Assembly: GCF_024721975.1 (NCBI RefSeq)
Contig: NZ_JANQBB010000009.1
Span: 132,923 to 196,922 of the forward strand
Origin: Paenibacillus endoradicis
GTDB lineage: Bacteria; Bacillota; Bacilli; Paenibacillales; Paenibacillaceae
Direction: 5' to 3'
DNA length: 64,000 nucleotides
Made by a program: the position numbers and the translations under genes. Of this stretch, positions 1-64,000 are shown piece by piece; positions within the stretch are counted from its first letter, which is position 1; every line of letters begins with the position of its first letter. A model generated the notes under the pieces. The model was not told the DNA's origin, did no database searches, and saw nothing but the letters and a program-made list of their open reading frames with translations.

Positions 1-2
1 GG

Positions 3-92
3 GATTTAAGAAACTTTATTGATCAACAATTTGAGCTATTAGTTGAAAAGTATGGACAAAATGTTCACTTAAATAGACGATTCGAGTATTAA
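3..92 (+). CDS. 3' end of an unidentified gene
   Basis: An open frame enters from the left edge and stops at TAA 90-92, encoding about 29 residues (tail ...HLNRRFEY). A perfect terminator begins inside its last codons, which supports a genuine gene end. Too little is visible to name the product. Confidence 0.6.
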   Translation, partial: DLRNFIDQQFELLVEKYGQNVHLNRRFEY

Positions 93-114
93 TATCGAAT
101 TGTCTATTTTTTTT
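75..114 (+). terminator. Rho-independent terminator
   Basis: An 11-bp stem (AGACGATTCGA / TCGAATTGTCT, one G-U pair) with a 9-nt loop is followed after one A by eight T. It ends the partial gene at the left edge. Confidence 0.85.
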
Positions 115-300
115 AATTAATAAACTACTTTATATATAGGATCTACCAAAAATCATGTTGTCATGTTAGTTAATTTGGAAAAAAGTGGACTAAGGCGACA
201 ACATTTTACCAATATTTGTTTTGACAGTAAATCTATCAATAGTTATAATCCTGCTATTCTTTGTAAATCTTTAGGATTTATAATAACAGGAGGTTACATC

Positions 301-1671
301 ATGTCTAGCACAAAGAAACTTCGTTCTTCTAGTAAACTAGCAGCACTGATTGTTGCTGCATCCATCGCCATTGCACCACTCGCGTCCCCTATAACTGCAT
401 ATGCAAGCATCAATTCAGGAAATCTTACACAGACTGAGCAATACCAAACATTCTTAAGCACGAAATATCAAATTGATGTCAATTCACAATTAACTAAAGG
501 GCAATATATTCAATATGTTGCTGATTTGCTTCCAGGGAACGCAAAGTCTTCTACACTTACATTTACAGATGTAGCTTCAACGGATGAACAATATGCTGCT
601 GTTGTTGAGTTGAATGAAAAAGGAATACTTTCTGGCGCTACAGTTTCAGCTAAGCAACAACTTGAACCATGGGTAGCTGCTATTATTGCTGTAAGAGCTT
701 CTGGTCTACAGGAACTGGCACTAACTTACACTACTGAAAAGACAGACGCTGCTTTGAAAAAAATAGGTTCTTCTTCAGCTCAATGGGTACCTCATGTTGC
801 TCAAGAGCTAGCAGTAGCAATCGATAATGCAATAATTCCTGAACAATATTATAATGATTTCTCCAAAAAATCAGTAGCAAGTGCCGAACTAATTAATACA
901 TTGCTAGGTCAAATTGTGACTTTCAATGGAGAATACAAACAATTTCTTGGTAGTTCCCAAGATGCAGACATCATAGCTGAACTAATCGGAGCATATAACA
1001 CTTCAGATATTATTCAAGTTAATGATCTTCAAACTATTGTAAATACTGCTCTAGAAAAAGACATTATTACAGGCTATAACTTCAAAGATAGTCGTTTTGA
1101 TGCTAATTTTGTAGATGAATACGCTCTTACATACGGTCATTCTGATCTGAAGCATGCTATTCAGCTAATTGGTTTACTTCGCAGTGAAGGAATCGAAGCT
1201 AAAGTTCAATTCGAGCCAAAAACTTCAGCTTTCCTATACTTGAAAGAATGGGGAGAGCCTACACAATCCGATTCATTTCAAGTAAAACAAATAGCTAATG
1301 GTAAATATGTTGCTTATTCCAAAGAATATGATCTTAAGCTTGAATTTTCAAGCTTAACAGATAAAGCTAAATTCCAAGATATCATTCTTGCCTATGCTAA
1401 AAAAGATGCTGATGATGAACAGGGACTTATCTATGCATCTTGGTGGCAACCTCTATACCATTCAAATACAGAGATAGCAGATTATGAAGTAGTTACTAAC
1501 AATAAAATTTCATTAGGTAACTATTATGCACAAACTTTTTCACTTAATGAAGAAGTAGAAGAAATTGTTACAGGTATGAAGCAAGTGAATGCTAATGTTG
1601 TCGTTGATAGCAATCAATTCTGGGTGAATAAAGCCTTCTTTAATTACTTGGGTGGTAAAGATCACAAATAA
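301..1671 (+). CDS. Secreted protein with degenerate SLH-like repeats
   Basis: The chosen start is ATG 301 (MSSTKKLRSS), because AACAGGAGG lies 6-7 nt upstream; an in-frame start at 163 has no ribosome site. The product is 456 aa. Residues 1-35 form a signal peptide (basic N-terminus, hydrophobic core, cleavage near AYA-S). Residues 45-200 carry patterns resembling weak S-layer-homology repeats (LTKGQYIQYVADLL ... FTDVASTDEQYAAVVELNEKGILSG). The C-terminal half, with YGHSDLKHAIQLIGLLRSEG, is unassigned. It is probably a cell-wall-associated protein, possibly non-covalently held, as in other Paenibacillaceae SLH proteins. It is monocistronic, lying between two terminators. The SLH assignment is tentative because the canonical TRAE/ITRAE signature is missing. 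Confidence 0.75.
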   Translation: MSSTKKLRSSSKLAALIVAASIAIAPLASPITAYASINSGNLTQTEQYQTFLSTKYQIDVNSQLTKGQYIQYVADLLPGNAKSSTLTFTDVASTDEQYAAVVELNEKGILSGATVSAKQQLEPWVAAIIAVRASGLQELALTYTTEKTDAALKKIGSSSAQWVPHVAQELAVAIDNAIIPEQYYNDFSKKSVASAELINTLLGQIVTFNGEYKQFLGSSQDADIIAELIGAYNTSDIIQVNDLQTIVNTALEKDIITGYNFKDSRFDANFVDEYALTYGHSDLKHAIQLIGLLRSEGIEAKVQFEPKTSAFLYLKEWGEPTQSDSFQVKQIANGKYVAYSKEYDLKLEFSSLTDKAKFQDIILAYAKKDADDEQGLIYASWWQPLYHSNTEIADYEVVTNNKISLGNYYAQTFSLNEEVEEIVTGMKQVNANVVVDSNQFWVNKAFFNYLGGKDHK

Positions 1672-1696
1672 ATGAATTAAACATTAAGTTAAAAAT

Positions 1697-1753
1697 AAAG
1701 AAGGCTTAAAACTAAAGCACGATTACGGTGCAAAAGTTTTAAGCCTTTTTCAT
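1697..1753. terminator. Bidirectional terminator between convergent genes
   Basis: AAGGCTTAAAACT pairs with AGTTTTAAGCCTT. The stem is flanked by an A-rich stretch on the left and TTTTT on the right, so it serves the plus-strand gene ending at 1671 and the minus-strand gene ending at 1760. Confidence 0.85.
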
Positions 1754-1759
1754 CTGAAA

Positions 1760-2044
1760 TTAAGACAAGTTCGCTTTACAAAAAGCAGCTACCATCTCAA
1801 GTTCATCGTCTTCCATTTCGAAATCAATATATTTACCTGCATCACCTGTCTGGAACTCGTGTTTCACGATTTTCTCAGCACCAGCATCTACGACATATAT
1901 TACACGAAGAATAACGCCTTCTTCATGGAACAGCTCATCATCTTCTTCTACTTCGAGATCCATAATAAATTCATAACGATCTCCCTCTAATATTTTGAAC
2001 GGGTCAGCAATCGTTTCCACTGTAAACTCTGTAATTTTAAACAT
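1760..2044 (-). CDS. DUF6509 family small cytosolic protein
   Basis: A 94-aa acidic protein starting MFKITEFTVETIADPFKI and ending DELEMVAAFCKANLS. The pattern (TVE..DPF.IL.GDRYEF, then LRVIYVVD, then a C-terminal FCKA) matches the Bacillales DUF6509 family as I recall it; its function is unknown. It has no signal peptide or membrane segment. AGGAGC lies just upstream of the ATG. The family call is from memory of the motif pattern. Confidence 0.7.
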   Translation of the reverse strand: MFKITEFTVETIADPFKILEGDRYEFIMDLEVEEDDELFHEEGVILRVIYVVDAGAEKIVKHEFQTGDAGKYIDFEMEDDELEMVAAFCKANLS

Positions 2045-2160
2045 AGGTTAGCTCCTCTTGTTTCATCTTAACGTATTACTGATTATAACATTAGAGTGTA
2101 ACATATGCTATCAATACATTAATTTAAGCATAAAAGGTTTGTTACTACTAGTTATTAGTG

Positions 2161-3189
2161 TCATCTTAAGAATACAAATCTTCGCTGAATCCAGTAGCTA
2201 CCCACGAACAATAATACTTCTGTAAAGAGCTTCGAGATGATTAGAGACACTTGGATACCTTCAGTTAATCCATAAAGTAATGCATAATTCAAAGCTAACA
2301 ATATTGTTGCCAAAAAATAATATCTAGGTAATGAGTGCCTTAACGTTGCGACTTCGTTATTAGTTTTTCTAAATACAATTTTCAAATTAAGGATGTAATT
2401 GAATAATGAACTGAAAATTCTAGCACCAATAACTGAAAATAATAAATCATCACTGATCCAATTCAAAAACAGAACAAGTAAAAAATCTATAAGAAAAGAA
2501 CAAAAGGACGAAGCTCCAAATCGAAAAAACGGTACATATACTTCTATGGAATCTCTGATCGGTCGAAAATGAGAAGATTCATTACCTTTAATGTAGACCG
2601 TTTCTATCATTATCTCTTCTATGTTTATCTTATCTTCATGGGCAGTGAGTAACATATTCATTTCATACTGAAAACGATCACCCAGTATCGAACAAAGCCA
2701 CGGCAACAATTGTGATGAATAAGCACGCAAGCCCGTCTGGGTATCACTAACGGATATTCCAGTTGCAAAGCGATATACTTTTTTCGTAAGTTCATTACCA
2801 AGGCGACTGCGCAGCGGTACTTCTCCTACAAAATGTCTACAGCCAAGTACGATTGTATTTTCTTTACCATAGATATGAGCTCCGGCGGTAATAATATCTT
2901 TCGGTTTATGCTGTCCATCACTATCAGCGCAGACAATAACTCCGTTATAATTTTGAGCAATTAATTGTTGAAAAGCAGATTTCAGTGCCGTACCTTTCCC
3001 ATAGTTCCGTTCATGTGTTATCACTTCACATCCTAGTTGCTCTAATTCATTAAATATGTGATGATAAGCTGCGCCACTTCCATCATCGACAACTAAAATT
3101 TGTGATATTCCATTCTCGCTTAGTTGTTTTACTAGTTCTATAACACGAACATCAGGTTCATATGCTGGTATAACAATTTTCATGCTCAT
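2161..3189 (-). CDS. GT2 glycosyltransferase fused to a GtrA-like membrane domain
   Basis: A 342-aa protein. Residues 1-215 are a GT-A family-2 glycosyltransferase with VVDDGSG near residue 35, ERNYGKGTAL, and the metal-binding DSDGQHKP, as in dolichol/polyprenyl-phosphate sugar synthases. Residues 225-342 hold four hydrophobic segments of the GtrA/DPMS type (FGASSFCSFLIDFLLVLF ... SYWIQRRFVFLR). Such fusions load a sugar onto polyprenyl phosphate and help move it across the membrane for cell-wall glycosylation. The start may be the second ATG (MKIVIPAY, two codons in), which is better spaced from AAGGA. It lies 26 bp downstream of the phosphodiester glycosidase gene, so the two are probably one operon. 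Confidence 0.88.
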   Translation of the reverse strand: MSMKIVIPAYEPDVRVIELVKQLSENGISQILVVDDGSGAAYHHIFNELEQLGCEVITHERNYGKGTALKSAFQQLIAQNYNGVIVCADSDGQHKPKDIITAGAHIYGKENTIVLGCRHFVGEVPLRSRLGNELTKKVYRFATGISVSDTQTGLRAYSSQLLPWLCSILGDRFQYEMNMLLTAHEDKINIEEIMIETVYIKGNESSHFRPIRDSIEVYVPFFRFGASSFCSFLIDFLLVLFLNWISDDLLFSVIGARIFSSLFNYILNLKIVFRKTNNEVATLRHSLPRYYFLATILLALNYALLYGLTEGIQVSLIISKLFTEVLLFVGSYWIQRRFVFLR

Positions 3190-3215
3190 CCATCCTTAGC
3201 GTTAAGAAGTAGCTA

Positions 3216-4157
3216 TCATTCATAACCGATATATATAATGTCACTCACTTCTCGTTCTTTGTTTTTCCCTAGTGGGTTGTTAACGATATTGCCCATAAAG
3301 TACATCGTCGATGATCCTCCACCGTCAAGGTTATAAGCTACTTGTGCACCTAACTCTTCAAATAGTTCAGCAAATTCATTCAATGTCATGCCACGACTGT
3401 AACCTGACTTCCTACCATCCACGACAACTAAAATGTAATGATTCTTATCAATCCAACCAATACCAGTCCGAGGATTAGCGTTTTGAATGGAGCGATTGCC
3501 AAAATTTTTATCAATGCTCACTTTATCAAAGTCATCATACGCTACACTATTTTCAACTAATACTGGTCCAAATGAAAAAGTTTGAGCGGCATCATCGGCT
3601 AGTAACTGCTCACCACTAGTTAACTCTTCGTCAAAGGCAGCCATTACGCCGCTAGAATACATGACTAATCCATCTCGCGTTGAATCATCCCTTAATAGTT
3701 GTCCGTTGCGAATAACGATGCCATCATCACGAAAGCCATAGTAATCACCATTAATCGCTAATATCGCATGATTGTCTTCAGCAATAGATGAAGTGTAATC
3801 AATAATATTGCGGCCAAACTGATTGTTTGCTAGGGCAGTTCGCAAGTAGCTTTGATCTTGCAACTGAACATCGGCAACAAAATATGTAATCATATCTTCA
3901 CCAGTACCTACTTCATGTTGCTCGATTTGAATATTAATATTTTCATCTTCATAATTCCAATCATCATATGTTGCTACATTATTGTCGTCGTTGTTCACCA
4001 CATTATTATTGGTACCCACTTCTACTTGAGAAGGTTCTAGTTGATTAAGATCAATCTCCACATCAGAGATGAGATATCTCTTCGCTAAGGCATAAACAAT
4101 TATCCCAATTACAATCAACATAATAAGTAAGATGGCTAATATTTTTTTCTTATTCAT
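3216..4157 (-). CDS. Membrane-anchored phosphodiester glycosidase (NAGPA domain)
   Basis: The start is ATG at 4157 (MNKKKILAILL) with AGAGGAAAG 6 nt upstream; an earlier in-frame start lacks a site. The product is 313 aa. Residues 5-27 are an N-terminal membrane anchor, followed by an N/D-rich linker. Residues 90-313 match the NAGPA/exopolysaccharide phosphodiester glycosidase fold (LAINGDYYGFRDDGIVIRNG, NPRTGIGWIDKNHYILVVVDGR, YNLDGGGSSTMYFMG). Family members hydrolyse sugar-1-phosphate diesters on surface or exopolysaccharides. It is followed at 26 bp by the GT2-GtrA gene, pointing to shared cell-envelope glycan work. The glycan is unknown. Confidence 0.88.
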   Translation of the reverse strand: MNKKKILAILLIMLIVIGIIVYALAKRYLISDVEIDLNQLEPSQVEVGTNNNVVNNDDNNVATYDDWNYEDENINIQIEQHEVGTGEDMITYFVADVQLQDQSYLRTALANNQFGRNIIDYTSSIAEDNHAILAINGDYYGFRDDGIVIRNGQLLRDDSTRDGLVMYSSGVMAAFDEELTSGEQLLADDAAQTFSFGPVLVENSVAYDDFDKVSIDKNFGNRSIQNANPRTGIGWIDKNHYILVVVDGRKSGYSRGMTLNEFAELFEELGAQVAYNLDGGGSSTMYFMGNIVNNPLGKNKEREVSDIIYIGYE

Positions 4158-4313
4158 AGGGATCTTTCCTCTACATCGAATTATTTCATTACATTGCAAC
4201 ATCAAAAAGTTGGCTTTCTATCTGTTTTTCTAACGATAGCTTATAAACTTATTGTAAATTCGCATGCTGAGTTCAACCTTATCGCTAACTGAGAGTTTCA
4301 TGAAAACAAAAAA

Positions 4314-4349
4314 AGTCCCATGCTCGCCATCATTGGCAACATGGGACTT
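4314..4349 (-). terminator. Rho-independent terminator
   Basis: AGTCCCATG pairs with CATGGGACT, with an inner GCC/GGC. Read on the minus strand, a run of T (plus-strand A 4306-4314) follows. It terminates the C26 peptidase gene. Confidence 0.85.
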
Positions 4350-4375
4350 ATTCACAACCTTATCATTGAAATTAA

Positions 4376-5080
4376 CTATGAAGCTGCTTCTACAAAACTT
4401 TTGAAAATCTTTTTACTTACATTATCAACAACATATGAGAACTCGGGATGCCATTGGACTGCTACTAAGTAGCGGTATGCAGGGTGTTCAATAGCTTCAA
4501 TAATACCATCTTTAGCAGTAGCCATCACTTTACAACCAGGAGCAAGAATATCAATCGCTTGATGATGATAACTATTCACAGCTAACCGATTTTTCCCAAC
4601 AATCCGATATAGCGAACTTTTCCGTTGTACTTCAACTTCATGTGATGGTGTTGCATAGGGAGGTTTTTGAATATGCTTAAGTTGACTTTTCAATTGAGAT
4701 GGTAAATCTTGATACAATGTTCCACCAAGTAAAACATTAAAAATTTGAATTCCTCTACAAATACCTAACAACGGTAAATCTACAGCGAGCGCTAATTGAA
4801 ATAGTTTTTTCTCCATCTCATCACGTTCATGTATGCTTATTCCGCATTGTTCCAATCTTTCTTGCCCATATAACGATGGGTCCACGTCATGCCCGCCAGT
4901 GAACAGTAAACCATCCATGCCTGTAGCGATTTGTTCTAAATTCGCTTGATCAACAGTTAGCGGAAGCATAACTGGAATCGCACCCGCTTCCTCGAGGGCT
5001 TTCATGTATGCAGGTAACATCCAATAACTTTCCTTCTGTTCATCATACAGTGGTAGTACTCCGATCAATGGCTTTCTCAT
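4376..5080 (-). CDS. Gamma-glutamyl-gamma-aminobutyrate hydrolase family (peptidase C26)
   Basis: The start is ATG 5080 (MRKPLIGVLPLYDEQ); an upstream GTG overlaps the ribosome site. The product is 234 aa, the usual length. It is a class-I glutamine-amidotransferase fold: LLFTGGHDVDPSLYG, nucleophile elbow LLGICRGIQIFN (Cys), and catalytic-site QWHPE. This is the PuuD-like family, which cleaves gamma-glutamyl amides such as gamma-Glu-GABA in the cytosol. No polyamine genes are nearby, so the true substrate is open. It is monocistronic with its own terminator. Confidence 0.9.
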   Translation of the reverse strand: MRKPLIGVLPLYDEQKESYWMLPAYMKALEEAGAIPVMLPLTVDQANLEQIATGMDGLLFTGGHDVDPSLYGQERLEQCGISIHERDEMEKKLFQLALAVDLPLLGICRGIQIFNVLLGGTLYQDLPSQLKSQLKHIQKPPYATPSHEVEVQRKSSLYRIVGKNRLAVNSYHHQAIDILAPGCKVMATAKDGIIEAIEHPAYRYLVAVQWHPEFSYVVDNVSKKIFKSFVEAAS

Positions 5081-5356
5081 CTCTCTCACTCTCCAATAAC
5101 CAATAGCTTATCAGGTTATGACGCTATTTTTCTCTATATCTTTATTGTAAATGAGTTGATCAAAACACTGAATGAACTTAACTGATCATAATTTATACTT
5201 CGTGCACGATTAATACCACAATCTTCCTTACGTTCAATCTATATCTATCGCTTCGAACTAAAAATCTAACTATACCTACAATGTCTAATTACAGTACAAT
5301 TAAATTTGTCACTGTAAAGCAGTATACATATTTGGTGAAAGATATTGAGGTGTTGT

Positions 5357-7087
5357 ATGAAACAGTTATTCAAATACATTCGTCCCCACTGGGTAGCAGC
5401 AATACTAGCTCCATCATTTATGATTTTGGAAGTTAGTATGGACTTGTTACAGCCGTTATTTATGGCAACAATTATTGATCATGGTATTATGGCAGGTTCA
5501 CAATCACATATACTACAAACTGGATTATATATGATTGCCGCTGCAATTATAGGACTACTAGGTGGTGTTGGCTGTACCATCTTTGCTTCTTATGCTTCAA
5601 TGCGCTTTGGTCAAGATTTGAGGCAGGATGTCTTCCATCATGTTCAAAATTTTTCATTCCGTAATATTGATCAATTAGAAGCTGGCTCTCTAATAACAAG
5701 ATTAACGAATGATATTGTGCAACTACAAAACGTGGTACAAATGCTATTGAGAGTACTTGTTCGATCTCCGTTATTGATGATCGGCAGTATTGTGATGACA
5801 GTTTTCATTAGTCCTAAACTAGCAATCATAGTCGCTATTTCCGTCCCTATACTCTTCATCGTTATGTTCTTCATCATTCGCGGGACATTACCTCTGTTCA
5901 CAAAAGCACAATCAAGACTCGATCGAATTAATACTGTTTTACAGGAGAATTTAGCTGGTATGCGCGTGTCTAAAGCATTTGTTAGACGCCAATACGAAAA
6001 GGATCGGTTTGGTAAAGCGAATAATGATTTTACAACTCAATCCGTTAAAGCACAACGACTAGTATCTATTAATGCTCCGATATTATCGATGATCTTGAAT
6101 GTCAGTATTATCGCTGTATTATTGTTAGGCGGCAAAGATGTTATTAATGAATCATTCGAAGTTGGTAGTTTAGTAGCTTTTATTAACTACGTGACACAAG
6201 TACTATTTGCGGTATCTTCCGTGGCGATGCATCTCGTGCGTGTAAGTAGTGCGAAGATTAGTGCTGATCGTGTACTAGAAGTGTTGAATACAGAATCAGA
6301 TCTTATCGAAACCTCGATGCAGGATAGAGAAATTTTGGGACAAGTCGAGTATTATAACGTGTCATTCCGCTACAGATCAGATCAAGTTAGTGATACGTTA
6401 CGACATATTAATTTCAAAGTTGAAGCAGGTCAAAAAATTGCTATTATCGGAGCAACTGGATCAGGTAAATCCACCTTGCTACAACTAATACCAAGACTAT
6501 ATGATGTGTCAGAAGGACAAATTCTTATCGATGGAATTGACGTCAAACAATATTCATTCGCTAGTCTTCGATCTCAAACGGCGATGGTATTGCAAGAAAC
6601 GATTCTGTTTTCTGGTACTATACGTGAAAATATATGCTACGGAAGACCTAAAGTTTCAGAGCAAGAGATGATTGCTGCTGCGATGGCGGCTCAAGCTGAT
6701 GAGTTTATCGTTGCGATGAAAGATGGTTACGATACAGTGATTGGACAACGTGGGGTCAACCTTTCCGGTGGACAGAAACAACGGATCTCGATTGCAAGAG
6801 CATTATTAATGAAGCCTGCTATATTGCTCTTAGATGATAGTACAAGTGCAATTGACACTCGTACAGAAGGATATATACAAACAGCACTGCGTCAACTTAT
6901 GCATGGCCGAACGACATTTATCGTTGCTCAGAAAATTAGTTCTGTCATTGATGCTGACCTAATCCTAATAATGGAACATGGAGAAATTGTCGCTCAAGGT
7001 AAGCACGAACAATTAATCGTTCATTCACCGCAATATCGTGAAATCTATCAGTCGCAACTTGGACAAGAGGAGGTTAGCTATGAGTAA
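5357..7087 (+). CDS. ABC exporter half-transporter with degenerate catalytic site (subunit 1)
   Basis: The start is ATG 5357 with GAGGTG 5 nt upstream. The product is 576 aa: a six-helix type IV exporter domain (1-310) and a nucleotide-binding domain (335-570). The Walker A (GATGSGKST) and signature (LSGGQKQ) are canonical, but the residue after the Walker B Asp is Asp instead of Glu (ILLLDDSTSAID) and the switch His is Gln (IVAQKISS). This is the pattern of the degenerate-site partner in heterodimeric exporters (TM287/288, BmrC/D, YfiB/C type). It overlaps the next gene by 8 bp (ATGAGTAA), so the two are translationally coupled. Its likely role is export of drugs or other amphiphiles. Confidence 0.92.
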   Translation: MKQLFKYIRPHWVAAILAPSFMILEVSMDLLQPLFMATIIDHGIMAGSQSHILQTGLYMIAAAIIGLLGGVGCTIFASYASMRFGQDLRQDVFHHVQNFSFRNIDQLEAGSLITRLTNDIVQLQNVVQMLLRVLVRSPLLMIGSIVMTVFISPKLAIIVAISVPILFIVMFFIIRGTLPLFTKAQSRLDRINTVLQENLAGMRVSKAFVRRQYEKDRFGKANNDFTTQSVKAQRLVSINAPILSMILNVSIIAVLLLGGKDVINESFEVGSLVAFINYVTQVLFAVSSVAMHLVRVSSAKISADRVLEVLNTESDLIETSMQDREILGQVEYYNVSFRYRSDQVSDTLRHINFKVEAGQKIAIIGATGSGKSTLLQLIPRLYDVSEGQILIDGIDVKQYSFASLRSQTAMVLQETILFSGTIRENICYGRPKVSEQEMIAAAMAAQADEFIVAMKDGYDTVIGQRGVNLSGGQKQRISIARALLMKPAILLLDDSTSAIDTRTEGYIQTALRQLMHGRTTFIVAQKISSVIDADLILIMEHGEIVAQGKHEQLIVHSPQYREIYQSQLGQEEVSYE

Positions 7088-8912
7088 GTCAACAGGAACA
7101 CCACCCCCTTCTACTCCAGACTTTAGTATGCGCGGCGGATCTCAAGGTCATATCGGAATGAAGAAAGTAAAGCCAAAAAATACATGGTCTACGTTGAAGC
7201 GAATATGGAACTACCTTTCTATTAATCGCAGTGGTCTAATCATCGTTGTTATATTTACAATAGTAACGACTTTACTCTCCCTTGCAGCTCCTTATCTGTT
7301 AGGTGTCGCAATCGATGACTATATTATTCCTCGTAACTGGAATGGACTTGTACAATGCGCAATAGTTTTACTCATTGTATATATTAGCGTCTCGCTAACT
7401 GCATGGATTCAACAACATATGATGGTCAAAGTTTCATTATTTACAGTAAGAGACATGCGCCAAGCCATATTCAATGCGATGCAGAAATTGCCTATTTCAT
7501 TCTTCGATACGCGCACTCATGGTGAGCTTATGAGTCGTACGACGAATGATGTTGAGAATGTTTCCGTAACATTGAATTCAACGACTACACAATTACTTTC
7601 CAGCATTATTTCTTTAATTGGATCGTTAGCGATTATGCTATATCTTAATGTTTGGTTAACGTTGATCAGTATGGTTACGATTCCAGTTGTCATGTTGTTC
7701 ACTAAATATGTAGCAGGTTATACTCGCAAACAATTCTCTGAACAACAGAAAAAACTTGGTGAATTGAATAGTTTTATAGAGGAAACGATTTCTGGTCAGA
7801 AGGTTGTTCAAATATACGCTAGAGAACAAGTTGTTGAAGAACATTTCAACAAGCTGAACAGTACGTTAACGAAAAGTAGTATTTCTGCGCAAATATACTC
7901 TGGGTTAATTGGACCGACAATGAATGTATTGAACCATAGTAGCTTTACACTTATCGCTGCCGTTGGTGGCTGGATGGCATTCCATGATTATACTTCCGTA
8001 GGTATTATTGTTGCATTCGTTAATTATTCAAAGCAATTTCAACGTCCAATTAATGACCTAGCTAATCAGTTCAATATGGTACAATCCGCTGTTGCAGGTG
8101 CTGAGCGTGTCTTCGAAGTGATAGATATGAAGGATGAATATACTGATGCACAATTGAACCAGAATAAAAAAACAATTACTGGTGACGTAAGATTCGAAAA
8201 AGTTCAATTTGGATATAAACCAGATACTCCGATTCTGAAGGATATAACGCTACATGCTAAGCCAGGCCAAACGATTGCATTTGTTGGACCGACAGGAGCA
8301 GGAAAAACTACAATCATTAATGTACTTACAAAATTTTATGATATACAGCAAGGGCAAATATGGATTGACGGGCAAGAACTACATCAATTTGAGAAGGATG
8401 AATTACGTAGTCAACTTGGTCTTGTCCTCCAAGATCCTTATGTATATTCCGAAACTATTCGAGAAAATATTCGTTATGGTCGCTTAGATGCTACCGATGA
8501 GGAAGTAGAACAAGCAGCCAAGATTGCAAACGCTCATCGTTACATCAAGGAGTTACCACTTGGTTATGACACAATATTATCAAGTGGAGGCAGCAATATT
8601 AGTCAAGGTCAACGTCAGCTACTGACGATTGCTAGAGCAGTTCTCGCTAACCCTGCTATCCTTATACTGGATGAGGCAACGAGTAGTATCGATACACGAA
8701 CAGAGATGCATATCCAAGCTGCCATGAAGAAATTGATGGCCGGTCGGACAAGCTTTGTTATTGCCCATCGCCTAAGTACGATTCGTGATGCGGATCAAAT
8801 ACTAGTTATTAAAGACGGTTCCATCATTGAACGCGGAAGTCATGATGACTTGCTTTCTGAGAATGGCTTCTACCATGATCTATATAATAGTCAATTCAAG
8901 CGAAATGGCTAA
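7080..8912 (+). CDS. ABC exporter half-transporter, catalytic partner (subunit 2)
   Basis: The start is ATG 7080 (MSKSTGTPPPS), with AGAGGAGG upstream and the start codon embedded in the end of subunit 1. The product is 610 aa with a Gly/Pro-rich N-terminal extension (residues 1-35) typical of YfiC-like subunits, then six helices and a nucleotide-binding domain. Walker A GPTGAGKTT, Walker B ILILDEATSSID with catalytic Glu, and switch His (IAHRLST) are all intact. The signature is altered (ISQGQRQ for LSGGQ). The altered signature would face the degenerate site of subunit 1, exactly as expected for a heterodimer with one hydrolytic site. Confidence 0.92.
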   Translation: MSKSTGTPPPSTPDFSMRGGSQGHIGMKKVKPKNTWSTLKRIWNYLSINRSGLIIVVIFTIVTTLLSLAAPYLLGVAIDDYIIPRNWNGLVQCAIVLLIVYISVSLTAWIQQHMMVKVSLFTVRDMRQAIFNAMQKLPISFFDTRTHGELMSRTTNDVENVSVTLNSTTTQLLSSIISLIGSLAIMLYLNVWLTLISMVTIPVVMLFTKYVAGYTRKQFSEQQKKLGELNSFIEETISGQKVVQIYAREQVVEEHFNKLNSTLTKSSISAQIYSGLIGPTMNVLNHSSFTLIAAVGGWMAFHDYTSVGIIVAFVNYSKQFQRPINDLANQFNMVQSAVAGAERVFEVIDMKDEYTDAQLNQNKKTITGDVRFEKVQFGYKPDTPILKDITLHAKPGQTIAFVGPTGAGKTTIINVLTKFYDIQQGQIWIDGQELHQFEKDELRSQLGLVLQDPYVYSETIRENIRYGRLDATDEEVEQAAKIANAHRYIKELPLGYDTILSSGGSNISQGQRQLLTIARAVLANPAILILDEATSSIDTRTEMHIQAAMKKLMAGRTSFVIAHRLSTIRDADQILVIKDGSIIERGSHDDLLSENGFYHDLYNSQFKRNG

Positions 8913-9010
8913 TCGCAACCTTCTCCCTTAAGTTTCGTCTAATATGCATATATTGGTATTCTTCAGGAGTGTGAATATATGCAAAAAACGATGATTGGAC
9001 TGTTACTGAT

Positions 9011-9238
9011 TTGAACGCAGAACATATTGTGTCTTTACTAGAAACGATAAAGGATGAGACGTTCACACTTGATTCTGATCAAGACGAACGTGATGGATTC
9101 AGCTATGCAGTAGAACTATATGAAGGAGAGAAGCTCAAGATGGCCTTCTCTCCTAATAGTTTTAAGAAAAAGTACTATATCACTGATGAAAGCTTGACGA
9201 TTTCACTTGAGCAGTTTTTTGATGGGACGACTGAGTGA
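9011..9238 (+). CDS. Small hypothetical protein whose 5' end is frameshifted
   Basis: The only open start in frame is TTG 9011 (75 aa, LNAEHIVSLLETIKDETF...), but it has no ribosome site. Upstream, AGGAGTG followed by ATG 8979 begins another frame that stops after 11 codons. The reading frame of the 75-aa product is open back to 8975 and would read KNDDWTVTDLNAEH if the A tract at 8983-8988 had seven A instead of six. The original gene was therefore probably 8979-9238, about 86 aa. Either the locus is a frameshifted gene, or the A tract is miscounted, or slippage restores the frame. The family is not recognised; the product is acidic and soluble. Confidence 0.55.
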   Translation: MNAEHIVSLLETIKDETFTLDSDQDERDGFSYAVELYEGEKLKMAFSPNSFKKKYYITDESLTISLEQFFDGTTE

Positions 9239-9336
9239 AATTAGATAAAAATCCCCCCTAAAGGCTAATACCGCTCGCAGAGTTCTATTCAATTTTTCTT
9301 AAACTGCCCTATTATCCATTTTCCACGAAAAGGAAT

Positions 9337-9383
9337 TAGTCTGTTATTGTCGAATAATATTAATTACATACAATAATAGACTA
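9337..9383 (+). promoter_or_regulatory. Promoter with overlapping 14-bp inverted repeat
   Basis: TAGTCTGTTATTGT (9337-9350) and ACAATAATAGACTA (9370-9383) are complementary at 13 of 14 positions across a 19-nt gap. A promoter reads TTGTCG (9347-9352), 16-bp spacer, TACAAT (9369-9374), so the two arms cover -35 and -10. The dyad ends 5 nt before the ribosome site of the chemoreceptor gene. This is repressor-operator geometry; the regulator is unknown. Confidence 0.5.
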
Positions 9384-9397
9384 TATTGGAGGCATTT

Positions 9398-10207
9398 ATG
9401 AATCAGCTAGAAGCGTTACTCAAGGTAACTCCATTACTACAACAACTTTATAAAAATGAAGCAACAATGATTGCAATTACCGATCGCGAAAAATTTATCT
9501 ATTTAGAAGCAGATCCATCCATGTTTGTTACTGCGGTTGGAGAACCCACTATTGCTGGTGATGGACTGTATGAATCGATGCGTGATAATGAAACATACTA
9601 TGTTGAGATACCTAAAGAGGTTAGAGGTATGGCATTCAAGGCAGTCACGATGCCTGTTACCGACGATGAAGGCGAAATCATAGGATCATTCGGCGTAGGA
9701 TGGTCACTAGCTCAGAAGGAGGCTCTTATTGGTACAGCTACCAATCTTGCAGCTTCCTTGGAACAGATTTCTGTCTCAGTTACTGATATTGCAGATAAAG
9801 CTCAAGCGTTAACAACAGCCCAAGAACATACTTCTGAACTTATGAAACAAATAAGCCAGCAAGCGAAACAAACGGCGGACATCTCTAAATTAATTGAAGA
9901 AGTAGCTGATCAAAGTCATTTACTTGGTCTAAATGCTGCAATTGAAGCTGCACGTGCCGGTGATCATGGACTTGGTTTCGGCGTTGTTGCCAATGAAATT
10001 CGCAAGTTAGCTCAACATAGCCGCGATGCGGTCAAAAATATTGAGCAAAGTTTGAAAGAGATTAATCAATCGATTCAAACCGTAGCAGACAAGGTTGCTG
10101 AAAGTACATTGATGATTCAGTCACAAGCAGCTGCAACACAAGAAGTTACAGCGAGCGTTGAAGAACTAAACTCACTTTCCGAAATATTAATTGATCTTGC
10201 CAAATAA
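9398..10207 (+). CDS. Soluble methyl-accepting chemotaxis-type signal transducer
   Basis: The start is ATG 9398 with TTGGAGG 7 nt upstream. The product is 269 aa with no membrane segment. Residues 1-115 form a small PAS/GAF-like sensor region (ITDREKFIYLEADPSMFV ... GSFGVGWSL). Residues 120-269 are coiled-coil signalling domain with the receptor hairpin tip: VADQSHLLGLNAAIEAARAG and GFGVVANEIRKLAQHS. It resembles Bacillus YfmS-type short cytosolic receptors, which couple to CheA/CheW. The ligand is unknown. It stands alone, followed by a strong terminator. Confidence 0.9.
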   Translation: MNQLEALLKVTPLLQQLYKNEATMIAITDREKFIYLEADPSMFVTAVGEPTIAGDGLYESMRDNETYYVEIPKEVRGMAFKAVTMPVTDDEGEIIGSFGVGWSLAQKEALIGTATNLAASLEQISVSVTDIADKAQALTTAQEHTSELMKQISQQAKQTADISKLIEEVADQSHLLGLNAAIEAARAGDHGLGFGVVANEIRKLAQHSRDAVKNIEQSLKEINQSIQTVADKVAESTLMIQSQAAATQEVTASVEELNSLSEILIDLAK

Positions 10208-10229
10208 ATTATCTTTTCGTTATAAAATA

Positions 10230-10282
10230 AAGGCTAATGCTTTTCGTCGACTTCATATCGACACCAGAGCATTAGCCTTTTT
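10230..10282 (+). terminator. Rho-independent terminator
   Basis: AAGGCTAATGC pairs with GCATTAGCCTT, with an inner GTCGA/TCGAC, followed by a T run. It ends the chemoreceptor gene. Confidence 0.88.
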
Positions 10283-10431
10283 ATATGGGGATTCATACTT
10301 CTACTAATGTTTCTTTAATGAATTTCAACTTACTCCATAGTTACTTCTTTAGTAAGTATTGGTCGAGCAATTGTACATATTTCATCATGCTGCAGTTCAT
10401 ACTATGGATACTTATGTGGAGGTGAGAATGA

Positions 10432-10617
10432 ATGGGAGAAAAAACAGAATTCAGTGCAGGTGAAAAAGCACCCAATACCGCTCATTATATCGAAATTGGC
10501 GAAAATGACCGCATTATGGGAATTAATAATCCGCAGAAAATATCATTGTCTGCTGGTGACGAATTTCCGAATACTTCAAACCACAATCGTAAATGGACGA
10601 AGATGGAGAGTAACTAA
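10432..10617 (+). CDS. YjzC family protein
   Basis: A 61-aa protein starting MGEKTEFSAGEKAPNTAHYI with KISLSAGDEFPNTSNHNRKW near the end, the two halves typical of Bacillus YjzC. GGAGGTGAGA lies upstream of the ATG. It is small and soluble; the molecular function of the family is unknown. Monocistronic. Confidence 0.88.
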   Translation: MGEKTEFSAGEKAPNTAHYIEIGENDRIMGINNPQKISLSAGDEFPNTSNHNRKWTKMESN

Positions 10618-10673
10618 TAATAAGTAATCAAATTATTATAATAACCAATAAAGCAAATTTGTTTGAATGTAAA

Positions 10674-10702
10674 AAGCTGCCTTCTATTTAAGAGGGCAGC
10701 TT
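10674..10702. terminator. Terminator stem-loop between convergent genes
   Basis: AAGCTGCC pairs with GGGCAGCTT around a 12-nt loop, preceded by AAA and followed by TTAATTTTCT. It lies between yjzC (plus) and the MetE-like gene (minus). Confidence 0.75.
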
Positions 10703-10810
10703 AATTTTCTATGTCAATTGATCTTTGTGTAGATTAAAAGTGTCTTATACGAATCAAACTTTTCGATGGAGATTAGAAGCGTATGCTACGAAGTAGTCTT
10801 CTCATGGGGA

Positions 10811-11929
10811 TTACTTACCCCATACTTCTTCTGAAATTTCTTTGATGAATTTCAATTTGTTCCACTGTTGCTCTTCAGTCAGAATATTACCTTCTTCTGT
10901 AGAAGCAAAACCACATTGTGGGCTCAAACATAGTTGATCAAGAGGAACATATTGTGCAGCCTCGTGAATACGAGCGATAATCGCTTCTTTCTCTTCGAGC
11001 TCTCCGATTTTGGAAGATACCAAACCAAGAACAATTTTTTGACCTTGTACATGTTTTAATGGTTCAAATGAACCTGATCTATCTGTATCAAATTCAAGAT
11101 AGAAAGCATCATAATCTGTAATGCTGAATAGTGTATTCGCTACTGGATCATAGCTACCTGCACCCGCCCAAGTGGATTTGTAGTTACCACGACACACATG
11201 AGATGTGATAACAAGATCTTCTGGCAAATTAGCTACTGCATACTTGTTCAGCTCAGCATATACTTTACCGATATCTCCGACAAATACACCTTCTGCTTCT
11301 CTTGCTTTAATGAATGATTCATCACAAAGCATACCCCAAGTGCAATCATCGATTTGCAAACTACGGCAACCCGCAGCATAAATCGCTTTAATAAAACCTT
11401 GATAAGCATTAGCGATATCATGCAAGAGTTCATCGAAATTAGGGTAATGTTGTTGTAATGCTTCTTGGTTTTCAAAACGTTGAAGTTCAAGCAAAAGTTG
11501 GGCAGGAGCAGGAATTGTTTGTCTAGCAATCGCACTTTCGCCCGCTATTTCTTGCAAGAATTTGAAGTCGTTAATAAATGGGTGAGCACTAAATCCAATT
11601 TTACCAGATACACGTGCAGTTTCTGGACGAGACTCTACACCATGGAATACATAACCTTGAGGTACTCCTGCTTTTTCAACGCCATCTAGACCCCACATAA
11701 AGTCAAGATGCCACCATGAACGTCTAAATTCTCCGTCCGTTACAGCTTGTAATCCAACTTCTTTTTGTTTCGCTACAAGATTAATTATTTCTTGATCTTC
11801 TACTGCTCGCAGTTGTTCAGCTGTAATAGAGCCAGCTAGAAACTGTTGACGAGCTTGTTTTAATATTTCTGGTCGTAAGAAACTACCTACGACATCATTT
11901 TTAAATGGTGAATTGTGATTAGTGCACAT
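10811..11929 (-). CDS. MetE-like cobalamin-independent methyltransferase (YxjG/YxjH type)
   Basis: A 372-aa protein matching the short YxjG/YxjH branch, which has only the C-terminal catalytic half of MetE. Visible motifs are VTDGEFRRSWWHLDFMWGL near residue 65, QIDDCTWGMLCDE, the zinc-site segment ITSHVCRGNYKSTWAGAGSY (His and Cys ligands), and LCLSPQCGFAS (second Cys). Family members make methionine from homocysteine with a methyl donor other than the full MetE route. AGAGGAG precedes the ATG. A LysR gene lies 166 bp upstream on the same strand, and a methionine-type LysR operator sits between them, which supports a role in methionine supply. Confidence 0.88.
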   Translation of the reverse strand: MCTNHNSPFKNDVVGSFLRPEILKQARQQFLAGSITAEQLRAVEDQEIINLVAKQKEVGLQAVTDGEFRRSWWHLDFMWGLDGVEKAGVPQGYVFHGVESRPETARVSGKIGFSAHPFINDFKFLQEIAGESAIARQTIPAPAQLLLELQRFENQEALQQHYPNFDELLHDIANAYQGFIKAIYAAGCRSLQIDDCTWGMLCDESFIKAREAEGVFVGDIGKVYAELNKYAVANLPEDLVITSHVCRGNYKSTWAGAGSYDPVANTLFSITDYDAFYLEFDTDRSGSFEPLKHVQGQKIVLGLVSSKIGELEEKEAIIARIHEAAQYVPLDQLCLSPQCGFASTEEGNILTEEQQWNKLKFIKEISEEVWGK

Positions 11930-12058
11930 AAATAAGCTCTCCTCTGATTGCGGATCTTTTGCTAGTCATTTCTACTATAACCGCAGTTCTCTTAGTCGTT
12001 GGATCAAGATTACCATAGCCAAGCTAATCATAAGTAACGCCAATAAACTATACCTAGA

Positions 12059-12075
12059 TATAGTTTAAAGCTATA
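12059..12075 (-). promoter_or_regulatory. Met-box-like LysR operator upstream of the MetE-like gene
   Basis: The plus strand reads TATAGTTTAAAGCTATA. This fits the methionine LysR box of Gram-positives (TATAGTTnnnAACTATA, recalled for MtaR/MetR) with one mismatch. A second overlapping dyad, AAACTATA-N6-TATAGTTT at 12045-12066, extends it. It lies 130 bp upstream of the MetE-like start and directly after the LysR stop codon. Confidence 0.6.
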
Positions 12076-12095
12076 ATAAGCGGTTTATTTGTTAA

Positions 12096-12995
12096 TTATT
12101 CTATATGATGATGTAATGCTTCAATATATGATTCCGCCAAATGTGATAAACTCACATTTTTATGCGCTATCCAGCCGATTTCAATGTCATCAACGATTTC
12201 AAGTGGTACAGGTATAATATCATTACCATTGAGATCTTTACTCAGAACGCCTGATGAAATGGTATAACCGTTCAGACCGATAAGCAGATTGAATAAAGTC
12301 GCTCGATCAGTTACTTTAATACTTTTCGGACGAGAAACAGTGCTTAATATTTCTTCGGAGAAATAGAACGAGTTATATTCTCCTTGCTCAAAGCTGAGAT
12401 ATGGATATTCCTCTAGATCTTCCATCGTCACAGACGATTGCTTCGCTAACGGATTATTGACACTTATAAATACATGGGGCTTAGCAATAAATAAACGATG
12501 AAACATTAGATTCCCTTCTCTAAGTAATTTCGAAATAACTTTACGATTGAAATCATTTAGAAACAGTATACCAATCTCACTTCGCATCGATTTTACATCT
12601 TCAATAATTTCATGAGTCTTTGTCTCACGAAGCGCTAGTTCATATTGCAGTTGCCCATGTTGCTTCACAAGTTGTACAAATGCGTTTACGGCAAAAGCAT
12701 AATGCTGAGTAGATACAGAGAAATGTTGTGGAGATGGTGCAGCATCCAAGTAGCGATTTTCCAATAGTTCAGCTTGCTCAACAACTTGGCGGGCATAACT
12801 AAGAAACTCAATACCTTCTTGAGTTAATGTTATTCCTTTATTGGTACGCTCGAAAATTGTAATACTAAGTTCATTCTCAAGCTCTTTGATCGCATTAGAA
12901 AGACTCGGTTGTGAGATGAATAGAAATCTAGCCGCTTCATTCATTGATCCACGCTTGTTAATTTCAAGTACATACTTTAATTGTTGTAATGTCAT
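12096..12995 (-). CDS. LysR-family regulator, MtaR/YxjO-like
   Basis: A 299-aa protein, the normal LysR length. Residues 1-60 form the winged helix (MTLQQLKYVLEINKRGSMNE, then FISQPSLSNAIKELENEL and the TNKGITLTQEG wing). Residues 90-299 are the periplasmic-binding-like effector domain. The GSMNEAA and KGITLT...EFLSYARQVVEQ pattern resembles the streptococcal MtaR and Bacillus YxjO branch, linked to methionine and cysteine metabolism. TGTAGGAGGC lies upstream of the ATG. The adjacent MetE-like gene and the box at 12059 are the probable target. Confidence 0.85.
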   Translation of the reverse strand: MTLQQLKYVLEINKRGSMNEAARFLFISQPSLSNAIKELENELSITIFERTNKGITLTQEGIEFLSYARQVVEQAELLENRYLDAAPSPQHFSVSTQHYAFAVNAFVQLVKQHGQLQYELALRETKTHEIIEDVKSMRSEIGILFLNDFNRKVISKLLREGNLMFHRLFIAKPHVFISVNNPLAKQSSVTMEDLEEYPYLSFEQGEYNSFYFSEEILSTVSRPKSIKVTDRATLFNLLIGLNGYTISSGVLSKDLNGNDIIPVPLEIVDDIEIGWIAHKNVSLSHLAESYIEALHHHIE

Positions 12996-13209
12996 GAGTG
13001 CCTCCTACAGACATAATATATACTCATCATATCGAAACATGATTACATTGACTAGTACTAGCTCATTTATGATCAAGTATCATTTCTGGCAGTTATATTG
13101 TGAGAAGGTTAAATAACGGTTTAATTATTTTTTTCATTTGCTTAGTTTGGTTAACTCATCGCTTTCGATCATTAGTTTTGTTAAATAGAACGTTTACCTT
13201 CAAAACACA

Positions 13210-13245
13210 AAAAAGCATGTGCATTTTGAAGTGCACATGCTTTTT
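13210..13245. terminator. Bidirectional terminator
   Basis: AAAAAGCATGTGCA pairs perfectly with TGCACATGCTTTTT around an 8-nt loop, with A and T runs on both sides. It lies downstream of the FMN reductase gene (minus strand). The rest of the gap to the LysR start at 12995 shows nothing else. Confidence 0.9.
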
Positions 13246-13277
13246 CATCCATATTAAGCTTTATATACTTTTTTCAA

Positions 13278-13814
13278 TTAGCGAATTGTTTTCAGCGCAG
13301 TTGACCAAGGAATGACTTGATCAAGCATTTGATTAACAGAATCAGCTTGAACTTCCTTAGGTTTGAATACTGTACCGTTTTCGAAATCAGTGAATAGAGA
13401 AAGCGCTGGATGTACACGAACATCAGCAACTAATAATTCACCAAGAATACCACGTAAATGCTCAGCTGCACGTGCTCCGCCTACAGATCCATAAGAAACG
13501 ATACCAGCAGCTTTGTTATTCCACTCTTCACGCAAGTAATCTAATGCATTTTTCAAAGCTCCAGTAATGGAGTGATTATATTCTTGAACGATAAATACAA
13601 AACCATCACAATCTTTAATGCGCGCAGACCATGCACCCGCTCCAGATGCGTCGCCTCCTGCTTCACCTAATAGTGGTAATTTGAAATCTGCGATATCAAT
13701 AATTTCATATTGTGCATCATTACGTTTGTCTGCTACGCTTTTCACCCATTCACCAACTTGTGGACTAACGCGACCTTCACGAGTACTACCTAGAACTATA
13801 CCAATTTTTAACAT
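13278..13814 (-). CDS. NADPH-dependent FMN reductase family protein
   Basis: The start is ATG 13814 (MLKIGIVLGS), preceded by TGGAGGAG at ideal spacing; the product is 178 aa. The frame is open upstream to an ATG at 13877 (MGFLSNLFGTNKK), so a 199-aa form is possible but its site is poorly spaced. It is a flavodoxin-like fold: FMN-phosphate loop LGSTREGRVSPQ, then VQEYNHSITGALKNALDYL and SYGSVGGARA. Such enzymes reduce quinones, azo compounds or free FMN. The gene lies directly after the MhqO-like dioxygenase, which fits joint quinone detoxification. Confidence 0.88.
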   Translation of the reverse strand: MLKIGIVLGSTREGRVSPQVGEWVKSVADKRNDAQYEIIDIADFKLPLLGEAGGDASGAGAWSARIKDCDGFVFIVQEYNHSITGALKNALDYLREEWNNKAAGIVSYGSVGGARAAEHLRGILGELLVADVRVHPALSLFTDFENGTVFKPKEVQADSVNQMLDQVIPWSTALKTIR

Positions 13815-13887
13815 TTGAACTCCTCCATTGTTTTCATCTTTTTTGTTTGTACCAAATAAATTACTTAAAAAACCCATTGTACTCTGA

Positions 13888-14868
13888 TTACTCCTTCGTA
13901 AATTCGATTGTACTTCTTACTGTGTTAATAGGTCTAACTTGCTTCTCAATCTGCTCACGTTTAGATTCAAGGAATGGTGGTAGTGATAACTTTTCACCAA
14001 CCGTTTCATATTCCTCATCTCCCATGAAGCCAGGTCCATCTGTTGCAAGTTCAAATAAAATTTGAGGTGCAACTCGTGTATATAAAGACTCGAAGAAATG
14101 TCGATTAACATATCCCGAGGTGTTAAACCCAAAGCTTTCAAATCTTGCTGTCCACTCATCTAAGACAGTGCGATCCTCAACGCGGAAAGCAGCATGATGC
14201 ACTGTGCCAAATCCCTGTCTGGCAGGTGGTAAGCTTTCATTATGCTCAACTATGATCTGAGCTCCATTTCCACCTAGACCTCCTTCAAACAAGTAATAAC
14301 TACCCTCTTGTGCTATCTCCCGGAAAAGCATAACTTTCTCAAGCATTTCCTTAAAATATTTGAAGTTTGCAATACGGATGAAGATTGGACCTAGTCCAGT
14401 TATCGCATATTCCAATGGAATAGGACCTTTTTGCCACGGAGTGCCTGATTCAATTCCGCTGTTGTTTTCGTCTGAAATTAGCTGATATTGTTGATCATCA
14501 AAGTCGACGAAAGATAATGTTTTCTTACCGAATTGTTTTAGTATTCCGCTATGTTCAACTTTTAGTCGATCGAAACGTTTTACCCAATATTGCAAGGCAG
14601 CATCTGTAGGAACGCGGAATGACGTTTTTGAAATTTCATTCGTTCCATGAACCCCTTTAGCAATATTCGGGAAATCAAAGAATGTCATGTCAGTTCCAGC
14701 AGAACCTTTATCATCTGCAAAGAATAAGTGATAAGTTTGAATATCATCTTGGTTAACTGTTTTCTTTACTAATCTCATACCCAATGTATACGTGAAAAAC
14801 TCATAATTTTTCTCTGCACTACTTGTAATCGCCGTAACATGATGAATACCTTTTAATTCATTTACCAT
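13888..14868 (-). CDS. Ring-cleaving dioxygenase of the MhqO/MhqA (VOC) family
   Basis: The start is ATG 14868 (MVNELKGIHHVTAITS) with GAGGGA upstream. The product is 326 aa, with two vicinal-oxygen-chelate domains (about 5-150 and 165-300). Putative metal ligands are the His in GIHHVT, the His in GTVHHAAFRV and the Glu in ILFELATDGPG. Homologues open hydroquinone or catechol rings and protect against quinone stress under the MarR repressor MhqR. The promoter at 14906-14934 abuts an MhqR-like palindrome. The reductase gene downstream is close enough to be co-transcribed. Confidence 0.88.
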   Translation of the reverse strand: MVNELKGIHHVTAITSSAEKNYEFFTYTLGMRLVKKTVNQDDIQTYHLFFADDKGSAGTDMTFFDFPNIAKGVHGTNEISKTSFRVPTDAALQYWVKRFDRLKVEHSGILKQFGKKTLSFVDFDDQQYQLISDENNSGIESGTPWQKGPIPLEYAITGLGPIFIRIANFKYFKEMLEKVMLFREIAQEGSYYLFEGGLGGNGAQIIVEHNESLPPARQGFGTVHHAAFRVEDRTVLDEWTARFESFGFNTSGYVNRHFFESLYTRVAPQILFELATDGPGFMGDEEYETVGEKLSLPPFLESKREQIEKQVRPINTVRSTIEFTKE

Positions 14869-14905
14869 TGTTACATCCCTCATTTCTGCCGATTATATTG
14901 TTGTT

Positions 14906-14934
14906 ATCATACCCAGTATGAATACAATTGATAA
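14906..14934 (-). promoter_or_regulatory. SigA-type promoter of the dioxygenase gene
   Basis: On the minus strand TTATCA (-35, plus 14929-14934) and TATGAT (-10, plus 14906-14911) are spaced by exactly 17 bp. The predicted start of transcription is near 14899, about 30 nt before the ATG. Confidence 0.6.
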
Positions 14935-14935
14935 C

Positions 14936-14955
14936 ATATCTTTAATTTAAGATAT
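14936..14955. promoter_or_regulatory. MhqR-like operator 1
   Basis: ATATCTT-N6-AAGATAT, fitting the TATCT-N8-AGATA shape of MhqR boxes. It abuts the -35 of the dioxygenase promoter. The remainder of 14869-15249, which has no gene, contains a second box (15089-15107) and a further dyad (ACTATCA 15017-15023 / TGATAGT 15055-15061). Confidence 0.55.
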
Positions 14956-15088
14956 ATGACAGATATACATGAATTCCTCCTATAACTACTAGTCGACAAG
15001 GATTTGTTCACTTATAACTATCACATCGATGCTATATAATACATAGCGATAAAATGATAGTGTGCATCATATATATCTCTAAATTAAA

Positions 15089-15107
15089 AATCTTAAACTT
15101 GAGATAA
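15089..15107. promoter_or_regulatory. MhqR-like operator 2
   Basis: AATCTTAAACTTGAGATAA has the same ATCT-N8-AGAT geometry as operator 1 and is closer to the recalled B. subtilis MhqR box (ATCTCGAATTCGAGAT). It lies about 135 bp upstream of operator 1. It may serve DNA looping, or a second promoter. Confidence 0.45.
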
Positions 15108-15207
15108 TAATATCATGGGTATTTTACTTTGTCAAATGTTTTCTCCATTGAAATTATGCATAACATATTTCAACCTATTTTATTATTAACCTAATAACTA
15201 AGACTCA

Positions 15208-15241
15208 AAAAATACCAGTGACGTGATTATATGCCACTGCA
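15208..15241 (-). terminator. Rho-independent terminator
   Basis: On the minus strand CAGTGGC pairs with GTCACTG and is followed by GTATTTTTT. It ends the stalk-domain gene. Confidence 0.65.
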
Positions 15242-15249
15242 TTTCTATT

Positions 15250-16254
15250 CTACTTAATCGTCCACTTTAAAGAATCATCACTTGGTACTTGCTTCGAAAA
15301 TGAAATTTTTCCATTATATTCAATGCATAACAACACTTTATCATTAGGTACTGAGAAAGTATAGGTTCTTTTGATTTCATCTCCAGAGCTAATATATCCA
15401 AAATGGCCCGACTGTTTCAAATATTGACCATTGGTTAGATACAATCTGAACGAGCCTTCAGTTTGCGTTAAATGATTAGCATTTCTAAGTGTATATGAAA
15501 TCGAGTATTCGGTATAGTCAGTAAACTTTTTCTGTAATATCGAATTCATCGTGACCATCATAGTTGTTTCATCGTCTTGATAAGTTATATTTTGTTCTAG
15601 ATAATTATATTCTTTTGTAAAAATATTCACATTGGTGCGTTTCAAACTCGCTTCTTCTACAATCTTCTCTCTCAAATAAATGTAACCATTATAATAAAAA
15701 CCATCTCCTGGTTGTATATAGTTAATATGTTCAGTAAGAGGATACTTTTTAATTTGAGCATATGATTCAATAGAACTAATCGTATCCACCGAGAATGATT
15801 TACCAGAATCCATAATACTTATAGGCATATTAAATTTTTCTGTAGCCAACCATGAATTTATATAAATTTCATCATTCACTACAATTGCTGGCTCATGATT
15901 ATTAGCAAAATAATTAAAAATGAAATCAGGTTGTTTGTTTCCATATATAGCTGTCCCAGTTTCCGAATCATATTTAATACTACCGTCGTGCTTTGTTGTC
16001 AATTTTATGGTATTAGTTACCTTGTCCCACTTAATATCTTGATTAAATGTTGTTGCGATATCTCGAACCGATAAGTATGTTGTATTGTTGTACATTAATG
16101 GAGTATTGTTTAGTTTTATTAGGTTATCATTACTAGTAACAGTGATTTCTCCTCTTAACCATGCCTTAATCGTTTCTACAGTTGAAGCCGCGTAAGTCGA
16201 GTTTGCTCCAAAAATTATTGCTGCACATACAAAGCCAAGAATGAATCTTTTCAC
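15250..16254 (-). CDS. Secreted stalk-domain (copper amine oxidase N-terminal) protein
   Basis: A 334-aa protein. Residues 1-22 are a signal peptide (cleavage near TYA-A). Residues 45-90 hold the stalk-domain repeat (LIKLNNTPLMYNNTTYLSVRD, then WDKVTNTIKL), common in Paenibacillaceae exported proteins and unrelated to amine oxidase activity despite the family name. A second degenerate copy covers 95-150. The C-terminal 150 residues are beta-rich and unassigned. It is presumably wall-associated; function unknown. Confidence 0.8.
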   Translation of the reverse strand: MKRFILGFVCAAIIFGANSTYAASTVETIKAWLRGEITVTSNDNLIKLNNTPLMYNNTTYLSVRDIATTFNQDIKWDKVTNTIKLTTKHDGSIKYDSETGTAIYGNKQPDFIFNYFANNHEPAIVVNDEIYINSWLATEKFNMPISIMDSGKSFSVDTISSIESYAQIKKYPLTEHINYIQPGDGFYYNGYIYLREKIVEEASLKRTNVNIFTKEYNYLEQNITYQDDETTMMVTMNSILQKKFTDYTEYSISYTLRNANHLTQTEGSFRLYLTNGQYLKQSGHFGYISSGDEIKRTYTFSVPNDKVLLCIEYNGKISFSKQVPSDDSLKWTIK

Positions 16255-16383
16255 AGGAACACCCCTCTACTATTTAGAATTATTATAGTAATAACAATAC
16301 CACAAATTCTTATTATTGGAATTTAATTAATATAATCCCATAATAAATAACTCTTTTGAATAATTGCTGTTTGAGCTGAATTA

Positions 16384-16932
16384 TTAGTAATGCAACTCAT
16401 TCCATAATAATAGCGCTTCTTCTCTTGTGCTTGCTGGTGCCGCTATCCATAAGTCTTTCGTCGATTTGGAATCACTATCAATTGGTTCTAATATATTTAT
16501 GCTTATCTTTTCAAAATCATCAGACATTGTAATAACTCCTAAAAAGACCGTACTCGGACTTCCACTTATACTTGAACTGTAATATAATATCCCCTCTGCA
16601 CTTTTTGCTTCACCTTTACTAAGGGTTAATTCAATTTTATTATATGTTTTTGTAAACTCATAATTGTTAACGATAAATGATCCTTCGAATTTATAATCAG
16701 AAAACCATCGTTTATAAAACGAACCTTGAATCGTTATTATTGTATTTTCCACAACCGAATCATCGTCCATACGAAATTGTACTGCTGATAATTGTTTATC
16801 GATCTTATGCGGAATTCCCGATACTAGTATTATCAAACCCGCTAGGGCAGTTACTCCAAGTAATATCAACACCCCCATCCAGATTGGCTTAATGATCTTA
16901 AATATATTGTCACGTATATTTTGTGCAGCCAT
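16384..16932 (-). CDS. Single-pass membrane protein of unknown function, 3' part of a frameshifted gene
   Basis: An open frame of 182 aa from ATG 16932 (MAAQNIRDNIFKIIKPIW). One membrane segment (residues 17-39) is followed by a beta-rich extracellular region (VENTIITIQGSFYKRW ... LWIAAPASTREEALLLW). The frame continues upstream as DKEKAYHDF before a stop, and that segment looks like genuine protein. It joins the 5' fragment at 16960-17063 if one A is added at about 16960. No ribosome site precedes ATG 16932. No known family is recognised. Confidence 0.6.
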   Translation of the reverse strand: MAAQNIRDNIFKIIKPIWMGVLILLGVTALAGLIILVSGIPHKIDKQLSAVQFRMDDDSVVENTIITIQGSFYKRWFSDYKFEGSFIVNNYEFTKTYNKIELTLSKGEAKSAEGILYYSSSISGSPSTVFLGVITMSDDFEKISINILEPIDSDSKSTKDLWIAAPASTREEALLLWNELHY

Positions 16933-16959
16933 AAAATCATGATAAGCTTTCTCTTTATC

Positions 16960-17063
16960 TTAATTGACGTATTCTCAAATTGAGAAAAGTTAGGAATAAT
17001 ATCAAGTTTGGACTGAGCAGCATTGCTATCTTCTGAACCCTTAGCTACTTTAATATTAGTCAT
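16960..17063 (-). pseudogene. 5' fragment of the frameshifted membrane-protein gene
   Basis: It starts at ATG 17063 with GAGGAGATGATTTT upstream and encodes MTNIKVAKGSEDSNAAQSKL and on to FENTSIK, after which the frame runs out of phase with the downstream coding. Restoring one A in ATTAAGAT gives ...NTSIKDKEKAYHDFMAAQN, fusing both parts into one protein of about 226 aa. A promoter with TTGACA lies at about 17110-17115 (minus strand). Confidence 0.6.
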
Positions 17064-17181
17064 AAAATCATCTCCTCACTTGTTAAATACCGTATTAGAT
17101 ATTATACATTTGTCAACCAAATTTTCCCTATTATTGTATTATTAATGAATTCACCTTAAACCATTAAAACAGAACAAATCA

Positions 17182-17210
17182 TTGATATAGAACAAATGTT
17201 CGTATATAAT
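17182..17210 (+). promoter_or_regulatory. SOS promoter: LexA box between -35 and -10
   Basis: TTGATA (17182-17187), 17-bp spacer, TATAAT (17205-17210). Inside the spacer AGAACAAATGTTCG (17189-17202) matches the Gram-positive LexA box (CGAACnnnnGTTCG) with one mismatch in the outer base. It drives the YolD-like gene. Confidence 0.82.
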
Positions 17211-17229
17211 GATTTATGAGGTGATAGCA

Positions 17230-17490
17230 ATGAACGAAAACATTACTTTATGTACAACACAGCAACAAATTAGCTCCACATTTACAACTTACAATGATAA
17301 CTATGATCAGTTATTACAGGATATTATTATTTCAAAATCGCAACATGCGATGATCGAACTGCAATTATTTGACGAATATGAAGACTTACGCCTCATTGGA
17401 ATGATCGAGGATATCGATGCCAAAAGGGGAGTCATTCGAATTGATGGAGAATGGTTTCAACTCAATAAAGTTAAAGGAATATCGCGCTAG
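17230..17490 (+). CDS. YolD-like domain protein, SOS-regulated
   Basis: The start is ATG 17230 with GAGGTG 7 nt upstream; an in-frame ATG at 17209 overlaps the -10 and cannot be used. The product is 86 aa. The core HAMIELQLFDEYEDLRLIG, then DIDAKRGVIRIDGEWFQLN, matches the YolD family. YolD genes usually sit beside a UvrX-type Y-family polymerase and are SOS-induced. Here the gene is alone, but it keeps the LexA box. The biochemical role is unproven. Confidence 0.85.
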   Translation: MNENITLCTTQQQISSTFTTYNDNYDQLLQDIIISKSQHAMIELQLFDEYEDLRLIGMIEDIDAKRGVIRIDGEWFQLNKVKGISR

Positions 17491-17517
17491 ATTAATTTTG
17501 AACTATGGTAATAAATA

Positions 17518-17558
17518 AGGCAGCATCTGTTCATATTACCAATGAACAAATGCTGCCT
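17518..17558. terminator. Terminator-like stem-loop between convergent genes
   Basis: AGGCAGCATCTGTTCAT pairs with ATGAACAAATGCTGCCT (one mismatch) around 7 nt. The stem is long but has only weak A/T-rich flanks. Confidence 0.65.
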
Positions 17559-17625
17559 ATTAAAATAGTAGAATATTAAAACAAATTTCACCGATATGTT
17601 TTAACCAAGAAAACGTCTCTTTATT

Positions 17626-18714
17626 CTACACATAATCTCCAGGTGCCGTTTTACTACTCATCGCCACTCCAAAATCTGTATAGATTCGCTGACTAAGATT
17701 ATTTCCTCTGTCCTCTGCAACATGGTACGCAAGCACTTGGAACGGTATGACAAGAATAAGCGGCGCCATCCATTCGTTAATATCGAGATCTAATCCAATC
17801 GTACGAGCATCGCTCGAGGCTTCAAGCTGGATACCATACGTATAAGGAGTGTACTTACTTTCATATTGCTTTAATCGTATCATGCGATCTCGAACTTTAC
17901 TTTCCGTCTCAATAAAGAAAATACGATGCTCTTTATTAACTTCCAAATATGGACCATGCATAAATGCTTCTAGCTCTATACCTCTTGTTGGTACACGAAC
18001 CGTCTCAATAAATTTCGTTTCAAACTCATTTACCGTTCCAACAGAAGGTCCATATCCTATAGCTGTAAACTTTGACGCTACTAGAAGCTCGTCTTTAAAC
18101 AGTTCGTAGAAACTCTCAGTCTTAGTAATAATACGATTAATAGAGCGGCATGCAAGGTTAAACTGATTCAACTGTCTCTGCACTTCATCCTCAGTAACCT
18201 TACCACTCAATTGACCTATTCGTAATCCCGTAAGCATCAAAGTTAACACCGTTGCCGTGAAACCTTTCGTGACATAGCCAACTCTCTCTTTCCCACAGCC
18301 TACATCTACCATAATATCTGCAACTTCAGACATGGCGCTTTGTACATCACTGGAAAAGGCTGCAATCGGAAGTCCACTTTCTTGTTTAATTCTCTCCAGT
18401 GCTCCGATAGTTGACGTAGATTGACCACTTTGAGAAACTCCGACAATATAATCAATATGATCTGACAATCGATCATAATTGGTGAAATGGAATGGTTCTC
18501 TTACATCTAAAATCGCACCTGTCATTTTCTCAACATAATAACGAGCACTTTGAGCAGCGTTAATACTTGAGCCTGTTGCAAGCAATATCCAATGCTTTCT
18601 TCCAAGAGCCTGTCTAGCAATCTCATCTACATTACTTGGATATTGACTTAAAATATTTGTAGTCATTTGTTCCTGCTCGAGAATATATGACTTCATCGTT
18701 GGTTTGATCTCCAT
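17626..18714 (-). CDS. Double-SIS sugar isomerase/deglycase (GlmS-C/FrlB-like)
   Basis: A 362-aa protein with two SIS domains and no amidotransferase domain. Domain 1 (about 40-170) shows LATGSSINAAQSARYY and VGVSQSGQSTST. Domain 2 (about 210-340) shows IGYGPSVGTVNEFETKFIET and ELEAFMHGPYLEV, the loop of GlmS/AgaS/FrlB enzymes. It probably acts on an amino- or ketosamine-sugar phosphate. AAGGAGGATC lies upstream of the ATG. It is the last gene of the GH9/ABC-transporter operon, hinting that the imported glycan contains an amino sugar or that a sugar amine forms on the way. Confidence 0.85.
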   Translation of the reverse strand: MEIKPTMKSYILEQEQMTTNILSQYPSNVDEIARQALGRKHWILLATGSSINAAQSARYYVEKMTGAILDVREPFHFTNYDRLSDHIDYIVGVSQSGQSTSTIGALERIKQESGLPIAAFSSDVQSAMSEVADIMVDVGCGKERVGYVTKGFTATVLTLMLTGLRIGQLSGKVTEDEVQRQLNQFNLACRSINRIITKTESFYELFKDELLVASKFTAIGYGPSVGTVNEFETKFIETVRVPTRGIELEAFMHGPYLEVNKEHRIFFIETESKVRDRMIRLKQYESKYTPYTYGIQLEASSDARTIGLDLDINEWMAPLILVIPFQVLAYHVAEDRGNNLSQRIYTDFGVAMSSKTAPGDYV

Positions 18715-18771
18715 CCTGATCCTCCTTATCCATCTCGTTATATTTTTTGATGGAATTCATCTGTATATGAA

Positions 18772-19533
18772 CTACATGCAATGTGTTAGATTTTCTCGTG
18801 GGTCACCAGACAAATGACCTTCGCCTGACTGAATAATCATTTGCGGATCGGGAGCCATAAACCTTGCGGCATTTCGAAGCACTTTACGAATCTCCTCTTG
18901 ATAATAGATTGGAAAAGTTTCATGACCTGGTGTGAATCCGAAAACTTTACCTCTTCCACGATCATAGAGAACTCCACTACGGCAAACATCTCCGCCTTCC
19001 CACCATGCGATAAATAATAATTTATCTGGATCAGGAATGATCATAGGTTCTCCATACATTTCGTCCTTTGGAATTTCGATACAATCAGTTATTCCTTGGC
19101 AAATAGGATGTCCTGGTGCTATGACCCATAGTCTTTCTTTCTCACCTTTAGGCATTGTACGAAAACGTCCCCATTCACCCGCTTCGAACTCAATACCTAA
19201 TAAACGTTGCCATGGTTTAGAGAACGTAGCAGAATGTAGAGCTACAAAGCCCATACCATCTTGTACAACACGTTTACATACAGCATTAGCTACGCCATCA
19301 TCTAATAAATTATTATCAATATGACTCCACCAAAATAGTACGTCTGTATTATTAAGTACCTCATCACTTAGTCCATGCAAGGGCATATCTTGAGTAGCTA
19401 TCGTAACTTCAAATTCACTGTCTTCAAAAGCTTCTGCGATCGCTGTATGCATTCCGTCAGGATACACACTTTTTACAGGCTCGTATTTATCCTGATTATG
19501 CTCACAAAAAACGGTTACGCGAATTTTCCTCAC
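18772..19533 (-). CDS. ThuA-domain protein 1
   Basis: The start is GTG 19533 (VRKIRVTVFCEHNQD), with AGGGGAG 7 nt upstream; longer in-frame starts lack a site. The product is 253 aa of the ThuA glutamine-amidotransferase-like fold: VLFWWSHIDNN, GFVALHSATFSKPW, VIAPGHPICQGI and GKVFGFTPGHETFP. ThuA proteins serve trehalose/disaccharide catabolism, often with oxidoreductases through 3-keto sugars. The presence of a second ThuA (23972-24619) and an MDR enzyme in the same regulon fits that. Confidence 0.87.
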   Translation of the reverse strand: MRKIRVTVFCEHNQDKYEPVKSVYPDGMHTAIAEAFEDSEFEVTIATQDMPLHGLSDEVLNNTDVLFWWSHIDNNLLDDGVANAVCKRVVQDGMGFVALHSATFSKPWQRLLGIEFEAGEWGRFRTMPKGEKERLWVIAPGHPICQGITDCIEIPKDEMYGEPMIIPDPDKLLFIAWWEGGDVCRSGVLYDRGRGKVFGFTPGHETFPIYYQEEIRKVLRNAARFMAPDPQMIIQSGEGHLSGDPRENLTHCM

Positions 19534-19579
19534 TGTAAACTCCCCTTTTTTGATAATTAGGTAATTTATTTGATCAATT

Positions 19580-19990
19580 CTACTGCTCCGAATCAAGCTC
19601 TTGAATAAACTCAATCTCTTCTCCATCAAATCCGATAACATAAGCAAAATACATATAAACAGGTTTTGGTTTTGCTTCCAAAATATCTGCATAAGTAGGT
19701 TCAAGCTTGGGCTTAGCACCAGCTGCAATTGCTCTTTGATAGCTTGCTTGAATATCGTTAGTCCGTATCGCTACATGTAACCAGCGCCCCATCGGAGGAG
19801 TCTCCTCTTGTCCACCTTCGAAAACTTCAATACAAGCGCCATCTCCCATATCCATCATATAAACTTGTTTATCGCGGCCCCACATATGCTTAATAGTAAA
19901 ACCTAAACCCTCTTGGTAAAACTTTATTGTTTGATCAAAATTATAAGAGGTCATACCAATATGATGAACACTTGGTTTTGCATCTTTCAT
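19580..19990 (-). CDS. VOC/glyoxalase-like protein
   Basis: The start is ATG 19990 (MKDAKPSVHHIGMTSYNFDQ), with AAAGGA upstream. The product is 136 aa, one vicinal-oxygen-chelate domain: VHHIGMTS near the N-terminus, GDGACIEVFEGG, RWLHVAIRT and the C-terminal Glu in EEIEFIQEL. It is probably a metal-dependent isomerase or lyase for a sugar-derived intermediate. Placed between the permease and ThuA genes in the operon. Confidence 0.82.
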   Translation of the reverse strand: MKDAKPSVHHIGMTSYNFDQTIKFYQEGLGFTIKHMWGRDKQVYMMDMGDGACIEVFEGGQEETPPMGRWLHVAIRTNDIQASYQRAIAAGAKPKLEPTYADILEAKPKPVYMYFAYVIGFDGEEIEFIQELDSEQ

Positions 19991-19998
19991 ATTCAATT

Positions 19999-20799
19999 CT
20001 ATCCTTTCACTGCCCCTGCAACAGAGTTAATATAATTCTTTTGGAAGAAAACAAATACAATAATGATTGGAACGATAGAAATTATTGTTGCTGCAGCAAT
20101 ATAACCAAATTGGAAGTTAAATGCCCCTTTAAGATTATTTAGTGCTGCGGCGATAGGATATTTATCCGTATCGAGTACAATGATTGGCCATAGGAAGTTA
20201 TTCCATTTGTTAATAAAATCAAAAATAATAACAGTAGATACTGTAGGCATAATTTGAGGAACCATTATGCGATACCAGATTTTTATTTCTGATGCACCAT
20301 CGATTCTAGCTGCCTCGAGAACTTCATTCGAAACTGAGAAGTATGCTTGGCGAAACAGTATAATACTGAATACTGCCACTGAACTTGGTATAATAACAGC
20401 CCAATAGCTTCCCATCATTCCAAGTGCACCTACTGTGATATAATTGACAATCAACCCTGCTGCAGCTGGAAGAATCTGCGTAACAAGCAAAATAGAAATG
20501 ACCCACTTTTTTCCATAAAAATCAAATTTGGCAAGCGGATATGCACATAAGGATGCAAAAACTACATCTAGTAAAATACCAAAGAAGGTCATATATAATG
20601 TATTCCATATATATTTGTGTAGCTGTAAAAATTCTACAACGCCCACATAGTTAGCAAAAGTTGGATTCTGAGGTATTAATGCCATCTCATAAATGTTCTC
20701 ATTACCTTTGAATGATGTACTAAGCATCCAAAAGAAAGGTCCGGCACATATTATGGCAACAATAATTAAGATGACATATAAGAGCGCTTTTTTAGCCAT
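19999..20799 (-). CDS. Carbohydrate ABC transporter permease, MalG type
   Basis: The start is ATG 20799 (MAKKALLYVILIIVAI) with AAAGGGCGG upstream; it overlaps the preceding permease by 8 bp. The product is 266 aa with six membrane segments and the ATPase-coupling EAA loop (EAARIDGASEIKIWYRIMVP). No ATPase gene is in the operon, so a shared MsmX-type ATPase elsewhere is expected, as is usual for CUT1 systems of this group. Confidence 0.92.
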   Translation of the reverse strand: MAKKALLYVILIIVAIICAGPFFWMLSTSFKGNENIYEMALIPQNPTFANYVGVVEFLQLHKYIWNTLYMTFFGILLDVVFASLCAYPLAKFDFYGKKWVISILLVTQILPAAAGLIVNYITVGALGMMGSYWAVIIPSSVAVFSIILFRQAYFSVSNEVLEAARIDGASEIKIWYRIMVPQIMPTVSTVIIFDFINKWNNFLWPIIVLDTDKYPIAAALNNLKGAFNFQFGYIAAATIISIVPIIIVFVFFQKNYINSVAGAVKG

Positions 20800-21736
20800 T
20801 GTTCGATCCGCCCTTTCTACCATAAATAAAGATTAATAAACTGAAGAGCGTCGTAACAACACTCATAACTAATCCTGCTGCTGCAGAATAACCAAATTCA
20901 AAGGAACTGAACGCTTTGTTATAAGTATAGAGATTCATAACCATAGTTGCGCCATCTGGACCACCCTTTGTCATTGCAAATACGACATCGAACACACCAA
21001 GCGCTGATAGTACACTAAATAATGTACAGAACCAAATATACGGTTGTAGCATTGGAAGTGTAATCTTGAAGAACGCTACACTTTTGCTCGCTCCATCTAT
21101 CATTGCCGATTCATGTAATTCAGCCGGAACAGACTGTAGCCCAGCCAAATATAACATCATGTAATAACCAAGACCTTGCCAAATCGTAACAAACATAAGA
21201 GAAAATAACGCATATTTCGTATCAGCTAGAAAATATATAGGTGAGTTGATGAGCCCCATATCGAGTAACAAACTATTAATTATTCCATCCTGATTGAAAA
21301 TAAAACTCCACATAATAGAAATAGCAATCATAGATGTAATTACAGGTATATAATACATAACTCTAAAGAACACGATACCTCGTAGCTTAGTGTTGACTAC
21401 CACTGCCAATAAAATAGATAGAATTTGCAATACAGGCACACAAGCCACAAAAAGAGCAGAGTTTTTCATAGCAATCCAAAATTCTTCATCCTGGAAAGCG
21501 CGCTTAAAATTATCAAACCCCACATAATGTGTTTCACCTATCGCTGAATAGTCTGTGAAAGCAAGTGGTATGCTGTATACGATTGGATAAATAACAAATA
21601 ATGCTACTAGAATTAACGCTGGAGCCATGAAAAGATAGGCAATAATACTAATTCGAAGTTTTTTATTCACTTTTTTCACTGGCCTAACGTCATTCTTTGT
21701 GGGAATATGGCTTGAAGCGGCGCTAATACGTGCCAT
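20792..21736 (-). CDS. Carbohydrate ABC transporter permease, MalF type
   Basis: The start is ATG 21736 (MARISAASSH), with GAAGGAG at good spacing. The product is 314 aa: an N-terminal cytosolic tail, six membrane segments and the EAA-like loop HESAMIDGASKSVAFFKITL. It pairs with the downstream MalG-type permease (8-bp overlap) and the upstream solute-binding lipoprotein. Confidence 0.92.
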   Translation of the reverse strand: MARISAASSHIPTKNDVRPVKKVNKKLRISIIAYLFMAPALILVALFVIYPIVYSIPLAFTDYSAIGETHYVGFDNFKRAFQDEEFWIAMKNSALFVACVPVLQILSILLAVVVNTKLRGIVFFRVMYYIPVITSMIAISIMWSFIFNQDGIINSLLLDMGLINSPIYFLADTKYALFSLMFVTIWQGLGYYMMLYLAGLQSVPAELHESAMIDGASKSVAFFKITLPMLQPYIWFCTLFSVLSALGVFDVVFAMTKGGPDGATMVMNLYTYNKAFSSFEFGYSAAAGLVMSVVTTLFSLLIFIYGRKGGSNNG

Positions 21737-21810
21737 ATGATTCATCTCCTTCATTGTGTAGTCCGCTACACTCATCGCTAGAATGAGGCAAACAAAGGAC
21801 ATTTAAAGAT

Positions 21811-21845
21811 GGAGCTGATAGACAGCTCTACAGTCTGTCAGCTCC
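21811..21845 (-). terminator. Intercistronic stem-loop after the binding-protein gene
   Basis: GGAGCTGATAGAC pairs with GTCTGTCAGCTCC without a T run. Such hairpins behind solute-binding-protein genes usually attenuate or protect the upstream message, giving more binding protein than permease. Confidence 0.7.
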
Positions 21846-21853
21846 AAAACAAC

Positions 21854-23134
21854 TTATTTCAACAATTCATTTACTTTAGCTTCTACATCATTTAATACAG
21901 TTTGAGGATCTTTGTTAGCTTGCATAATAGATTCGAACATACCGTTGATTGTAGAAGTAACTTCACTTTCCTTCTCTACGCCTAGACCCAAATCAAAACT
22001 TACCGCAGTAGCTTTAGCTGCCTCAGCACGCGCTTGACCAGACAACGTTTCTGTATCAGATGTGAAGAATGGATCTGCTGAAGCAGTTTGCGTTGTTGGC
22101 ATAATAGCTGCTAGCTTTGCAAATTCCAATAAATATTTGTCACTTGCTACAAATGTCGCGAAGCGAATCGCTTCCTCTTGATGCTTAGATGCTTTAGGAA
22201 TAGCTAGACTTTGCAGGGCACCTTGAGCAATACCAGCATTTCCAAGTAGCGGTGCTCGTACAGCAGTTTTACTAACAGAACCTGGTGCTTCATTTTCGAT
22301 TCTTGTTACCGTTTGTGCTCCAAGGCTAATTAGTGCTAGCTTATCTTGTGCGTATAGCTTGATCATTTGATCCCAGCTATTCCAATCCGTTTTAGGCATC
22401 CAACCTTCATCTACACCTTTTTTGATTTCAGTTAAAAGCTCTAGTGCCTCTGGTGTGTTAAATGCTGCTGATTTCTTGTCAGCACTTAATATTTCAATAC
22501 CGTTACTGTATAGCACTTGTGCCATCTCGTTAGGGAAATATAGGAATGCCCCAGTGTTTTCTTTCATTTGTTTTGCCATAGCAAGCATTTCTTTGTAGTT
22601 ACTTGGTGGATTATCAAATCCAGCTTTTTGAATTAATTCTGTGTTATAAGTAGAGATCGGAGGAGTTACATACCAAGGAATACCGTACATTCCATCACCG
22701 ATCATATTAGATTTTGTAAGACTTTCCAGATAAGGTGCTAGCTGTTCTGCACTTGCAGTTGTTTTCAGATCAACTAAAGCATCCTTCCCAGCCATACCTA
22801 ACAATAGCGTTGTCCAAATGTTTACAACATCAGGTGCCTTGCTTCCAGCAATTTGAGCAACTAATTTAGATTGCATCGCATCGTACGGCAGATCTGTCCA
22901 TTTGATCTTGATTCCTTCATTTTCACTTTCAAAATCTTTAATAATACCGTTAATATAATCTGTAAAGGTAGGTTGCAATGATAGTGTCCAGAACTCTAGC
23001 GTCACCGTTTCTTTCTTACCACCTTGAGTATTACCATTGTCTTTATTTCCAGTAGCTGATTGTGAAGATGATCCACATGCTGTCAATACAAAAAGTAAGG
23101 TAAATGTCATTAAAATAGCTAATGTTTTCTTCAT
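21854..23134 (-). CDS. Extracellular solute-binding lipoprotein, CUT1 family
   Basis: A 426-aa family-1 solute-binding protein. The lipobox LTAC (Cys20) follows a hydrophobic signal. The mature body has LEFWTLSLQPTFTDYI, WTDLPYDAMQSKLVAQIAGS and DVVNIWTTLL typical of oligosaccharide binders. It lies first of the three transporter genes, with a 34-bp gap from the isomerase gene. The ligand is probably the oligosaccharide cleaved by the cytosolic GH9 enzymes. Confidence 0.92.
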   Translation of the reverse strand: MKKTLAILMTFTLLFVLTACGSSSQSATGNKDNGNTQGGKKETVTLEFWTLSLQPTFTDYINGIIKDFESENEGIKIKWTDLPYDAMQSKLVAQIAGSKAPDVVNIWTTLLLGMAGKDALVDLKTTASAEQLAPYLESLTKSNMIGDGMYGIPWYVTPPISTYNTELIQKAGFDNPPSNYKEMLAMAKQMKENTGAFLYFPNEMAQVLYSNGIEILSADKKSAAFNTPEALELLTEIKKGVDEGWMPKTDWNSWDQMIKLYAQDKLALISLGAQTVTRIENEAPGSVSKTAVRAPLLGNAGIAQGALQSLAIPKASKHQEEAIRFATFVASDKYLLEFAKLAAIMPTTQTASADPFFTSDTETLSGQARAEAAKATAVSFDLGLGVEKESEVTSTINGMFESIMQANKDPQTVLNDVEAKVNELLK

Positions 23135-23168
23135 TTGCTTATTCCCCCTATTTGATATACATCAAAAG

Positions 23169-23975
23169 TTATTCTGTTTTTGAAAGCGGTGTCATTCTTT
23201 TCATTACAAGTTGTATACTTTTCAGATCTCGTTCAGCAACCTCTAATTTATTACCTAATGTTTCGGCTTCATTCTCAATCGCAAGCCATTGACAATGCTC
23301 ATTGTGGCAGTGATCGATAATACTTATCCATGGATTAAGATCAACTGGTGAGGCTACTGCCGTTTCAATCCCCCCTTCCAAACTATATGGCTTAGCATGT
23401 ACAACCTTGATTCTTCCCGATGCTTCCTGTATAGCCTTTACAGGATCATAATGAGCCTCTAAGCAATTTCCAGTATCAAGCTCTAAGAAAATAGTTTTTT
23501 TCGTATGCTCAAGCAATATATTCCATGGCGTGATGCCATCGAAATCATCTTCAAACTCATGGGCATGGGTGTGGTAACCCAATGTCATACCTTCTGCTTC
23601 AACTTGCTCTGCGATTTCATTCATTTTTTTGGCATGGGCTAGCCAAGTATCCTTATTATTTTCCTCCGCAGTATGCGCTACATTCCATGGCCCACCCAAG
23701 CATGGAATAATAATATTTGGATTGCCAAGCTCTTTGTGATACAAAAGTGTTTCAGCAATTGTATCAGACTGTAATAGTTTCCACTCAACATGCCAGCCGC
23801 ATATTTCTAGTTCATTGACTTCCAGAAGGCGCTTTACTTCGACTGCTGACCATCTAGTCTCACCATAGAACTCGACACCCTGATAGCCCATTTTTTTAAT
23901 AGTTGAGAGCGTTTGTTCTAGATTTTTCTGAAGCTCTCCATATACGGTGTACATTGCTAGAGCTAATTTCATCAT
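23169..23975 (-). CDS. Sugar phosphate isomerase/epimerase (TIM-barrel, AP-endonuclease-2-like)
   Basis: A 268-aa protein starting MMKLALAMYTVYGELQKNLE. The metal-site segments are GYHTHAHEFED, FLELDTGNCLEAH and IKVVHAKPY. Members isomerise or epimerise ketoses, inosose or 3-keto sugars. Its start overlaps the stop of the ThuA gene (ATGATG over TGA), so the two are translationally coupled. Confidence 0.88.
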   Translation of the reverse strand: MMKLALAMYTVYGELQKNLEQTLSTIKKMGYQGVEFYGETRWSAVEVKRLLEVNELEICGWHVEWKLLQSDTIAETLLYHKELGNPNIIIPCLGGPWNVAHTAEENNKDTWLAHAKKMNEIAEQVEAEGMTLGYHTHAHEFEDDFDGITPWNILLEHTKKTIFLELDTGNCLEAHYDPVKAIQEASGRIKVVHAKPYSLEGGIETAVASPVDLNPWISIIDHCHNEHCQWLAIENEAETLGNKLEVAERDLKSIQLVMKRMTPLSKTE

Positions 23976-24619
23976 GCATTAGTCTCCTCGCTCTGTGTTA
24001 ACCAATTAATGGTGTTAGTTGCCAGTTTAAGCATTTCTGAATCATTCTGCATTTCAAGCGTATGACCTTGACTAATTGCTGCTACTTTACCAGAACCATA
24101 TGCATGACACCAAACACTAGCAGCTGTAATATCAACTGAAGTTGCACATGCTAGAAGATTAGTTCTAGTAATATCAATCTGACAAAAATAATGCTCATCT
24201 TTTTGTGTAAAAGGCTGTATTCCCTTCGTGATGGGATGCTCAACATTCAAAAGAGGAGTAACAGTAACTGGCGTTTGTTCAGGATGATGAACAAACCTAC
24301 CCGAATTCAACTTCAAAAAGAACGGGCTCTGTTCGTCAATGAGCACAAGACCTGCATGATAGAACAGAATTCCCATGCCAGCCTCAACCTTTTTAATGAC
24401 AAGTTCTTGCTCTTCAAATGAAATGTCTGCCTCTCCGTCAGGGCGACCATTCGTATACAGAATCGCAAGATCTGGACTTTTCTCCATCTCAATTAAATCT
24501 CGTAGACGTTCAGTCGTTGTAACTTCCCACTCTTCTGTGAATAGCTTTTGAATAGCAGGAGCAATCACTTCTTTCGGATGATAGAAATCGTTCCATATAA
24601 TTACAACTTGTTTTTTCAT
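23972..24619 (-). CDS. ThuA-domain protein 2
   Basis: A 215-aa protein, MKKQVVIIWNDFYHPKEV, with LAILYTNGRPDGE, GILFYHAGLVLI and GSGKVAAISQGHTLE, a divergent ThuA-like amidotransferase fold. AAAGGAG precedes the ATG. It is coupled to the isomerase and follows the ROK kinase at 28 bp. Two distant ThuA paralogues in one operon suggest two steps or two substrates of the same pathway. Confidence 0.82.
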   Translation of the reverse strand: MKKQVVIIWNDFYHPKEVIAPAIQKLFTEEWEVTTTERLRDLIEMEKSPDLAILYTNGRPDGEADISFEEQELVIKKVEAGMGILFYHAGLVLIDEQSPFFLKLNSGRFVHHPEQTPVTVTPLLNVEHPITKGIQPFTQKDEHYFCQIDITRTNLLACATSVDITAASVWCHAYGSGKVAAISQGHTLEMQNDSEMLKLATNTINWLTQSEETNA

Positions 24620-24647
24620 AGTGTATACACTCCTTTTAGCGCTACAA

Positions 24648-25619
24648 TTATTGAGATAACTGGTCTTGCTTCGTAAAACCTACTGCTGCTGCACCGATTA
24701 AACCTACTACTGTTGGATCTAACTGAGATAACTGCACTCCTTTATGAACCGTTTTCATAACTCTAATGTGAAGTCGTTTCGGTAGTTCTCTACGCATCCA
24801 ACTACTTCCCGCAACTCCTCCGCCTAATAGAACAAGTTCTGGATTCGTTACTCGTACTAGGTTAACAATAAGCTCTGATGCTGCATCCACCGCATCATGC
24901 GCTATAAGAGTCGCAAGTGGATCACCTTCATCAGCAAGACCAAATATGTCTCTTGCATCAACAAAACCAAGGGCAGCGAGTTTGAGTAGTGGCGATTCTG
25001 GATATCTCTTACCGAGTAATTTAATTCTTCTATCCATCCCTCCACCTGATGCGAGCGCTTCTACACAACCAAAGCGTCCACAAACACAAGGCGTATTGCT
25101 TCGATAGTCTACCGATAAATGACCGACCTCACCTGAATCATTCTGGTATCCTCGAATTAAGCTGCCATCTGTAACAAAACCAGCGGCAATACCTGTCCCG
25201 ATATTTAGATAAATAAAATCTTTACTGCTTTGACCAAGCCCGAACCTTAACTCAGCTTGAGTGGCTGCCTTAACATCATTATCGATGCCAACTGCCATCT
25301 GGAAGCGCTCCTCTAATATGCTAGTAATCGATATCGGATTTTTACGATCTGGATCAATCATGATCCATTTACCACTGCTTTGATCAACGAGCCCCACTAT
25401 TCCTAAACCCATTACTTCAGGGTAGGGCTCAACAAACCCTACTGTAGAAATATAATCTTCTAATGAAAGCAGTATAAGCCTTAGCGCTTGCTCCTGATTT
25501 AGAAATCCTGAGGGATACTGCTTACTTCGCAGTATTACCCCCGATTTATTCACCTGACCAATTAGAAGTTTTGTTCCACCAAGATCTACACCAAGTACCG
25601 TTCTTTCCAAATCATGCAC
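24648..25619 (-). CDS. ROK-family sugar kinase
   Basis: A 323-aa protein. It has a phosphate-binding start GVDLGGTKLLIGQV, catalytic-site IGIDNDVKAATQAE and the ROK zinc motif CVCGRFGCVEALASGGG. No DNA-binding N-terminus, so it is a kinase and not a repressor. It likely phosphorylates the monosaccharide released by the GH9 enzymes. Only 3 bp separate it from the GH9 gene; its ribosome site AGGCGG overlaps that stop codon. Confidence 0.9.
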   Translation of the reverse strand: MHDLERTVLGVDLGGTKLLIGQVNKSGVILRSKQYPSGFLNQEQALRLILLSLEDYISTVGFVEPYPEVMGLGIVGLVDQSSGKWIMIDPDRKNPISITSILEERFQMAVGIDNDVKAATQAELRFGLGQSSKDFIYLNIGTGIAAGFVTDGSLIRGYQNDSGEVGHLSVDYRSNTPCVCGRFGCVEALASGGGMDRRIKLLGKRYPESPLLKLAALGFVDARDIFGLADEGDPLATLIAHDAVDAASELIVNLVRVTNPELVLLGGGVAGSSWMRRELPKRLHIRVMKTVHKGVQLSQLDPTVVGLIGAAAVGFTKQDQLSQ

Positions 25620-25622
25620 CGC

Positions 25623-28445
25623 CTATTTTGAACGAATTTCAATTTTATTTTGAATGATACCATCTGGTACAAGAACAAGAATCCAAGGTTTATTATTGCT
25701 TTCTATTACTGCAGTATGCTTGGTTGTATGACCTGGAGTAGCCGTTATAACAGGGACTGTTTGCACATTGTTAGCACGACATTCAAAGTTAACTTCTTTA
25801 TCACCCGTTACTAAAATCTCAATATGAATGGATTGCTCAATTAACTCGTACTTAACAGTGTAATTATTAAATTCGTTCGTAAGTTCATACTCAGAACCAT
25901 TTACAAGCGTTAACTGTGTAAACTTTTCGTCGCAGTAGAACATATACTGACCACTTGGAAGCTCTAGACTGAACTCACCTGTACGTATCGCCGTTTGGAC
26001 GCTATATTCTTTTTCTGTAAGCATACATACTGCTCTTAATGACGAGTCTGCATGTTCGGATAACCATCCATATACTTTAGATTTTCTATTAATATGACTA
26101 GCTAATAACAAGTAGCGAACACTAGGATGAATCCACATTTCACGATATACCGCATTGTTACTTTGTGGCCAATATGGGACATCCTCATTACGATAGCTTT
26201 GTATGCCAACACATAGAGAGCCACTCAATGAACCAGGTAAGCACACATATTGAGCTGCATAATTATACCCTTCACCAAGCATCAACGATTGTCCGAATGG
26301 ATTTTTACCGACGATCCACTCCAATTGTCTCTGAGCAAGTTGCTCAAGTTCATAATCATTTCGAATACTCGCTCCATAAGATAAAGCATTACCAGTACCA
26401 AGTACTAGACCACTATTTCCTCTATAACTGAACCAAATCGGATATCTTCTTAAATAGTAGCCTTTCCCTAGCGCCATACCATTTCTAACCTGCTCCTTAT
26501 ATTCGTCGAGCATACCAGGATGTGCGAACGCTTGCTGTTTCAAGAAAAGCTCAGCATCCTTATCCGCTTCATCCTCGTGATATATTGAAGCTGGACTCAT
26601 CTCATACGGAGATGTAATCGCTATGGATTGTTTACAATATTCGGTATAAAGAACAATGGAATGATACCAACGTGTCCAGTTCGGATGATTAGGAAGTAAC
26701 TTACATAATAGACTTAGCGCCATAATCGGTTCATGCTCATGCGATCGATGATTATAATGTTGGATTTGATCTTTCTTCTCATCTCTATAGAAGAATCCAG
26801 TCATTGGTATATCCCAATCAGGATAATCCAGCTGCTGACATGCCATCACTCTCTCCGAAATCTCTATCGCTTTATTCAGATAAAATACATCACCATCTGT
26901 CTCGTAAATATGGCAGGCTGCTAATACACCTACACTATATAGAAGAACCGGTGAGGATACTCGAGCTGGATCCATAGCCTCGGTATACTCTTCAAAATCG
27001 ATCTTCTCATATGCAAAACCCCAATCCTCTTTTGCAACTTGCTTTAAGTATCTGCTTTGCTCAGGATCGGCGTCCTTCAGTACCACCGCTGCTAATGCTT
27101 CAGCTGCAGAAGCCATGAAATTCTCAATTGCAAGGTTCTGTGCTTCACTATTCATTTGATCGCAGCTACCAATGATGTTACTCGTCCAGACTGAACCACC
27201 ACTACCCATTGTCCGATAGCCATCACCAAAGCGAGTACGAAGCATCCAATCTAGCCCCCACTTCCCTTCTTCGATTAATCTTTCGAATAATTGAACATTA
27301 TCCTTTTGATTAATGGCTGCTTGGAAGAAGGAGTAAACGCCTTCAGCTGTATTGGTCAAATTTTGTGACATATCTGCTGCATCATGCCATCCACCATTTG
27401 CTACGACGCTTTTGTCACCATGATGATTGAGGACGTTACCATGACAGTACTTATGTACGCCTGGCACCTCATATCCACATCGTTCTGCGAAAAACAGATT
27501 GATCGTCTTCCAAATCGAATTTTCCCAGACATTATCCGCAATAGGGAAGGTACGTGTAATCGTCTCACCACATACAAGTAAATAGTTACCTTCCTCTTTC
27601 ACTTCTGAGAAATCCATAATCGCGAATTTCCCTTGTTCATTCTCAATCCGATCTAGTTCACTTTCGAATACAACTTTTCCAGTGTTGGCATCCACTACTT
27701 TAAAATGATTCGCTAGCGAATGATGTGCTATTGCTCTCTTAATTGAACCTGTTTGATACCCAGTTCCACAAAAAATAACTTCGTTTTGTTCTGGTTCCCA
27801 ACCTATCCACTTCGCAGTTTTTTCCAATTTTTCTAATTTAATATGTGAGAAGTAGAAGCAGGCATGGTCTACTGCCTCTGTTTCATTGCCTACCATATCG
27901 TAACCAATTTTAAAGGCGGTAATTTTATCTCTAGCCACGTTTGGAATTTCTATACTTACATGATTCCACTCATGATTTTTCAGATTAATATTGTGACAGC
28001 CCTCACGTTCATATCGATCCGGAACTGGCTCATCACCTTCGTTCACAAGCTGAATATGTAAGCTTACAAACTTAAAGCCAGGCATTTCTGGACGAATACT
28101 TAAGGAAATACGATCAAAATCTGTCCAATCTTCATTATTCACGATCCGAGTGAGATAAGGTGTATAGTAAATTCGTGCGTAGCTACCCGGCCAATGATCA
28201 AACCTTGTGGGAGATATAAATTTAATGCTTTGATTTTCATCAAGGAGATAGTCAGAGCTTATTGACATTTGCGCTGCTCTATCAACCTCCCAAAAATCAA
28301 GACTGTTACACTCATCTAGCACTCTAAAGGCATTTACTACTGTATTTTTAATATTATTCTCAAAGTATTCTGCTTCATCTAGCGGTAAAGGACGATGAAT
28401 CATACCACTTTCTTCTAGTTGCTTATAGAACATGCTGTTACGCAT
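25623..28445 (-). CDS. Cytosolic GH9 glycoside hydrolase 1
   Basis: A 940-aa protein with no signal peptide. Residues 35-208 form a beta-sandwich carbohydrate-binding-like region, 220-305 the GH9-associated Ig domain, and 310-795 the (alpha/alpha)6 catalytic barrel. The catalytic motif GGWHDAADMSQ has Asp355 and Asp358 (classical GGWYDAGD). A candidate acid Glu769 lies in NAVYREMWIHPS. A C-terminal beta domain covers 800-940. Lack of export distinguishes it from cellulases and suits exo-acting GH9 enzymes on imported oligosaccharides (beta-glucosides or glucosamine oligomers). It is the first gene of a ten-gene operon. Confidence 0.88.
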   Translation of the reverse strand: MRNSMFYKQLEESGMIHRPLPLDEAEYFENNIKNTVVNAFRVLDECNSLDFWEVDRAAQMSISSDYLLDENQSIKFISPTRFDHWPGSYARIYYTPYLTRIVNNEDWTDFDRISLSIRPEMPGFKFVSLHIQLVNEGDEPVPDRYEREGCHNINLKNHEWNHVSIEIPNVARDKITAFKIGYDMVGNETEAVDHACFYFSHIKLEKLEKTAKWIGWEPEQNEVIFCGTGYQTGSIKRAIAHHSLANHFKVVDANTGKVVFESELDRIENEQGKFAIMDFSEVKEEGNYLLVCGETITRTFPIADNVWENSIWKTINLFFAERCGYEVPGVHKYCHGNVLNHHGDKSVVANGGWHDAADMSQNLTNTAEGVYSFFQAAINQKDNVQLFERLIEEGKWGLDWMLRTRFGDGYRTMGSGGSVWTSNIIGSCDQMNSEAQNLAIENFMASAAEALAAVVLKDADPEQSRYLKQVAKEDWGFAYEKIDFEEYTEAMDPARVSSPVLLYSVGVLAACHIYETDGDVFYLNKAIEISERVMACQQLDYPDWDIPMTGFFYRDEKKDQIQHYNHRSHEHEPIMALSLLCKLLPNHPNWTRWYHSIVLYTEYCKQSIAITSPYEMSPASIYHEDEADKDAELFLKQQAFAHPGMLDEYKEQVRNGMALGKGYYLRRYPIWFSYRGNSGLVLGTGNALSYGASIRNDYELEQLAQRQLEWIVGKNPFGQSLMLGEGYNYAAQYVCLPGSLSGSLCVGIQSYRNEDVPYWPQSNNAVYREMWIHPSVRYLLLASHINRKSKVYGWLSEHADSSLRAVCMLTEKEYSVQTAIRTGEFSLELPSGQYMFYCDEKFTQLTLVNGSEYELTNEFNNYTVKYELIEQSIHIEILVTGDKEVNFECRANNVQTVPVITATPGHTTKHTAVIESNNKPWILVLVPDGIIQNKIEIRSK

Positions 28446-28491
28446 AGGGCATTATCTCCTGTCAAGTATCATAATAACTAACTAATAGCGA

Positions 28492-28507
28492 TGTGTAACG
28501 ATACACA
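28492..28507. promoter_or_regulatory. LacI-family operator O1
   Basis: TGTGTAACGATACACA: perfect 6-bp arms around ACGA. It sits about +8 to +23 from the promoter at 28522-28550, a classical roadblock position. It shares its core with O2 and O3 and lies 5' of GH9 gene 1. Confidence 0.8.
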
Positions 28508-28521
28508 CTGTTTGTACATAG

Positions 28522-28566
28522 AATATATCAGAATTTATAACAGTCGTCAACCGGAAAACGCTTACT
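28522..28566 (-). promoter_or_regulatory. Promoter of the GH9/ABC operon with a cre-like box
   Basis: On the minus strand TTGACG (plus 28545-28550), 17-bp spacer, TATATT (plus 28522-28527). Just upstream GGAAAACGCTTACT (28553-28566) resembles a CcpA cre site with mismatches only in the outer bases. Carbon catabolite control plus LacI control is inferred. Confidence 0.7.
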
Positions 28567-28628
28567 TTCTTTCGTTTTCCAAAAAAAATATCACACTTAA
28601 TCATTAATTATGTGTACGCTGTGTAAAT

Positions 28629-28684
28629 AAACAAACAAAAAGAGCAACAACAAGGTTCTGTCATTGCTCTTTTTGTTTGTTTTT
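28629..28684. terminator. Strong terminator after the lacI-like gene
   Basis: A 19-bp stem (AAACAAACAAAAAGAGCAA / TTGCTCTTTTTGTTTGTTT) around 16 nt. It separates the repressor unit from the GH9 operon. A degenerate operator-like half (TGTGTATCGTTATATA, 28705-28720) lies between it and the repressor stop. Confidence 0.9.
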
Positions 28685-28726
28685 ACATAGAAAAAGGAAA
28701 AAAGTGTGTATCGTTATATATATAAA

Positions 28727-29803
28727 TTAACTCCTTTTTTTACAACTTTCTCTAATAATCAGACTAGTTTTAAGTACGATTCGTTCCTCAGGTATTTCAG
28801 GAGTCTTTACCTTTTGGATAAGCCGCTTAATTCCAGTATAACCAAGATCGTATAAAGGTTGTCTCATTGTTGTTATTCGATGACTTTTTGATCCATAGTC
28901 AGCTGGATCCTCATCATCAAAACCAACGATGGAAATGTCATCAGGTACAGATAGCCCCTCTTCCTCTAATGCCTGCATTGCACCAAACGCACAGATATCC
29001 GTCGCAAAGAATATAGCGTCAGGCAAGTTACCTGCTGCAATAATTTTCTTCATCTCTGTATATCCAGCTGAATAGTAGGAACGATCCCCTCGCGGGTATC
29101 GATCATCCTCAAAATTGGATTGTACTGGATCAAAAGAAGGGTGAATAATTAAATCACTTGAAATCGGAATTTGATAGTCTTGTAGCGCTCTAATATAACC
29201 ATTCATCCGTTCTAGTGTTATTTTCAAATTCATATTTCCTGCCATATGAGCAATACGCTTATGTCCCTGTTTAATCAAATGCTCCGTCGCTCGAAATGCC
29301 CCATCAGCATTATCAATAACTACTTTATCAACTTGAATTCCTTCAGCGTCGTTCTCGATAAGTAAAAATGGAAAGGTTGATTCTGCTAGTTCGGATATCA
29401 ACGTGTCATCTGATGTTAAACTACCATAAATAATAATACCGTCTACTCTCCCTTGAGTTAGGAAATTAACATGACGTCTCTTTTTTTCTAAATCACCATT
29501 CGAAGAGCAAAACATCACATTATATTTATTTTCCTTATCAAAGTCTTCTGCTCCTTGCTCAAGTCCAGAAATTAATCTCGCAGCGAATGGTGCGCATAAA
29601 TTATCTAATACAATTCCGATGCTTTGCGTTTTTTGCAATACTAAGGAACGAGCTAGCCCATTAGGACGATAATTAAGCTCTTTAATAGCCGTTCGAATAC
29701 GCTCCTTTGATGCTGGACTAACGCCAGAACGCTCATTTAAATATCTAGAAACAAGCGTAGTTGATAATCCTGCACGCTCTGCTACATCCTTAATTGTTGC
29801 CAT
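28727..29803 (-). CDS. LacI-family transcriptional repressor of the sugar regulon
   Basis: A 358-aa protein. Residues 1-55 are the LacI headpiece (MATIKDVAERAGLSTTLVSR, then YRPNGLARSL hinge), followed by a periplasmic-binding-like sensor with GIVLDNLCAPFAARLISGLE and DISIVGFDDEDPADYG. The C-terminus RITTMRQP..LGY.GIKRLI is typical. Three near-identical operators at three promoters of this locus are the expected targets, one of them its own. It follows the MDR dehydrogenase at 28 bp. Confidence 0.92.
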   Translation of the reverse strand: MATIKDVAERAGLSTTLVSRYLNERSGVSPASKERIRTAIKELNYRPNGLARSLVLQKTQSIGIVLDNLCAPFAARLISGLEQGAEDFDKENKYNVMFCSSNGDLEKKRRHVNFLTQGRVDGIIIYGSLTSDDTLISELAESTFPFLLIENDAEGIQVDKVVIDNADGAFRATEHLIKQGHKRIAHMAGNMNLKITLERMNGYIRALQDYQIPISSDLIIHPSFDPVQSNFEDDRYPRGDRSYYSAGYTEMKKIIAAGNLPDAIFFATDICAFGAMQALEEEGLSVPDDISIVGFDDEDPADYGSKSHRITTMRQPLYDLGYTGIKRLIQKVKTPEIPEERIVLKTSLIIRESCKKRS

Positions 29804-29831
29804 TGAAACAACTCCTAAAACAAAATTTCAA

Positions 29832-30824
29832 TTATAATTCAAGCTCTCTCCAGTCATAGATAATACATGTTTTGGAGGTGGTCTTACTAAGAATTGATTG
29901 ATAGGCAGAATCACAGTTCCGCGGATCTGCTAATTCATAAATACCATTAACTTTCAAATCACCATCTTTAATCCACTGCATACATACAGCAAAGTTACCA
30001 TAATTGCTACTAGGAATAAAGTCAATTGGATGCTTAGGAATACTCCACTCCCATCCTGAAGTGATCGTCACAAATCCATAGAAAATCTTTTGTAAGAGCT
30101 CGTGCGCAAAAGTATCTGTTCCTCTATACCAAGGAACACCTACTAAGGAGAGCTCTCCGCCTTTACGTAGTACATCTAAACTACTCAATGTAGCTTGCTC
30201 AGCACCTGAACATTCAACAGCAAGACCGATACGTCCTATAACAGGGAGATCTTGAACGTTTTCATACACATGCCGTAATCCACACTCTAGCGCAATTTGC
30301 CTTCTATTTTCACCAGGATCAACTGCGTAAACTGGATAGCCACAATGTTGAAGCATCTGTGCACACATTAGACCAACAACTCCCAAACCAGTCACGAGTA
30401 CCGGTTCAATTGGACGAATTTGTGTCTTTAATAAACTAGTCATTGAAATTGCCGGAAAACGACAAAGCACTGCTTCCTCTGGCTCCATACCATCAAGCAT
30501 ACGTACAGTGTCACTAACATCAACGATGTTATAAAGTGAATGGGGAGCGCTTGCAAACACCTTGTCACCAACAGTGACTGTAGTTACTTGATCACCTACT
30601 TCAAGTACCTCTAAAATTGCCGCATAGCCTGTTTCCATAGGATACTGATCCGGTTTAAAATCTGCCATATAGCCACCAGCCTCGGAACCCGAGGATATTA
30701 ATGAAACTAGTGTTTTACCTAGTATTTTTGTTCCTTCTAGTTTATCATATTGTAATTCTTCTGTTAGTAGCTCAGCCTTGCCTTTTGAAACAAATTTTAC
30801 ACATTGATTAATAACTGTGTTCAT
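29832..30824 (-). CDS. MDR (zinc-alcohol-dehydrogenase-like) oxidoreductase
   Basis: A 330-aa medium-chain dehydrogenase. The Rossmann nucleotide site is VLVTGLGVVGLMCAQML with YAVDPGENRRQIAL. The GHE catalytic-zinc motif and the structural-zinc Cys cluster are not seen, so activity may be zinc-independent. AGGAGTG precedes the ATG. It probably oxidises or reduces a sugar or sugar alcohol; with ThuA, isomerase and VOC proteins in the regulon a keto-sugar intermediate is plausible. Co-transcribed with the repressor from the O2 promoter. Confidence 0.83.
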   Translation of the reverse strand: MNTVINQCVKFVSKGKAELLTEELQYDKLEGTKILGKTLVSLISSGSEAGGYMADFKPDQYPMETGYAAILEVLEVGDQVTTVTVGDKVFASAPHSLYNIVDVSDTVRMLDGMEPEEAVLCRFPAISMTSLLKTQIRPIEPVLVTGLGVVGLMCAQMLQHCGYPVYAVDPGENRRQIALECGLRHVYENVQDLPVIGRIGLAVECSGAEQATLSSLDVLRKGGELSLVGVPWYRGTDTFAHELLQKIFYGFVTITSGWEWSIPKHPIDFIPSSNYGNFAVCMQWIKDGDLKVNGIYELADPRNCDSAYQSILSKTTSKTCIIYDWRELEL

Positions 30825-30867
30825 AGTAGCACTCCTTTAGGATTGAAAAGATAACATTACAAATCAG

Positions 30868-30916
30868 TGTGAATCGCTACACACTCACATTAGCATAAAA
30901 AAAACGATTATGTCAA
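30868..30916 (-). promoter_or_regulatory. Promoter plus LacI operator O2
   Basis: On the minus strand TTGACA (plus 30911-30916), 18-bp spacer, TAATGT (plus 30887-30892). The operator TGTGAATCGCTACACA (30868-30883) lies directly downstream. The -35 lies inside the last codons of the MFS gene. It drives the oxidoreductase and the repressor. Confidence 0.78.
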
Positions 30917-32124
30917 CGTGATTGTTCCGTTGATGTATTCGTCTGTATTAACGTATGATTACTATTCTTTTTTCCCCAGAGAAAGGAAATTGAGAATAAT
31001 AGCATTGCTGCTGCTATAATACTCATGCCCAACCAGTAAAGTGGCTTAATGCCATAATGGTCAATAACTAATCCACCACTATAATTTCCAACAATTGCAG
31101 CAAGACCCATGCCAATTGCACTTACAAGCGTTTGAGCAGTTACTTGCATTTCCTTTGGTGCTAACTGGTACACATAATTTAGAGTTCCTAATAACAATAG
31201 ACTATACGCAGGACCTTGCATAACTTGTCCTAATGCGACTTGAATCGGTGATTGTGCTAAAGCGAACAAAAGCTGTGCCATAAAATATAGACTTGATGCA
31301 AAGAAAATCATAGCCACATGACCGAATTTTCTTAATAATAACGCACCGAACAGAAAGGCAGGTATTTCAGCAGCAGCTTTAAAAGAATTGCTTAAGCCGT
31401 ACATTTCAACACTTCCACCAGTTGCTTGAAATAAATTCGGGAGAAAAGTTGATGATGGTGAATTAGGTAAAAAAAGTAGAAAGACGAAACATAGTAATAA
31501 CACATAGCGAATATTGCCTATGAGCACCTTAGGTGAAAGCTTTTGTATTTGTCTTTTCTCTTTTGTTGGAAGGTCGCTACCCGCATAACGAATGAGTAGA
31601 ATGAATGCAACCAAGGTCAATATAGACACTACGATAAATACTGGAAACATCGATGCTATAGTTCCACTACCAATAACCTGTGAATAGATGAAAACAGCCC
31701 CAGAAAAGCCGATCGAGCCCCACAGACGAATAGAACCATAGTTTTTACCTACATGCGCTAGAATCCAAACATCCAAAATTGACGCAATTGCACACTCAAA
31801 AAAACTCACTAGAACGAGGATTATGCCAAGAACAATAGGTATGTCTGTTGTTAGTAGCATGCAATACATGATCGTTGCCATCGTAAAGCAAGTGATGAGA
31901 ATAGGGATTCTGGCACTAAACCGATCACTAATATATCCCCACAATGGCTGTAGAAAAATAACCATAACGGCACTAATTGAAATTATTAAACCGATAATCG
32001 TATTACTTAAACCTTTTTGTTGTAGAAATAAAACTGTAAATACTGATTTAGCAGTTGCAGCACAATACAATAACTGCACAAGAGAAAAGATTATTTTATT
32101 ACGAGTTACTGGTCTTATTACCAT
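30913..32124 (-). CDS. MFS transporter, LacY/nucleoside-symporter-like
   Basis: A 403-aa protein with 12 predicted helices. The loop motif QPLWGYISDRFSARIP between helices 2 and 3 and the helix-5 region GSIRLWGSIGFSGAV resemble the sugar/nucleoside H+ symporter branch. GGAGGC precedes the ATG. It lies 68 bp after the second GH9 gene and probably shares the O3 promoter. It may import a di- or oligosaccharide, or export a product. Confidence 0.85.
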   Translation of the reverse strand: MVIRPVTRNKIIFSLVQLLYCAATAKSVFTVLFLQQKGLSNTIIGLIISISAVMVIFLQPLWGYISDRFSARIPILITCFTMATIMYCMLLTTDIPIVLGIILVLVSFFECAIASILDVWILAHVGKNYGSIRLWGSIGFSGAVFIYSQVIGSGTIASMFPVFIVVSILTLVAFILLIRYAGSDLPTKEKRQIQKLSPKVLIGNIRYVLLLCFVFLLFLPNSPSSTFLPNLFQATGGSVEMYGLSNSFKAAAEIPAFLFGALLLRKFGHVAMIFFASSLYFMAQLLFALAQSPIQVALGQVMQGPAYSLLLLGTLNYVYQLAPKEMQVTAQTLVSAIGMGLAAIVGNYSGGLVIDHYGIKPLYWLGMSIIAAAMLLFSISFLWGKKNSNHTLIQTNTSTEQSR

Positions 32125-32192
32125 ATACGATGTGCCTCCAAGCTATTCATTTCACATAAACTAATATTCAAAATGAGGCGCTTACACAACAT

Positions 32193-34511
32193 CTAAGATC
32201 GATTCAAGTCCGCAATTAACCACATTAAGCGGCACGTAGTATGAACCCAAACCTCTTTATAAGTAGGTGCATTTTGCATTGGGAAGAAGGGCTCATCTAA
32301 ATTTTCAAAAGTTTCGAAGCCTACAGGAACCGCTCCAACTAACTGATCAGAGAAAGCGACATAAAGTGGATGGTAATCATATCCTTCTCCGTAGACACTA
32401 CTTACTGCAAATGGATTAAAACCAAGCATCCACTCCACTTGACGTGTTGCAATATTTACTAATTCCTGATCTTGCAATGCCTCATCAATAAAGGCAATCG
32501 CCTTGGCTTTGCCCATCAACGTAGCATGAAACCCACGGAATTGATAAGCTACAGGGAATCTCCGTATATAATGGGTAGCATTTAATCGAATTCCATGTAA
32601 TACCTGCTCATTATATTCTTCCATAGTGGGCTGGCCTACTGAGTTATCACCCTCATGGTATAATCCAGTAAAATCACAATTATTAACCTCATAAATAGCA
32701 TTTGGCAATACACCATATGGCTCTACCATATGTGCAGTTGCTTTAATATAGTTAGCATAAAGTTCCATACTTCTCTTCCATAGCAATGCATCCGGATGAT
32801 TCGGTGCAATTTGATAAAGTCGACTTAAGGCTTGCATTGGTGCATGCTCGTAGCTTCGATGGAAATATGCTAGTATTCTAGATTTTGTACGGCTTTCATA
32901 GAAAAATCCAGATAAAGGAATTTCAAAATCCTCTCTCCAATCTAACTGCTGACACTCGATAACCAGCCTTGCATATTTAGCAGCAAATGCCAAATAATGA
33001 TCTTCACCCGTCAAGGCAAATAACTCGTAACCCGCAATAGAAGCTTGAGCGAAGAGAACAATTTCCTGTTTTTGAGCCAGTATATTTTCGAGTTCTTCCA
33101 CGCCAAATGCAAAATCCTCTATAGCTACTCGTTGGCAATGAGCTGAAAAGACAGAATCATCCGTGTACATACCAGCAGCCTTAGCACACACTGCTGCAGC
33201 ATTGAAATTACTACTAGCGTTATTCTTTGCTTCAGTGCGAATATCATCATAATCCCTATGAACATTATTAGTCCAAATTCCGATTAAGCATCCAGTGTTT
33301 CTATATCCATCTCCAAAGCGAGTACGTATAATCCAATCTATTCCCCACCTTGCCTCTTCTAACAATCGAACATATAAACTAGTTTCTTTCTCCTTTATAG
33401 CAGCTGCTAAATCTAACATTGCAGAGGCAGATTCAACAGTATTATCAAGACCTTGAGACACATCGCCTGCATCATGCCATCCACCTGATATTGGAAGTGT
33501 TCTTCCATCGGGATGAACACAAAGTACATCTAGATGACAGGCAGTATGAACACCTGGAATATCAGCACCGCAACGCTCAAGATAAAAGAAATTTAGTGTT
33601 TTCCACGCAGCTGATAAATAAGCATCGCTCCCTATCGCAAAAGGACGAGAATTAATATCACCTATACGTAAGGTGTACCAACCAGATTTTCTAAAGCTAG
33701 TGAAATCCATCTTTTTGAAGTCATTAGGTAACTTTTGCGCTTCTGCTTCGTAGACCACTTGACCCTCTACATTTAGTAATTGAAAGTTACTTGAATCACT
33801 ATGCTGTATAAGAGCTTCCTTAACAGCCCCTTCACGATAACCACTGTGGCAATATGCAATACTATTATGACGAAGATTAAATCCTAGATAATTTTCTTCC
33901 TCTACAACTTCAAAGCTAAGGTCAGCGAAGTATACTTTCAATTCCGTCGCAGTATTCGGTAAGCTTCCTAGTAGAGGTACTCCCAATGAAACACCATCTA
34001 CACAATCACGATATATATAAGGAATTTCCCAGACTACATGGTGCCATTGACCTGGTGTTAGACACGGATGGTGAGTCCCTTCAAATCGCCCAGGCTTAGG
34101 CATAATAAATTCTCCCTTATTGTGAATCGACATTTCCAAATAAACGGCATGAAAACCTGGAGCATCAATATATACCCATATGGATAGTCGATTAAAAGCA
34201 CTTAAATCTTTTTTTTCAAAACCAATCATACATTGACTAATCCCATATGCTCGATTATTATCTTTTTTCACTGGCAATGAAGTTGGCGTCTGAATCAATA
34301 AGCTTCCCGCTTCATTTCTAGCATAATCATAGCTTATCTCTGAATGTCCTGGACCTTGATGATTAAGAGATGCTGATACAAACTCAATCTTTTTACGCTT
34401 GCTAACTTCTTTCTCTTTCCACCTCTTTTCTCCTGAAACTGTAATATCGGGCAGCATTCCTTTACGTAAAAATTGACTATTCTCAAGCTGTTGTTGCAAC
34501 TCTGAATACAT
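32193..34511 (-). CDS. Cytosolic GH9 glycoside hydrolase 2
   Basis: A 772-aa protein, no signal peptide. The order matches GH9 gene 1 (N-terminal sandwich 45-205, Ig-like 215-295, barrel 298-772) but the C-terminal beta domain is absent. Catalytic motif GGWHDAGDVSQ (Asp347, Asp350); the C-terminus APTYKEVWVHTT supplies the candidate acid Glu. The two proteins are clear paralogues with low identity, suggesting different linkages or chain lengths. First gene of the O3 unit. Confidence 0.87.
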   Translation of the reverse strand: MYSELQQQLENSQFLRKGMLPDITVSGEKRWKEKEVSKRKKIEFVSASLNHQGPGHSEISYDYARNEAGSLLIQTPTSLPVKKDNNRAYGISQCMIGFEKKDLSAFNRLSIWVYIDAPGFHAVYLEMSIHNKGEFIMPKPGRFEGTHHPCLTPGQWHHVVWEIPYIYRDCVDGVSLGVPLLGSLPNTATELKVYFADLSFEVVEEENYLGFNLRHNSIAYCHSGYREGAVKEALIQHSDSSNFQLLNVEGQVVYEAEAQKLPNDFKKMDFTSFRKSGWYTLRIGDINSRPFAIGSDAYLSAAWKTLNFFYLERCGADIPGVHTACHLDVLCVHPDGRTLPISGGWHDAGDVSQGLDNTVESASAMLDLAAAIKEKETSLYVRLLEEARWGIDWIIRTRFGDGYRNTGCLIGIWTNNVHRDYDDIRTEAKNNASSNFNAAAVCAKAAGMYTDDSVFSAHCQRVAIEDFAFGVEELENILAQKQEIVLFAQASIAGYELFALTGEDHYLAFAAKYARLVIECQQLDWREDFEIPLSGFFYESRTKSRILAYFHRSYEHAPMQALSRLYQIAPNHPDALLWKRSMELYANYIKATAHMVEPYGVLPNAIYEVNNCDFTGLYHEGDNSVGQPTMEEYNEQVLHGIRLNATHYIRRFPVAYQFRGFHATLMGKAKAIAFIDEALQDQELVNIATRQVEWMLGFNPFAVSSVYGEGYDYHPLYVAFSDQLVGAVPVGFETFENLDEPFFPMQNAPTYKEVWVHTTCRLMWLIADLNRS

Positions 34512-34696
34512 TATGTTTCACAATCCTTTCATTGCTTCGCTCATTGGGCATACTCTGAATTAATGCTCTGGCTACAACAATATTATTCGACATAAGAGCA
34601 GACTCTCGTATTCTATATTTACACAACAAGTTTTCACCATTTAGAACACGCTTACATTTTATCCCCCTTCCGATTTTGAAACATCATTCTAACCAA

Positions 34697-34745
34697 TGTG
34701 AAACGTTACACACTCACATTAGCACAGAGAAAACGAATAAGTCAA
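34697..34745 (-). promoter_or_regulatory. Promoter plus LacI operator O3
   Basis: On the minus strand TTGACT (plus 34740-34745), 18-bp spacer, TAATGT (plus 34716-34721), operator TGTGAAACGTTACACA (34697-34712). The whole block is nearly the same as that at 30868-30916, so one arose from the other by duplication. The rest of 34512-34806 holds only the flagellin terminator. Confidence 0.78.
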
Positions 34746-34770
34746 CGGGATTATTTTTTAAAATAAAAAA

Positions 34771-34800
34771 GGTTATAGTTGAGATTTCTCAACTATAACC
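34771..34800 (-). terminator. Terminator of the flagellin gene
   Basis: GGTTATAGTTGAG pairs with CTCAACTATAACC around 4 nt; the minus strand continues with a T run. The stem is nearly the same as that at 36597-36626. Confidence 0.9.
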
Positions 34801-34806
34801 TACTTA

Positions 34807-35637
34807 TTATAAAGCTTCTAATAACTTCAATATATTTCTTGGCATCATATTAGCTTGCGCTAACAAACTCACGCTTACTTGAGCTAACATTTGAGATTTT
34901 ATAAGTAACGTCATTTCTTGTGCCATGTCTGCATCTCTAATTCTAGATTCAGCAGCACTTAAATTTATAGACATATTTACTACACTATTATATCGATGTT
35001 CCAACCGATTTTGGTACGCACCAAGCTTCGCACGCCCCATTGAGACATCGTCGACAGCTCCTTTTAAGGCTTCTAAGGCCGCGCGAGCTCCTGCGGCTGT
35101 CGATATATCAAGGCCAGTAATGCCTGCAACTGCATCCATTACATTCGGCATATTAAAAATTATCTGATCATCAGCTTCCGATCCTGCCTGAATGACTAAT
35201 CCCTTTGCAGGTAATGACAAATCACCGTTAAGTAGCTTTATTCCATTGAAATTACTTCTTTCAGCAATACCAATTATTTCTTCCTTTAATTGAGCAAATT
35301 CTAATTGAATCTTTGCTCGATCTGAATCCGAATAAGTACCATTAGCAGACTGATTCGCTAAAACGCCCATTCTTTGAATCATAGCATGAATTTCCTGCAT
35401 AGCACCTTCAGCCGTTTGAATTAATGAAATACCATCCTGTATATTTCTAGATGCTTGATTCAATCCGTTAATTTGAAATCTCATCTTTTCAGAAATGGCA
35501 AGACCTGCTGCATCATCTGCTGCTCGATTAATACGATATCCAGTTGAAAGTCTTTCCATTGATTTAGAAATTTGATTATTATGTGCATAAAGGTTATTCA
35601 TAACATTAAGTGCCATAACATTCGTTCTAATATACAT
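34807..35637 (-). CDS. Short orphan flagellin
   Basis: The start is ATG 35637 (MYIRTNVMALNVMNNLYAHN), with GGAGGGAGGGG upstream; the product is 276 aa. Only the conserved D0/D1 regions are present (SKSMERLSTGYRINRAADDA at the N-terminus; DMAQEMTLLIKSQMLAQVSV near the C-terminus). No variable D2/D3 domain. The C-terminus NMMPRNILKLLEAL differs from the usual NQMPQ(N)VLKLL. No flagellar gene is adjacent. A SigA-like promoter (TTGTAT-N17-TATAAT) lies upstream and no SigD box is seen, so it may be expressed apart from the main flagellar regulon. Confidence 0.92.
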   Translation of the reverse strand: MYIRTNVMALNVMNNLYAHNNQISKSMERLSTGYRINRAADDAAGLAISEKMRFQINGLNQASRNIQDGISLIQTAEGAMQEIHAMIQRMGVLANQSANGTYSDSDRAKIQLEFAQLKEEIIGIAERSNFNGIKLLNGDLSLPAKGLVIQAGSEADDQIIFNMPNVMDAVAGITGLDISTAAGARAALEALKGAVDDVSMGRAKLGAYQNRLEHRYNSVVNMSINLSAAESRIRDADMAQEMTLLIKSQMLAQVSVSLLAQANMMPRNILKLLEAL

Positions 35638-35785
35638 GAAATTCCCCTCCCTCCAGATATTGTATTCTTCTATTTCTATTATAGTGAAGTCAAATTTATT
35701 ATACAATAAGGAAAATCGATATATATATATTTCTAAGAAAGCAATTCACTCTACATGATAATTTCATAATATAACGTAAATAAAA

Positions 35786-35824
35786 ACCACCCTTCTTAGG
35801 TTTTAACCTCATGAAGAAGTGGCT
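35786..35824. terminator. Terminator after the lipoprotein gene
   Basis: ACCACCCTTCTT pairs imperfectly with AAGAAGTGGCT, with inner AGGTT/AACCT. It is flanked by AAAAA on the left, giving T on the minus strand. Confidence 0.75.
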
Positions 35825-35872
35825 TTCATTAATTACAATTACTATTTTGTTAACAATTTTTTCTTATTCTAT

Positions 35873-36448
35873 TCAATCATCTAACTCTACACTTTCAATT
35901 TGACCATTAGCGTTTATTACCCATTCAATTTCCACTCCACTTTTTAGTCCAAGATTATCTTCATCTTCAACGATAATATCGCTCGTAATAGTTAGAGTCT
36001 GTTCTTGACCTTTCTCCACCTTCACAATAACCTTATCTCCATTGACCGACTTTATTACTCCATCATACTCAATGTTTTCCAAAACTATTTCACCTTTGGA
36101 ATCTGAAATAGTTACCAACTTTCCACCATCCGTTAGTAACTCGACTTTTTTCAGGTAGTCTTTATTAACTGTAATCTCTTTAATAACTTTTTGAACAGTA
36201 ACCCCTTCAGGAATCATGGATTTATTTAGTTGATCATTACTTGCCTCGGTTTCATTCGTGCCCGCTGGCGATTTTGTCGGTTCTGCAGTAGTGGTCATCG
36301 GTGACGGGGCTGCTGTAGGAGTAGTCGTCCCCTCAGGCTTAACTTCAGTATTTGTGTTAGAGCAACCACTTACTAACATCCCAATACATATTACTATAAG
36401 TAATAACACTTCGACACCTATACGAAATCTACCTTTTCTTGTTGTCAT
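35873..36448 (-). CDS. Lipoprotein of unknown function
   Basis: The start is ATG 36448 (MTTRKGRFRIGVEV) with GAGGTG upstream; the product is 191 aa. A signal sequence ends in lipobox LVSGC, followed by a Thr/Pro/Ala-rich linker (about 30-70). Residues 80-191 are a beta-rich domain (VKKVELLTDGGKLVTISDSK ... VIVKVEKGQEQTLTI) ending in an acidic tail. It has no recognised family. The linker implies that the domain is held away from the membrane. Confidence 0.8.
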   Translation of the reverse strand: MTTRKGRFRIGVEVLLLIVICIGMLVSGCSNTNTEVKPEGTTTPTAAPSPMTTTAEPTKSPAGTNETEASNDQLNKSMIPEGVTVQKVIKEITVNKDYLKKVELLTDGGKLVTISDSKGEIVLENIEYDGVIKSVNGDKVIVKVEKGQEQTLTITSDIIVEDEDNLGLKSGVEIEWVINANGQIESVELDD

Positions 36449-36596
36449 CTTGCACCTCATATATTCTGATTTGTAGTATTCTGCTTCATTATGTACTTCT
36501 TTTCCATCTTTAATTCGCAGAGTATTTCATTATGCACTTTATTTAAGGTTCACTGTTATCAAACAATAAAACTTAACTGCCCCTATGAAGAAAAGA

Positions 36597-36626
36597 GGTT
36601 ATCGTTGAGTTTTCTCAACGATAACC
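36597..36626 (-). terminator. Stem-loop, near-copy of the flagellin terminator
   Basis: GGTTATCGTTGAG pairs with CTCAACGATAACC around 4 nt. It lies between the MntH gene end (36691) and the lipoprotein start (36448). Confidence 0.8.
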
Positions 36627-36690
36627 CTCCCACTTAAATTTTGCACTATAGCAATAATATCCCTTTTATGTTTACATCCAATACACTTTA

Positions 36691-37956
36691 CTAACCTAGT
36701 AATGTTTTATACATCAAATACAAATTCAAACAAATAACAAGCCCAGAAATCGCCCATGCACATATTGTTGTCACACGAAGGTTAACGAGCTCCCCCATAA
36801 TTTTCTTATTGCTTGTAAACATAATTAAAGGTACCAACGCAAAAGCAATTCCGAACGAGAGAATTACCTGACTAATTACAAGTGCTTTAGAAGGATTTAC
36901 TCCTAGAAGAATAATAATTAATGGAGGAAGCATCGTTATAGCTCTTCTTAAATAAATAGGTATTCTCCTTTTTATAAATCCTTGCATTACTACATCACCG
37001 GTCATTGTTCCTACTGATGAACTAGATAACCCCGCTGACAATAAACCAATTCCAAATAAAATAGCTGCTGATGGACCTAACATTAATCCGAATTGATGAT
37101 ATGCCACGTCAATATCTTCCACAATTAACCCATTGTTATGAAATAACGCTGCAGAAACTATTACCATCGCTGCGTTAATGCCACCAGCAATAACCATTGC
37201 AATGATAATATCAATAAATTCAAATTTAAATATCTTTTTTCGTTGAATCTCATTTTCTCCAACTATTCTTTTCTGTGTTAATGAGGAATGAAGATAAATA
37301 GCATGTGGCATGACCGTAGCACCAAGCATGCCTGCAGATAATAATATACTCTCAGTTCCTTCAAATTTTGGAGTGAATAATCCTAATAAAATTGAAGTAG
37401 AATCAGGTTTGGCATAGAACACTTGCGCCCCAAAAGCGATAACTACAACTATAACCATCCCTGTAATAACCGCTTCAAATGCTCTTAATCCTTTTCGTTG
37501 TATTTCCAAAATTGCGAATGAACCAATCGCCGCAATAATAGCCGATGTTAGCATGGGAAGATCAAACAGCAAATAAATACCTAATGCGGCTCCTATAAAC
37601 TCCGCTAAATCCGTTGCCATAATAACAACCTCAGCTTGTATCCACAATAAAATAGATGTTTTTTTCGTGAATTTTTCACGACACATTTCTGATAAATTTT
37701 TCCCTGTACTTATCCCTAATTTAGCCGACAATGATTGAATTAGAACAGCCATTAAATTCGATGCTAAAATAACCCATAATAAAGTATATCCATATTTAGA
37801 GCCCGCAGTTATATTCGTAGCATAATTTCCTGGATCGATATAAGCTACTGCAGCTATAAAAGCCGGGCCCAAAAATGGCAGTAATTGCTTTATCCCTTTA
37901 GAACGTCCATCCAAAGAATGTGATGCGGATTGACTCAATGCATCTAATTTAGACAT
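36691..37956 (-). CDS. mntH: Nramp-family divalent metal (Mn2+) transporter
   Basis: The chosen start is ATG 37956 (MSKLDALSQSASHS), with AAGGGG upstream; ATG 38001 is an alternative. The product is 421 aa with 11 predicted helices. The metal-binding DPGN in helix 1 (AYIDPGNYATN) and MPH in helix 6 (ATVMPHAIYLHSS) are intact, as in MntH proteins that import Mn2+ with protons. No clear MntR box is seen upstream; a perfect 10-bp palindrome ACCAATTGGT lies at 38042-38051. Confidence 0.92.
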   Translation of the reverse strand: MSKLDALSQSASHSLDGRSKGIKQLLPFLGPAFIAAVAYIDPGNYATNITAGSKYGYTLLWVILASNLMAVLIQSLSAKLGISTGKNLSEMCREKFTKKTSILLWIQAEVVIMATDLAEFIGAALGIYLLFDLPMLTSAIIAAIGSFAILEIQRKGLRAFEAVITGMVIVVVIAFGAQVFYAKPDSTSILLGLFTPKFEGTESILLSAGMLGATVMPHAIYLHSSLTQKRIVGENEIQRKKIFKFEFIDIIIAMVIAGGINAAMVIVSAALFHNNGLIVEDIDVAYHQFGLMLGPSAAILFGIGLLSAGLSSSSVGTMTGDVVMQGFIKRRIPIYLRRAITMLPPLIIILLGVNPSKALVISQVILSFGIAFALVPLIMFTSNKKIMGELVNLRVTTICAWAISGLVICLNLYLMYKTLLG

Positions 37957-38151
37957 AGATCTTTCAGCCCCTTTTCTTGCACTGAACTCAAATTGTTGCA
38001 CTCACGCAAATTTAATCATACCAATATTATATGTTCAATAAACCAATTGGTCAAAATAATAATCTCTGAGTTTGTCCTTATTCGATATTATCTACCCTAT
38101 ATCATATAATGATTCTTCATTATATTTTTGATCCATTTTTTTGCATATAAA

Positions 38152-38194
38152 AACCCGTAAGATAGCACAACTACAAGTGCTTATCTTACGGGTT
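38152..38194. terminator. Terminator of the cobalamin-riboswitch operon
   Basis: AACCCGTAAGATAGCAC pairs with GTGCTTATCTTACGGGTT (one bulge). On the minus strand it is followed by T-rich sequence. It closes the two-gene B12 operon. Confidence 0.85.
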
Positions 38195-38234
38195 ATAGTT
38201 CTAACTAGACGGTTAGCAAAAAGTAGGGGAAATA

Positions 38235-39155
38235 TCATTTCGAATCTCCCGCTACATATCCGCCCACATCTCGACCAAGATCACAAGTATATACCCACTC
38301 CACAACGTCTCCATCTTGTAACGTATATCGACTAGCTCCATAATTCGGAAACCATTCATTAACTTTATACATCCATCCACTTAATTCTCCACAATCGAAT
38401 TCATATATATTATTAATTCCTTCAATGTAGTTACTGTTATAGATGGGAGTCATCTCGAATTCCATATGAATCTTATTAGCTTTCATCTCTCGCAATAAAA
38501 CATCAAAAACTGATTCGCCTTCATAGAAAACAACTTTTTTCGCTTTATATATGATGCCATCCTTCGGAAGAACCTCAAGCTTATCCTCGTTGAAAATATT
38601 AAGATTATTAAGAATGGTTTCAGCTGAAACAGATAGTGTAACGGTTAGCTCTTTATTTTTATCAATTTCTACATCTTGCCACTCGACAGGCTTTGGTTTT
38701 CCAGATGGAATAGGATCCGTTTCATACTTTTCCTTTTCCGGTTCATTAGGTGCTACAGTCACTTTTGGCGTAGCTACAGGTTTAGTCGTTGGCTTAACTG
38801 GTGGTTTAGTAGAGGTGGGAGCTATTGTGTCATCCGACTTTGTCTGTTGCTGATTTTCTGACTCTTCCTTTGTTTCACTATCGACCGCATCTGTTGACTC
38901 CGGAGCAATGGATTCAATGTCCGTATCATTCGCTCCAGCTTCTATTTCATCGGAGTCTTCTGATTCTATAGTATCACCGACTTCATCGTCACCTTGAATC
39001 AATGCTGAATCTTCATTATTAGTAGTTGAATCTACAACTTCAGTAATTGGATCGATCGTTGTTATCGTTTTTTTCTGAAAATCTCCTCCCCAGAAAAATG
39101 CTGCAATAAGGATACCGACAATCACAACTGCTGCTAACCATTTCTTTCTATTCAT
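38235..39155 (-). CDS. Membrane-anchored DUF4430 (transcobalamin beta-domain-like) protein
   Basis: A 306-aa protein. Residues 5-23 are an N-terminal membrane anchor or signal. Residues 30-155 form an acidic then Pro/Thr/Lys-rich linker able to cross the wall. Residues 205-293 match DUF4430, the fold of the C-terminal domain of intrinsic factor and transcobalamin: FDCGELSGWMYKVNEWFPNY and LQDGDVVEWVYTCDLG. Two Cys (255, 291) could form a disulfide. TGGAGG precedes the ATG. It is the second gene of a unit controlled by a cobalamin riboswitch, behind a protein carrying the alpha-barrel half. Corrinoid binding is inferred. Confidence 0.85.
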   Translation of the reverse strand: MNRKKWLAAVVIVGILIAAFFWGGDFQKKTITTIDPITEVVDSTTNNEDSALIQGDDEVGDTIESEDSDEIEAGANDTDIESIAPESTDAVDSETKEESENQQQTKSDDTIAPTSTKPPVKPTTKPVATPKVTVAPNEPEKEKYETDPIPSGKPKPVEWQDVEIDKNKELTVTLSVSAETILNNLNIFNEDKLEVLPKDGIIYKAKKVVFYEGESVFDVLLREMKANKIHMEFEMTPIYNSNYIEGINNIYEFDCGELSGWMYKVNEWFPNYGASRYTLQDGDVVEWVYTCDLGRDVGGYVAGDSK

Positions 39156-39179
39156 CCAATAACCTCCACATTAAACAAT

Positions 39180-39209
39180 TAAGCAAAGGCAATTACAAGC
39201 GCCTCTGCT
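39180..39209 (-). terminator. Intercistronic stem-loop in the B12 operon
   Basis: AAGCAAAGGC pairs with GCGCCTCTGCTT around 8 nt, with no good T run. It probably adjusts mRNA stability between the two genes. Confidence 0.45.
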
Positions 39210-39224
39210 TATTGTGCAAATGTT

Positions 39225-40871
39225 TTATTTTACATCGGTCATATCATAAAGTCTGTTCTTATTAGTAAGAAATCTCTCATAAGAAGATAGTGCGTAGAAG
39301 GCTTGATCCGTCGCCATTAGATCAACCTCACCTGGCTTCGCGCCTCCATTATCTGCACCGCCAGATTTCACATGATAGAATCCGCCATTAGATGAAGCAT
39401 AGCCTAATAGTGCGTCAACGACAGACTCGCCATTTTTAATAAATCTTGTATCTTGATCAGGATTAATACCAAGACCTGTCAACGCTACGACCACTTGTGC
39501 AATACTTTCAGAGTTAGCTGCACCCCAACTTGTATAAATTCCGTCAGATTGTAAAACAGTAGATAACCATGCCAGTCCTCGGTCAACTGCAGCTTTCACT
39601 TTAACATCGCTCTTGTAATACGGTGTCAAACCTTGAACAGCCATCGCTGTAATATCAGTGTCTGCTTCCGTTGGATTACTCCCCAATGCCCATCCTCCAC
39701 CAGCAATTTCTCTATCTAATATAAATTGAATTAGTAACTCTCTTGTTGTTTGTGTTTTGACACCTTCAACTTTAAGAATTTCATAATTCTTACTATCTAA
39801 CGCAATAAGTGCAAAGATCGGACCATTGATTCCTTGCTTAATTAATGTCTCATAATCCGCAAGTGGCTTTCTCAAATCATATCCAGCTACATCTTTGATA
39901 TCTTTTCCAATCGCAGTAAGTGCTAAAATAACTCTATCATATTCAGTGTACTTTACATTATGAAGTTTTCCGGCATTGTCTTTAAGAGTCTGTACAACAT
40001 TTCCATAATATTTAGCATAATAGGCTTGATCAATTTGCTTACCAGAACGTGCCAGGCCGAACACAGTCCAATCGCCGCCAACGCTAGCTATGATAGGATC
40101 TGTTACTGATCCTAGTAAAAACGTAGCTGTTTTTTTTAGCTGATTATTAATTTTAGTAACTTCTAATGATGTTATGTAAGCTTCAGTATCTTGCTTATAC
40201 AAATAAGATCTTACAGCAACAACTGCAGCCATTTCTCTCGTCACTGCAGCTTGTGGATTAAAACCTGCTGCATCACCAACGATAATACCTAATCTTACTA
40301 CTGCTTCAACATCGAGCTTAGCCCAAGCTGAAATTTTATTAATATCTTTAATCGAACTTTTAGAAGTGTCTGTTGTAAGCTTCAAAGCTCTAGATATAAT
40401 TACTGCCATTTCTTCACGAGTAATTGTTGCCTGTGGATTGAATTTATTGTTATAACCATTAATAAGACCATTTTTGTAAGCTACATTAACATAATCGTAG
40501 TGCCAATCCTTACTTGCAACATCGGCGAATGAAATAGTTTGCTCCACATCAGTTTCAAGATTTAATAGTAATACTAATATTTTTGTGAATTCTGCTCTAG
40601 TAATCGATGATTGTGGATTAAACTTACCGTCACTACCTTGAATAAATCCTTGATTAGTTGCTTGTTGAATAGCAACGACTGCCCAAGATGAGATTGTATT
40701 GTAATCGCTGTATAGTGCTTTGATTGAAGGCTTAGATGTTGGCACTTGATCAGTTTCAAGGCTGGAGCTTTCATTATTAGTATTTGCCAATGATACAGAC
40801 GCATTGGTCATAAATGTCGATAATATTAAACTAACAATCAGTAACCACGCTAACCATTTGTTCCTTCTCAC
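39225..40871 (-). CDS. SLH-anchored alpha/alpha-barrel (intrinsic-factor N-domain-like) protein
   Basis: The start is GTG 40871 with GAGAGGAG upstream; the product is 548 aa. Residues 1-29 are a signal peptide. Three SLH domains (about 57-103, 113-165, 173-225: FNPQSSITRAEF, FNPQATITREEM, FNPQAAVTREMA) bind wall polysaccharide. Residues 240-540 are prenyltransferase/squalene-cyclase-like alpha/alpha repeats (GGGWALG..PTEADTDITAMAVQGL; NSESIAQVVVALTGLG; DLMATDQAFYALSSYERF). This is the fold of the N-terminal cobalamin-binding domain of intrinsic factor. It lies behind a cobalamin riboswitch and next to a DUF4430 protein, so surface corrinoid capture is the leading hypothesis. Confidence 0.87.
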   Translation of the reverse strand: MRRNKWLAWLLIVSLILSTFMTNASVSLANTNNESSSLETDQVPTSKPSIKALYSDYNTISSWAVVAIQQATNQGFIQGSDGKFNPQSSITRAEFTKILVLLLNLETDVEQTISFADVASKDWHYDYVNVAYKNGLINGYNNKFNPQATITREEMAVIISRALKLTTDTSKSSIKDINKISAWAKLDVEAVVRLGIIVGDAAGFNPQAAVTREMAAVVAVRSYLYKQDTEAYITSLEVTKINNQLKKTATFLLGSVTDPIIASVGGDWTVFGLARSGKQIDQAYYAKYYGNVVQTLKDNAGKLHNVKYTEYDRVILALTAIGKDIKDVAGYDLRKPLADYETLIKQGINGPIFALIALDSKNYEILKVEGVKTQTTRELLIQFILDREIAGGGWALGSNPTEADTDITAMAVQGLTPYYKSDVKVKAAVDRGLAWLSTVLQSDGIYTSWGAANSESIAQVVVALTGLGINPDQDTRFIKNGESVVDALLGYASSNGGFYHVKSGGADNGGAKPGEVDLMATDQAFYALSSYERFLTNKNRLYDMTDVK

Positions 40872-40912
40872 TTCAAAACTCCTCTCAATTTCCCTATCAG
40901 ATCAATAATCAC

Positions 40913-40946
40913 AATAAAAAACCTCTTACGATGAGTTAAGAGGTTT
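40913..40946 (-). terminator. Riboswitch expression-platform terminator
   Basis: On the minus strand AACCTCTTA pairs with TAAGAGGTT around 8 nt and is followed by six T, 42 nt before the start codon. It lies between the cobalamin aptamer and the SLH gene, as expected for B12-triggered premature termination. Confidence 0.85.
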
Positions 40947-41019
40947 AAAATTACGTTAAATTGTCATTTGCACGCAAAAATAAACACCTTCCTATCCATC
41001 GTAGAAAAATTGGTGTGAA

Positions 41020-41190
41020 ACGAAAGGCAGGTATTCTGGCTCAAGAATTATCATTTATGCTACCTTCCCAGTTACCCAGTGGTATTAAGCATAAACTTCT
41101 CTTTTACAGCGGCGGGACCGCGTGGGATTTGCACCCACTTCCCTTTTAACCAATAGGATCTATACAGAATCAACATTGGCACCTAACGTT
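41020..41190 (-). promoter_or_regulatory. Cobalamin riboswitch
   Basis: The minus strand carries the conserved cobalamin aptamer: GGTGCC at 41178-41183, the core GGGTGCAAATCCCACGCGGT, then CCCGCCGCTGTAA, a variable arm, and the B12-box GCCAGAATACCTGCC (41026-41040). All blocks are in canonical order. It precedes the SLH/alpha-barrel and DUF4430 genes; cobalamin binding should reduce their expression through the terminator at 40913-40946. Confidence 0.95.
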
Positions 41191-41210
41191 GGATATACAA
41201 TTATTTGTTC

Positions 41211-41239
41211 ATCATATCTGATAAATAGCCATTTGTCAT
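41211..41239 (-). promoter_or_regulatory. Promoter of the cobalamin-riboswitch operon
   Basis: On the minus strand ATGACA (plus 41234-41239), 17-bp spacer, TATGAT (plus 41211-41216). Predicted transcription start near 41204, about 20 nt before the aptamer. Confidence 0.65.
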
Positions 41240-41304
41240 GGTTTTATTGTTCATGCATTACAACCCGAGGCTCTTCAATTATAGAGTCAATCTAGTTTAA
41301 CCAC

Positions 41305-42462
41305 TCATTTGCCACAGCATTTTTTATATTTAAGTCCACTACCACATAGGCAAGGATCATTTCTCCCAATCTTATTAGAACTATTTGTCGGAAAAGCATC
41401 TACCGGTTTGAATTGTACATCTTGTGAGAAACTTGCTACCTCATCCGGGGTAAAACCAACATTAGACCAGAGTCTCGTATCATTGTATAGTTCAATAACT
41501 AATCCTGTTACCTTTTGTATATGCTTCTTGTCTTTGAATACTACATCTCTTTTCTCAATTTCAAACACAATATCATTTAAAGGCGCTTCCATTGAACAAG
41601 CAAACTGTACATCATCAATAATTTCCTTGGCTAACATCACATTCACCTGCAGCTCATCAATTAAGTGACGATAAAGGCGCGTATAGCTAGGTGTAATCTC
41701 AAAGTATAAATCATCTGCGTACTTTAACAAGCCCTCTTTGCTTGGCACATATCTTGGTTTATCCTTTACTAGTTCAAGTAAAGATTCATGCTCCTCAATA
41801 TTATCCTCTTCAAAATACGTACAAATGATTTGACCATCGTACCAATCATAAGTCTGCGATCTTTGCAAATAAAAATTAGTAATGTTCTCGAACTCATCCA
41901 TCGTAATCGCTTGATCATTTTGCTCATTATATATATCAACAATATCATTTAAACTAATAGTTCCATATAGATGGGCAGCTGCTAATGTATATTGAAGAAC
42001 TAGTTGTTTCTGTGCACGAACTTCCAATAATTCATTCCAATTTATCTCACTATATAAAGCTTTAATCTCATCTGGGATTACGAAGTTAAGCTTCTCTTGA
42101 TGATAGAACGAGTACAAGATTCCTTGCATTTGAAGGAAGCGATACTTTCCAGGTAAAATATCTACAGTCAATTGTTCGGAGTTATGATATACGTCTTGCC
42201 AAAACTCAAGTTCTTGATCTGTCGATAACATTAGACTTTCAATTAAATAATCTTTATTTGCAAGATGTTGCGTTGATGCAACTACTAAATCTTCTTTATT
42301 CAGTTTAGAGTAGCCTACAAGTTTTAATTTCTTTGCAAATTGTAATAAATCTTCTTTTTTAACTTCTCTTAACAACTCAGCCAACTTGAGCTTAGCTTCA
42401 CTATGAATCGCATATTCTATATTTAATGCATGATATACTGATGCTTCAGATGATTCCTTCAT
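41305..42462 (-). CDS. SEC-C motif protein with SAP/Rho-N-like N-terminus
   Basis: The start is ATG 42462 ([14 protein letters not shown]), with GAGGG upstream; the product is 385 aa. Residues 25-65 look like a small helix-extended-loop-helix nucleic-acid motif ([20 protein letters not shown]). The last 20 residues are a SEC-C zinc motif ([20 protein letters not shown]). The central 250 residues are helical and unassigned. Similar proteins are common in Bacillales; the role is unknown. No terminator separates it clearly from the downstream B12 operon, but a promoter for that operon exists. Confidence 0.82.
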
Positions 42463-42715
42463 GTTCAACCCTCAATCTATATTAATAATTTCTTTACTAT
42501 TAAGTAAGTACATTACATTATAGCATTAATCTCATAGAATAGAGCAACTAGAAGTCTCAGTTCGCGTGGTAAAAGCAATAAAGCAAAATAGTAATAATAC
42601 GATTGCACTGAAATCATAGAGATCCAAAACAATATCCATATAAATCAACGCTTTAGAATAATTCAAGTACATTACCTTATAATGTCATGATATTTGTTGG
42701 TTCTAGTTTTGATCC

Positions 42716-43768
42716 TTATTCAATGACTAATTTATTATATATATTCTCGTTAATTTGAACGTTAGCTTGACTTAACCGTTGGCTTACCTTTTGCTCGAGT
42801 TGTCCTTTAACATGTATCTGGATTACTGCACTTTTAACATCATCAAATTTCTCAAAGCCTTTATCCTGTTTTTCTAGAAGTCTATACATAACTAATTCAT
42901 TACCTTTTGTATCTATTTCGTTGAAATCTCCTTCGTTTGAATCTGTAAACAATTCATTTAAATAATACGAAAGCGTGTCATCCTTTGAAGCCTCATTTAT
43001 GTTTAACGCCAATTCTTCAACTTGAACCGTTGCCGCTAATGAAGCGACTGCCTGCTCTACCGAAATATCTTTCGTAGCTGTAAGCTGCTGAACTTTCTCC
43101 AATATCTCTTTCGAGTTTATATCGTTAACTATCGTTATTTTCTCATATTTGAAGTTATATCCTTTATGGAAATAAAGTTGTTTCATTTCTTCATACATTT
43201 GTTGTATAGCATCATCAGACAGCACAGCTAAAGCTTCCTGCGTTAATTTATCAACTAGCTTTTGATAATTAATACTGTGCAAGTAAGAATAATACTCGAG
43301 TGTCCCATATACCTTAGGACCATAGATGGGTTCATTGTTTTTTATTTTATTTTGTCTATCAATGTTTTCAATTTCTAAATTTTTCAAAAAAGAATCATAT
43401 GAAATATCGCTAACAATTTCATTTTCTTTCATCAAGATTTGCTCAATCTTTAATAGCAGTAATTGATCCATAACCTGCTGCTTAGCATACTCTAGCGGAT
43501 TTTCACCTTCATATGTCGTAGTCCAAAAATTCTCGCTATAATCTACATTATAAGTTTGTTTGAAATAACTGGTCGTTAATGCCTTCTTTTCTTGCAAAAT
43601 AGCATTAAACTCCGCTTCCTTCACCTCATAAGTATCGATGGTGAATACAACCTCATTATTCTCTTCCCCCGATGACATTCCAAGCGATATAAATAAGCCG
43701 ATAGTAATAGCAGCCAGTAAGCATATTATACCAATAACACGATTCCGAGTAAGTATGTGCAGTTTCAT
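42716..43768 (-). CDS. Membrane-anchored PrsA/SurA-like foldase 2
   Basis: A 350-aa protein. Residues 10-32 form an N-terminal anchor with no lipobox. Residues 40-150 match a SurA-type N-terminal chaperone region, including YFKQTYNVDYSENFWTTTYE and GENPLEYAKQQVMDQLLLLK. A rotamase-like region follows. It is a paralogue of the protein at 62629-63675 (YFSQTYGAEYNEHFWDTDFE; GENPVQVARENAL). The two flank the dockerin-enzyme cluster. GAGGAGG precedes the ATG. Probable role: folding of large secreted enzymes. Its promoter carries the shared cluster element at 43829-43846. Confidence 0.8.
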   Translation of the reverse strand: MKLHILTRNRVIGIICLLAAITIGLFISLGMSSGEENNEVVFTIDTYEVKEAEFNAILQEKKALTTSYFKQTYNVDYSENFWTTTYEGENPLEYAKQQVMDQLLLLKIEQILMKENEIVSDISYDSFLKNLEIENIDRQNKIKNNEPIYGPKVYGTLEYYSYLHSINYQKLVDKLTQEALAVLSDDAIQQMYEEMKQLYFHKGYNFKYEKITIVNDINSKEILEKVQQLTATKDISVEQAVASLAATVQVEELALNINEASKDDTLSYYLNELFTDSNEGDFNEIDTKGNELVMYRLLEKQDKGFEKFDDVKSAVIQIHVKGQLEQKVSQRLSQANVQINENIYNKLVIE

Positions 43769-43802
43769 TATAGGACCTCCTCATTCACTTACTATTCATC
43801 TA

Positions 43803-43846
43803 ATTATAAAGAGCACTTTTATATCGCGTAATTAACAAATTTGACT
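43803..43846 (-). promoter_or_regulatory. Promoter with shared cluster element (copy 1)
   Basis: On the minus strand the -10 is TATAAT (plus 43803-43808). The element TAATTAACAAATTTGACT (plus 43829-43846) starts 20 nt upstream of it. No good -35 is present. Confidence 0.5.
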
Positions 43847-43894
43847 GTTATTGCACGATTTTTACTATTGCAATAGCTCGTCTCTTAAAACCTA

Positions 43895-43929
43895 TAAAAA
43901 ACCTCCGGATTTATAAAATCCGAAGGTTT
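43895..43929 (-). terminator. Terminator of the cohesin-SLH gene
   Basis: AAACCTCCGGAT pairs with ATCCGAAGGTTT (one mismatch) around 7 nt, with A's on the left giving T on the minus strand. Confidence 0.85.
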
Positions 43930-43935
43930 TGAGAA

Positions 43936-44961
43936 TTACTTATCTAAGCTCAACAGACGTAATATCATTACTGTAGCTTCCGCTCTTGTTGCATTATCGT
44001 TCGGTAAAAATTTATTGCCGCTGCTACCTTGCATAATTCCTTTATCAACTGCTAGTTCTACCCAACCTTTAGCCCAACTTGGTATGCTGTTGCTATCAAC
44101 GAATGTTAGTTTTTCACCGTCGGTAGCTTTCAAGTTCAAGCTACGAGCAACCATCACCGCAATTTCTGCTCTCGTTATTGGTTGGTCTCCTCTAAAGCTA
44201 TTATCTTGATAACCTTGGATAAATCCTGCTGTTACGACCTTTGCAACGTCAGATTTTGCCCAATTCGGGATTTTGCCTGCATCAATGAATTTAAGCTCGT
44301 CTTGTGCTTCTAGCTTCAACGATCTTGATAGCATTACTGCAAATTCGGTCCGTGTAATGGAACCGTTTGGCAAGAACTTCCCTCCTGGATATCCATTAAT
44401 TAAACCTTTGCTTGCTGCTTCAATAATCGATGCTTCAGCCCAATGACCTTTAATATCAGTAAATGAAACTGGATTCACAATCGTTTCTGAAATATTAAGA
44501 GATGTCGTTTCATTTACTACATAACTATTATCTTGAAGTTGACTGTTCACCACTTTCATAGCATTCCAGTTCACTACTGCTATACCGCTTTCCTTTGCTT
44601 TAAATGTTAATGTTCCAATCAGCACATCTCCATTTTCGCCAGCACTATTTCCAACCTTCGTATGAGCAATCGTAATTTCTTTATCCTTTTTAATTGGAGC
44701 TACGGAAAATCCTTTTAATTGCGATTTAGCTTCCGTTAATTCTAGCTTAGCAGGATCATAAGTGAATTTAGCTTCATAAGCATACATATCATTTAGTTTT
44801 TTTCCATTCATCGTCAACGTAACAATTTCTCCTGCTTTAAGTTCTAGCTTGTCAGACGTTAATTGAAACTGTGGAGTACTTGCTGCAAAGGCAGAACCTT
44901 GCATGATACTAACCGTACACATGATACTAATTAATAAAAACATAACTATTTTTCTCTTCAT
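43936..44961 (-). CDS. Cohesin-SLH cell-surface anchoring protein
   Basis: A 341-aa protein: signal peptide (1-27), one cohesin domain (about 31-158: FQLTSDKLELKAGEIVTLTM, YAYEAKFTYDPAKLEL, GDVLIGTLTFKAKESG), then three SLH domains (165-213, 222-275, 285-341; SITRTEFAVMLSRSL, PITRAEIAVMVARSL, NATRAEATVMILRLL). This is the layout of single-cohesin anchoring scaffoldins, which hold dockerin proteins on the wall. The three genes with C-terminal dockerins lie beside it. It has no promoter of its own visible and is probably read through from the beta-helix gene, past a hairpin at 45003-45023. Confidence 0.9.
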   Translation of the reverse strand: MKRKIVMFLLISIMCTVSIMQGSAFAASTPQFQLTSDKLELKAGEIVTLTMNGKKLNDMYAYEAKFTYDPAKLELTEAKSQLKGFSVAPIKKDKEITIAHTKVGNSAGENGDVLIGTLTFKAKESGIAVVNWNAMKVVNSQLQDNSYVVNETTSLNISETIVNPVSFTDIKGHWAEASIIEAASKGLINGYPGGKFLPNGSITRTEFAVMLSRSLKLEAQDELKFIDAGKIPNWAKSDVAKVVTAGFIQGYQDNSFRGDQPITRAEIAVMVARSLNLKATDGEKLTFVDSNSIPSWAKGWVELAVDKGIMQGSSGNKFLPNDNATRAEATVMILRLLSLDK

Positions 44962-45002
44962 ATGTGTCCACTCCTATTAGATATTGGGATTATCGTAAAA
45001 CA

Positions 45003-45023
45003 GGAGAAGAATAATTCTTCTCC
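45003..45023 (-). terminator. Intercistronic hairpin
   Basis: GGAGAAGAAT pairs with ATTCTTCTCC with essentially no loop; the minus strand follows with TGTTTTAC. Probably a partial terminator between the beta-helix gene and the anchor gene. Confidence 0.6.
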
Positions 45024-45048
45024 CATTTCACGATCCTATATTCGCTAT

Positions 45049-48000
45049 TTAGTTCAATAATATTGTTTGCGCAATGATAGCCAAATCTTCAATATCAATT
45101 TTGCCATCATAATTCACATCGAATTGTTGGATATTAATCCAATTTGCATCGGTATGATCTTTGCCATAATGTGCAGCTATCATTGCCAGATCTCCAACTG
45201 TTACTTTCTCATCGTTATTTAGGTCTCCTGGTACTCCAGTCTTTTTAGCAGTAACCTCTACACTTAGAGAGGACAATTCAGCTACGATGTCATCTCCTTG
45301 TGCATTACCAAGCTCAGCAAAAGTAATCGCAATGATACCCGTTTTAGTAACACTAAGTGGTTTTGCTTTGAACATCAGCCCTAAAATCTCGGCATCTGCT
45401 GAAATTTCGTTTCCTTCACCAAGACTTGCAATTACAAGACGAATTTCACCAGCTTTCTGTTCATCTGGTTGTAAAATCGTAATACGATCACCTACTAATG
45501 AAGATACTCCTGTAAACTCATATAGATTTGCATCATAATTTAAAGTGATTTCTTGGCTGTAGAAGCTTTGTCGTACATCGCTTAATCCGTATTTAACGGT
45601 AAATGTGCTTCCTTGCTCTACAGACTTCGAACCAGTCAATGTCGTTGATAAAGCTTTTGGCTTATCAATAGCGATTTTCAATGCATCCGTAGTTACCGTT
45701 GTTTTTTCACCATTTGCAGCATACTTAATGTTGTCAAAAGCAAATGTACGTCCATTCGCTTTATCCCAAACAAATGCAAGATTAATGCGATCAAAGCTCT
45801 TAATTGCTGTGGTCGTTTTCACAAGCTGATCATCAATATACATTTTTAAATCAGTACCTGATGTATAGTCCCATTTCAGTTCATGCCAACCTACTGTACG
45901 CACAATACCAGTATCTTCCCATGCGGTAGCAGAATTACTAGCTCTAACCGAGTAATTGTCTTTATTGCCGGTGCTTCCACCATCATAAAACACTCCCATA
46001 GCAACTAAAAGGTTGGTACGAAGATTGCCGACATGTGCAACAGCTCTTGTTGCTCCTGCTTTGGTGCCATCATCATAAAGCATCATTGTTACGATACCTT
46101 GTTGATTTGGAGCAAATGTTTTCTCAATCGCTGGTGGTTCATTATACAGTGCGCTGCTATTACCATGATACGAAACTTTATTAGTAACAACTGGGCCTGC
46201 TCCAGCTGTAGGCGGACTTTGCTCTGTTACGAACTCTCCCAAACCTTTTTCAAAGCTTTCAGAATAAACAAGATTTGTATACTCTTTGATTTCAGCAGAT
46301 ACATTAATTTCATTAACGGTTGAAAGATCACCATTAAAAGTGAGTTTCCCTGTCTCCTGATCGATAACTGCACCAGCATGATCCGCAATATATTGCGCTT
46401 TATAATAATCTGGGTTACTTATTTTGCTATCATCGTTCATTTGACCATCAATTCTCAATTGAACTGTATTTTTGCTGTCAGACAATAGTGCATCATCTGA
46501 AGCAATGATGTAGTTAGTGAATTTAGCAATAATGATCGTTGTCTCAAATACGCTAACTGCTCTATTTAGTGTAACACCTGCTGCATCAATTACTTCTGGC
46601 GCAGCAGCTTGATCGTCATGCACATCTTGAGCAACGCGTATAGCTTTTTGTAGTTCAGCTTTGGCTGCAACCGGATATTGTCCTGGCTTCGTACCTTCCA
46701 CTGCAGCATCGTACACTACCTGTGCCTCATCAATCAATTCTTGCAATACGCTGCGGTCTCCTGGCTGTGCAAAGTAACTTTGATATAATGTCGCAACTTC
46801 TGTTGCACTAAGCGCCGTATTGTATACATTCATCTCATCAAGTAAGCCTTTGTAAGCCAAATTACCTTTGCCATCAGCACCAATATTAATTGGAAGCGTA
46901 GTATCGATATTACCCGCATTGGCAATAGAAATTGTTTTTACTTGCTTATTATCGACGTAGAATACCGCATCTCCCGTACGATTATGAGAAATTGCGATAT
47001 GGTGCCATTCATTATCACCTACCTTAACAACTGTAGGTTTAAAATCAAGTCGATCCTTACTAGAACCTTTATAGTTCCAAATTAAGTTGCCTTGGTACAT
47101 ACCGATTATCCAACCTTGATTGGCACCACTTGCCCAGTCTTTATTAGAAATAATCGTCGTATCAGCTCCATTTTGTCCGTCTGATTTCATCCAAAATGAT
47201 ACTGTAAAGTTCTGATTCGCACCGAACTGAAGATTAGATGGTTTACCTGCACTAATATAAGATTGTCCTGATTCTGTTGGGTTTAGATTAATTGCTTTGC
47301 CCGCAATGCCAGGTCCTTTTACATAGCTAAGGTTGTTGAAAGAAGTAAGTGGAATATTATAAGGTGATTCATCTAGCACATTGTTCTCAAATTTCATCTT
47401 AAGAACATGACCAGCTGCAGGTGTCACTGAAGTAACTGCAATTGTCGCCTTCACAGTTGAATCCACAACGCTCTCTGCTGTAATAACTGCGTTACCTGCT
47501 GATACAGCAGTAACATAACCATTAGCATCAACAGCGGCAATTGCTGGATTGCTGCTTGACCATTTCACACCATTAAATGTAGCAGCAGTCGGCAAAACAT
47601 TCGCCTTAACAGTTGCTCCATACTTAGCTGCCGTAAATACAAGCTCACTTTGATCAAGCGTGATCGAAGCTGGCATTACTTCAGGATTAATATTAGTTGG
47701 TGCATCATTCGAATATTCATGGGCACCAATATCAACTTTATCCGTAAGTGGATTGTTGAAAAAGTCTTTAGTTGCAGCTGACCATACGCTTGGCGCTATA
47801 CCTGACATATCCAAGCCTGCATCAATCGCTGGAGATCCTGAAAGCAATTTATAACCGTTTAGTTTTTCTACATCAAATGATCCCAGACCAACGATATCTT
47901 TTGGTTCTTCACCCGCTCTTGCAAATTGAGGGCTAACGAACAGATTATCCTGCAATGAAAGATTTGTAAGATTTGCATCTTGATAACCATTACCCGGATA

Positions 48001-49374
48001 GAAAATATTATTTTTCACTTCACTACCAGCAGCAAATTGAGTTTGTCCAAATGTTGTATTTGCTTTGGAGTAGAAGATGTTATTGTACATTCGCAAATAT
48101 TTTCCTGGATCGCTAACTAGTTTGGTATTGATATGTGAATCTGTAAAGAATGTATTGTTGTGAATTACTGGAGCAGCTGACTTAGTTGTCGGCAAGTAAT
48201 GGAATATGTATCTACCATCTCCATCATTAACACTCACATTGTAACGAACTAATGAGTTTGTTGAACTGTGCATAAATAAAATGAAGCCACCGCGGTTACT
48301 ATGGCTATAGTTATATTGGTAAAGCGTTCCTTCGCTGAACATATCAATGTCGAATGCTTGACCATCGTTGTAGCCGAAAACGCCACCATACACTTCATTA
48401 TATTGTATCGTCATGTCCTTCACGCCGATTACCCATAATCCAGCGTAATTTACATTACCAACATTTTTGTTCGAATGACGCACAACTGTGTTGTATTCCA
48501 TTCGTCCGTTTGTTCCTACATTACTCATAACAAAGGCATCACCTTGTGTATCTTCAACATAGTTATTACTAAAGATAACGTTTTCAAATCTTCTTGGAAA
48601 GTTTGCATCGATGTCGCCTTCTTTATATAATCCAGCGTTTCTAATCCCTTCAATATCTACGCGCTTCACAATATTACTGTCAATGAGCACGTCAGTAATG
48701 TTACCAAGGATTAGAATACCACCACTTCCAACTTTCCAACCTGTGGGATTTCCATCTACATCGTGAACATAGTTGTTCGTGATTACAATACCACGGTGTT
48801 GATTAGCTTCCCATTGCGTCGTATTCGTTGACGTTGTTCTAATATTAATGCCTGCTCGTTGAGAAACAACGTTAGGATTTTTATTTGTAAGTTCGAAATT
48901 ATGGAATTGCAAGTAACTCCCATCTACCACATCAATTACAGCAGATAACGTTTTGTCTTTTATAGAAGTATAGTTTTTAACAATGGCTGACTCTTCTGTC
49001 GTTGTTGTCCCATTTCCGTTGATGATCGGTCTTACATTTACATCAATGCTTCCATATTTATCAAATACGATTGGAGCATCTTTTGTACCCGATGTATTTC
49101 TTAGTTTAATCGAACCATTCCACACATCCCCAGCTTTGAATAAAACTTTATCGCCAGCTTGAAACTTTTGACTGTTAACCTTATCCAGCGACTGCCAAGG
49201 ACTTGACTCTGATGTGCCGTTATTGTTGTCGTTCCCTTCGGAAGAGCTAATATAATAGGTTGTGCCTGAAGCTGCGTGTGCCACACTTGGGGATAACGCT
49301 GGAGCAAGTAGTGTAAGCATCAATGCAAATACAATAAATAAGCGGGTCATTTTATTTACCTGACTTTTTCCCAT
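45049..49374 (-). CDS. Secreted parallel beta-helix enzyme with LamG, FIVAR, cohesin and dockerin
   Basis: The start is ATG 49374 (MGKSQVNKMTRL) with GGAGG 8 nt upstream; the product is 1441 aa. Order: signal peptide (1-35), right-handed beta-helix (36-560, with DGQAFDIDMF and YQYNYSHSNRGGF), Big2 Ig domain (567-650), LamG (656-866), FIVAR (872-945), a second concanavalin-like domain (1035-1220), cohesin (about 1245-1378), and dockerin (1381-1441: GDLNNDEKVTVGDLAMIAAH; DVNYDGKIDIEDLAIIAQ). The beta-helix is a paralogue of that in 58896-62606 and is probably a polysaccharide lyase or hydrolase, family undetermined. Carrying both cohesin and dockerin makes chain assembly possible. Confidence 0.87.
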   Translation of the reverse strand: MGKSQVNKMTRLFIVFALMLTLLAPALSPSVAHAASGTTYYISSSEGNDNNNGTSESSPWQSLDKVNSQKFQAGDKVLFKAGDVWNGSIKLRNTSGTKDAPIVFDKYGSIDVNVRPIINGNGTTTTEESAIVKNYTSIKDKTLSAVIDVVDGSYLQFHNFELTNKNPNVVSQRAGINIRTTSTNTTQWEANQHRGIVITNNYVHDVDGNPTGWKVGSGGILILGNITDVLIDSNIVKRVDIEGIRNAGLYKEGDIDANFPRRFENVIFSNNYVEDTQGDAFVMSNVGTNGRMEYNTVVRHSNKNVGNVNYAGLWVIGVKDMTIQYNEVYGGVFGYNDGQAFDIDMFSEGTLYQYNYSHSNRGGFILFMHSSTNSLVRYNVSVNDGDGRYIFHYLPTTKSAAPVIHNNTFFTDSHINTKLVSDPGKYLRMYNNIFYSKANTTFGQTQFAAGSEVKNNIFYPGNGYQDANLTNLSLQDNLFVSPQFARAGEEPKDIVGLGSFDVEKLNGYKLLSGSPAIDAGLDMSGIAPSVWSAATKDFFNNPLTDKVDIGAHEYSNDAPTNINPEVMPASITLDQSELVFTAAKYGATVKANVLPTAATFNGVKWSSSNPAIAAVDANGYVTAVSAGNAVITAESVVDSTVKATIAVTSVTPAAGHVLKMKFENNVLDESPYNIPLTSFNNLSYVKGPGIAGKAINLNPTESGQSYISAGKPSNLQFGANQNFTVSFWMKSDGQNGADTTIISNKDWASGANQGWIIGMYQGNLIWNYKGSSKDRLDFKPTVVKVGDNEWHHIAISHNRTGDAVFYVDNKQVKTISIANAGNIDTTLPINIGADGKGNLAYKGLLDEMNVYNTALSATEVATLYQSYFAQPGDRSVLQELIDEAQVVYDAAVEGTKPGQYPVAAKAELQKAIRVAQDVHDDQAAAPEVIDAAGVTLNRAVSVFETTIIIAKFTNYIIASDDALLSDSKNTVQLRIDGQMNDDSKISNPDYYKAQYIADHAGAVIDQETGKLTFNGDLSTVNEINVSAEIKEYTNLVYSESFEKGLGEFVTEQSPPTAGAGPVVTNKVSYHGNSSALYNEPPAIEKTFAPNQQGIVTMMLYDDGTKAGATRAVAHVGNLRTNLLVAMGVFYDGGSTGNKDNYSVRASNSATAWEDTGIVRTVGWHELKWDYTSGTDLKMYIDDQLVKTTTAIKSFDRINLAFVWDKANGRTFAFDNIKYAANGEKTTVTTDALKIAIDKPKALSTTLTGSKSVEQGSTFTVKYGLSDVRQSFYSQEITLNYDANLYEFTGVSSLVGDRITILQPDEQKAGEIRLVIASLGEGNEISADAEILGLMFKAKPLSVTKTGIIAITFAELGNAQGDDIVAELSSLSVEVTAKKTGVPGDLNNDEKVTVGDLAMIAAHYGKDHTDANWINIQQFDVNYDGKIDIEDLAIIAQTILLN
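46540..47409. repeat. Duplicated LamG-FIVAR module, copy A
   Basis: It encodes residues 656-945 of the beta-helix protein. The protein sequence is closely similar to the module at 50444-51286 (shared runs such as SNKDWASGANQGW and WHHIAISH). The copies share order and spacing, so one was duplicated or transferred between the genes. Confidence 0.8.
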
Positions 49375-49426
49375 TTCATATTCCTCCATACTCATATTTT
49401 GTGTAAATGATTACTAGCCAATATCT

Positions 49427-49493
49427 ATTGTAGTCTGTCACTTGCCGTTGCTATAATAGACTATTTTTACTATAGTAAGACTATTTTTACTAT
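49427..49493 (-). promoter_or_regulatory. Promoter with direct repeats upstream of the beta-helix gene
   Basis: On the minus strand TATAGC (plus 49450-49455), 17-bp spacer, TACAAT (plus 49427-49432). Upstream lie two exact copies of a 16-mer, AGACTATTTTTACTAT, at 49458-49473 and 49478-49493, period 20 bp. TATAATAGACTATTTTTACT (49452-49471) is a degenerate version of the cluster element at the same distance from the -10. Activator control is inferred. Confidence 0.55.
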
Positions 49494-49550
49494 TTTGTAT
49501 CCGTTTTCATTTTTATTCCTAATTTCTAGACTATTCCTTCATTAACAACA

Positions 49551-49584
49551 AGGGAGGAAAGCTTCAAGCGAAGCTTTCCTCCCT
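49551..49584. terminator. Terminator of the PL8 gene
   Basis: AGGGAGGAAAGCTT pairs perfectly with AAGCTTTCCTCCCT around 6 nt. The minus strand follows with TTGTTGTT. Confidence 0.8.
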
Positions 49585-49591
49585 GTTATCC

Positions 49592-52500
49592 TCATTCAAA
49601 AATCAATTTGGCCATCAACGCAAGATCTTCAATATCAACCTTGCCATCACCTGTAACATCTGCAAACTTCGCTTCATTCCAGTTCGCATCTCCAACTTTT
49701 TTACCATAATATTTAGCGATAAGTGCTAAATCTCCAATCGTCACTTGACCGTTGTCGTTCACATCTCCCGGAATACCCACTTTGATCGAAGTGATAAAGG
49801 TTTGCAATGCTTCATTTAATGCAGCGATCGCTTCCTCAATTTGCTCATTCGTTGCATTTGCATTTTCAGCTACTACTTTAGCTACATCAATTGCCTCTTG
49901 CAGCTTCGCTTTCGCCCCATGTGGATATTGACCAGTACTTGTACCTTCAATAGCTTCATCATGCTTGTTTTGAGCATTAACAATTAATGCATCTAGTGCT
50001 ACCATTTCAACGTTAGTAATGATCACGTTATGAATAACAGTATCCAGCTTTATTTCGATGCCATCGGCACCTGAAATAGTAGCTTGTGATAATGTAATTG
50101 ATGTTACTCCACTTGCTGATTTAGCTTTAAATTGTAGCTTCAGTAACACTGCATCGTCTTTCACTACATTATCTTCACCCAAGCTTACTGCGAGAATATG
50201 TACTTTTCCTGATGTTAGCGTCTCGCTATAAATTTGGATGCCTTCCCTCACTGATTCTACAGATAATAGTTCTACTTGCTCCTCATCATAAGTGAACGTT
50301 AATTGTTGTCCATAAATACCGTTATCCATGTCAATATTACCTAATTGGTAAGTGACATCAAACGTCATATCGGACTGAATACTACTTACACCTGACAATT
50401 CGGCATAAGGACCTACAATCGGTTTAACGATGACTGAATTGCGGAAATCCTGAAGTGCTCTCGTTAATACGTTTTGTACCGCACTCACTTCTTCTACAAT
50501 CGCTTCATTATCGTTCATTACAATTTGTGCCCATTCGTAAACATCATTTAACACTTTTTTTGACCCGACTGGATAATGGCCCGCTTCAGTACCTTCCACC
50601 GCTGCATCGTAGATCGCTTTCGTCATGTTCATCAGTTGTTGCAATGTTGAGCGATCAACTTCTTCTGCAAAATGACTTTCATACAGCGCTGAGATTTCTA
50701 CACTACTTAGCGCTGAGCTATAAATTTGAATATCATCGAGTAAGCCTTTGTAACGATATGCGCCTTTGCCATCTGCTCCGATATTAAGCGCTAGCGTCGT
50801 ATCGATGTTGCCAGCCCCTGTGATCGAAATCGTTTTGATCACTTTATTATCAACATAGATCACCGCATTGCCTGTTCGATCATGTGATATGGCAATATGG
50901 TGCCATTTATCATCTCCAACCGTTGCAACCGTTGGTTTTAAATCTACGCGAGCTGAATTTGATCCTTTGAAGTTCCATGTAAGATTTCCTTTATCCATCC
51001 CGATTACCCAGCCTTGATTAGCGCCGCTTGCCCAGTCTTTATTTGAAATAAAGGTTGTATCTGCTGACCCTTGGTTACCCGACTTCATCCAGAACGCAAC
51101 AGTAAAATTTTGATCTGCTCCAAGTTTTAACTTGTTTGCATCAAGCGTAATATAACCGTTGTTTAAATCTATAGCTTGACCTTTAGTTTCACCATTTACG
51201 TACTGTACTGTACCTGTTGCACTACCATTATTTTGCTTAGAAGAGCTATCCGTTAAGCTGCCATCAAGTTTCAAATCTAATATTCGAAGCAATGATACTT
51301 TGGGTAAAGGTGTAGCAGATAACTCATTGGAAAGCGCACTTTCTCCCAGTGAATTATAAGCCACTACTACAAAGTAATACTCTTTACCAATCATCAACCC
51401 TTTAATCGCATACTCATTCATTACGCCGATAGAGGTAATATCGATTGAATCTGAGTAATTACCAGCTTCTGTTCCGTATTTCACTTTATAGCCAGTTGCT
51501 CCATTTGTTGCTCCCCATTTCAGAACAATTTGTGAAGCTTTATTTTCTGCGCTAATTAAGACTGGTGCTTCAGCAGGCTCTGGATCTTCAAGATTAAATT
51601 GAGCTGTAAAAGTTTCGCCAAATGCCGCTGCTGTATTGACAGTCATTTGAATTGTTGGACTAAGCTGTGTAACTGTAATCGCTGGATCTAGTGAGATGAC
51701 ACCTGTTGCGCTACGATTCACTTCAATCTGAATCGTTCCTTTGTTTGCTTTCGTTGGATCAGAAACACCGATTCGAATTTGTCCATCCTGCTCGATTGTC
51801 GTGACGGATGCTTTCTTATTACTAGTAATAAATGGATGTCCATCCACATTGACACTCTTAACGGCATCATTCCAGAAATTCACACCGACTGCCTGCAATG
51901 AAGTATCCATTGCAGCATGCGCTTCCGCGGTGTTTTCAATAATTTTAATCGTCGGTTTAGCAGCATAGCTTGCAGTTGCCGCCGCATCTTTATTCGGTAG
52001 AATGACGTAAGAGTAATTAGCATTCGTTGGTGTTTTTCCATGATCGAATGCCAAGCTCAAATAGTTTTCTGTTACTGGTGTTGTTGAATTATTTTTATTA
52101 ACCTGCTTCCAATCAGCTGTTCTTGCTTCTCTTAGCCCGCTGATCGTTGCATTCTCAGGGAAGTAATAACCGATATCCGATCCTTCAACTGTACCGGCAA
52201 GATGAGCCCATTGAACATTGCTCATTTTCTCTGCCCAACCTAGGGAACTCGGTTTTTCGCTTCCATTAACTGTTAACTTGTTGTTACCACTTTCATTTAG
52301 CTTCCGATTTTCTACTATCGTTTCCACCAAATTTGCATTTGTATTCTTAATGTTAGAACCAAGTGCTACAATTTGATCGCCAAACATAAACCAAGATTTT
52401 TTACCTTCAAGTGGACTTCCTGTGTTCTGAGAAAGTGAAAATTGCATGCCGACGGAGCCATGTAGATTATCAATCGAAGATCCGCCTACCCAAGTATTCG

Positions 52501-55500
52501 GATTCGGGTAGCTCTTCCAATCTGTCGGTGTTCCACTTCCAGAACCATCTGTAGTTATACCTGGCAAACGGTACATATTTACTGTTCCCCAATAATTATC
52601 GCTAAATTGTTCTAAGTCTTTGTTATACAATGTAGTCATACCAACGCCTGTAAACCAGCCTTTATGGTTTTCACCGTTGCCATATTCAAAAGCAGCAATT
52701 CGTGGAGAGAACATACTAATACCGAAACCGAACTCGTCACGCAAATGGACTGCGCGATCCATTCCAGCATATTGATAATGGCCAACTAACTCACCGCGCG
52801 GAACGATTGAATCATCGTTTAACAGCTTTTTGATCAACACCATTTCTGACATACTTGCCCCAACATAATAATTGTCAAACGTTGTATCAGAAATAATCCA
52901 TTCTTTAATCATTTGCTTCATTTTCAGTGCTTGCTCAGCTGGAGCTCCTTCTGCTAATTGAAGCAGGTTTAATATAATAATTCTACCAATCGTATGGTCA
53001 TTAGAAGTTTCACGAGAAATACCACGTCCGCGCAAATTATCCATAATCGCGCCTTTATAAATAACCGGTTCAAAACCTTCCTCTACCCAACGATATACAT
53101 TATCAGCATTCGGATCGATGATGTCCCATTCAGAGTCTTTTAATAGATAGAAGAGATCTGCAACTCTTCCAATAAGATCTTCTCCGTATCCACCAGTGTA
53201 GGCAATATATGTATGCTGAATAAATGATCCATCTTCATAGAAACCATCACCGCTATTTACATATAAGTATGCAGGTGCCATAGAATCGCGACCTTGGATC
53301 ATTTTTTCACTTGATTTCCCAATCACACCACGTAACGTAACGATAAATGACTTATTCATTAGATTACCCGCTGTTTCTGTCACTCCGCTCACCGTACGTT
53401 TACTAGGGTTTGGCACGAATCTATCAACTGCACGAATATATTTACTAATCAAAGCAGGTGATAACTCATCGTACATTAATACGATCGTGTCATTCACAAG
53501 GCGAGGTGTTCCAATTTCCCAATCCCACCAATTGTCATACTCACTTTTAGCTTCGTTATAACGATTCGTGTAAGTCCACTCCAAACCTTCAATAATATCT
53601 TCACGTAGCATATCATTATGATATAAAGGCGATCCTATCGTTGCATAAGCAAGTGCCATCTGCTTCAAACGGATATAGTGTGAAGACACCTGTGTAGATA
53701 TTGTTGTGCTCGGCAAATCATTCCATAAATATGTTCGATTCGCTGTTTTATTCATCGTATCCCAATACCCCGTTAAGCTAGAGTTACTTACTTCTTCACT
53801 CATTGCTTTGATGTTAGCTGAGATATCTGGATCAAGTGGATTAAATCCATCTCCGCCCGTTAGCTTAACAAATTGTTTCATGCGAATGACATCAAACTCA
53901 TCCTTCACTTCTTCATCAGGTTTATCCCCATTTATTAAATTCGGCATCGTTTCATAACCAGTTCCATTCGCGATCATCGCTTGCTCTAATGCCAGCTTAC
54001 CTGATTTCGGAGTTTTGAACACTGCAATTGGAGAAACAGATACAAATCCTTGCTCACTTGTCAAAATGGTACGAAGCTTTCCATCCTTCATTTCTTTGAA
54101 TAACACTTGAACATCACTTTGACTTGGCTCAATGTTGACATCATTAACCGTCATTCCGTTAATGAGCAACTCAATCGCTTTTGCTCCGACTGGAAGCTGG
54201 CTGCCTGCCAGTACGTATTTCTGTGAACTGCCATCTAACTCACTGTTAAGCGTAAGATTAGCATTGTTTTTGTTATTCATCTCTGTTTGCTTCAAAAACA
54301 TTCCCTCTGGCACTACAGAATTGCGTAAGCCTAAATCAGACTTACCAAGTGCACTCAGTGCAATACCATAAATATCATATGTGTTACCGCCATGTAGCAG
54401 CTTTTCAGAATATTGTTCCGTAGCTACTGTACGACCGTTTGCTATAATAAATGAAGTTGTTGATGATGGGTTATCATAACCATGATTCGTCCAGTTTTGA
54501 ATTGAACCATCCGGCTGAACTTTACCTCCACCATGATCCGCACTTATTAGAATAAGTGTGTCTTCCAACAATCCTTCGGCTTGAATCGCTTCAATCAACT
54601 GTTTAACTCTTCCATCCGTCGTATTGAAGTTATCATAGAACTTTTTCGAACCAAACCCTGAGCTGTGTAACGCTGCATCAATCTCATCAAATGTTACTTG
54701 AATAAAATCAGTATCTTTTAATTTGCCGGATCTAATATAATCAAGTGTATTGTTAAGTGTATTGATATCCTCTCCATTTGCACCACGTACTAGCTCAGCG
54801 CCTACAGATTGTTCAACATGTCCGTAAATCGCGTCGAACCAAACGGAAAACAAAGCAGAACGACGCTGTGGAGATTCATCGCTAAGCGTTCTGTATATCG
54901 TCCCTAGTGGATGACCGTCCATAAACATTGAGCTACTGCTGTATTGATTAGTAGCCGTATTCCAGTTATCTACTTCATGCTCTGCAAATGGAACACCTGT
55001 TAGCATGGATACCCAGTTTGGCGTTGAAGAAGAAGGCATCGTTGCCCTTACATCATAGCTAGCTGCTCCGCCTTCAGCGAGGCTGCGTAGGAAAGGGATT
55101 TTTAATAAGTTTCCTGCATCCGTGGATGGTTTAGTCGGATCCGTCCAATAGGGATTATCATAACCTTTAATGATATTACCCGAACCGTCTAGCCCGATTA
55201 ATAATACCCGCTTATAAGGCGTAATTTTCGACATTTCTGCCAACGGTAATAATTGATCGACTTCTTGATGTTGTGCTAGACCAAGTGCAATATCTCCAAT
55301 TGTAATTAATCCATCTTTATTTAAGTCATTTTGATCTTTTCCATGGATCGTAATATCTACTTTACCTAATCGAAAATCTACAGAGTTTTCAGTGTTCATG
55401 CCTGTATTGGCATTACTAAACTGCGCTTCGGCTATACTAATACTGCTCGTGCCTGAATCAACTTTGGTTACAAAATCAAGAATAGCAATCCGTGATTCCC

Positions 55501-57313
55501 TGTATTCAGATGGATTGGCAATTGTTTTATGTGTAAGTCCGCTAATTTGCAGCTTGATCTTTCCATCCTTTACTTCTACTACCTTCACTACTTCTTTATT
55601 TTCTTGCGAATAGGCTTTCATAAAATCGAATTTGCTTGGATCATATTCAACAGTCATATCAAGTGTGTTATATTGCGCTGTTTTATTCGTAAAACGAGTG
55701 TTTACACTCATTCGAACAGCACCATTTTCTAGCGTATGCTCCGCACCGATCAAATCTAGTGCGCCTTCCATTTGCATGCTAGATATCGGTGGTGCAATGT
55801 CATATAATGCTCTAACCTCTTCATTGGTAAGTGCTGTATTAAATACATAGAATTCATCCACCATCATATCAAGTAGGCTTGCATTAAAGCTGCCATCACC
55901 ATCTGCACCGATTTTTGTCGTATGTGCTACAGCATTCACTGAGCCATTCAAACCCGTTAACGCGGTTTCACTAATGAATAGACCATCTCTAAAAAACTTA
56001 GCCTTTTGATTGACCCGATCGATCACGACGCCGTAATGATGCCATTTTTTATCTTGTGGAATGGCTATTGTTTCTTTTAGAACGCTCGTTGCATCGTCTG
56101 TTTTAAAGCTCCATTTCAGATCTTTATTGGCATCAATGCCCAATGACCAACCCACTTGGCCGCTGACTGTATTAGAAATAATAGAAGCTGTTTCGTTAAC
56201 TCCATTGGCTTGATTTAATTTCAACCAATAACCAACTGAAAAGTCATTTGTCCCATATTCGATATTACCTGCATCCACATACTTCACCGCCGAAGCATCT
56301 GCATCGCTGTTTTGAAAATGGATCGCTTTACCTATCCTTCCGATTGTGTATTCAGGATCATTGACAGCTATAACTTCACGCGGATTGGCAGATTTATCAT
56401 TCACATTTCCGTTGAAGTTCAAAGCTAGCACTGAATCAGCTAGTCCAGACTCATTAACTCTCTCCGTCATTAACTGACTTACTTCTGCAGCTGTCATTGC
56501 TTGAGGAACTATAAACAAATCATCCATTAGAAAATCTGTTTTCCCTTCTTGTTCCCCTGTACCAGATGCCCCAATCATCGTTGGCAAGCCAGCGTCAATC
56601 GTTGTTTTCAATTGACCTAATGCCGGCAAGCTTACTGTAGAGATCGACTTTCCATCAACAAACATTTCAACGTTTTTACCACGTGTCACTGACGCCGCAA
56701 CATGATGCCACTCGCCGTCTGATGAACCAGTTAACGGTTCAAAAATTTTGTTACTTACACCAGTTGGCGAACCTAAAGTGCTGTAGTTAAATGTAAGCTC
56801 CATCGGTCCGGATACATTATTTGTGTAGGACGGTTGGAATACGAACATCCAGCCTGGATTATACCAATGGGAATAATCTTTGTTTGCTAATATAGTCGAA
56901 TACTGTGCTTGTTTCTTTACATCACCTTTAAACCAAAACGCAATCGTGAAATCCTGATCTGCACCATAATTAATGTTACCAAGACTGACTCGCGGCTCAG
57001 ATAGCTTTTTGACTGGATTTTTTATACTAAGCGCCTGTCCATCATGCCCCGTTGCATAAGTCATCGTGCCAAATGGTGTATAGTCGATAAGCGGTAGTGC
57101 CGAATCTCGCAAATTGTTCTCCATTTTCATATGGATGCTTCGTGAGAAAGCATCTTCTGTTGTTGCCATCGGCATAATTCCTTGAGTAACAGTAGCCGCT
57201 GGATTGCTGCTAGCCGCGATATCCGAAACGGGCAGCATCGTCGTAACGAGCAAGGTCATTGTAACGAGAGACGATAGACCTTTTTTAATCACTTGCCTTT
57301 TCTTCTTTGTCAT
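49592..57313 (-). CDS. Giant secreted PL8 lyase fused to a phosphodiesterase-like domain, with cohesins and dockerin
   Basis: A 2573-aa protein; GTAGGAGG precedes the ATG. Order: signal peptide (1-34), LamG (58-275), LamG (295-503), cohesin-like (511-655), half dockerin (657-690), alkaline-phosphatase/phosphodiesterase-like domain (700-1005: LLIGLDGSG Asp709, STPNWVSMLTG Thr764, TFDEIDAALHSSG, SADHGGG), PL8 lyase (1137-1850), Fn3 (1915-2002), LamG (2010-2215), FIVAR (2220-2290), cohesin (2305-2435), FIVAR (2440-2510), dockerin (2512-2573). The PL8 site is complete by comparison with hyaluronate lyase: Asn1317, His1367, Tyr1376, Arg1430, Arg1434. The sulfatase signature CxPxR is absent from the phosphatase-like domain. 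The substrate is a uronic-acid polysaccharide (hyaluronan, chondroitin or xanthan type), perhaps phosphate-substituted. Confidence 0.9.
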   Translation of the reverse strand: MTKKKRQVIKKGLSSLVTMTLLVTTMLPVSDIAASSNPAATVTQGIMPMATTEDAFSRSIHMKMENNLRDSALPLIDYTPFGTMTYATGHDGQALSIKNPVKKLSEPRVSLGNINYGADQDFTIAFWFKGDVKKQAQYSTILANKDYSHWYNPGWMFVFQPSYTNNVSGPMELTFNYSTLGSPTGVSNKIFEPLTGSSDGEWHHVAASVTRGKNVEMFVDGKSISTVSLPALGQLKTTIDAGLPTMIGASGTGEQEGKTDFLMDDLFIVPQAMTAAEVSQLMTERVNESGLADSVLALNFNGNVNDKSANPREVIAVNDPEYTIGRIGKAIHFQNSDADASAVKYVDAGNIEYGTNDFSVGYWLKLNQANGVNETASIISNTVSGQVGWSLGIDANKDLKWSFKTDDATSVLKETIAIPQDKKWHHYGVVIDRVNQKAKFFRDGLFISETALTGLNGSVNAVAHTTKIGADGDGSFNASLLDMMVDEFYVFNTALTNEEVRALYDIAPPISSMQMEGALDLIGAEHTLENGAVRMSVNTRFTNKTAQYNTLDMTVEYDPSKFDFMKAYSQENKEVVKVVEVKDGKIKLQISGLTHKTIANPSEYRESRIAILDFVTKVDSGTSSISIAEAQFSNANTGMNTENSVDFRLGKVDITIHGKDQNDLNKDGLITIGDIALGLAQHQEVDQLLPLAEMSKITPYKRVLLIGLDGSGNIIKGYDNPYWTDPTKPSTDAGNLLKIPFLRSLAEGGAASYDVRATMPSSSTPNWVSMLTGVPFAEHEVDNWNTATNQYSSSSMFMDGHPLGTIYRTLSDESPQRRSALFSVWFDAIYGHVEQSVGAELVRGANGEDINTLNNTLDYIRSGKLKDTDFIQVTFDEIDAALHSSGFGSKKFYDNFNTTDGRVKQLIEAIQAEGLLEDTLILISADHGGGKVQPDGSIQNWTNHGYDNPSSTTSFIIANGRTVATEQYSEKLLHGGNTYDIYGIALSALGKSDLGLRNSVVPEGMFLKQTEMNNKNNANLTLNSELDGSSQKYVLAGSQLPVGAKAIELLINGMTVNDVNIEPSQSDVQVLFKEMKDGKLRTILTSEQGFVSVSPIAVFKTPKSGKLALEQAMIANGTGYETMPNLINGDKPDEEVKDEFDVIRMKQFVKLTGGDGFNPLDPDISANIKAMSEEVSNSSLTGYWDTMNKTANRTYLWNDLPSTTISTQVSSHYIRLKQMALAYATIGSPLYHNDMLREDIIEGLEWTYTNRYNEAKSEYDNWWDWEIGTPRLVNDTIVLMYDELSPALISKYIRAVDRFVPNPSKRTVSGVTETAGNLMNKSFIVTLRGVIGKSSEKMIQGRDSMAPAYLYVNSGDGFYEDGSFIQHTYIAYTGGYGEDLIGRVADLFYLLKDSEWDIIDPNADNVYRWVEEGFEPVIYKGAIMDNLRGRGISRETSNDHTIGRIIILNLLQLAEGAPAEQALKMKQMIKEWIISDTTFDNYYVGASMSEMVLIKKLLNDDSIVPRGELVGHYQYAGMDRAVHLRDEFGFGISMFSPRIAAFEYGNGENHKGWFTGVGMTTLYNKDLEQFSDNYWGTVNMYRLPGITTDGSGSGTPTDWKSYPNPNTWVGGSSIDNLHGSVGMQFSLSQNTGSPLEGKKSWFMFGDQIVALGSNIKNTNANLVETIVENRKLNESGNNKLTVNGSEKPSSLGWAEKMSNVQWAHLAGTVEGSDIGYYFPENATISGLREARTADWKQVNKNNSTTPVTENYLSLAFDHGKTPTNANYSYVILPNKDAAATASYAAKPTIKIIENTAEAHAAMDTSLQAVGVNFWNDAVKSVNVDGHPFITSNKKASVTTIEQDGQIRIGVSDPTKANKGTIQIEVNRSATGVISLDPAITVTQLSPTIQMTVNTAAAFGETFTAQFNLEDPEPAEAPVLISAENKASQIVLKWGATNGATGYKVKYGTEAGNYSDSIDITSIGVMNEYAIKGLMIGKEYYFVVVAYNSLGESALSNELSATPLPKVSLLRILDLKLDGSLTDSSSKQNNGSATGTVQYVNGETKGQAIDLNNGYITLDANKLKLGADQNFTVAFWMKSGNQGSADTTFISNKDWASGANQGWVIGMDKGNLTWNFKGSNSARVDLKPTVATVGDDKWHHIAISHDRTGNAVIYVDNKVIKTISITGAGNIDTTLALNIGADGKGAYRYKGLLDDIQIYSSALSSVEISALYESHFAEEVDRSTLQQLMNMTKAIYDAAVEGTEAGHYPVGSKKVLNDVYEWAQIVMNDNEAIVEEVSAVQNVLTRALQDFRNSVIVKPIVGPYAELSGVSSIQSDMTFDVTYQLGNIDMDNGIYGQQLTFTYDEEQVELLSVESVREGIQIYSETLTSGKVHILAVSLGEDNVVKDDAVLLKLQFKAKSASGVTSITLSQATISGADGIEIKLDTVIHNVIITNVEMVALDALIVNAQNKHDEAIEGTSTGQYPHGAKAKLQEAIDVAKVVAENANATNEQIEEAIAALNEALQTFITSIKVGIPGDVNDNGQVTIGDLALIAKYYGKKVGDANWNEAKFADVTGDGKVDIEDLALMAKLIFE
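50444..51286. repeat. Duplicated LamG-FIVAR module, copy B
   Basis: It encodes residues 2010-2290 of the PL8 protein and is the closely similar partner of the module at 46540-47409. Both are followed, directly or after one domain, by a cohesin and a dockerin. Confidence 0.8.
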
Positions 57314-57418
57314 AATATTCCTCCTACTTTTTGATAGTGTTGACGAGCATTGGATTCATCTCAATTGAAATCGCTTACATTTTTAAGTTCTATTGCTTCT
57401 ATCAATCAAGACTCCTCC

Positions 57419-57463
57419 ATTATAGGTCATCCATAATCGAAGCTATAATTGACAAAATTGACT
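57419..57463 (-). promoter_or_regulatory. Promoter with shared cluster element (copy 2)
   Basis: On the minus strand TATAGC (plus 57442-57447), 17-bp spacer, TATAAT (plus 57419-57424). The element TAATTGACAAAATTGACT (plus 57446-57463) lies 21 nt upstream of the -10. It drives the PL8 gene. The remainder of 57314-57587, which has no gene, shows nothing else clear except the AGGGAGG of the DUF2515 gene at 57574-57580. Confidence 0.55.
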
Positions 57464-57707
57464 AATTTATAACTATTTTTGTTTATTTAATAGTAAGTTG
57501 CCCTTTGATTAATTCCTCGTCATCAATTCCTAAACTCCCTAATAAAATAATCAAATAGACTTCGGTTTAAATAAGGGAGGAATTAATATCTTTTCTACAA
57601 GAAAACGCCAAATAACACCACTTGAAACGATTCGCAAGGAATTAAAGAAGAAAATAAAATACTCCCCTTCCGTCTCAAATAAGCTAACTTTTTCAGAGCA
57701 AGAGCTT

Positions 57708-58709
57708 TTGAATAAAATTAAACGTATAACCCAGGAGCACAACTTAAATAATGTGACCCGAACAAAGGCCTACCTCGAGTTTTATCTTCGGCATCCTGAA
57801 ATCCACTGGGCATTTTTAGGCCATATGGTATCACGGAACGGCGGATGGAATATGACCGATCTCAAGGGAGAGTTTCTAACCAAACTGCTCTCACGCAAGG
57901 AGAAGGAATCATTTTTCCATTTTTTAGAACGCGGTAACTGGCTAATTTTCCAAGATATATACCCGCAATTTCTGCTTTACGGTGAAAGTTTAAAGCAAAA
58001 TAGACCCATGTTTTATTTACTCCCTCAACTAAATGTTTCTATGTTTTTGGAAACGATTTGGAACTATTTTTGGAGAGTTCGAGATACGTATAGTCTTTGT
58101 ATAGCGTTAGTCATCAATGAACAAAGCTACCTGGAACAAAGGGTCGTTCAAAATCCCCATTATCAAAAAGAAATATTCGATAAAATCGGATTTCAACTTC
58201 AGAACTGGTTGTCACTTAATCATATTGTTTTTCCTTCGGAAGGTAACCATGTAAAAGGGCAGACTCTTCAACAATTCCAATCTCTCCATGAGCGAATTTT
58301 ACTTGGTAAAAGGCTGTATGCCGTTTTATTTAAAAATGTCGATTTTCATAGAGAGGCACTGGATTGGGCGATATGTCATCCGCATACTGGATCAAGGAAA
58401 GATTATTGGCCGCATTTATTCAATAATGTAAATGAAGCTATACCGGGAAATACTTATTCATTAAGGTTAAAATCGTGCCAACTTCGCAAGGGAGCGAGGA
58501 GAATTTACAGCCCAAAACTTGAGCATTCCTGGAAAAATGTCAGCCAGCAGGAAGCAGAACCGGGGGATTGGTTTCATGAACTAAGCGTGGTGGATTATTT
58601 AGAGGATGACCTAGAAATGATAGACGGAGAGATTAAGAAGGAATACTGTAAAACATTGGAGCTGCTCGAGGTTGCTGCACTTGCCAAAAAAACGATTGAC
58701 TCTTTTTAA
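57708..58709 (+). CDS. DUF2515 family protein (YppC-like), start uncertain
   Basis: The first standard start is TTG 57708, giving 333 aa; it has a poor ribosome site. The frame is open and looks coding back to 57582 (STRKRQITPLETIRKELKKK ... LTFSEQELL), with AGGGAGG at 57574-57580 directly before ATT 57582 and ATC 57588. A non-canonical ATC or ATT start, or a mutated ATG, is therefore likely; the full protein would be about 373 aa. The core TRTKAYLEFYLRHPEIHWAF and HMVSRNGGWNMTDLKG matches DUF2515, a soluble Bacillales family of unknown function. It is the only plus-strand gene in the dockerin cluster. Confidence 0.78.
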   Translation: MNKIKRITQEHNLNNVTRTKAYLEFYLRHPEIHWAFLGHMVSRNGGWNMTDLKGEFLTKLLSRKEKESFFHFLERGNWLIFQDIYPQFLLYGESLKQNRPMFYLLPQLNVSMFLETIWNYFWRVRDTYSLCIALVINEQSYLEQRVVQNPHYQKEIFDKIGFQLQNWLSLNHIVFPSEGNHVKGQTLQQFQSLHERILLGKRLYAVLFKNVDFHREALDWAICHPHTGSRKDYWPHLFNNVNEAIPGNTYSLRLKSCQLRKGARRIYSPKLEHSWKNVSQQEAEPGDWFHELSVVDYLEDDLEMIDGEIKKEYCKTLELLEVAALAKKTIDSF

Positions 58710-58798
58710 CAAAGTTAGTTTGGTATTTGCAATGTTAGCAGCATTGCTTAGTATGTATTCTGATCTATTTTTTGAATGAATAGAGTCATAAAAACACA

Positions 58799-58835
58799 AA
58801 AAAGTTCATTAGAATTATCGTCTAATGAACTTTTT
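58799..58835. terminator. Bidirectional terminator
   Basis: AAAAAGTTCATTAGA pairs perfectly with TCTAATGAACTTTTT around 7 nt. It lies between the convergent DUF2515 and beta-helix genes. Confidence 0.92.
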
Positions 58836-58845
58836 CTTATTCATG

Positions 58846-58877
58846 TGGTGCAGGTGAGAGGACTCAAAACTCCACGG
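58846..58877 (-). other. tRNA 3'-end-like relic
   Basis: On the minus strand this reads a T-arm-like segment (GGAGTTTTGAGTCCTC) followed by TCACCTGCACCA, which looks like the acceptor 3' strand, discriminator and CCA of a tRNA-Leu-like gene. The conserved T-loop C56 and the 53-61 pair are lost and no 5' half exists. It may be a decayed tRNA end left by past integration. Confidence 0.4.
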
Positions 58878-58895
58878 TTCCCTCCCAATTATCGT

Positions 58896-61800
58896 TTAGC
58901 CAAAAATCAGTTTAGCCAACACTGCAAGATCATCAATATCAACTTTATTATCGTTGTTAATATCAGCAACCTTCGCATCGTTCCAATCTGCATCTCCAAG
59001 CGCTTTACCATAATGTTTAGCAATAAGAGCTAGATCCCCAACGGTTACTTCTCCGTTACCATTCACATCTCCCGGAGCTCCGCTATTTACTAGAGATTTA
59101 AATGTTGCTAATGCTGCATTCAACGTAGCTACAACTTCGTTAATTTGCAACTGAGTTGCGTCTGCATCTTTAGCTACATCAGCAGCATTATTGATTGCTG
59201 CCTGGAAGATAGCTTTCGTGCCGACAGGGTATTGCCCAGCTTTTGTACCTTCCACTGCTGCATCATGTGTTGATTGCGCATTGCTGATTAGACTATTTAG
59301 TGCTGTATGATCAACTTGTTCTAACGTAAACTCATGTGCACCGATATCTGGTTTCCCTGCGTACAACTGCGTACCGTAAATATCATGTGCTCCTGCGTCA
59401 GGAATAACAACGCCTGCATCGATCGCAGGTGAATCAGCTGTTAGCTTGAAGTTAGCAATGTTTGTATCCCATATTCCCTGTGTCCAAGTGTCCATTACGA
59501 TAGTTTCTGCATCAGGACTAACCAGCTTAGCAGGTCCTGTTACTAGAGTTGGATACAAATTTGGACTTCCCGGCAAGCTTGCAACGCTCGCTGGATAGAA
59601 TAGGTTATTCGATACATTTGGAGCATTATAAGAGTTTGTCATTTGAGAATAGTTGTCTAACGTCCCTTCTACATGCACGATATTATTTTTGAAGAACATA
59701 TTTTGAATATTTGTTTCTTTGATTAAATACTTAACATTTATACCTTCTCCAATATAAATCGTATTGTTATAAATTGCTGTACGATCATTCATACAGAAGA
59801 AGATTTCAGTACCGTTACCATCATTTTTACTAATGTTATAACGGAATACGTTACCTACTCCTGCGCTAGTCATCGTTAACAGGAAGCCGCCTCGATTGTT
59901 ATGACTGTAATTATATTGGTAAATATTATTCGTTGCCGAAATATCAAAGTCGAATGCTTCACCGTCATTATAACCATTTACACCTTCGTACACTTCGTTG
60001 TATTGGATCAATACTTTATCGGTTTGATACAGCCAAAGTCCTGCATAGTTTCTAGCTTTAGTACTCATACTGTGCCTTCTAATAATATTTTTTTCCACCA
60101 AACCGCCCGAAGCCATTTCGGAAATTACGATACCGTCTCCCAAAATATTTTCGATCAGATTATTTCTAAATACTACATCGACATTTTTGATACTGCCTGT
60201 GTCACCGCCGTTTTTATACGTTTTGGTACGAAGACCTTCAATTGCAACATCTTTGATATGTGAGTTTTCTACAAGAATATCTCGGAAACCGGAAGAAATA
60301 TTTGTAATATTTCCTTTTTCATCAACCGTATCACCTCTGAAGATAATTCCGCCCGATATTTTTTGTGCATCGTCATGCGAGTTAACATCATGTACATAAA
60401 CATCTTTAACATAAACATGCTCGACAAATCCATTACCGCCAGCTGCTACCATAATTCCTGCACGCGCAGCCTCTGATACTACTGCACCTTTGTTAGTTAC
60501 TTCAAGCCCATTAATCTCCCAATACGACAAGTTGTACAGATGTACGGCACCTTCGGCAAATGCATTGTTCGTATCTTTATTAGAAATACCTCCACCATTA
60601 ATAATTGGTCTGCTCATTGCTTCACCGTATACGTCTACAATAATCGGTGCTTCTACTGTTCCTGAACCGTTCGGTCTGAATTGACCGTTCCACATACCAC
60701 CGCGTTTAAATAAAATTTTACTGCCCGGCTGCCATTGAATTGCATTTAGTTTTTCAAGTGATTTCCATGCTGACTGTTCACTTAATCCATCGTTATTATC
60801 GTCACCAGCTTCACTGTCTACATAATAAATACCTGCTTGTGCTCCTTGCAGACAAGTTATCGTATACGTTTTCACAACTGTGTTTCCTGCTTCATCAGTT
60901 GCTATAACTCTGATTGTATTTGTTCCTAATTGCAATGGAATATCATATAGTCCATTGTGGTTTGGTGTAACTACATTATCATTAACCGTCACTTCTAAAT
61001 CTACTTGAATCGTATCATTCACGCTATTCGCACTAATCGCTACATCTTTAATATTTTCAGTTGAATAAATCGCTTGATCCTCAAGTCCGACTACTTCTAG
61101 AGTAGGAGCTGGTAAGCCTTCAACTAGTACAAGACGTGGCGCTTCTGCCTGCGAGTTTTCTTTACTTAAGAAATAAGCACCTTTTTGATCGTGGCCATTG
61201 TCAATTTTCAAAACAAAATAGACAAGCCCAGATTGTTGTTCTGCTAGCTTTTTGTTAATGTACTCTGTAATATCTAGTCTGACATACCTATTAGGATAAG
61301 CGTTAGCAGATACTCGGCTGTATGCAACGTCGGCTACTTTCTCACCGGTAGCTGGTGCATTACCTGAAGTTATCTTCGTTTCATCGAACTCCGAAACCTC
61401 GTAAATATTAATCACTTCCGAGGTTCTGTCACTCCCCATCAGTTCAGCTAAGTATAGCTCAATGCCTGCTTCCTTCACATAAGGTACATCACTAGGCAAA
61501 TCGAATGATATATACACATTTCTCGTAGTGCCACCACCCACTGGCTCCTTTAATTGCATTTTTGCGCCATTAAAGTTTTTGTTGAGTTCTCTAATATCCG
61601 TATATGTATCCCCAGTAACTGGGATCACATGTGATTTTGAATAAATTACTATATATCGTTGAGTTTCAGATATATTACCTGCAGCATCCATGGCGCTAAC
61701 AAGTATAGTATTTTGTCCAGGGTGTAATGTAACTATATTCAGTCCATTTACACCAATTCCTCCATCTCCATTAACTGATAAGTGGATAGCAGGATCAGCA

Positions 61801-62606
61801 TCCACATTATCTAAAGCCTCGATCGTAAACGAAAATTGTTCTTCCATCACCTGCTGGCCATCCGTTAATCCAGTAACTTTAACGGTTGGTGAAATTGTAT
61901 CCACGTATTCCGACTGATAAATGTTTAAATATGGCGTATATTTCCCTGATTCTTGATGCTGGGAATAAAAACGTACACCACCATTGTCTGCCTTTGCTGC
62001 TGGGTATAGAGCTAAAGCAAACGGGGATGAAGGGTCTGCCTGAAGTGACTCCTTCAGATCAGTTACATCAATTTCAACCCATGAGCCCGTATTCGCATCC
62101 GTAAATGTTTGTTCACCGATTACAACAGCTTTGTCCATCAACCCTAGCGTATTATTCCATGTCCAGTTTTCTTCACTTATTGAAGGTTTTTCTGTTTTGA
62201 ACACTTGAATCGTGTCTTTCTTATCGTTGCCTGTATGTTCCTTTAGAAACATAGTTAGCTTAATGCTTTGTACCTTATCCCAGTCGATATTGGCACTAGT
62301 AGACATATCAAACTCCATATGCCCTCTTCGGCTAAAGCTCATATCCCCTGCCCATTTTGTTTCAATTAGTTCTTTAGCAATTGTACTGGAGCCTGCAGCT
62401 GCCTGCTTGTCCGCATGGGTACCTCCGCGTACAGTCGTACCGTATAGTGCATTAGCTTTTATCGGGGATGATGCTTGATCATCTGCAGTAACTACTGGCT
62501 CTATTACTTCCGCAGCAGAAACTGAACCCGCACCGACTAAACCTAAACTTTGAACAAGTATAATTAATGCCAACAAAAGCGCTGTAATTTTATTACGTTT
62601 TTTCAT
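58896..62606 (-). CDS. Secreted parallel beta-helix enzyme with DNRLRE-like domains, FIVAR and dockerin
   Basis: A 1236-aa protein; GAAGGAG precedes the ATG. Order: signal peptide (1-32), DNRLRE-type beta-sandwich (50-232), Ig-like (235-325), second DNRLRE-type domain (326-497), Ig-like (498-588), right-handed beta-helix (592-1095, with DGEAFDFDIS and YQYNYSHNNRGGF), FIVAR (1098-1172), dockerin (1176-1236: GDVNGNGEVTVGDLALIAKH; DINNDNKVDIDDLAVLAK). The beta-helix is paralogous to that in the 45049-49374 gene. It has no cohesin, so it could only cap a chain. It lies 22 bp after the foldase 1 gene, an evident operon. Confidence 0.87.
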   Translation of the reverse strand: MKKRNKITALLLALIILVQSLGLVGAGSVSAAEVIEPVVTADDQASSPIKANALYGTTVRGGTHADKQAAAGSSTIAKELIETKWAGDMSFSRRGHMEFDMSTSANIDWDKVQSIKLTMFLKEHTGNDKKDTIQVFKTEKPSISEENWTWNNTLGLMDKAVVIGEQTFTDANTGSWVEIDVTDLKESLQADPSSPFALALYPAAKADNGGVRFYSQHQESGKYTPYLNIYQSEYVDTISPTVKVTGLTDGQQVMEEQFSFTIEALDNVDADPAIHLSVNGDGGIGVNGLNIVTLHPGQNTILVSAMDAAGNISETQRYIVIYSKSHVIPVTGDTYTDIRELNKNFNGAKMQLKEPVGGGTTRNVYISFDLPSDVPYVKEAGIELYLAELMGSDRTSEVINIYEVSEFDETKITSGNAPATGEKVADVAYSRVSANAYPNRYVRLDITEYINKKLAEQQSGLVYFVLKIDNGHDQKGAYFLSKENSQAEAPRLVLVEGLPAPTLEVVGLEDQAIYSTENIKDVAISANSVNDTIQVDLEVTVNDNVVTPNHNGLYDIPLQLGTNTIRVIATDEAGNTVVKTYTITCLQGAQAGIYYVDSEAGDDNNDGLSEQSAWKSLEKLNAIQWQPGSKILFKRGGMWNGQFRPNGSGTVEAPIIVDVYGEAMSRPIINGGGISNKDTNNAFAEGAVHLYNLSYWEINGLEVTNKGAVVSEAARAGIMVAAGGNGFVEHVYVKDVYVHDVNSHDDAQKISGGIIFRGDTVDEKGNITNISSGFRDILVENSHIKDVAIEGLRTKTYKNGGDTGSIKNVDVVFRNNLIENILGDGIVISEMASGGLVEKNIIRRHSMSTKARNYAGLWLYQTDKVLIQYNEVYEGVNGYNDGEAFDFDISATNNIYQYNYSHNNRGGFLLTMTSAGVGNVFRYNISKNDGNGTEIFFCMNDRTAIYNNTIYIGEGINVKYLIKETNIQNMFFKNNIVHVEGTLDNYSQMTNSYNAPNVSNNLFYPASVASLPGSPNLYPTLVTGPAKLVSPDAETIVMDTWTQGIWDTNIANFKLTADSPAIDAGVVIPDAGAHDIYGTQLYAGKPDIGAHEFTLEQVDHTALNSLISNAQSTHDAAVEGTKAGQYPVGTKAIFQAAINNAADVAKDADATQLQINEVVATLNAALATFKSLVNSGAPGDVNGNGEVTVGDLALIAKHYGKALGDADWNDAKVADINNDNKVDIDDLAVLAKLIFG

Positions 62607-62628
62607 ATTTTTTTACTCCTTCTCATTA

Positions 62629-63675
62629 TTAATTCATTCGAATTTGATTGAACCATTCCTCATTAACATACATAACCTGATTGCCGCTGTCGTTCTCAAC
62701 TTGTTGCATAAAGCGCTCATCCTGCAAAACATCTTCAATCCATAGTTTTGCTTCATCAAATGTACTGACTTTCTCTTGATTTCTTTCTAAACAAACGACT
62801 ACGTACGTCTGACCACTAATTTCAGTCGGTGCACTCGTTTGACCAGTACTAAGTTCATTAGCAATTTCCTTAAGTTGATCTTCAAGCTCGGAAGAGTTTT
62901 CATCTTTTCCTTCATCGCTACCGTATTGTTTATGCTTAATGACAAAACCATACTGACTGAAATACTTTTTCTTAAGTTCATCTACCTTCGCTCCGCCACG
63001 AATCTCATCAATCAGATTGGGAATGACTTCACCCACATTTTCTAAATCTTGCCCTGGTAAGGAAATGACGAGTGCTTCCACTTGATCAGGTAATTTGAAG
63101 CGATTCTCTTTGTTCAACTCATAATACTGACGAAGTTCGGATTCTGGTATAGAAACCGCTTTCACTTTAAAATTGTTTTTTGCATCTACAACCAGCTTAC
63201 TGTGATACACCATATATTTTTGGTACCCATCCAGTGATTCCGCACCATACTGGTTTTCCTCCTTGTTCATTTGCTTCTTAATATGGTCGTACGAAGCACT
63301 TCGGATCACACCATATTGGACTGCTAACTGTTGCTCTGTCTTTACTCGTATAAGCTTACTTAACGCATTTTCTCTGGCAACTTGCACCGGATTTTCACCT
63401 TCGAAATCGGTGTCCCAAAAATGCTCATTGTACTCTGCACCATATGTTTGAGAAAAATAGTTTGCTGTAGAAGCTTTTTCGTCCTGAAGAAACATTCTGA
63501 ACTCTTCTTCTGGTATCTCTATACCATTAATCGACAACAATACAGAATTGCGGCTCGTAGCAGCACTATCGATAGAGGCTCCGCCTAACCGAATGCCAAT
63601 CATAATGATTACCAGCAAAGGCAGTACGAGCAAGGCAAGACGTTTCCAGTTTCGTCCACCTTTTTTTACTTTCAT
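62629..63675 (-). CDS. Membrane-anchored PrsA/SurA-like foldase 1
   Basis: A 348-aa protein starting MKVKKGGRNWKRLALLVLPL; AGGTGGGG lies upstream. One N-terminal membrane segment (12-30), a SurA-type chaperone region (45-130) with YFSQTYGAEYNEHFWDTDFE, and a parvulin-like stretch (about 185-300). It is paralogous to foldase 2. Sitting 22 bp upstream of a 1236-aa secreted enzyme, it probably helps fold it outside the membrane. Confidence 0.8.
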   Translation of the reverse strand: MKVKKGGRNWKRLALLVLPLLVIIMIGIRLGGASIDSAATSRNSVLLSINGIEIPEEEFRMFLQDEKASTANYFSQTYGAEYNEHFWDTDFEGENPVQVARENALSKLIRVKTEQQLAVQYGVIRSASYDHIKKQMNKEENQYGAESLDGYQKYMVYHSKLVVDAKNNFKVKAVSIPESELRQYYELNKENRFKLPDQVEALVISLPGQDLENVGEVIPNLIDEIRGGAKVDELKKKYFSQYGFVIKHKQYGSDEGKDENSSELEDQLKEIANELSTGQTSAPTEISGQTYVVVCLERNQEKVSTFDEAKLWIEDVLQDERFMQQVENDSGNQVMYVNEEWFNQIRMN

Positions 63676-63816
63676 CGCGTTTTAATCCCCACCTATCTTC
63701 AAGACATACTTTCATTACTTTATACATTGCGGCTAGCATATCATTACAACCCTTTTTTATGATCTTACTAAGATTAGCAATTTGAATAATAACGAACAAT
63801 TCATAAATTTTACTGT

Positions 63817-63834
63817 TTACTAACAAATTCGACT
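63817..63834 (-). promoter_or_regulatory. Shared cluster element (copy 3)
   Basis: TTACTAACAAATTCGACT (plus strand), 15 of 18 identical to the copy at 43829-43846, in the same orientation. It lies upstream of the foldase 1/beta-helix operon. A -10 candidate (TATTAT) is about 25 nt downstream on the minus strand. Confidence 0.45.
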
Positions 63835-63861
63835 TCTTTGCATCGACAAAAGAAAAACCTC

Positions 63862-64000
63862 TGGATTAGACTTGAAGTGCACCCCTTAGAATAGACATTG
63901 GAATAAACCCCTGGTTTATCCGATGAAATTCTAGGAGGTGCATTTTTTATGCCAGCAGTAAAAGGACAAAAGTTTACGAAATATTCTAATGAACTAAAGA
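63862..64000 (+). mobile_element. Left end of an IS3-like insertion sequence
   Basis: A TG-starting terminal sequence (TGGATTAGACTTGAAGTGCA) leads to an AGGAGG ribosome site and the start of an OrfA-like transposase gene. The element runs off the right edge. The exact left boundary cannot be proved without the other end. Confidence 0.6.
63949..64000 (+). CDS. Transposase OrfA N-terminus (partial)
   Basis: ATG 63949 with CTAGGAGGTG upstream; MPAVKGQKFTKYSNELK resembles the helix-turn-helix N-terminus of IS3-family OrfA proteins (GQKF..Y..E.K). Truncated by the window end. Confidence 0.65.
   Translation, partial: MPAVKGQKFTKYSNELK

What the first reader, a model, noticed from the sequence alone, without database searches (positions are those of the whole stretch)
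38235..41204. Two-piece bacterial intrinsic-factor/transcobalamin-like system under a cobalamin riboswitch
The sequence shows a full cobalamin aptamer and terminator, then an SLH-anchored protein with alpha/alpha-barrel repeats, then a membrane-anchored DUF4430 protein. In animals the cobalamin carriers intrinsic factor and transcobalamin combine exactly these two folds (alpha6/alpha6 barrel plus DUF4430-type beta domain) in one chain, with cobalamin held between them. Here they are split: one half is wall-bound, the other tethered to the membrane through a long linker. B12 repression of both genes points to corrinoid capture at the cell surface of a Gram-positive, feeding an uptake system elsewhere.
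Basis: partly seen in the sequence, partly recalled or inferred. Interest (0 to 1): 0.9.

Follow-up and report, generated by a model that had tools for sequence, protein, structure and literature searches.

The report
Split intrinsic-factor-like vitamin B12 catcher
Soil bacteria appear to carry, as two separate surface proteins switched by vitamin B12, the same two building blocks that animals fuse into the B12 carrier intrinsic factor, and relatives encode them beside a known type of B12 importer.

Summary
Observation confirmed. Window 41201-38235 (-) holds a full cobalamin riboswitch (RF00174, 111.6 bits), a terminator hairpin, an SLH plus alpha/alpha-barrel protein (548 aa) and a membrane-anchored DUF4430 protein (306 aa). 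Each half matches its own half of animal transcobalamin/intrinsic factor/haptocorrin in profile comparison (DUF4430 vs beta domain 96%, barrel vs alpha domain 82%; 0 of 200 decoys each; cross pairs fail). The barrel is nearer to squalene-hopene cyclases, though without their DxDD motif, so that half is superfamily-level evidence.

The decisive new evidence is context. In 79 of 80 homologous loci EcfT, ECF ATPase and S component genes follow; the S component tested has CbrT, a demonstrated B12 importer subunit, as best PDB hit. In 245 genomes of the Paenibacillus family all 87 with the DUF4430 protein also have CbrT, 86 within 4 kb. The exception is the closest relative found for the window, where the pair stands alone as in the window and ECF-CbrT lies 2.66 Mb away behind a similar riboswitch.

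Best reading: wall- and membrane-bound capture of corrinoids for ECF-CbrT. A two-half clamp around cobalamin is likely but untested. New variant of a known kind.

The parts
41009..41201 (-). Cobalamin riboswitch aptamer (RF00174, full length)
   Evidence: 111.6 bits, E 3.9e-27; own covariance model of 19 riboswitches (window included, so partly circular) scores it 185.9 bits
40919..40946 (-). Terminator-like hairpin between aptamer and first gene (likely expression platform)
   Evidence: energy not exceptional (z -1.26); hairpins of this kind in 50 of 62 orthologous leaders, 6.4 expected from shuffles
39225..40871 (-). SLH plus alpha/alpha-barrel surface protein, 548 aa (signal peptide, three SLH repeats, barrel)
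40191..40691 (-). Three SLH repeats (residues 61-227), wall anchor
39228..40187 (-). Alpha/alpha barrel (residues 229-548), counterpart of the intrinsic-factor/transcobalamin alpha domain
   Evidence: AF2 pLDDT 92; Foldseek hits include transcobalamins 8ixt, 7qbe, 4zrp, 2bb6; profile-profile prob 82%, 0 of 200 decoys
39180..39211 (-). Terminator-like hairpin between the two genes (role unknown; possible attenuation or processing)
   Evidence: consensus scan only
38235..39155 (-). Membrane-anchored DUF4430 protein, 306 aa (N-terminal hydrophobic stretch, low-complexity linker, DUF4430)
38286..38519 (-). DUF4430 domain (residues 213-290), counterpart of the transcobalamin beta domain
   Evidence: PF14478 E 9.8e-18; diverse DUF4430 profile has transcobalamin-2 beta domain 5no0_A as top PDB hit, E 0.033; profile-profile prob 96%, 0 of 200 decoys
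38152..38194 (-). Strong intrinsic terminator ending the two-gene run
   Evidence: -28.1 kcal/mol for the folded stretch, z -5.64, 0 of 200 shuffles as stable

Best explanation
The two genes encode an extracellular corrinoid-capture device made of the two domain types of animal cobalamin carriers, split over two anchors: an alpha/alpha barrel fixed to the wall polymer by SLH repeats, and a DUF4430 beta domain held by an N-terminal membrane anchor on a flexible linker. When cobalamin is scarce the riboswitch lets transcription pass the leader terminator and both are made. The barrel picks up corrinoid in the wall, the DUF4430 domain closes on it or takes it over at the membrane, and it is handed to the S component of an ECF-CbrT importer. 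In nearly all relatives examined the importer is encoded right behind the pair; in the window's clade the operon has been broken and each half has its own cobalamin riboswitch. Shown by computation: anatomy, regulatory element, domain kinship, linkage and co-occurrence with ECF-CbrT. Inferred: corrinoid binding, closing of the two halves on one ligand, hand-over to CbrT, direction of the switch, and an ECF-CbrT locus elsewhere in the window's own genome (not held).
For: Riboswitch in the window and upstream in 68 of 80 homologous loci, within 1 kb of the first gene of the run in 62. Barrel gene adjacent upstream in 75 of 80. EcfT, double ATPase and S component downstream in 79 of 80; the 80th (L067) is cut by its contig end. 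S component of L008: best PDB hit 6fnp_A, E 3.3e-13 over residues 65-240; 6FNP is the ECF-CbrT structure of PMC5997447, a complex shown there to transport cobalamin and cobinamide (passages). 245 genomes of the family of G003 (Paenibacillus paridis): DUF4430 in 87, CbrT in 103, both in 87, DUF4430 alone in 0; in 86 of 87 the two hits start 2.8-3.6 kb apart. G047, the closest relative found (barrel 84.5%, DUF4430 75-78% identical), has the same ECF-less locus, and EcfT-AA'-CbrT genes 2.66 Mb away behind a cobalamin riboswitch 78% identical to the pair's, against 57-62% for its other three. Domain kinship. Single-chain barrel+DUF4430 fusions: 9 of the 120 listed barrel homologues by own profile. 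DxDD cyclase motif absent in 65 of 65 barrels.
Against: No binding data; the interface is untested (low-confidence DUF4430 in the fused model). The barrel is nearer to squalene-hopene cyclases (profile score 91) than to the intrinsic-factor alpha domain (46), and those cyclases themselves score 32 against it; nine-row barrel subsets score 25-51. No PF01122 match for the window protein at E <= 10. None of the 50 VIA rows shown is a transcobalamin. The DUF4430 profile's PDB hit is weak on its own (E 0.033). 12 of 80 loci show no riboswitch upstream in the DNA held. 16 of 103 CbrT genomes have no DUF4430 hit at the threshold used, so CbrT may do without it. A terminator-like hairpin separates the two genes.
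Confidence: 0.7

Rival explanations
1. Same pathway, different mechanics: the two proteins serve B12 uptake but do not close on one ligand. The DUF4430 protein alone is the membrane-proximal receptor or docking partner for CbrT, and the barrel alone is a separate wall receptor, so they form a relay, not a clamp.
For: Barrel adjacent in 75 of 80 loci, ECF genes in 79 of 80 (the loci were chosen by DUF4430). The DUF4430 end is very conserved: 75-95% identity over residues 150-306 in the other 119 of the best 120 hits, many invariant columns around GELSGWM. A membrane-anchored and a wall-anchored protein need not meet.
Against: Natural single-chain fusions of the two domains, including barrel then DUF4430 with the aligned parts 64-65 residues apart (P0077, P0109), favour a common ligand site.
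Confidence: 0.2
2. The barrel is a surface enzyme (terpene-cyclase-like or acting on a cobamide or polysaccharide) and not a binding domain.
For: Closest sequence relatives in the PDB are squalene-hopene and drimenyl diphosphate cyclases; fold matches add sugar epimerases.
Against: Cyclase acid motif DxDD absent in 65 of 65 rows, present in 8 of 9 cyclases taken from related genomes; exported and wall-bound; B12-riboswitch control and ECF-CbrT linkage.
Confidence: 0.05
3. The system handles cobalt or another riboswitch-controlled nutrient, not a corrinoid.
For: The T component of L046 matches CbiQ (PF02361), and a cobalamin riboswitch precedes a cobalt importer in C. difficile (PMC11477304, passages).
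Against: The S component tested is CbrT-like (6fnp_A) and matches no cobalt S-component family in the scans made; the DUF4430 domain is related to a cobalamin-binding domain.
Confidence: 0.04

Closest known systems
Animal cobalamin carriers: intrinsic factor, transcobalamin, haptocorrin
   Same: Alpha/alpha barrel plus DUF4430-type beta domain; both halves match by profile comparison, each only its own counterpart; bacterial fusions P0077 and P0109 have the same order, barrel then DUF4430.
   Different: In the window the halves are two genes with separate anchors (wall and membrane), behind a riboswitch; the barrel gives no PF01122 match (that PF01122 is the animal family is recalled) and is nearer to squalene-hopene cyclases. 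Corrinoid binding not shown.
ECF-CbrT vitamin B12 transporter (L. delbrueckii, PDB 6FNP, PMC5997447)
   Same: Homologous S component (L008 tested) and EcfT (L046 tested), encoded behind the pair in relatives.
   Different: No extracellular capture protein is mentioned in the passages read (the word lipoprotein does not occur in the main text). The window holds no T or S gene.
'Additional lipoprotein component of putative cobalamin ECF transporter' (annotation label seen in PMC9963975)
   Same: A surface lipoprotein assigned to a cobalamin ECF transporter; the same paper places a DUF4430 protein of L. rhamnosus beside rtpR (passages).
   Different: A label only; whether that lipoprotein has a DUF4430 domain was not checked. 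No barrel partner, SLH anchor or riboswitch in the passages read.
Bacteroides surface B12-binding proteins BtuG, BtuH and DUF4465 proteins
   Same: Surface capture of B12 (PMC6143338, PMC8941943, PMC13398666: abstract starts in search listing).
   Different: Gram-negative outer membrane with BtuB partner (PMC10404256, abstract start); that the folds differ is recalled.
Squalene-hopene cyclase C-terminal domain (PF13243)
   Same: Closest sequence relative of the barrel.
   Different: No DxDD motif (0 of 65); exported, SLH-anchored.

Membership tests
Cobalamin riboswitch (RF00174) | Full aptamer above the curated gathering score | tested here: met
   111.6 bits vs 31.5, positions 1-189
Cobalamin riboswitch (RF00174) | Cobalamin-dependent change of expression | not testable with these tools
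   A terminator-like hairpin follows the aptamer but switching was not measured
Animal intrinsic factor/transcobalamin/haptocorrin family | Alpha/alpha barrel domain | tested here: met
   AF2 pLDDT 92, 13 helical segments in 229-535; transcobalamins among Foldseek hits, beside many other alpha/alpha barrels
Animal intrinsic factor/transcobalamin/haptocorrin family | Sequence family PF01122 (recalled) for the alpha domain | tested here: not met
   Window protein: 3 families at E <= 10, PF01122 not among them; in the 65-member tally 25 of 28 families are shown, PF01122 not among them
Animal intrinsic factor/transcobalamin/haptocorrin family | DUF4430-type beta domain | tested here: met
   PF14478; top PDB hit transcobalamin-2, E 0.033; prob 96%, 0 of 200 decoys
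Animal intrinsic factor/transcobalamin/haptocorrin family | Both domains in one chain | tested here: not met
   Two genes in the window; fused in some relatives
Animal intrinsic factor/transcobalamin/haptocorrin family | Cobalamin bound between the two domains | not testable with these tools
   Fused model too poor in the DUF4430 part; no binding data
SLH wall-anchored proteins | Three SLH repeats | tested here: met
ECF-CbrT operon partner | CbrT-type ECF genes in the same operon | tested here: not met
   No T or S gene in the 64 kb window; met in 79 of 80 homologous loci, and encoded elsewhere in the closest relative found
Squalene-hopene cyclase | DxDD acid motif | tested here: not met
   0 of 65 barrels; DVDDT, DIDDT or DVDDS in 8 of 9 cyclases compared

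The most novel reading that the evidence does not exclude
Bacteria invented the animal B12-carrier architecture and run it as a modular relay: long SLH proteins hold a complete barrel-DUF4430 module in cis plus a second barrel that pairs in trans with a membrane-tethered DUF4430 domain in front of CbrT, so corrinoid passes stepwise through the wall. Intrinsic factor, transcobalamin and haptocorrin would then descend from, or share a direct two-domain ancestor with, such a bacterial module.
Probability: 0.3. Interest if true: 0.9.

Novelty: new variant of a known kind. Interest (0 to 1): 0.75.

Why it matters
Surface capture of B12 is described for Gram-negative Bacteroides (abstract starts); for Gram-positive ECF-CbrT systems no extracellular capture step turned up in the searches made. 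The pair is a concrete, widely conserved candidate (DUF4430 protein in 87 of 245 genomes of the Paenibacillus family; loci also from Tissierella, Clostridium, Lutispora and Pelotomaculum). It puts a likely function on DUF4430 and makes the evolutionary origin of animal intrinsic factor testable. The split locus is a natural experiment: with the operon broken up, both halves stand behind a cobalamin riboswitch.

Tried and rejected
Single-sequence PDB search with the DUF4430 protein and search with the narrow alignment A2 found no transcobalamin; only the diverse profile A6 did, at E 0.033. The barrel protein and its alignment A1 found SLH chains, cyclases and alpha-2-macroglobulins in the PDB, no transcobalamin. 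hhalign with narrow barrel profiles gave no match (prob 0.1-2%); the match appears with the 39-row diverse profile, and nine-row subsets score 25 to 51. The second structure job (fused homologue P0077) was meant to test the domain interface and failed there: block means of pLDDT 33-73 over residues 671-800. Foldseek lists transcobalamins at E 1.7e-3 to 8.3e-3 beside cyclases, farnesyltransferases and glycosidases, and none of the 50 VIA rows shown is one, so the fold alone does not pick out transcobalamin.

Nramp (38001-36691) was considered as a third gene and rejected: it lies beyond the strong terminator, and in the closest relative found the gap between the neighbouring genes is about 90 bases.

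The transcobalamin contact residues used for a residue comparison (Q86, T134, Y137, D176, S227) are recalled, not looked up; read by eye from the alignment they face E310, Q346, N349, D406 and S456 of the window protein, each kept in 64 or 65 of 65 rows. As 86 of 309 barrel columns are at least 90% conserved, this is a lead, not a test.

Limits of the counts. Model R1 was built from the window and 18 of the 80 loci, whose riboswitches had been located with Rfam's own model. For one search one DUF4430 hit per genome was entered by hand, the short-frame one; in G198, G223, G240 and G258 that was not the best-scoring hit. The Fisher p of 2.5e-50 ignores shared ancestry. Of 331 proteins fetched 96 hold both domains, but one of the three searches was seeded with a fusion. 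Only L008's S component and L046's EcfT were compared with the PDB.

Statements that something is not in print rest in an open-licence library only; Rodionov et al. 2009 (PMC2612444) is not held.
Full report
WHAT IS THERE. The window carries, on the minus strand, a complete cobalamin riboswitch (41201-41009; 111.6 bits), a leader terminator-like hairpin (40946-40919; energy z -1.26), a 548-aa protein with three SLH repeats and a C-terminal alpha/alpha barrel (40871-39225) and a 306-aa protein with N-terminal hydrophobic stretch, low-complexity linker and DUF4430 domain (39155-38235). A strong terminator closes the run (38194-38152, z -5.64). A terminator-like hairpin also sits between the two genes (39211-39180). 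The riboswitch is the only Rfam hit at gathering score in the 64 kb.

THE DOMAINS. The window barrel folds with high confidence (mean pLDDT 92.2). Foldseek against PDB gives SLH domains, then squalene-hopene cyclase, with transcobalamins (8ixt, 7qbe, 4zrp, 2bb6, 2v3n, 7qbg) among the 50 rows listed; the 50 VIA rows are mostly cyclases, sugar epimerases and SLH domains, with no transcobalamin. By sequence the barrel belongs with squalene-hopene cyclases but lacks DxDD in 65 of 65 rows, while 8 of 9 cyclases taken from related genomes have it. A diverse DUF4430 profile (15 rows) has the transcobalamin-2 beta domain as its top hit of 177,635 PDB sequences, at E 0.033. Profile-profile comparison against a five-sequence transcobalamin/intrinsic factor/haptocorrin alignment: DUF4430 against beta domain probability 96%, barrel (39 diverse rows) against alpha domain 82%; 0 of 200 column-shuffled decoys reach either score; the two cross pairings fall inside the decoy range (10 and 33 of 200 decoys reach them). 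As a control, squalene-hopene cyclases score 32 against the alpha domain and the barrel 46, while barrel against cyclases scores 91. The DUF4430 link is therefore specific; the barrel link is superfamily-level.

CONTEXT IN 80 LOCI. A genome-contig scan with the DUF4430 alignment gave 80 loci, the best of 525. A barrel gene is adjacent upstream in 75 of 80; a cobalamin riboswitch lies upstream in 68 of 80 and within 1 kb of the first gene of the run in 62 (model R1 was built from the window's riboswitch and 18 of these loci). Of 62 leaders 50 hold a terminator-like hairpin, 6.4 expected. Behind the DUF4430 gene stand genes for EcfT, a double ECF ATPase and an ECF S component in 79 of 80; in L067 the contig ends inside the ATPase (families of examples from L008, L046 and L051). 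The S component of L008 has 6fnp_A as best PDB hit (E 3.3e-13); 6FNP is the ECF-CbrT complex, shown to transport cobalamin and cobinamide (PMC5997447, passages). EcfT of L046 matches EcfT chains whose entries include 6fnp.

CO-OCCURRENCE. In 245 genomes drawn from the family of G003 (the genome of L003, Paenibacillus paridis), DUF4430 (query: window protein, E <= 1e-15) is found in 87 and CbrT (query: L008 protein) in 103; all 87 have both, none has DUF4430 alone, 16 have CbrT alone, 142 neither. In 86 of 87 the two hits start 2.8-3.6 kb apart.

WHY THE WINDOW LOOKS DIFFERENT. The window has no EcfT or S gene and only distant ATPase hits. The one genome of 87 without linkage is G047, the closest relative found. 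Of 12 window genes compared with its locus, 8 match in order at 74-92% identity, the pair among them; Nramp, 42716-43768 and 45049-49395 have no match in the stretch, and 43936-44961 matches only part of a longer SLH protein. G047's EcfT, ATPase and CbrT genes stand 2.66 Mb away; EcfT starts about 144 bases behind another cobalamin riboswitch. The riboswitches of the two loci are 78% identical to each other, 70% each to the orthologue in L003 and 56-62% to the other three in that genome. So the simplest reading is that the ancestral operon was split and both parts carry sister copies of the riboswitch. By inference the window organism has its ECF-CbrT elsewhere too; its genome is not held.

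A SECOND LAYER. In 40 of 80 loci the adjacent barrel gene is long (1,285-2,486 aa) and holds, besides the final barrel, a further barrel or DUF4430 domains; in 35 it is under 1,000 aa, in 5 absent. In five genomes with the window-type short SLH-barrel gene a separate cobalamin riboswitch stands about 5 kb from a DUF4430 hit in another long frame (1,935-1,958 aa in four, 1,059 in G010): G003, G006, G008, G010 and G047, 5 of 5 checked; the other short-gene loci were not checked genome-wide. In G047 that protein carries SLH, a barrel and two DUF4430 domains. G047's remaining riboswitches precede periplasmic-binding-protein (PF01497), FecCD and CobU genes (L124) and an RCC1-repeat protein (L123).

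MECHANISM. Best reading: cobalamin shortage opens the leader terminator (cobalamin riboswitches are described as OFF switches in PMC11477304, passage); the SLH-anchored barrel and the membrane-tethered DUF4430 domain capture corrinoid outside the membrane, as the two domains of intrinsic factor do in one chain, and pass it to CbrT. Shown here: anatomy, regulatory element, domain kinship, linkage, co-occurrence, split with related riboswitches. Inferred: ligand binding, closing of both halves on one corrinoid, hand-over, OFF direction. The structural test of the interface failed because the DUF4430 part of the fused model was of low confidence.

KNOWN OR NEW. UniRef names seen already call some of these 'Transcobalamin-like C-terminal' domain proteins, and PMC4350170 (passage) notes DUF4430 at the C-terminus of TCN proteins, so that kinship is not new. 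Only 7 of 5.39 million papers hold DUF4430 or one of three synonyms. None of the papers listed was seen to describe a barrel/DUF4430 pair or its link to ECF-CbrT (listings, abstract starts and passages seen, not whole texts). An annotation label 'additional lipoprotein component of putative cobalamin ECF transporter' exists (PMC9963975, passage). Filed as a new variant of a known kind: it works like an intrinsic-factor-type carrier but is not a member of that family by the tests in the table.

Noticed in passing
L123:5535-5734 (-) with L123:4871-2808 (-), and G010:C106:70089-68534: A cobalamin riboswitch precedes an RCC1-repeat protein in two genomes (2 of the 11 genomes searched for PF25390). 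In Bacteroides a surface B12 binder, BtuG, is (recalled) a beta propeller; this may be another Gram-positive B12 catcher.
   Followed up: partly
G003, G006, G008, G010, G047 (second riboswitch loci; L122 for G047); also L051, L058, L059, L072 near 14-21 kb: Genomes with the short SLH-barrel gene have a further riboswitch about 5 kb from a long DUF4430 frame elsewhere, 5 of 5 checked; in L051, L058, L059 and L072 a riboswitch on the other strand stands beside another long DUF4430 protein in the same locus.
   Followed up: partly
window 36691-38001 (-): Nramp metal transporter gene between the pair and a 195-aa gene; absent at this place in G047, so inserted in the window's line or lost in the other.
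   Followed up: no
window 43936-49395 (-): A cohesin+SLH protein beside a 1,448-aa protein carrying both cohesin and dockerin domains. The PF07953 match of the latter overlaps its laminin-G-like domain and gives no sign of a toxin.
   Followed up: no
P0121: A DUF4430 protein with a lipobox-like start in which a long stretch around the domain appears twice in tandem, nearly identical.
   Followed up: no
window 39180-39211 (-): Terminator-like hairpin between the two genes of the pair; could set a ratio between barrel and DUF4430 protein.
   Followed up: no
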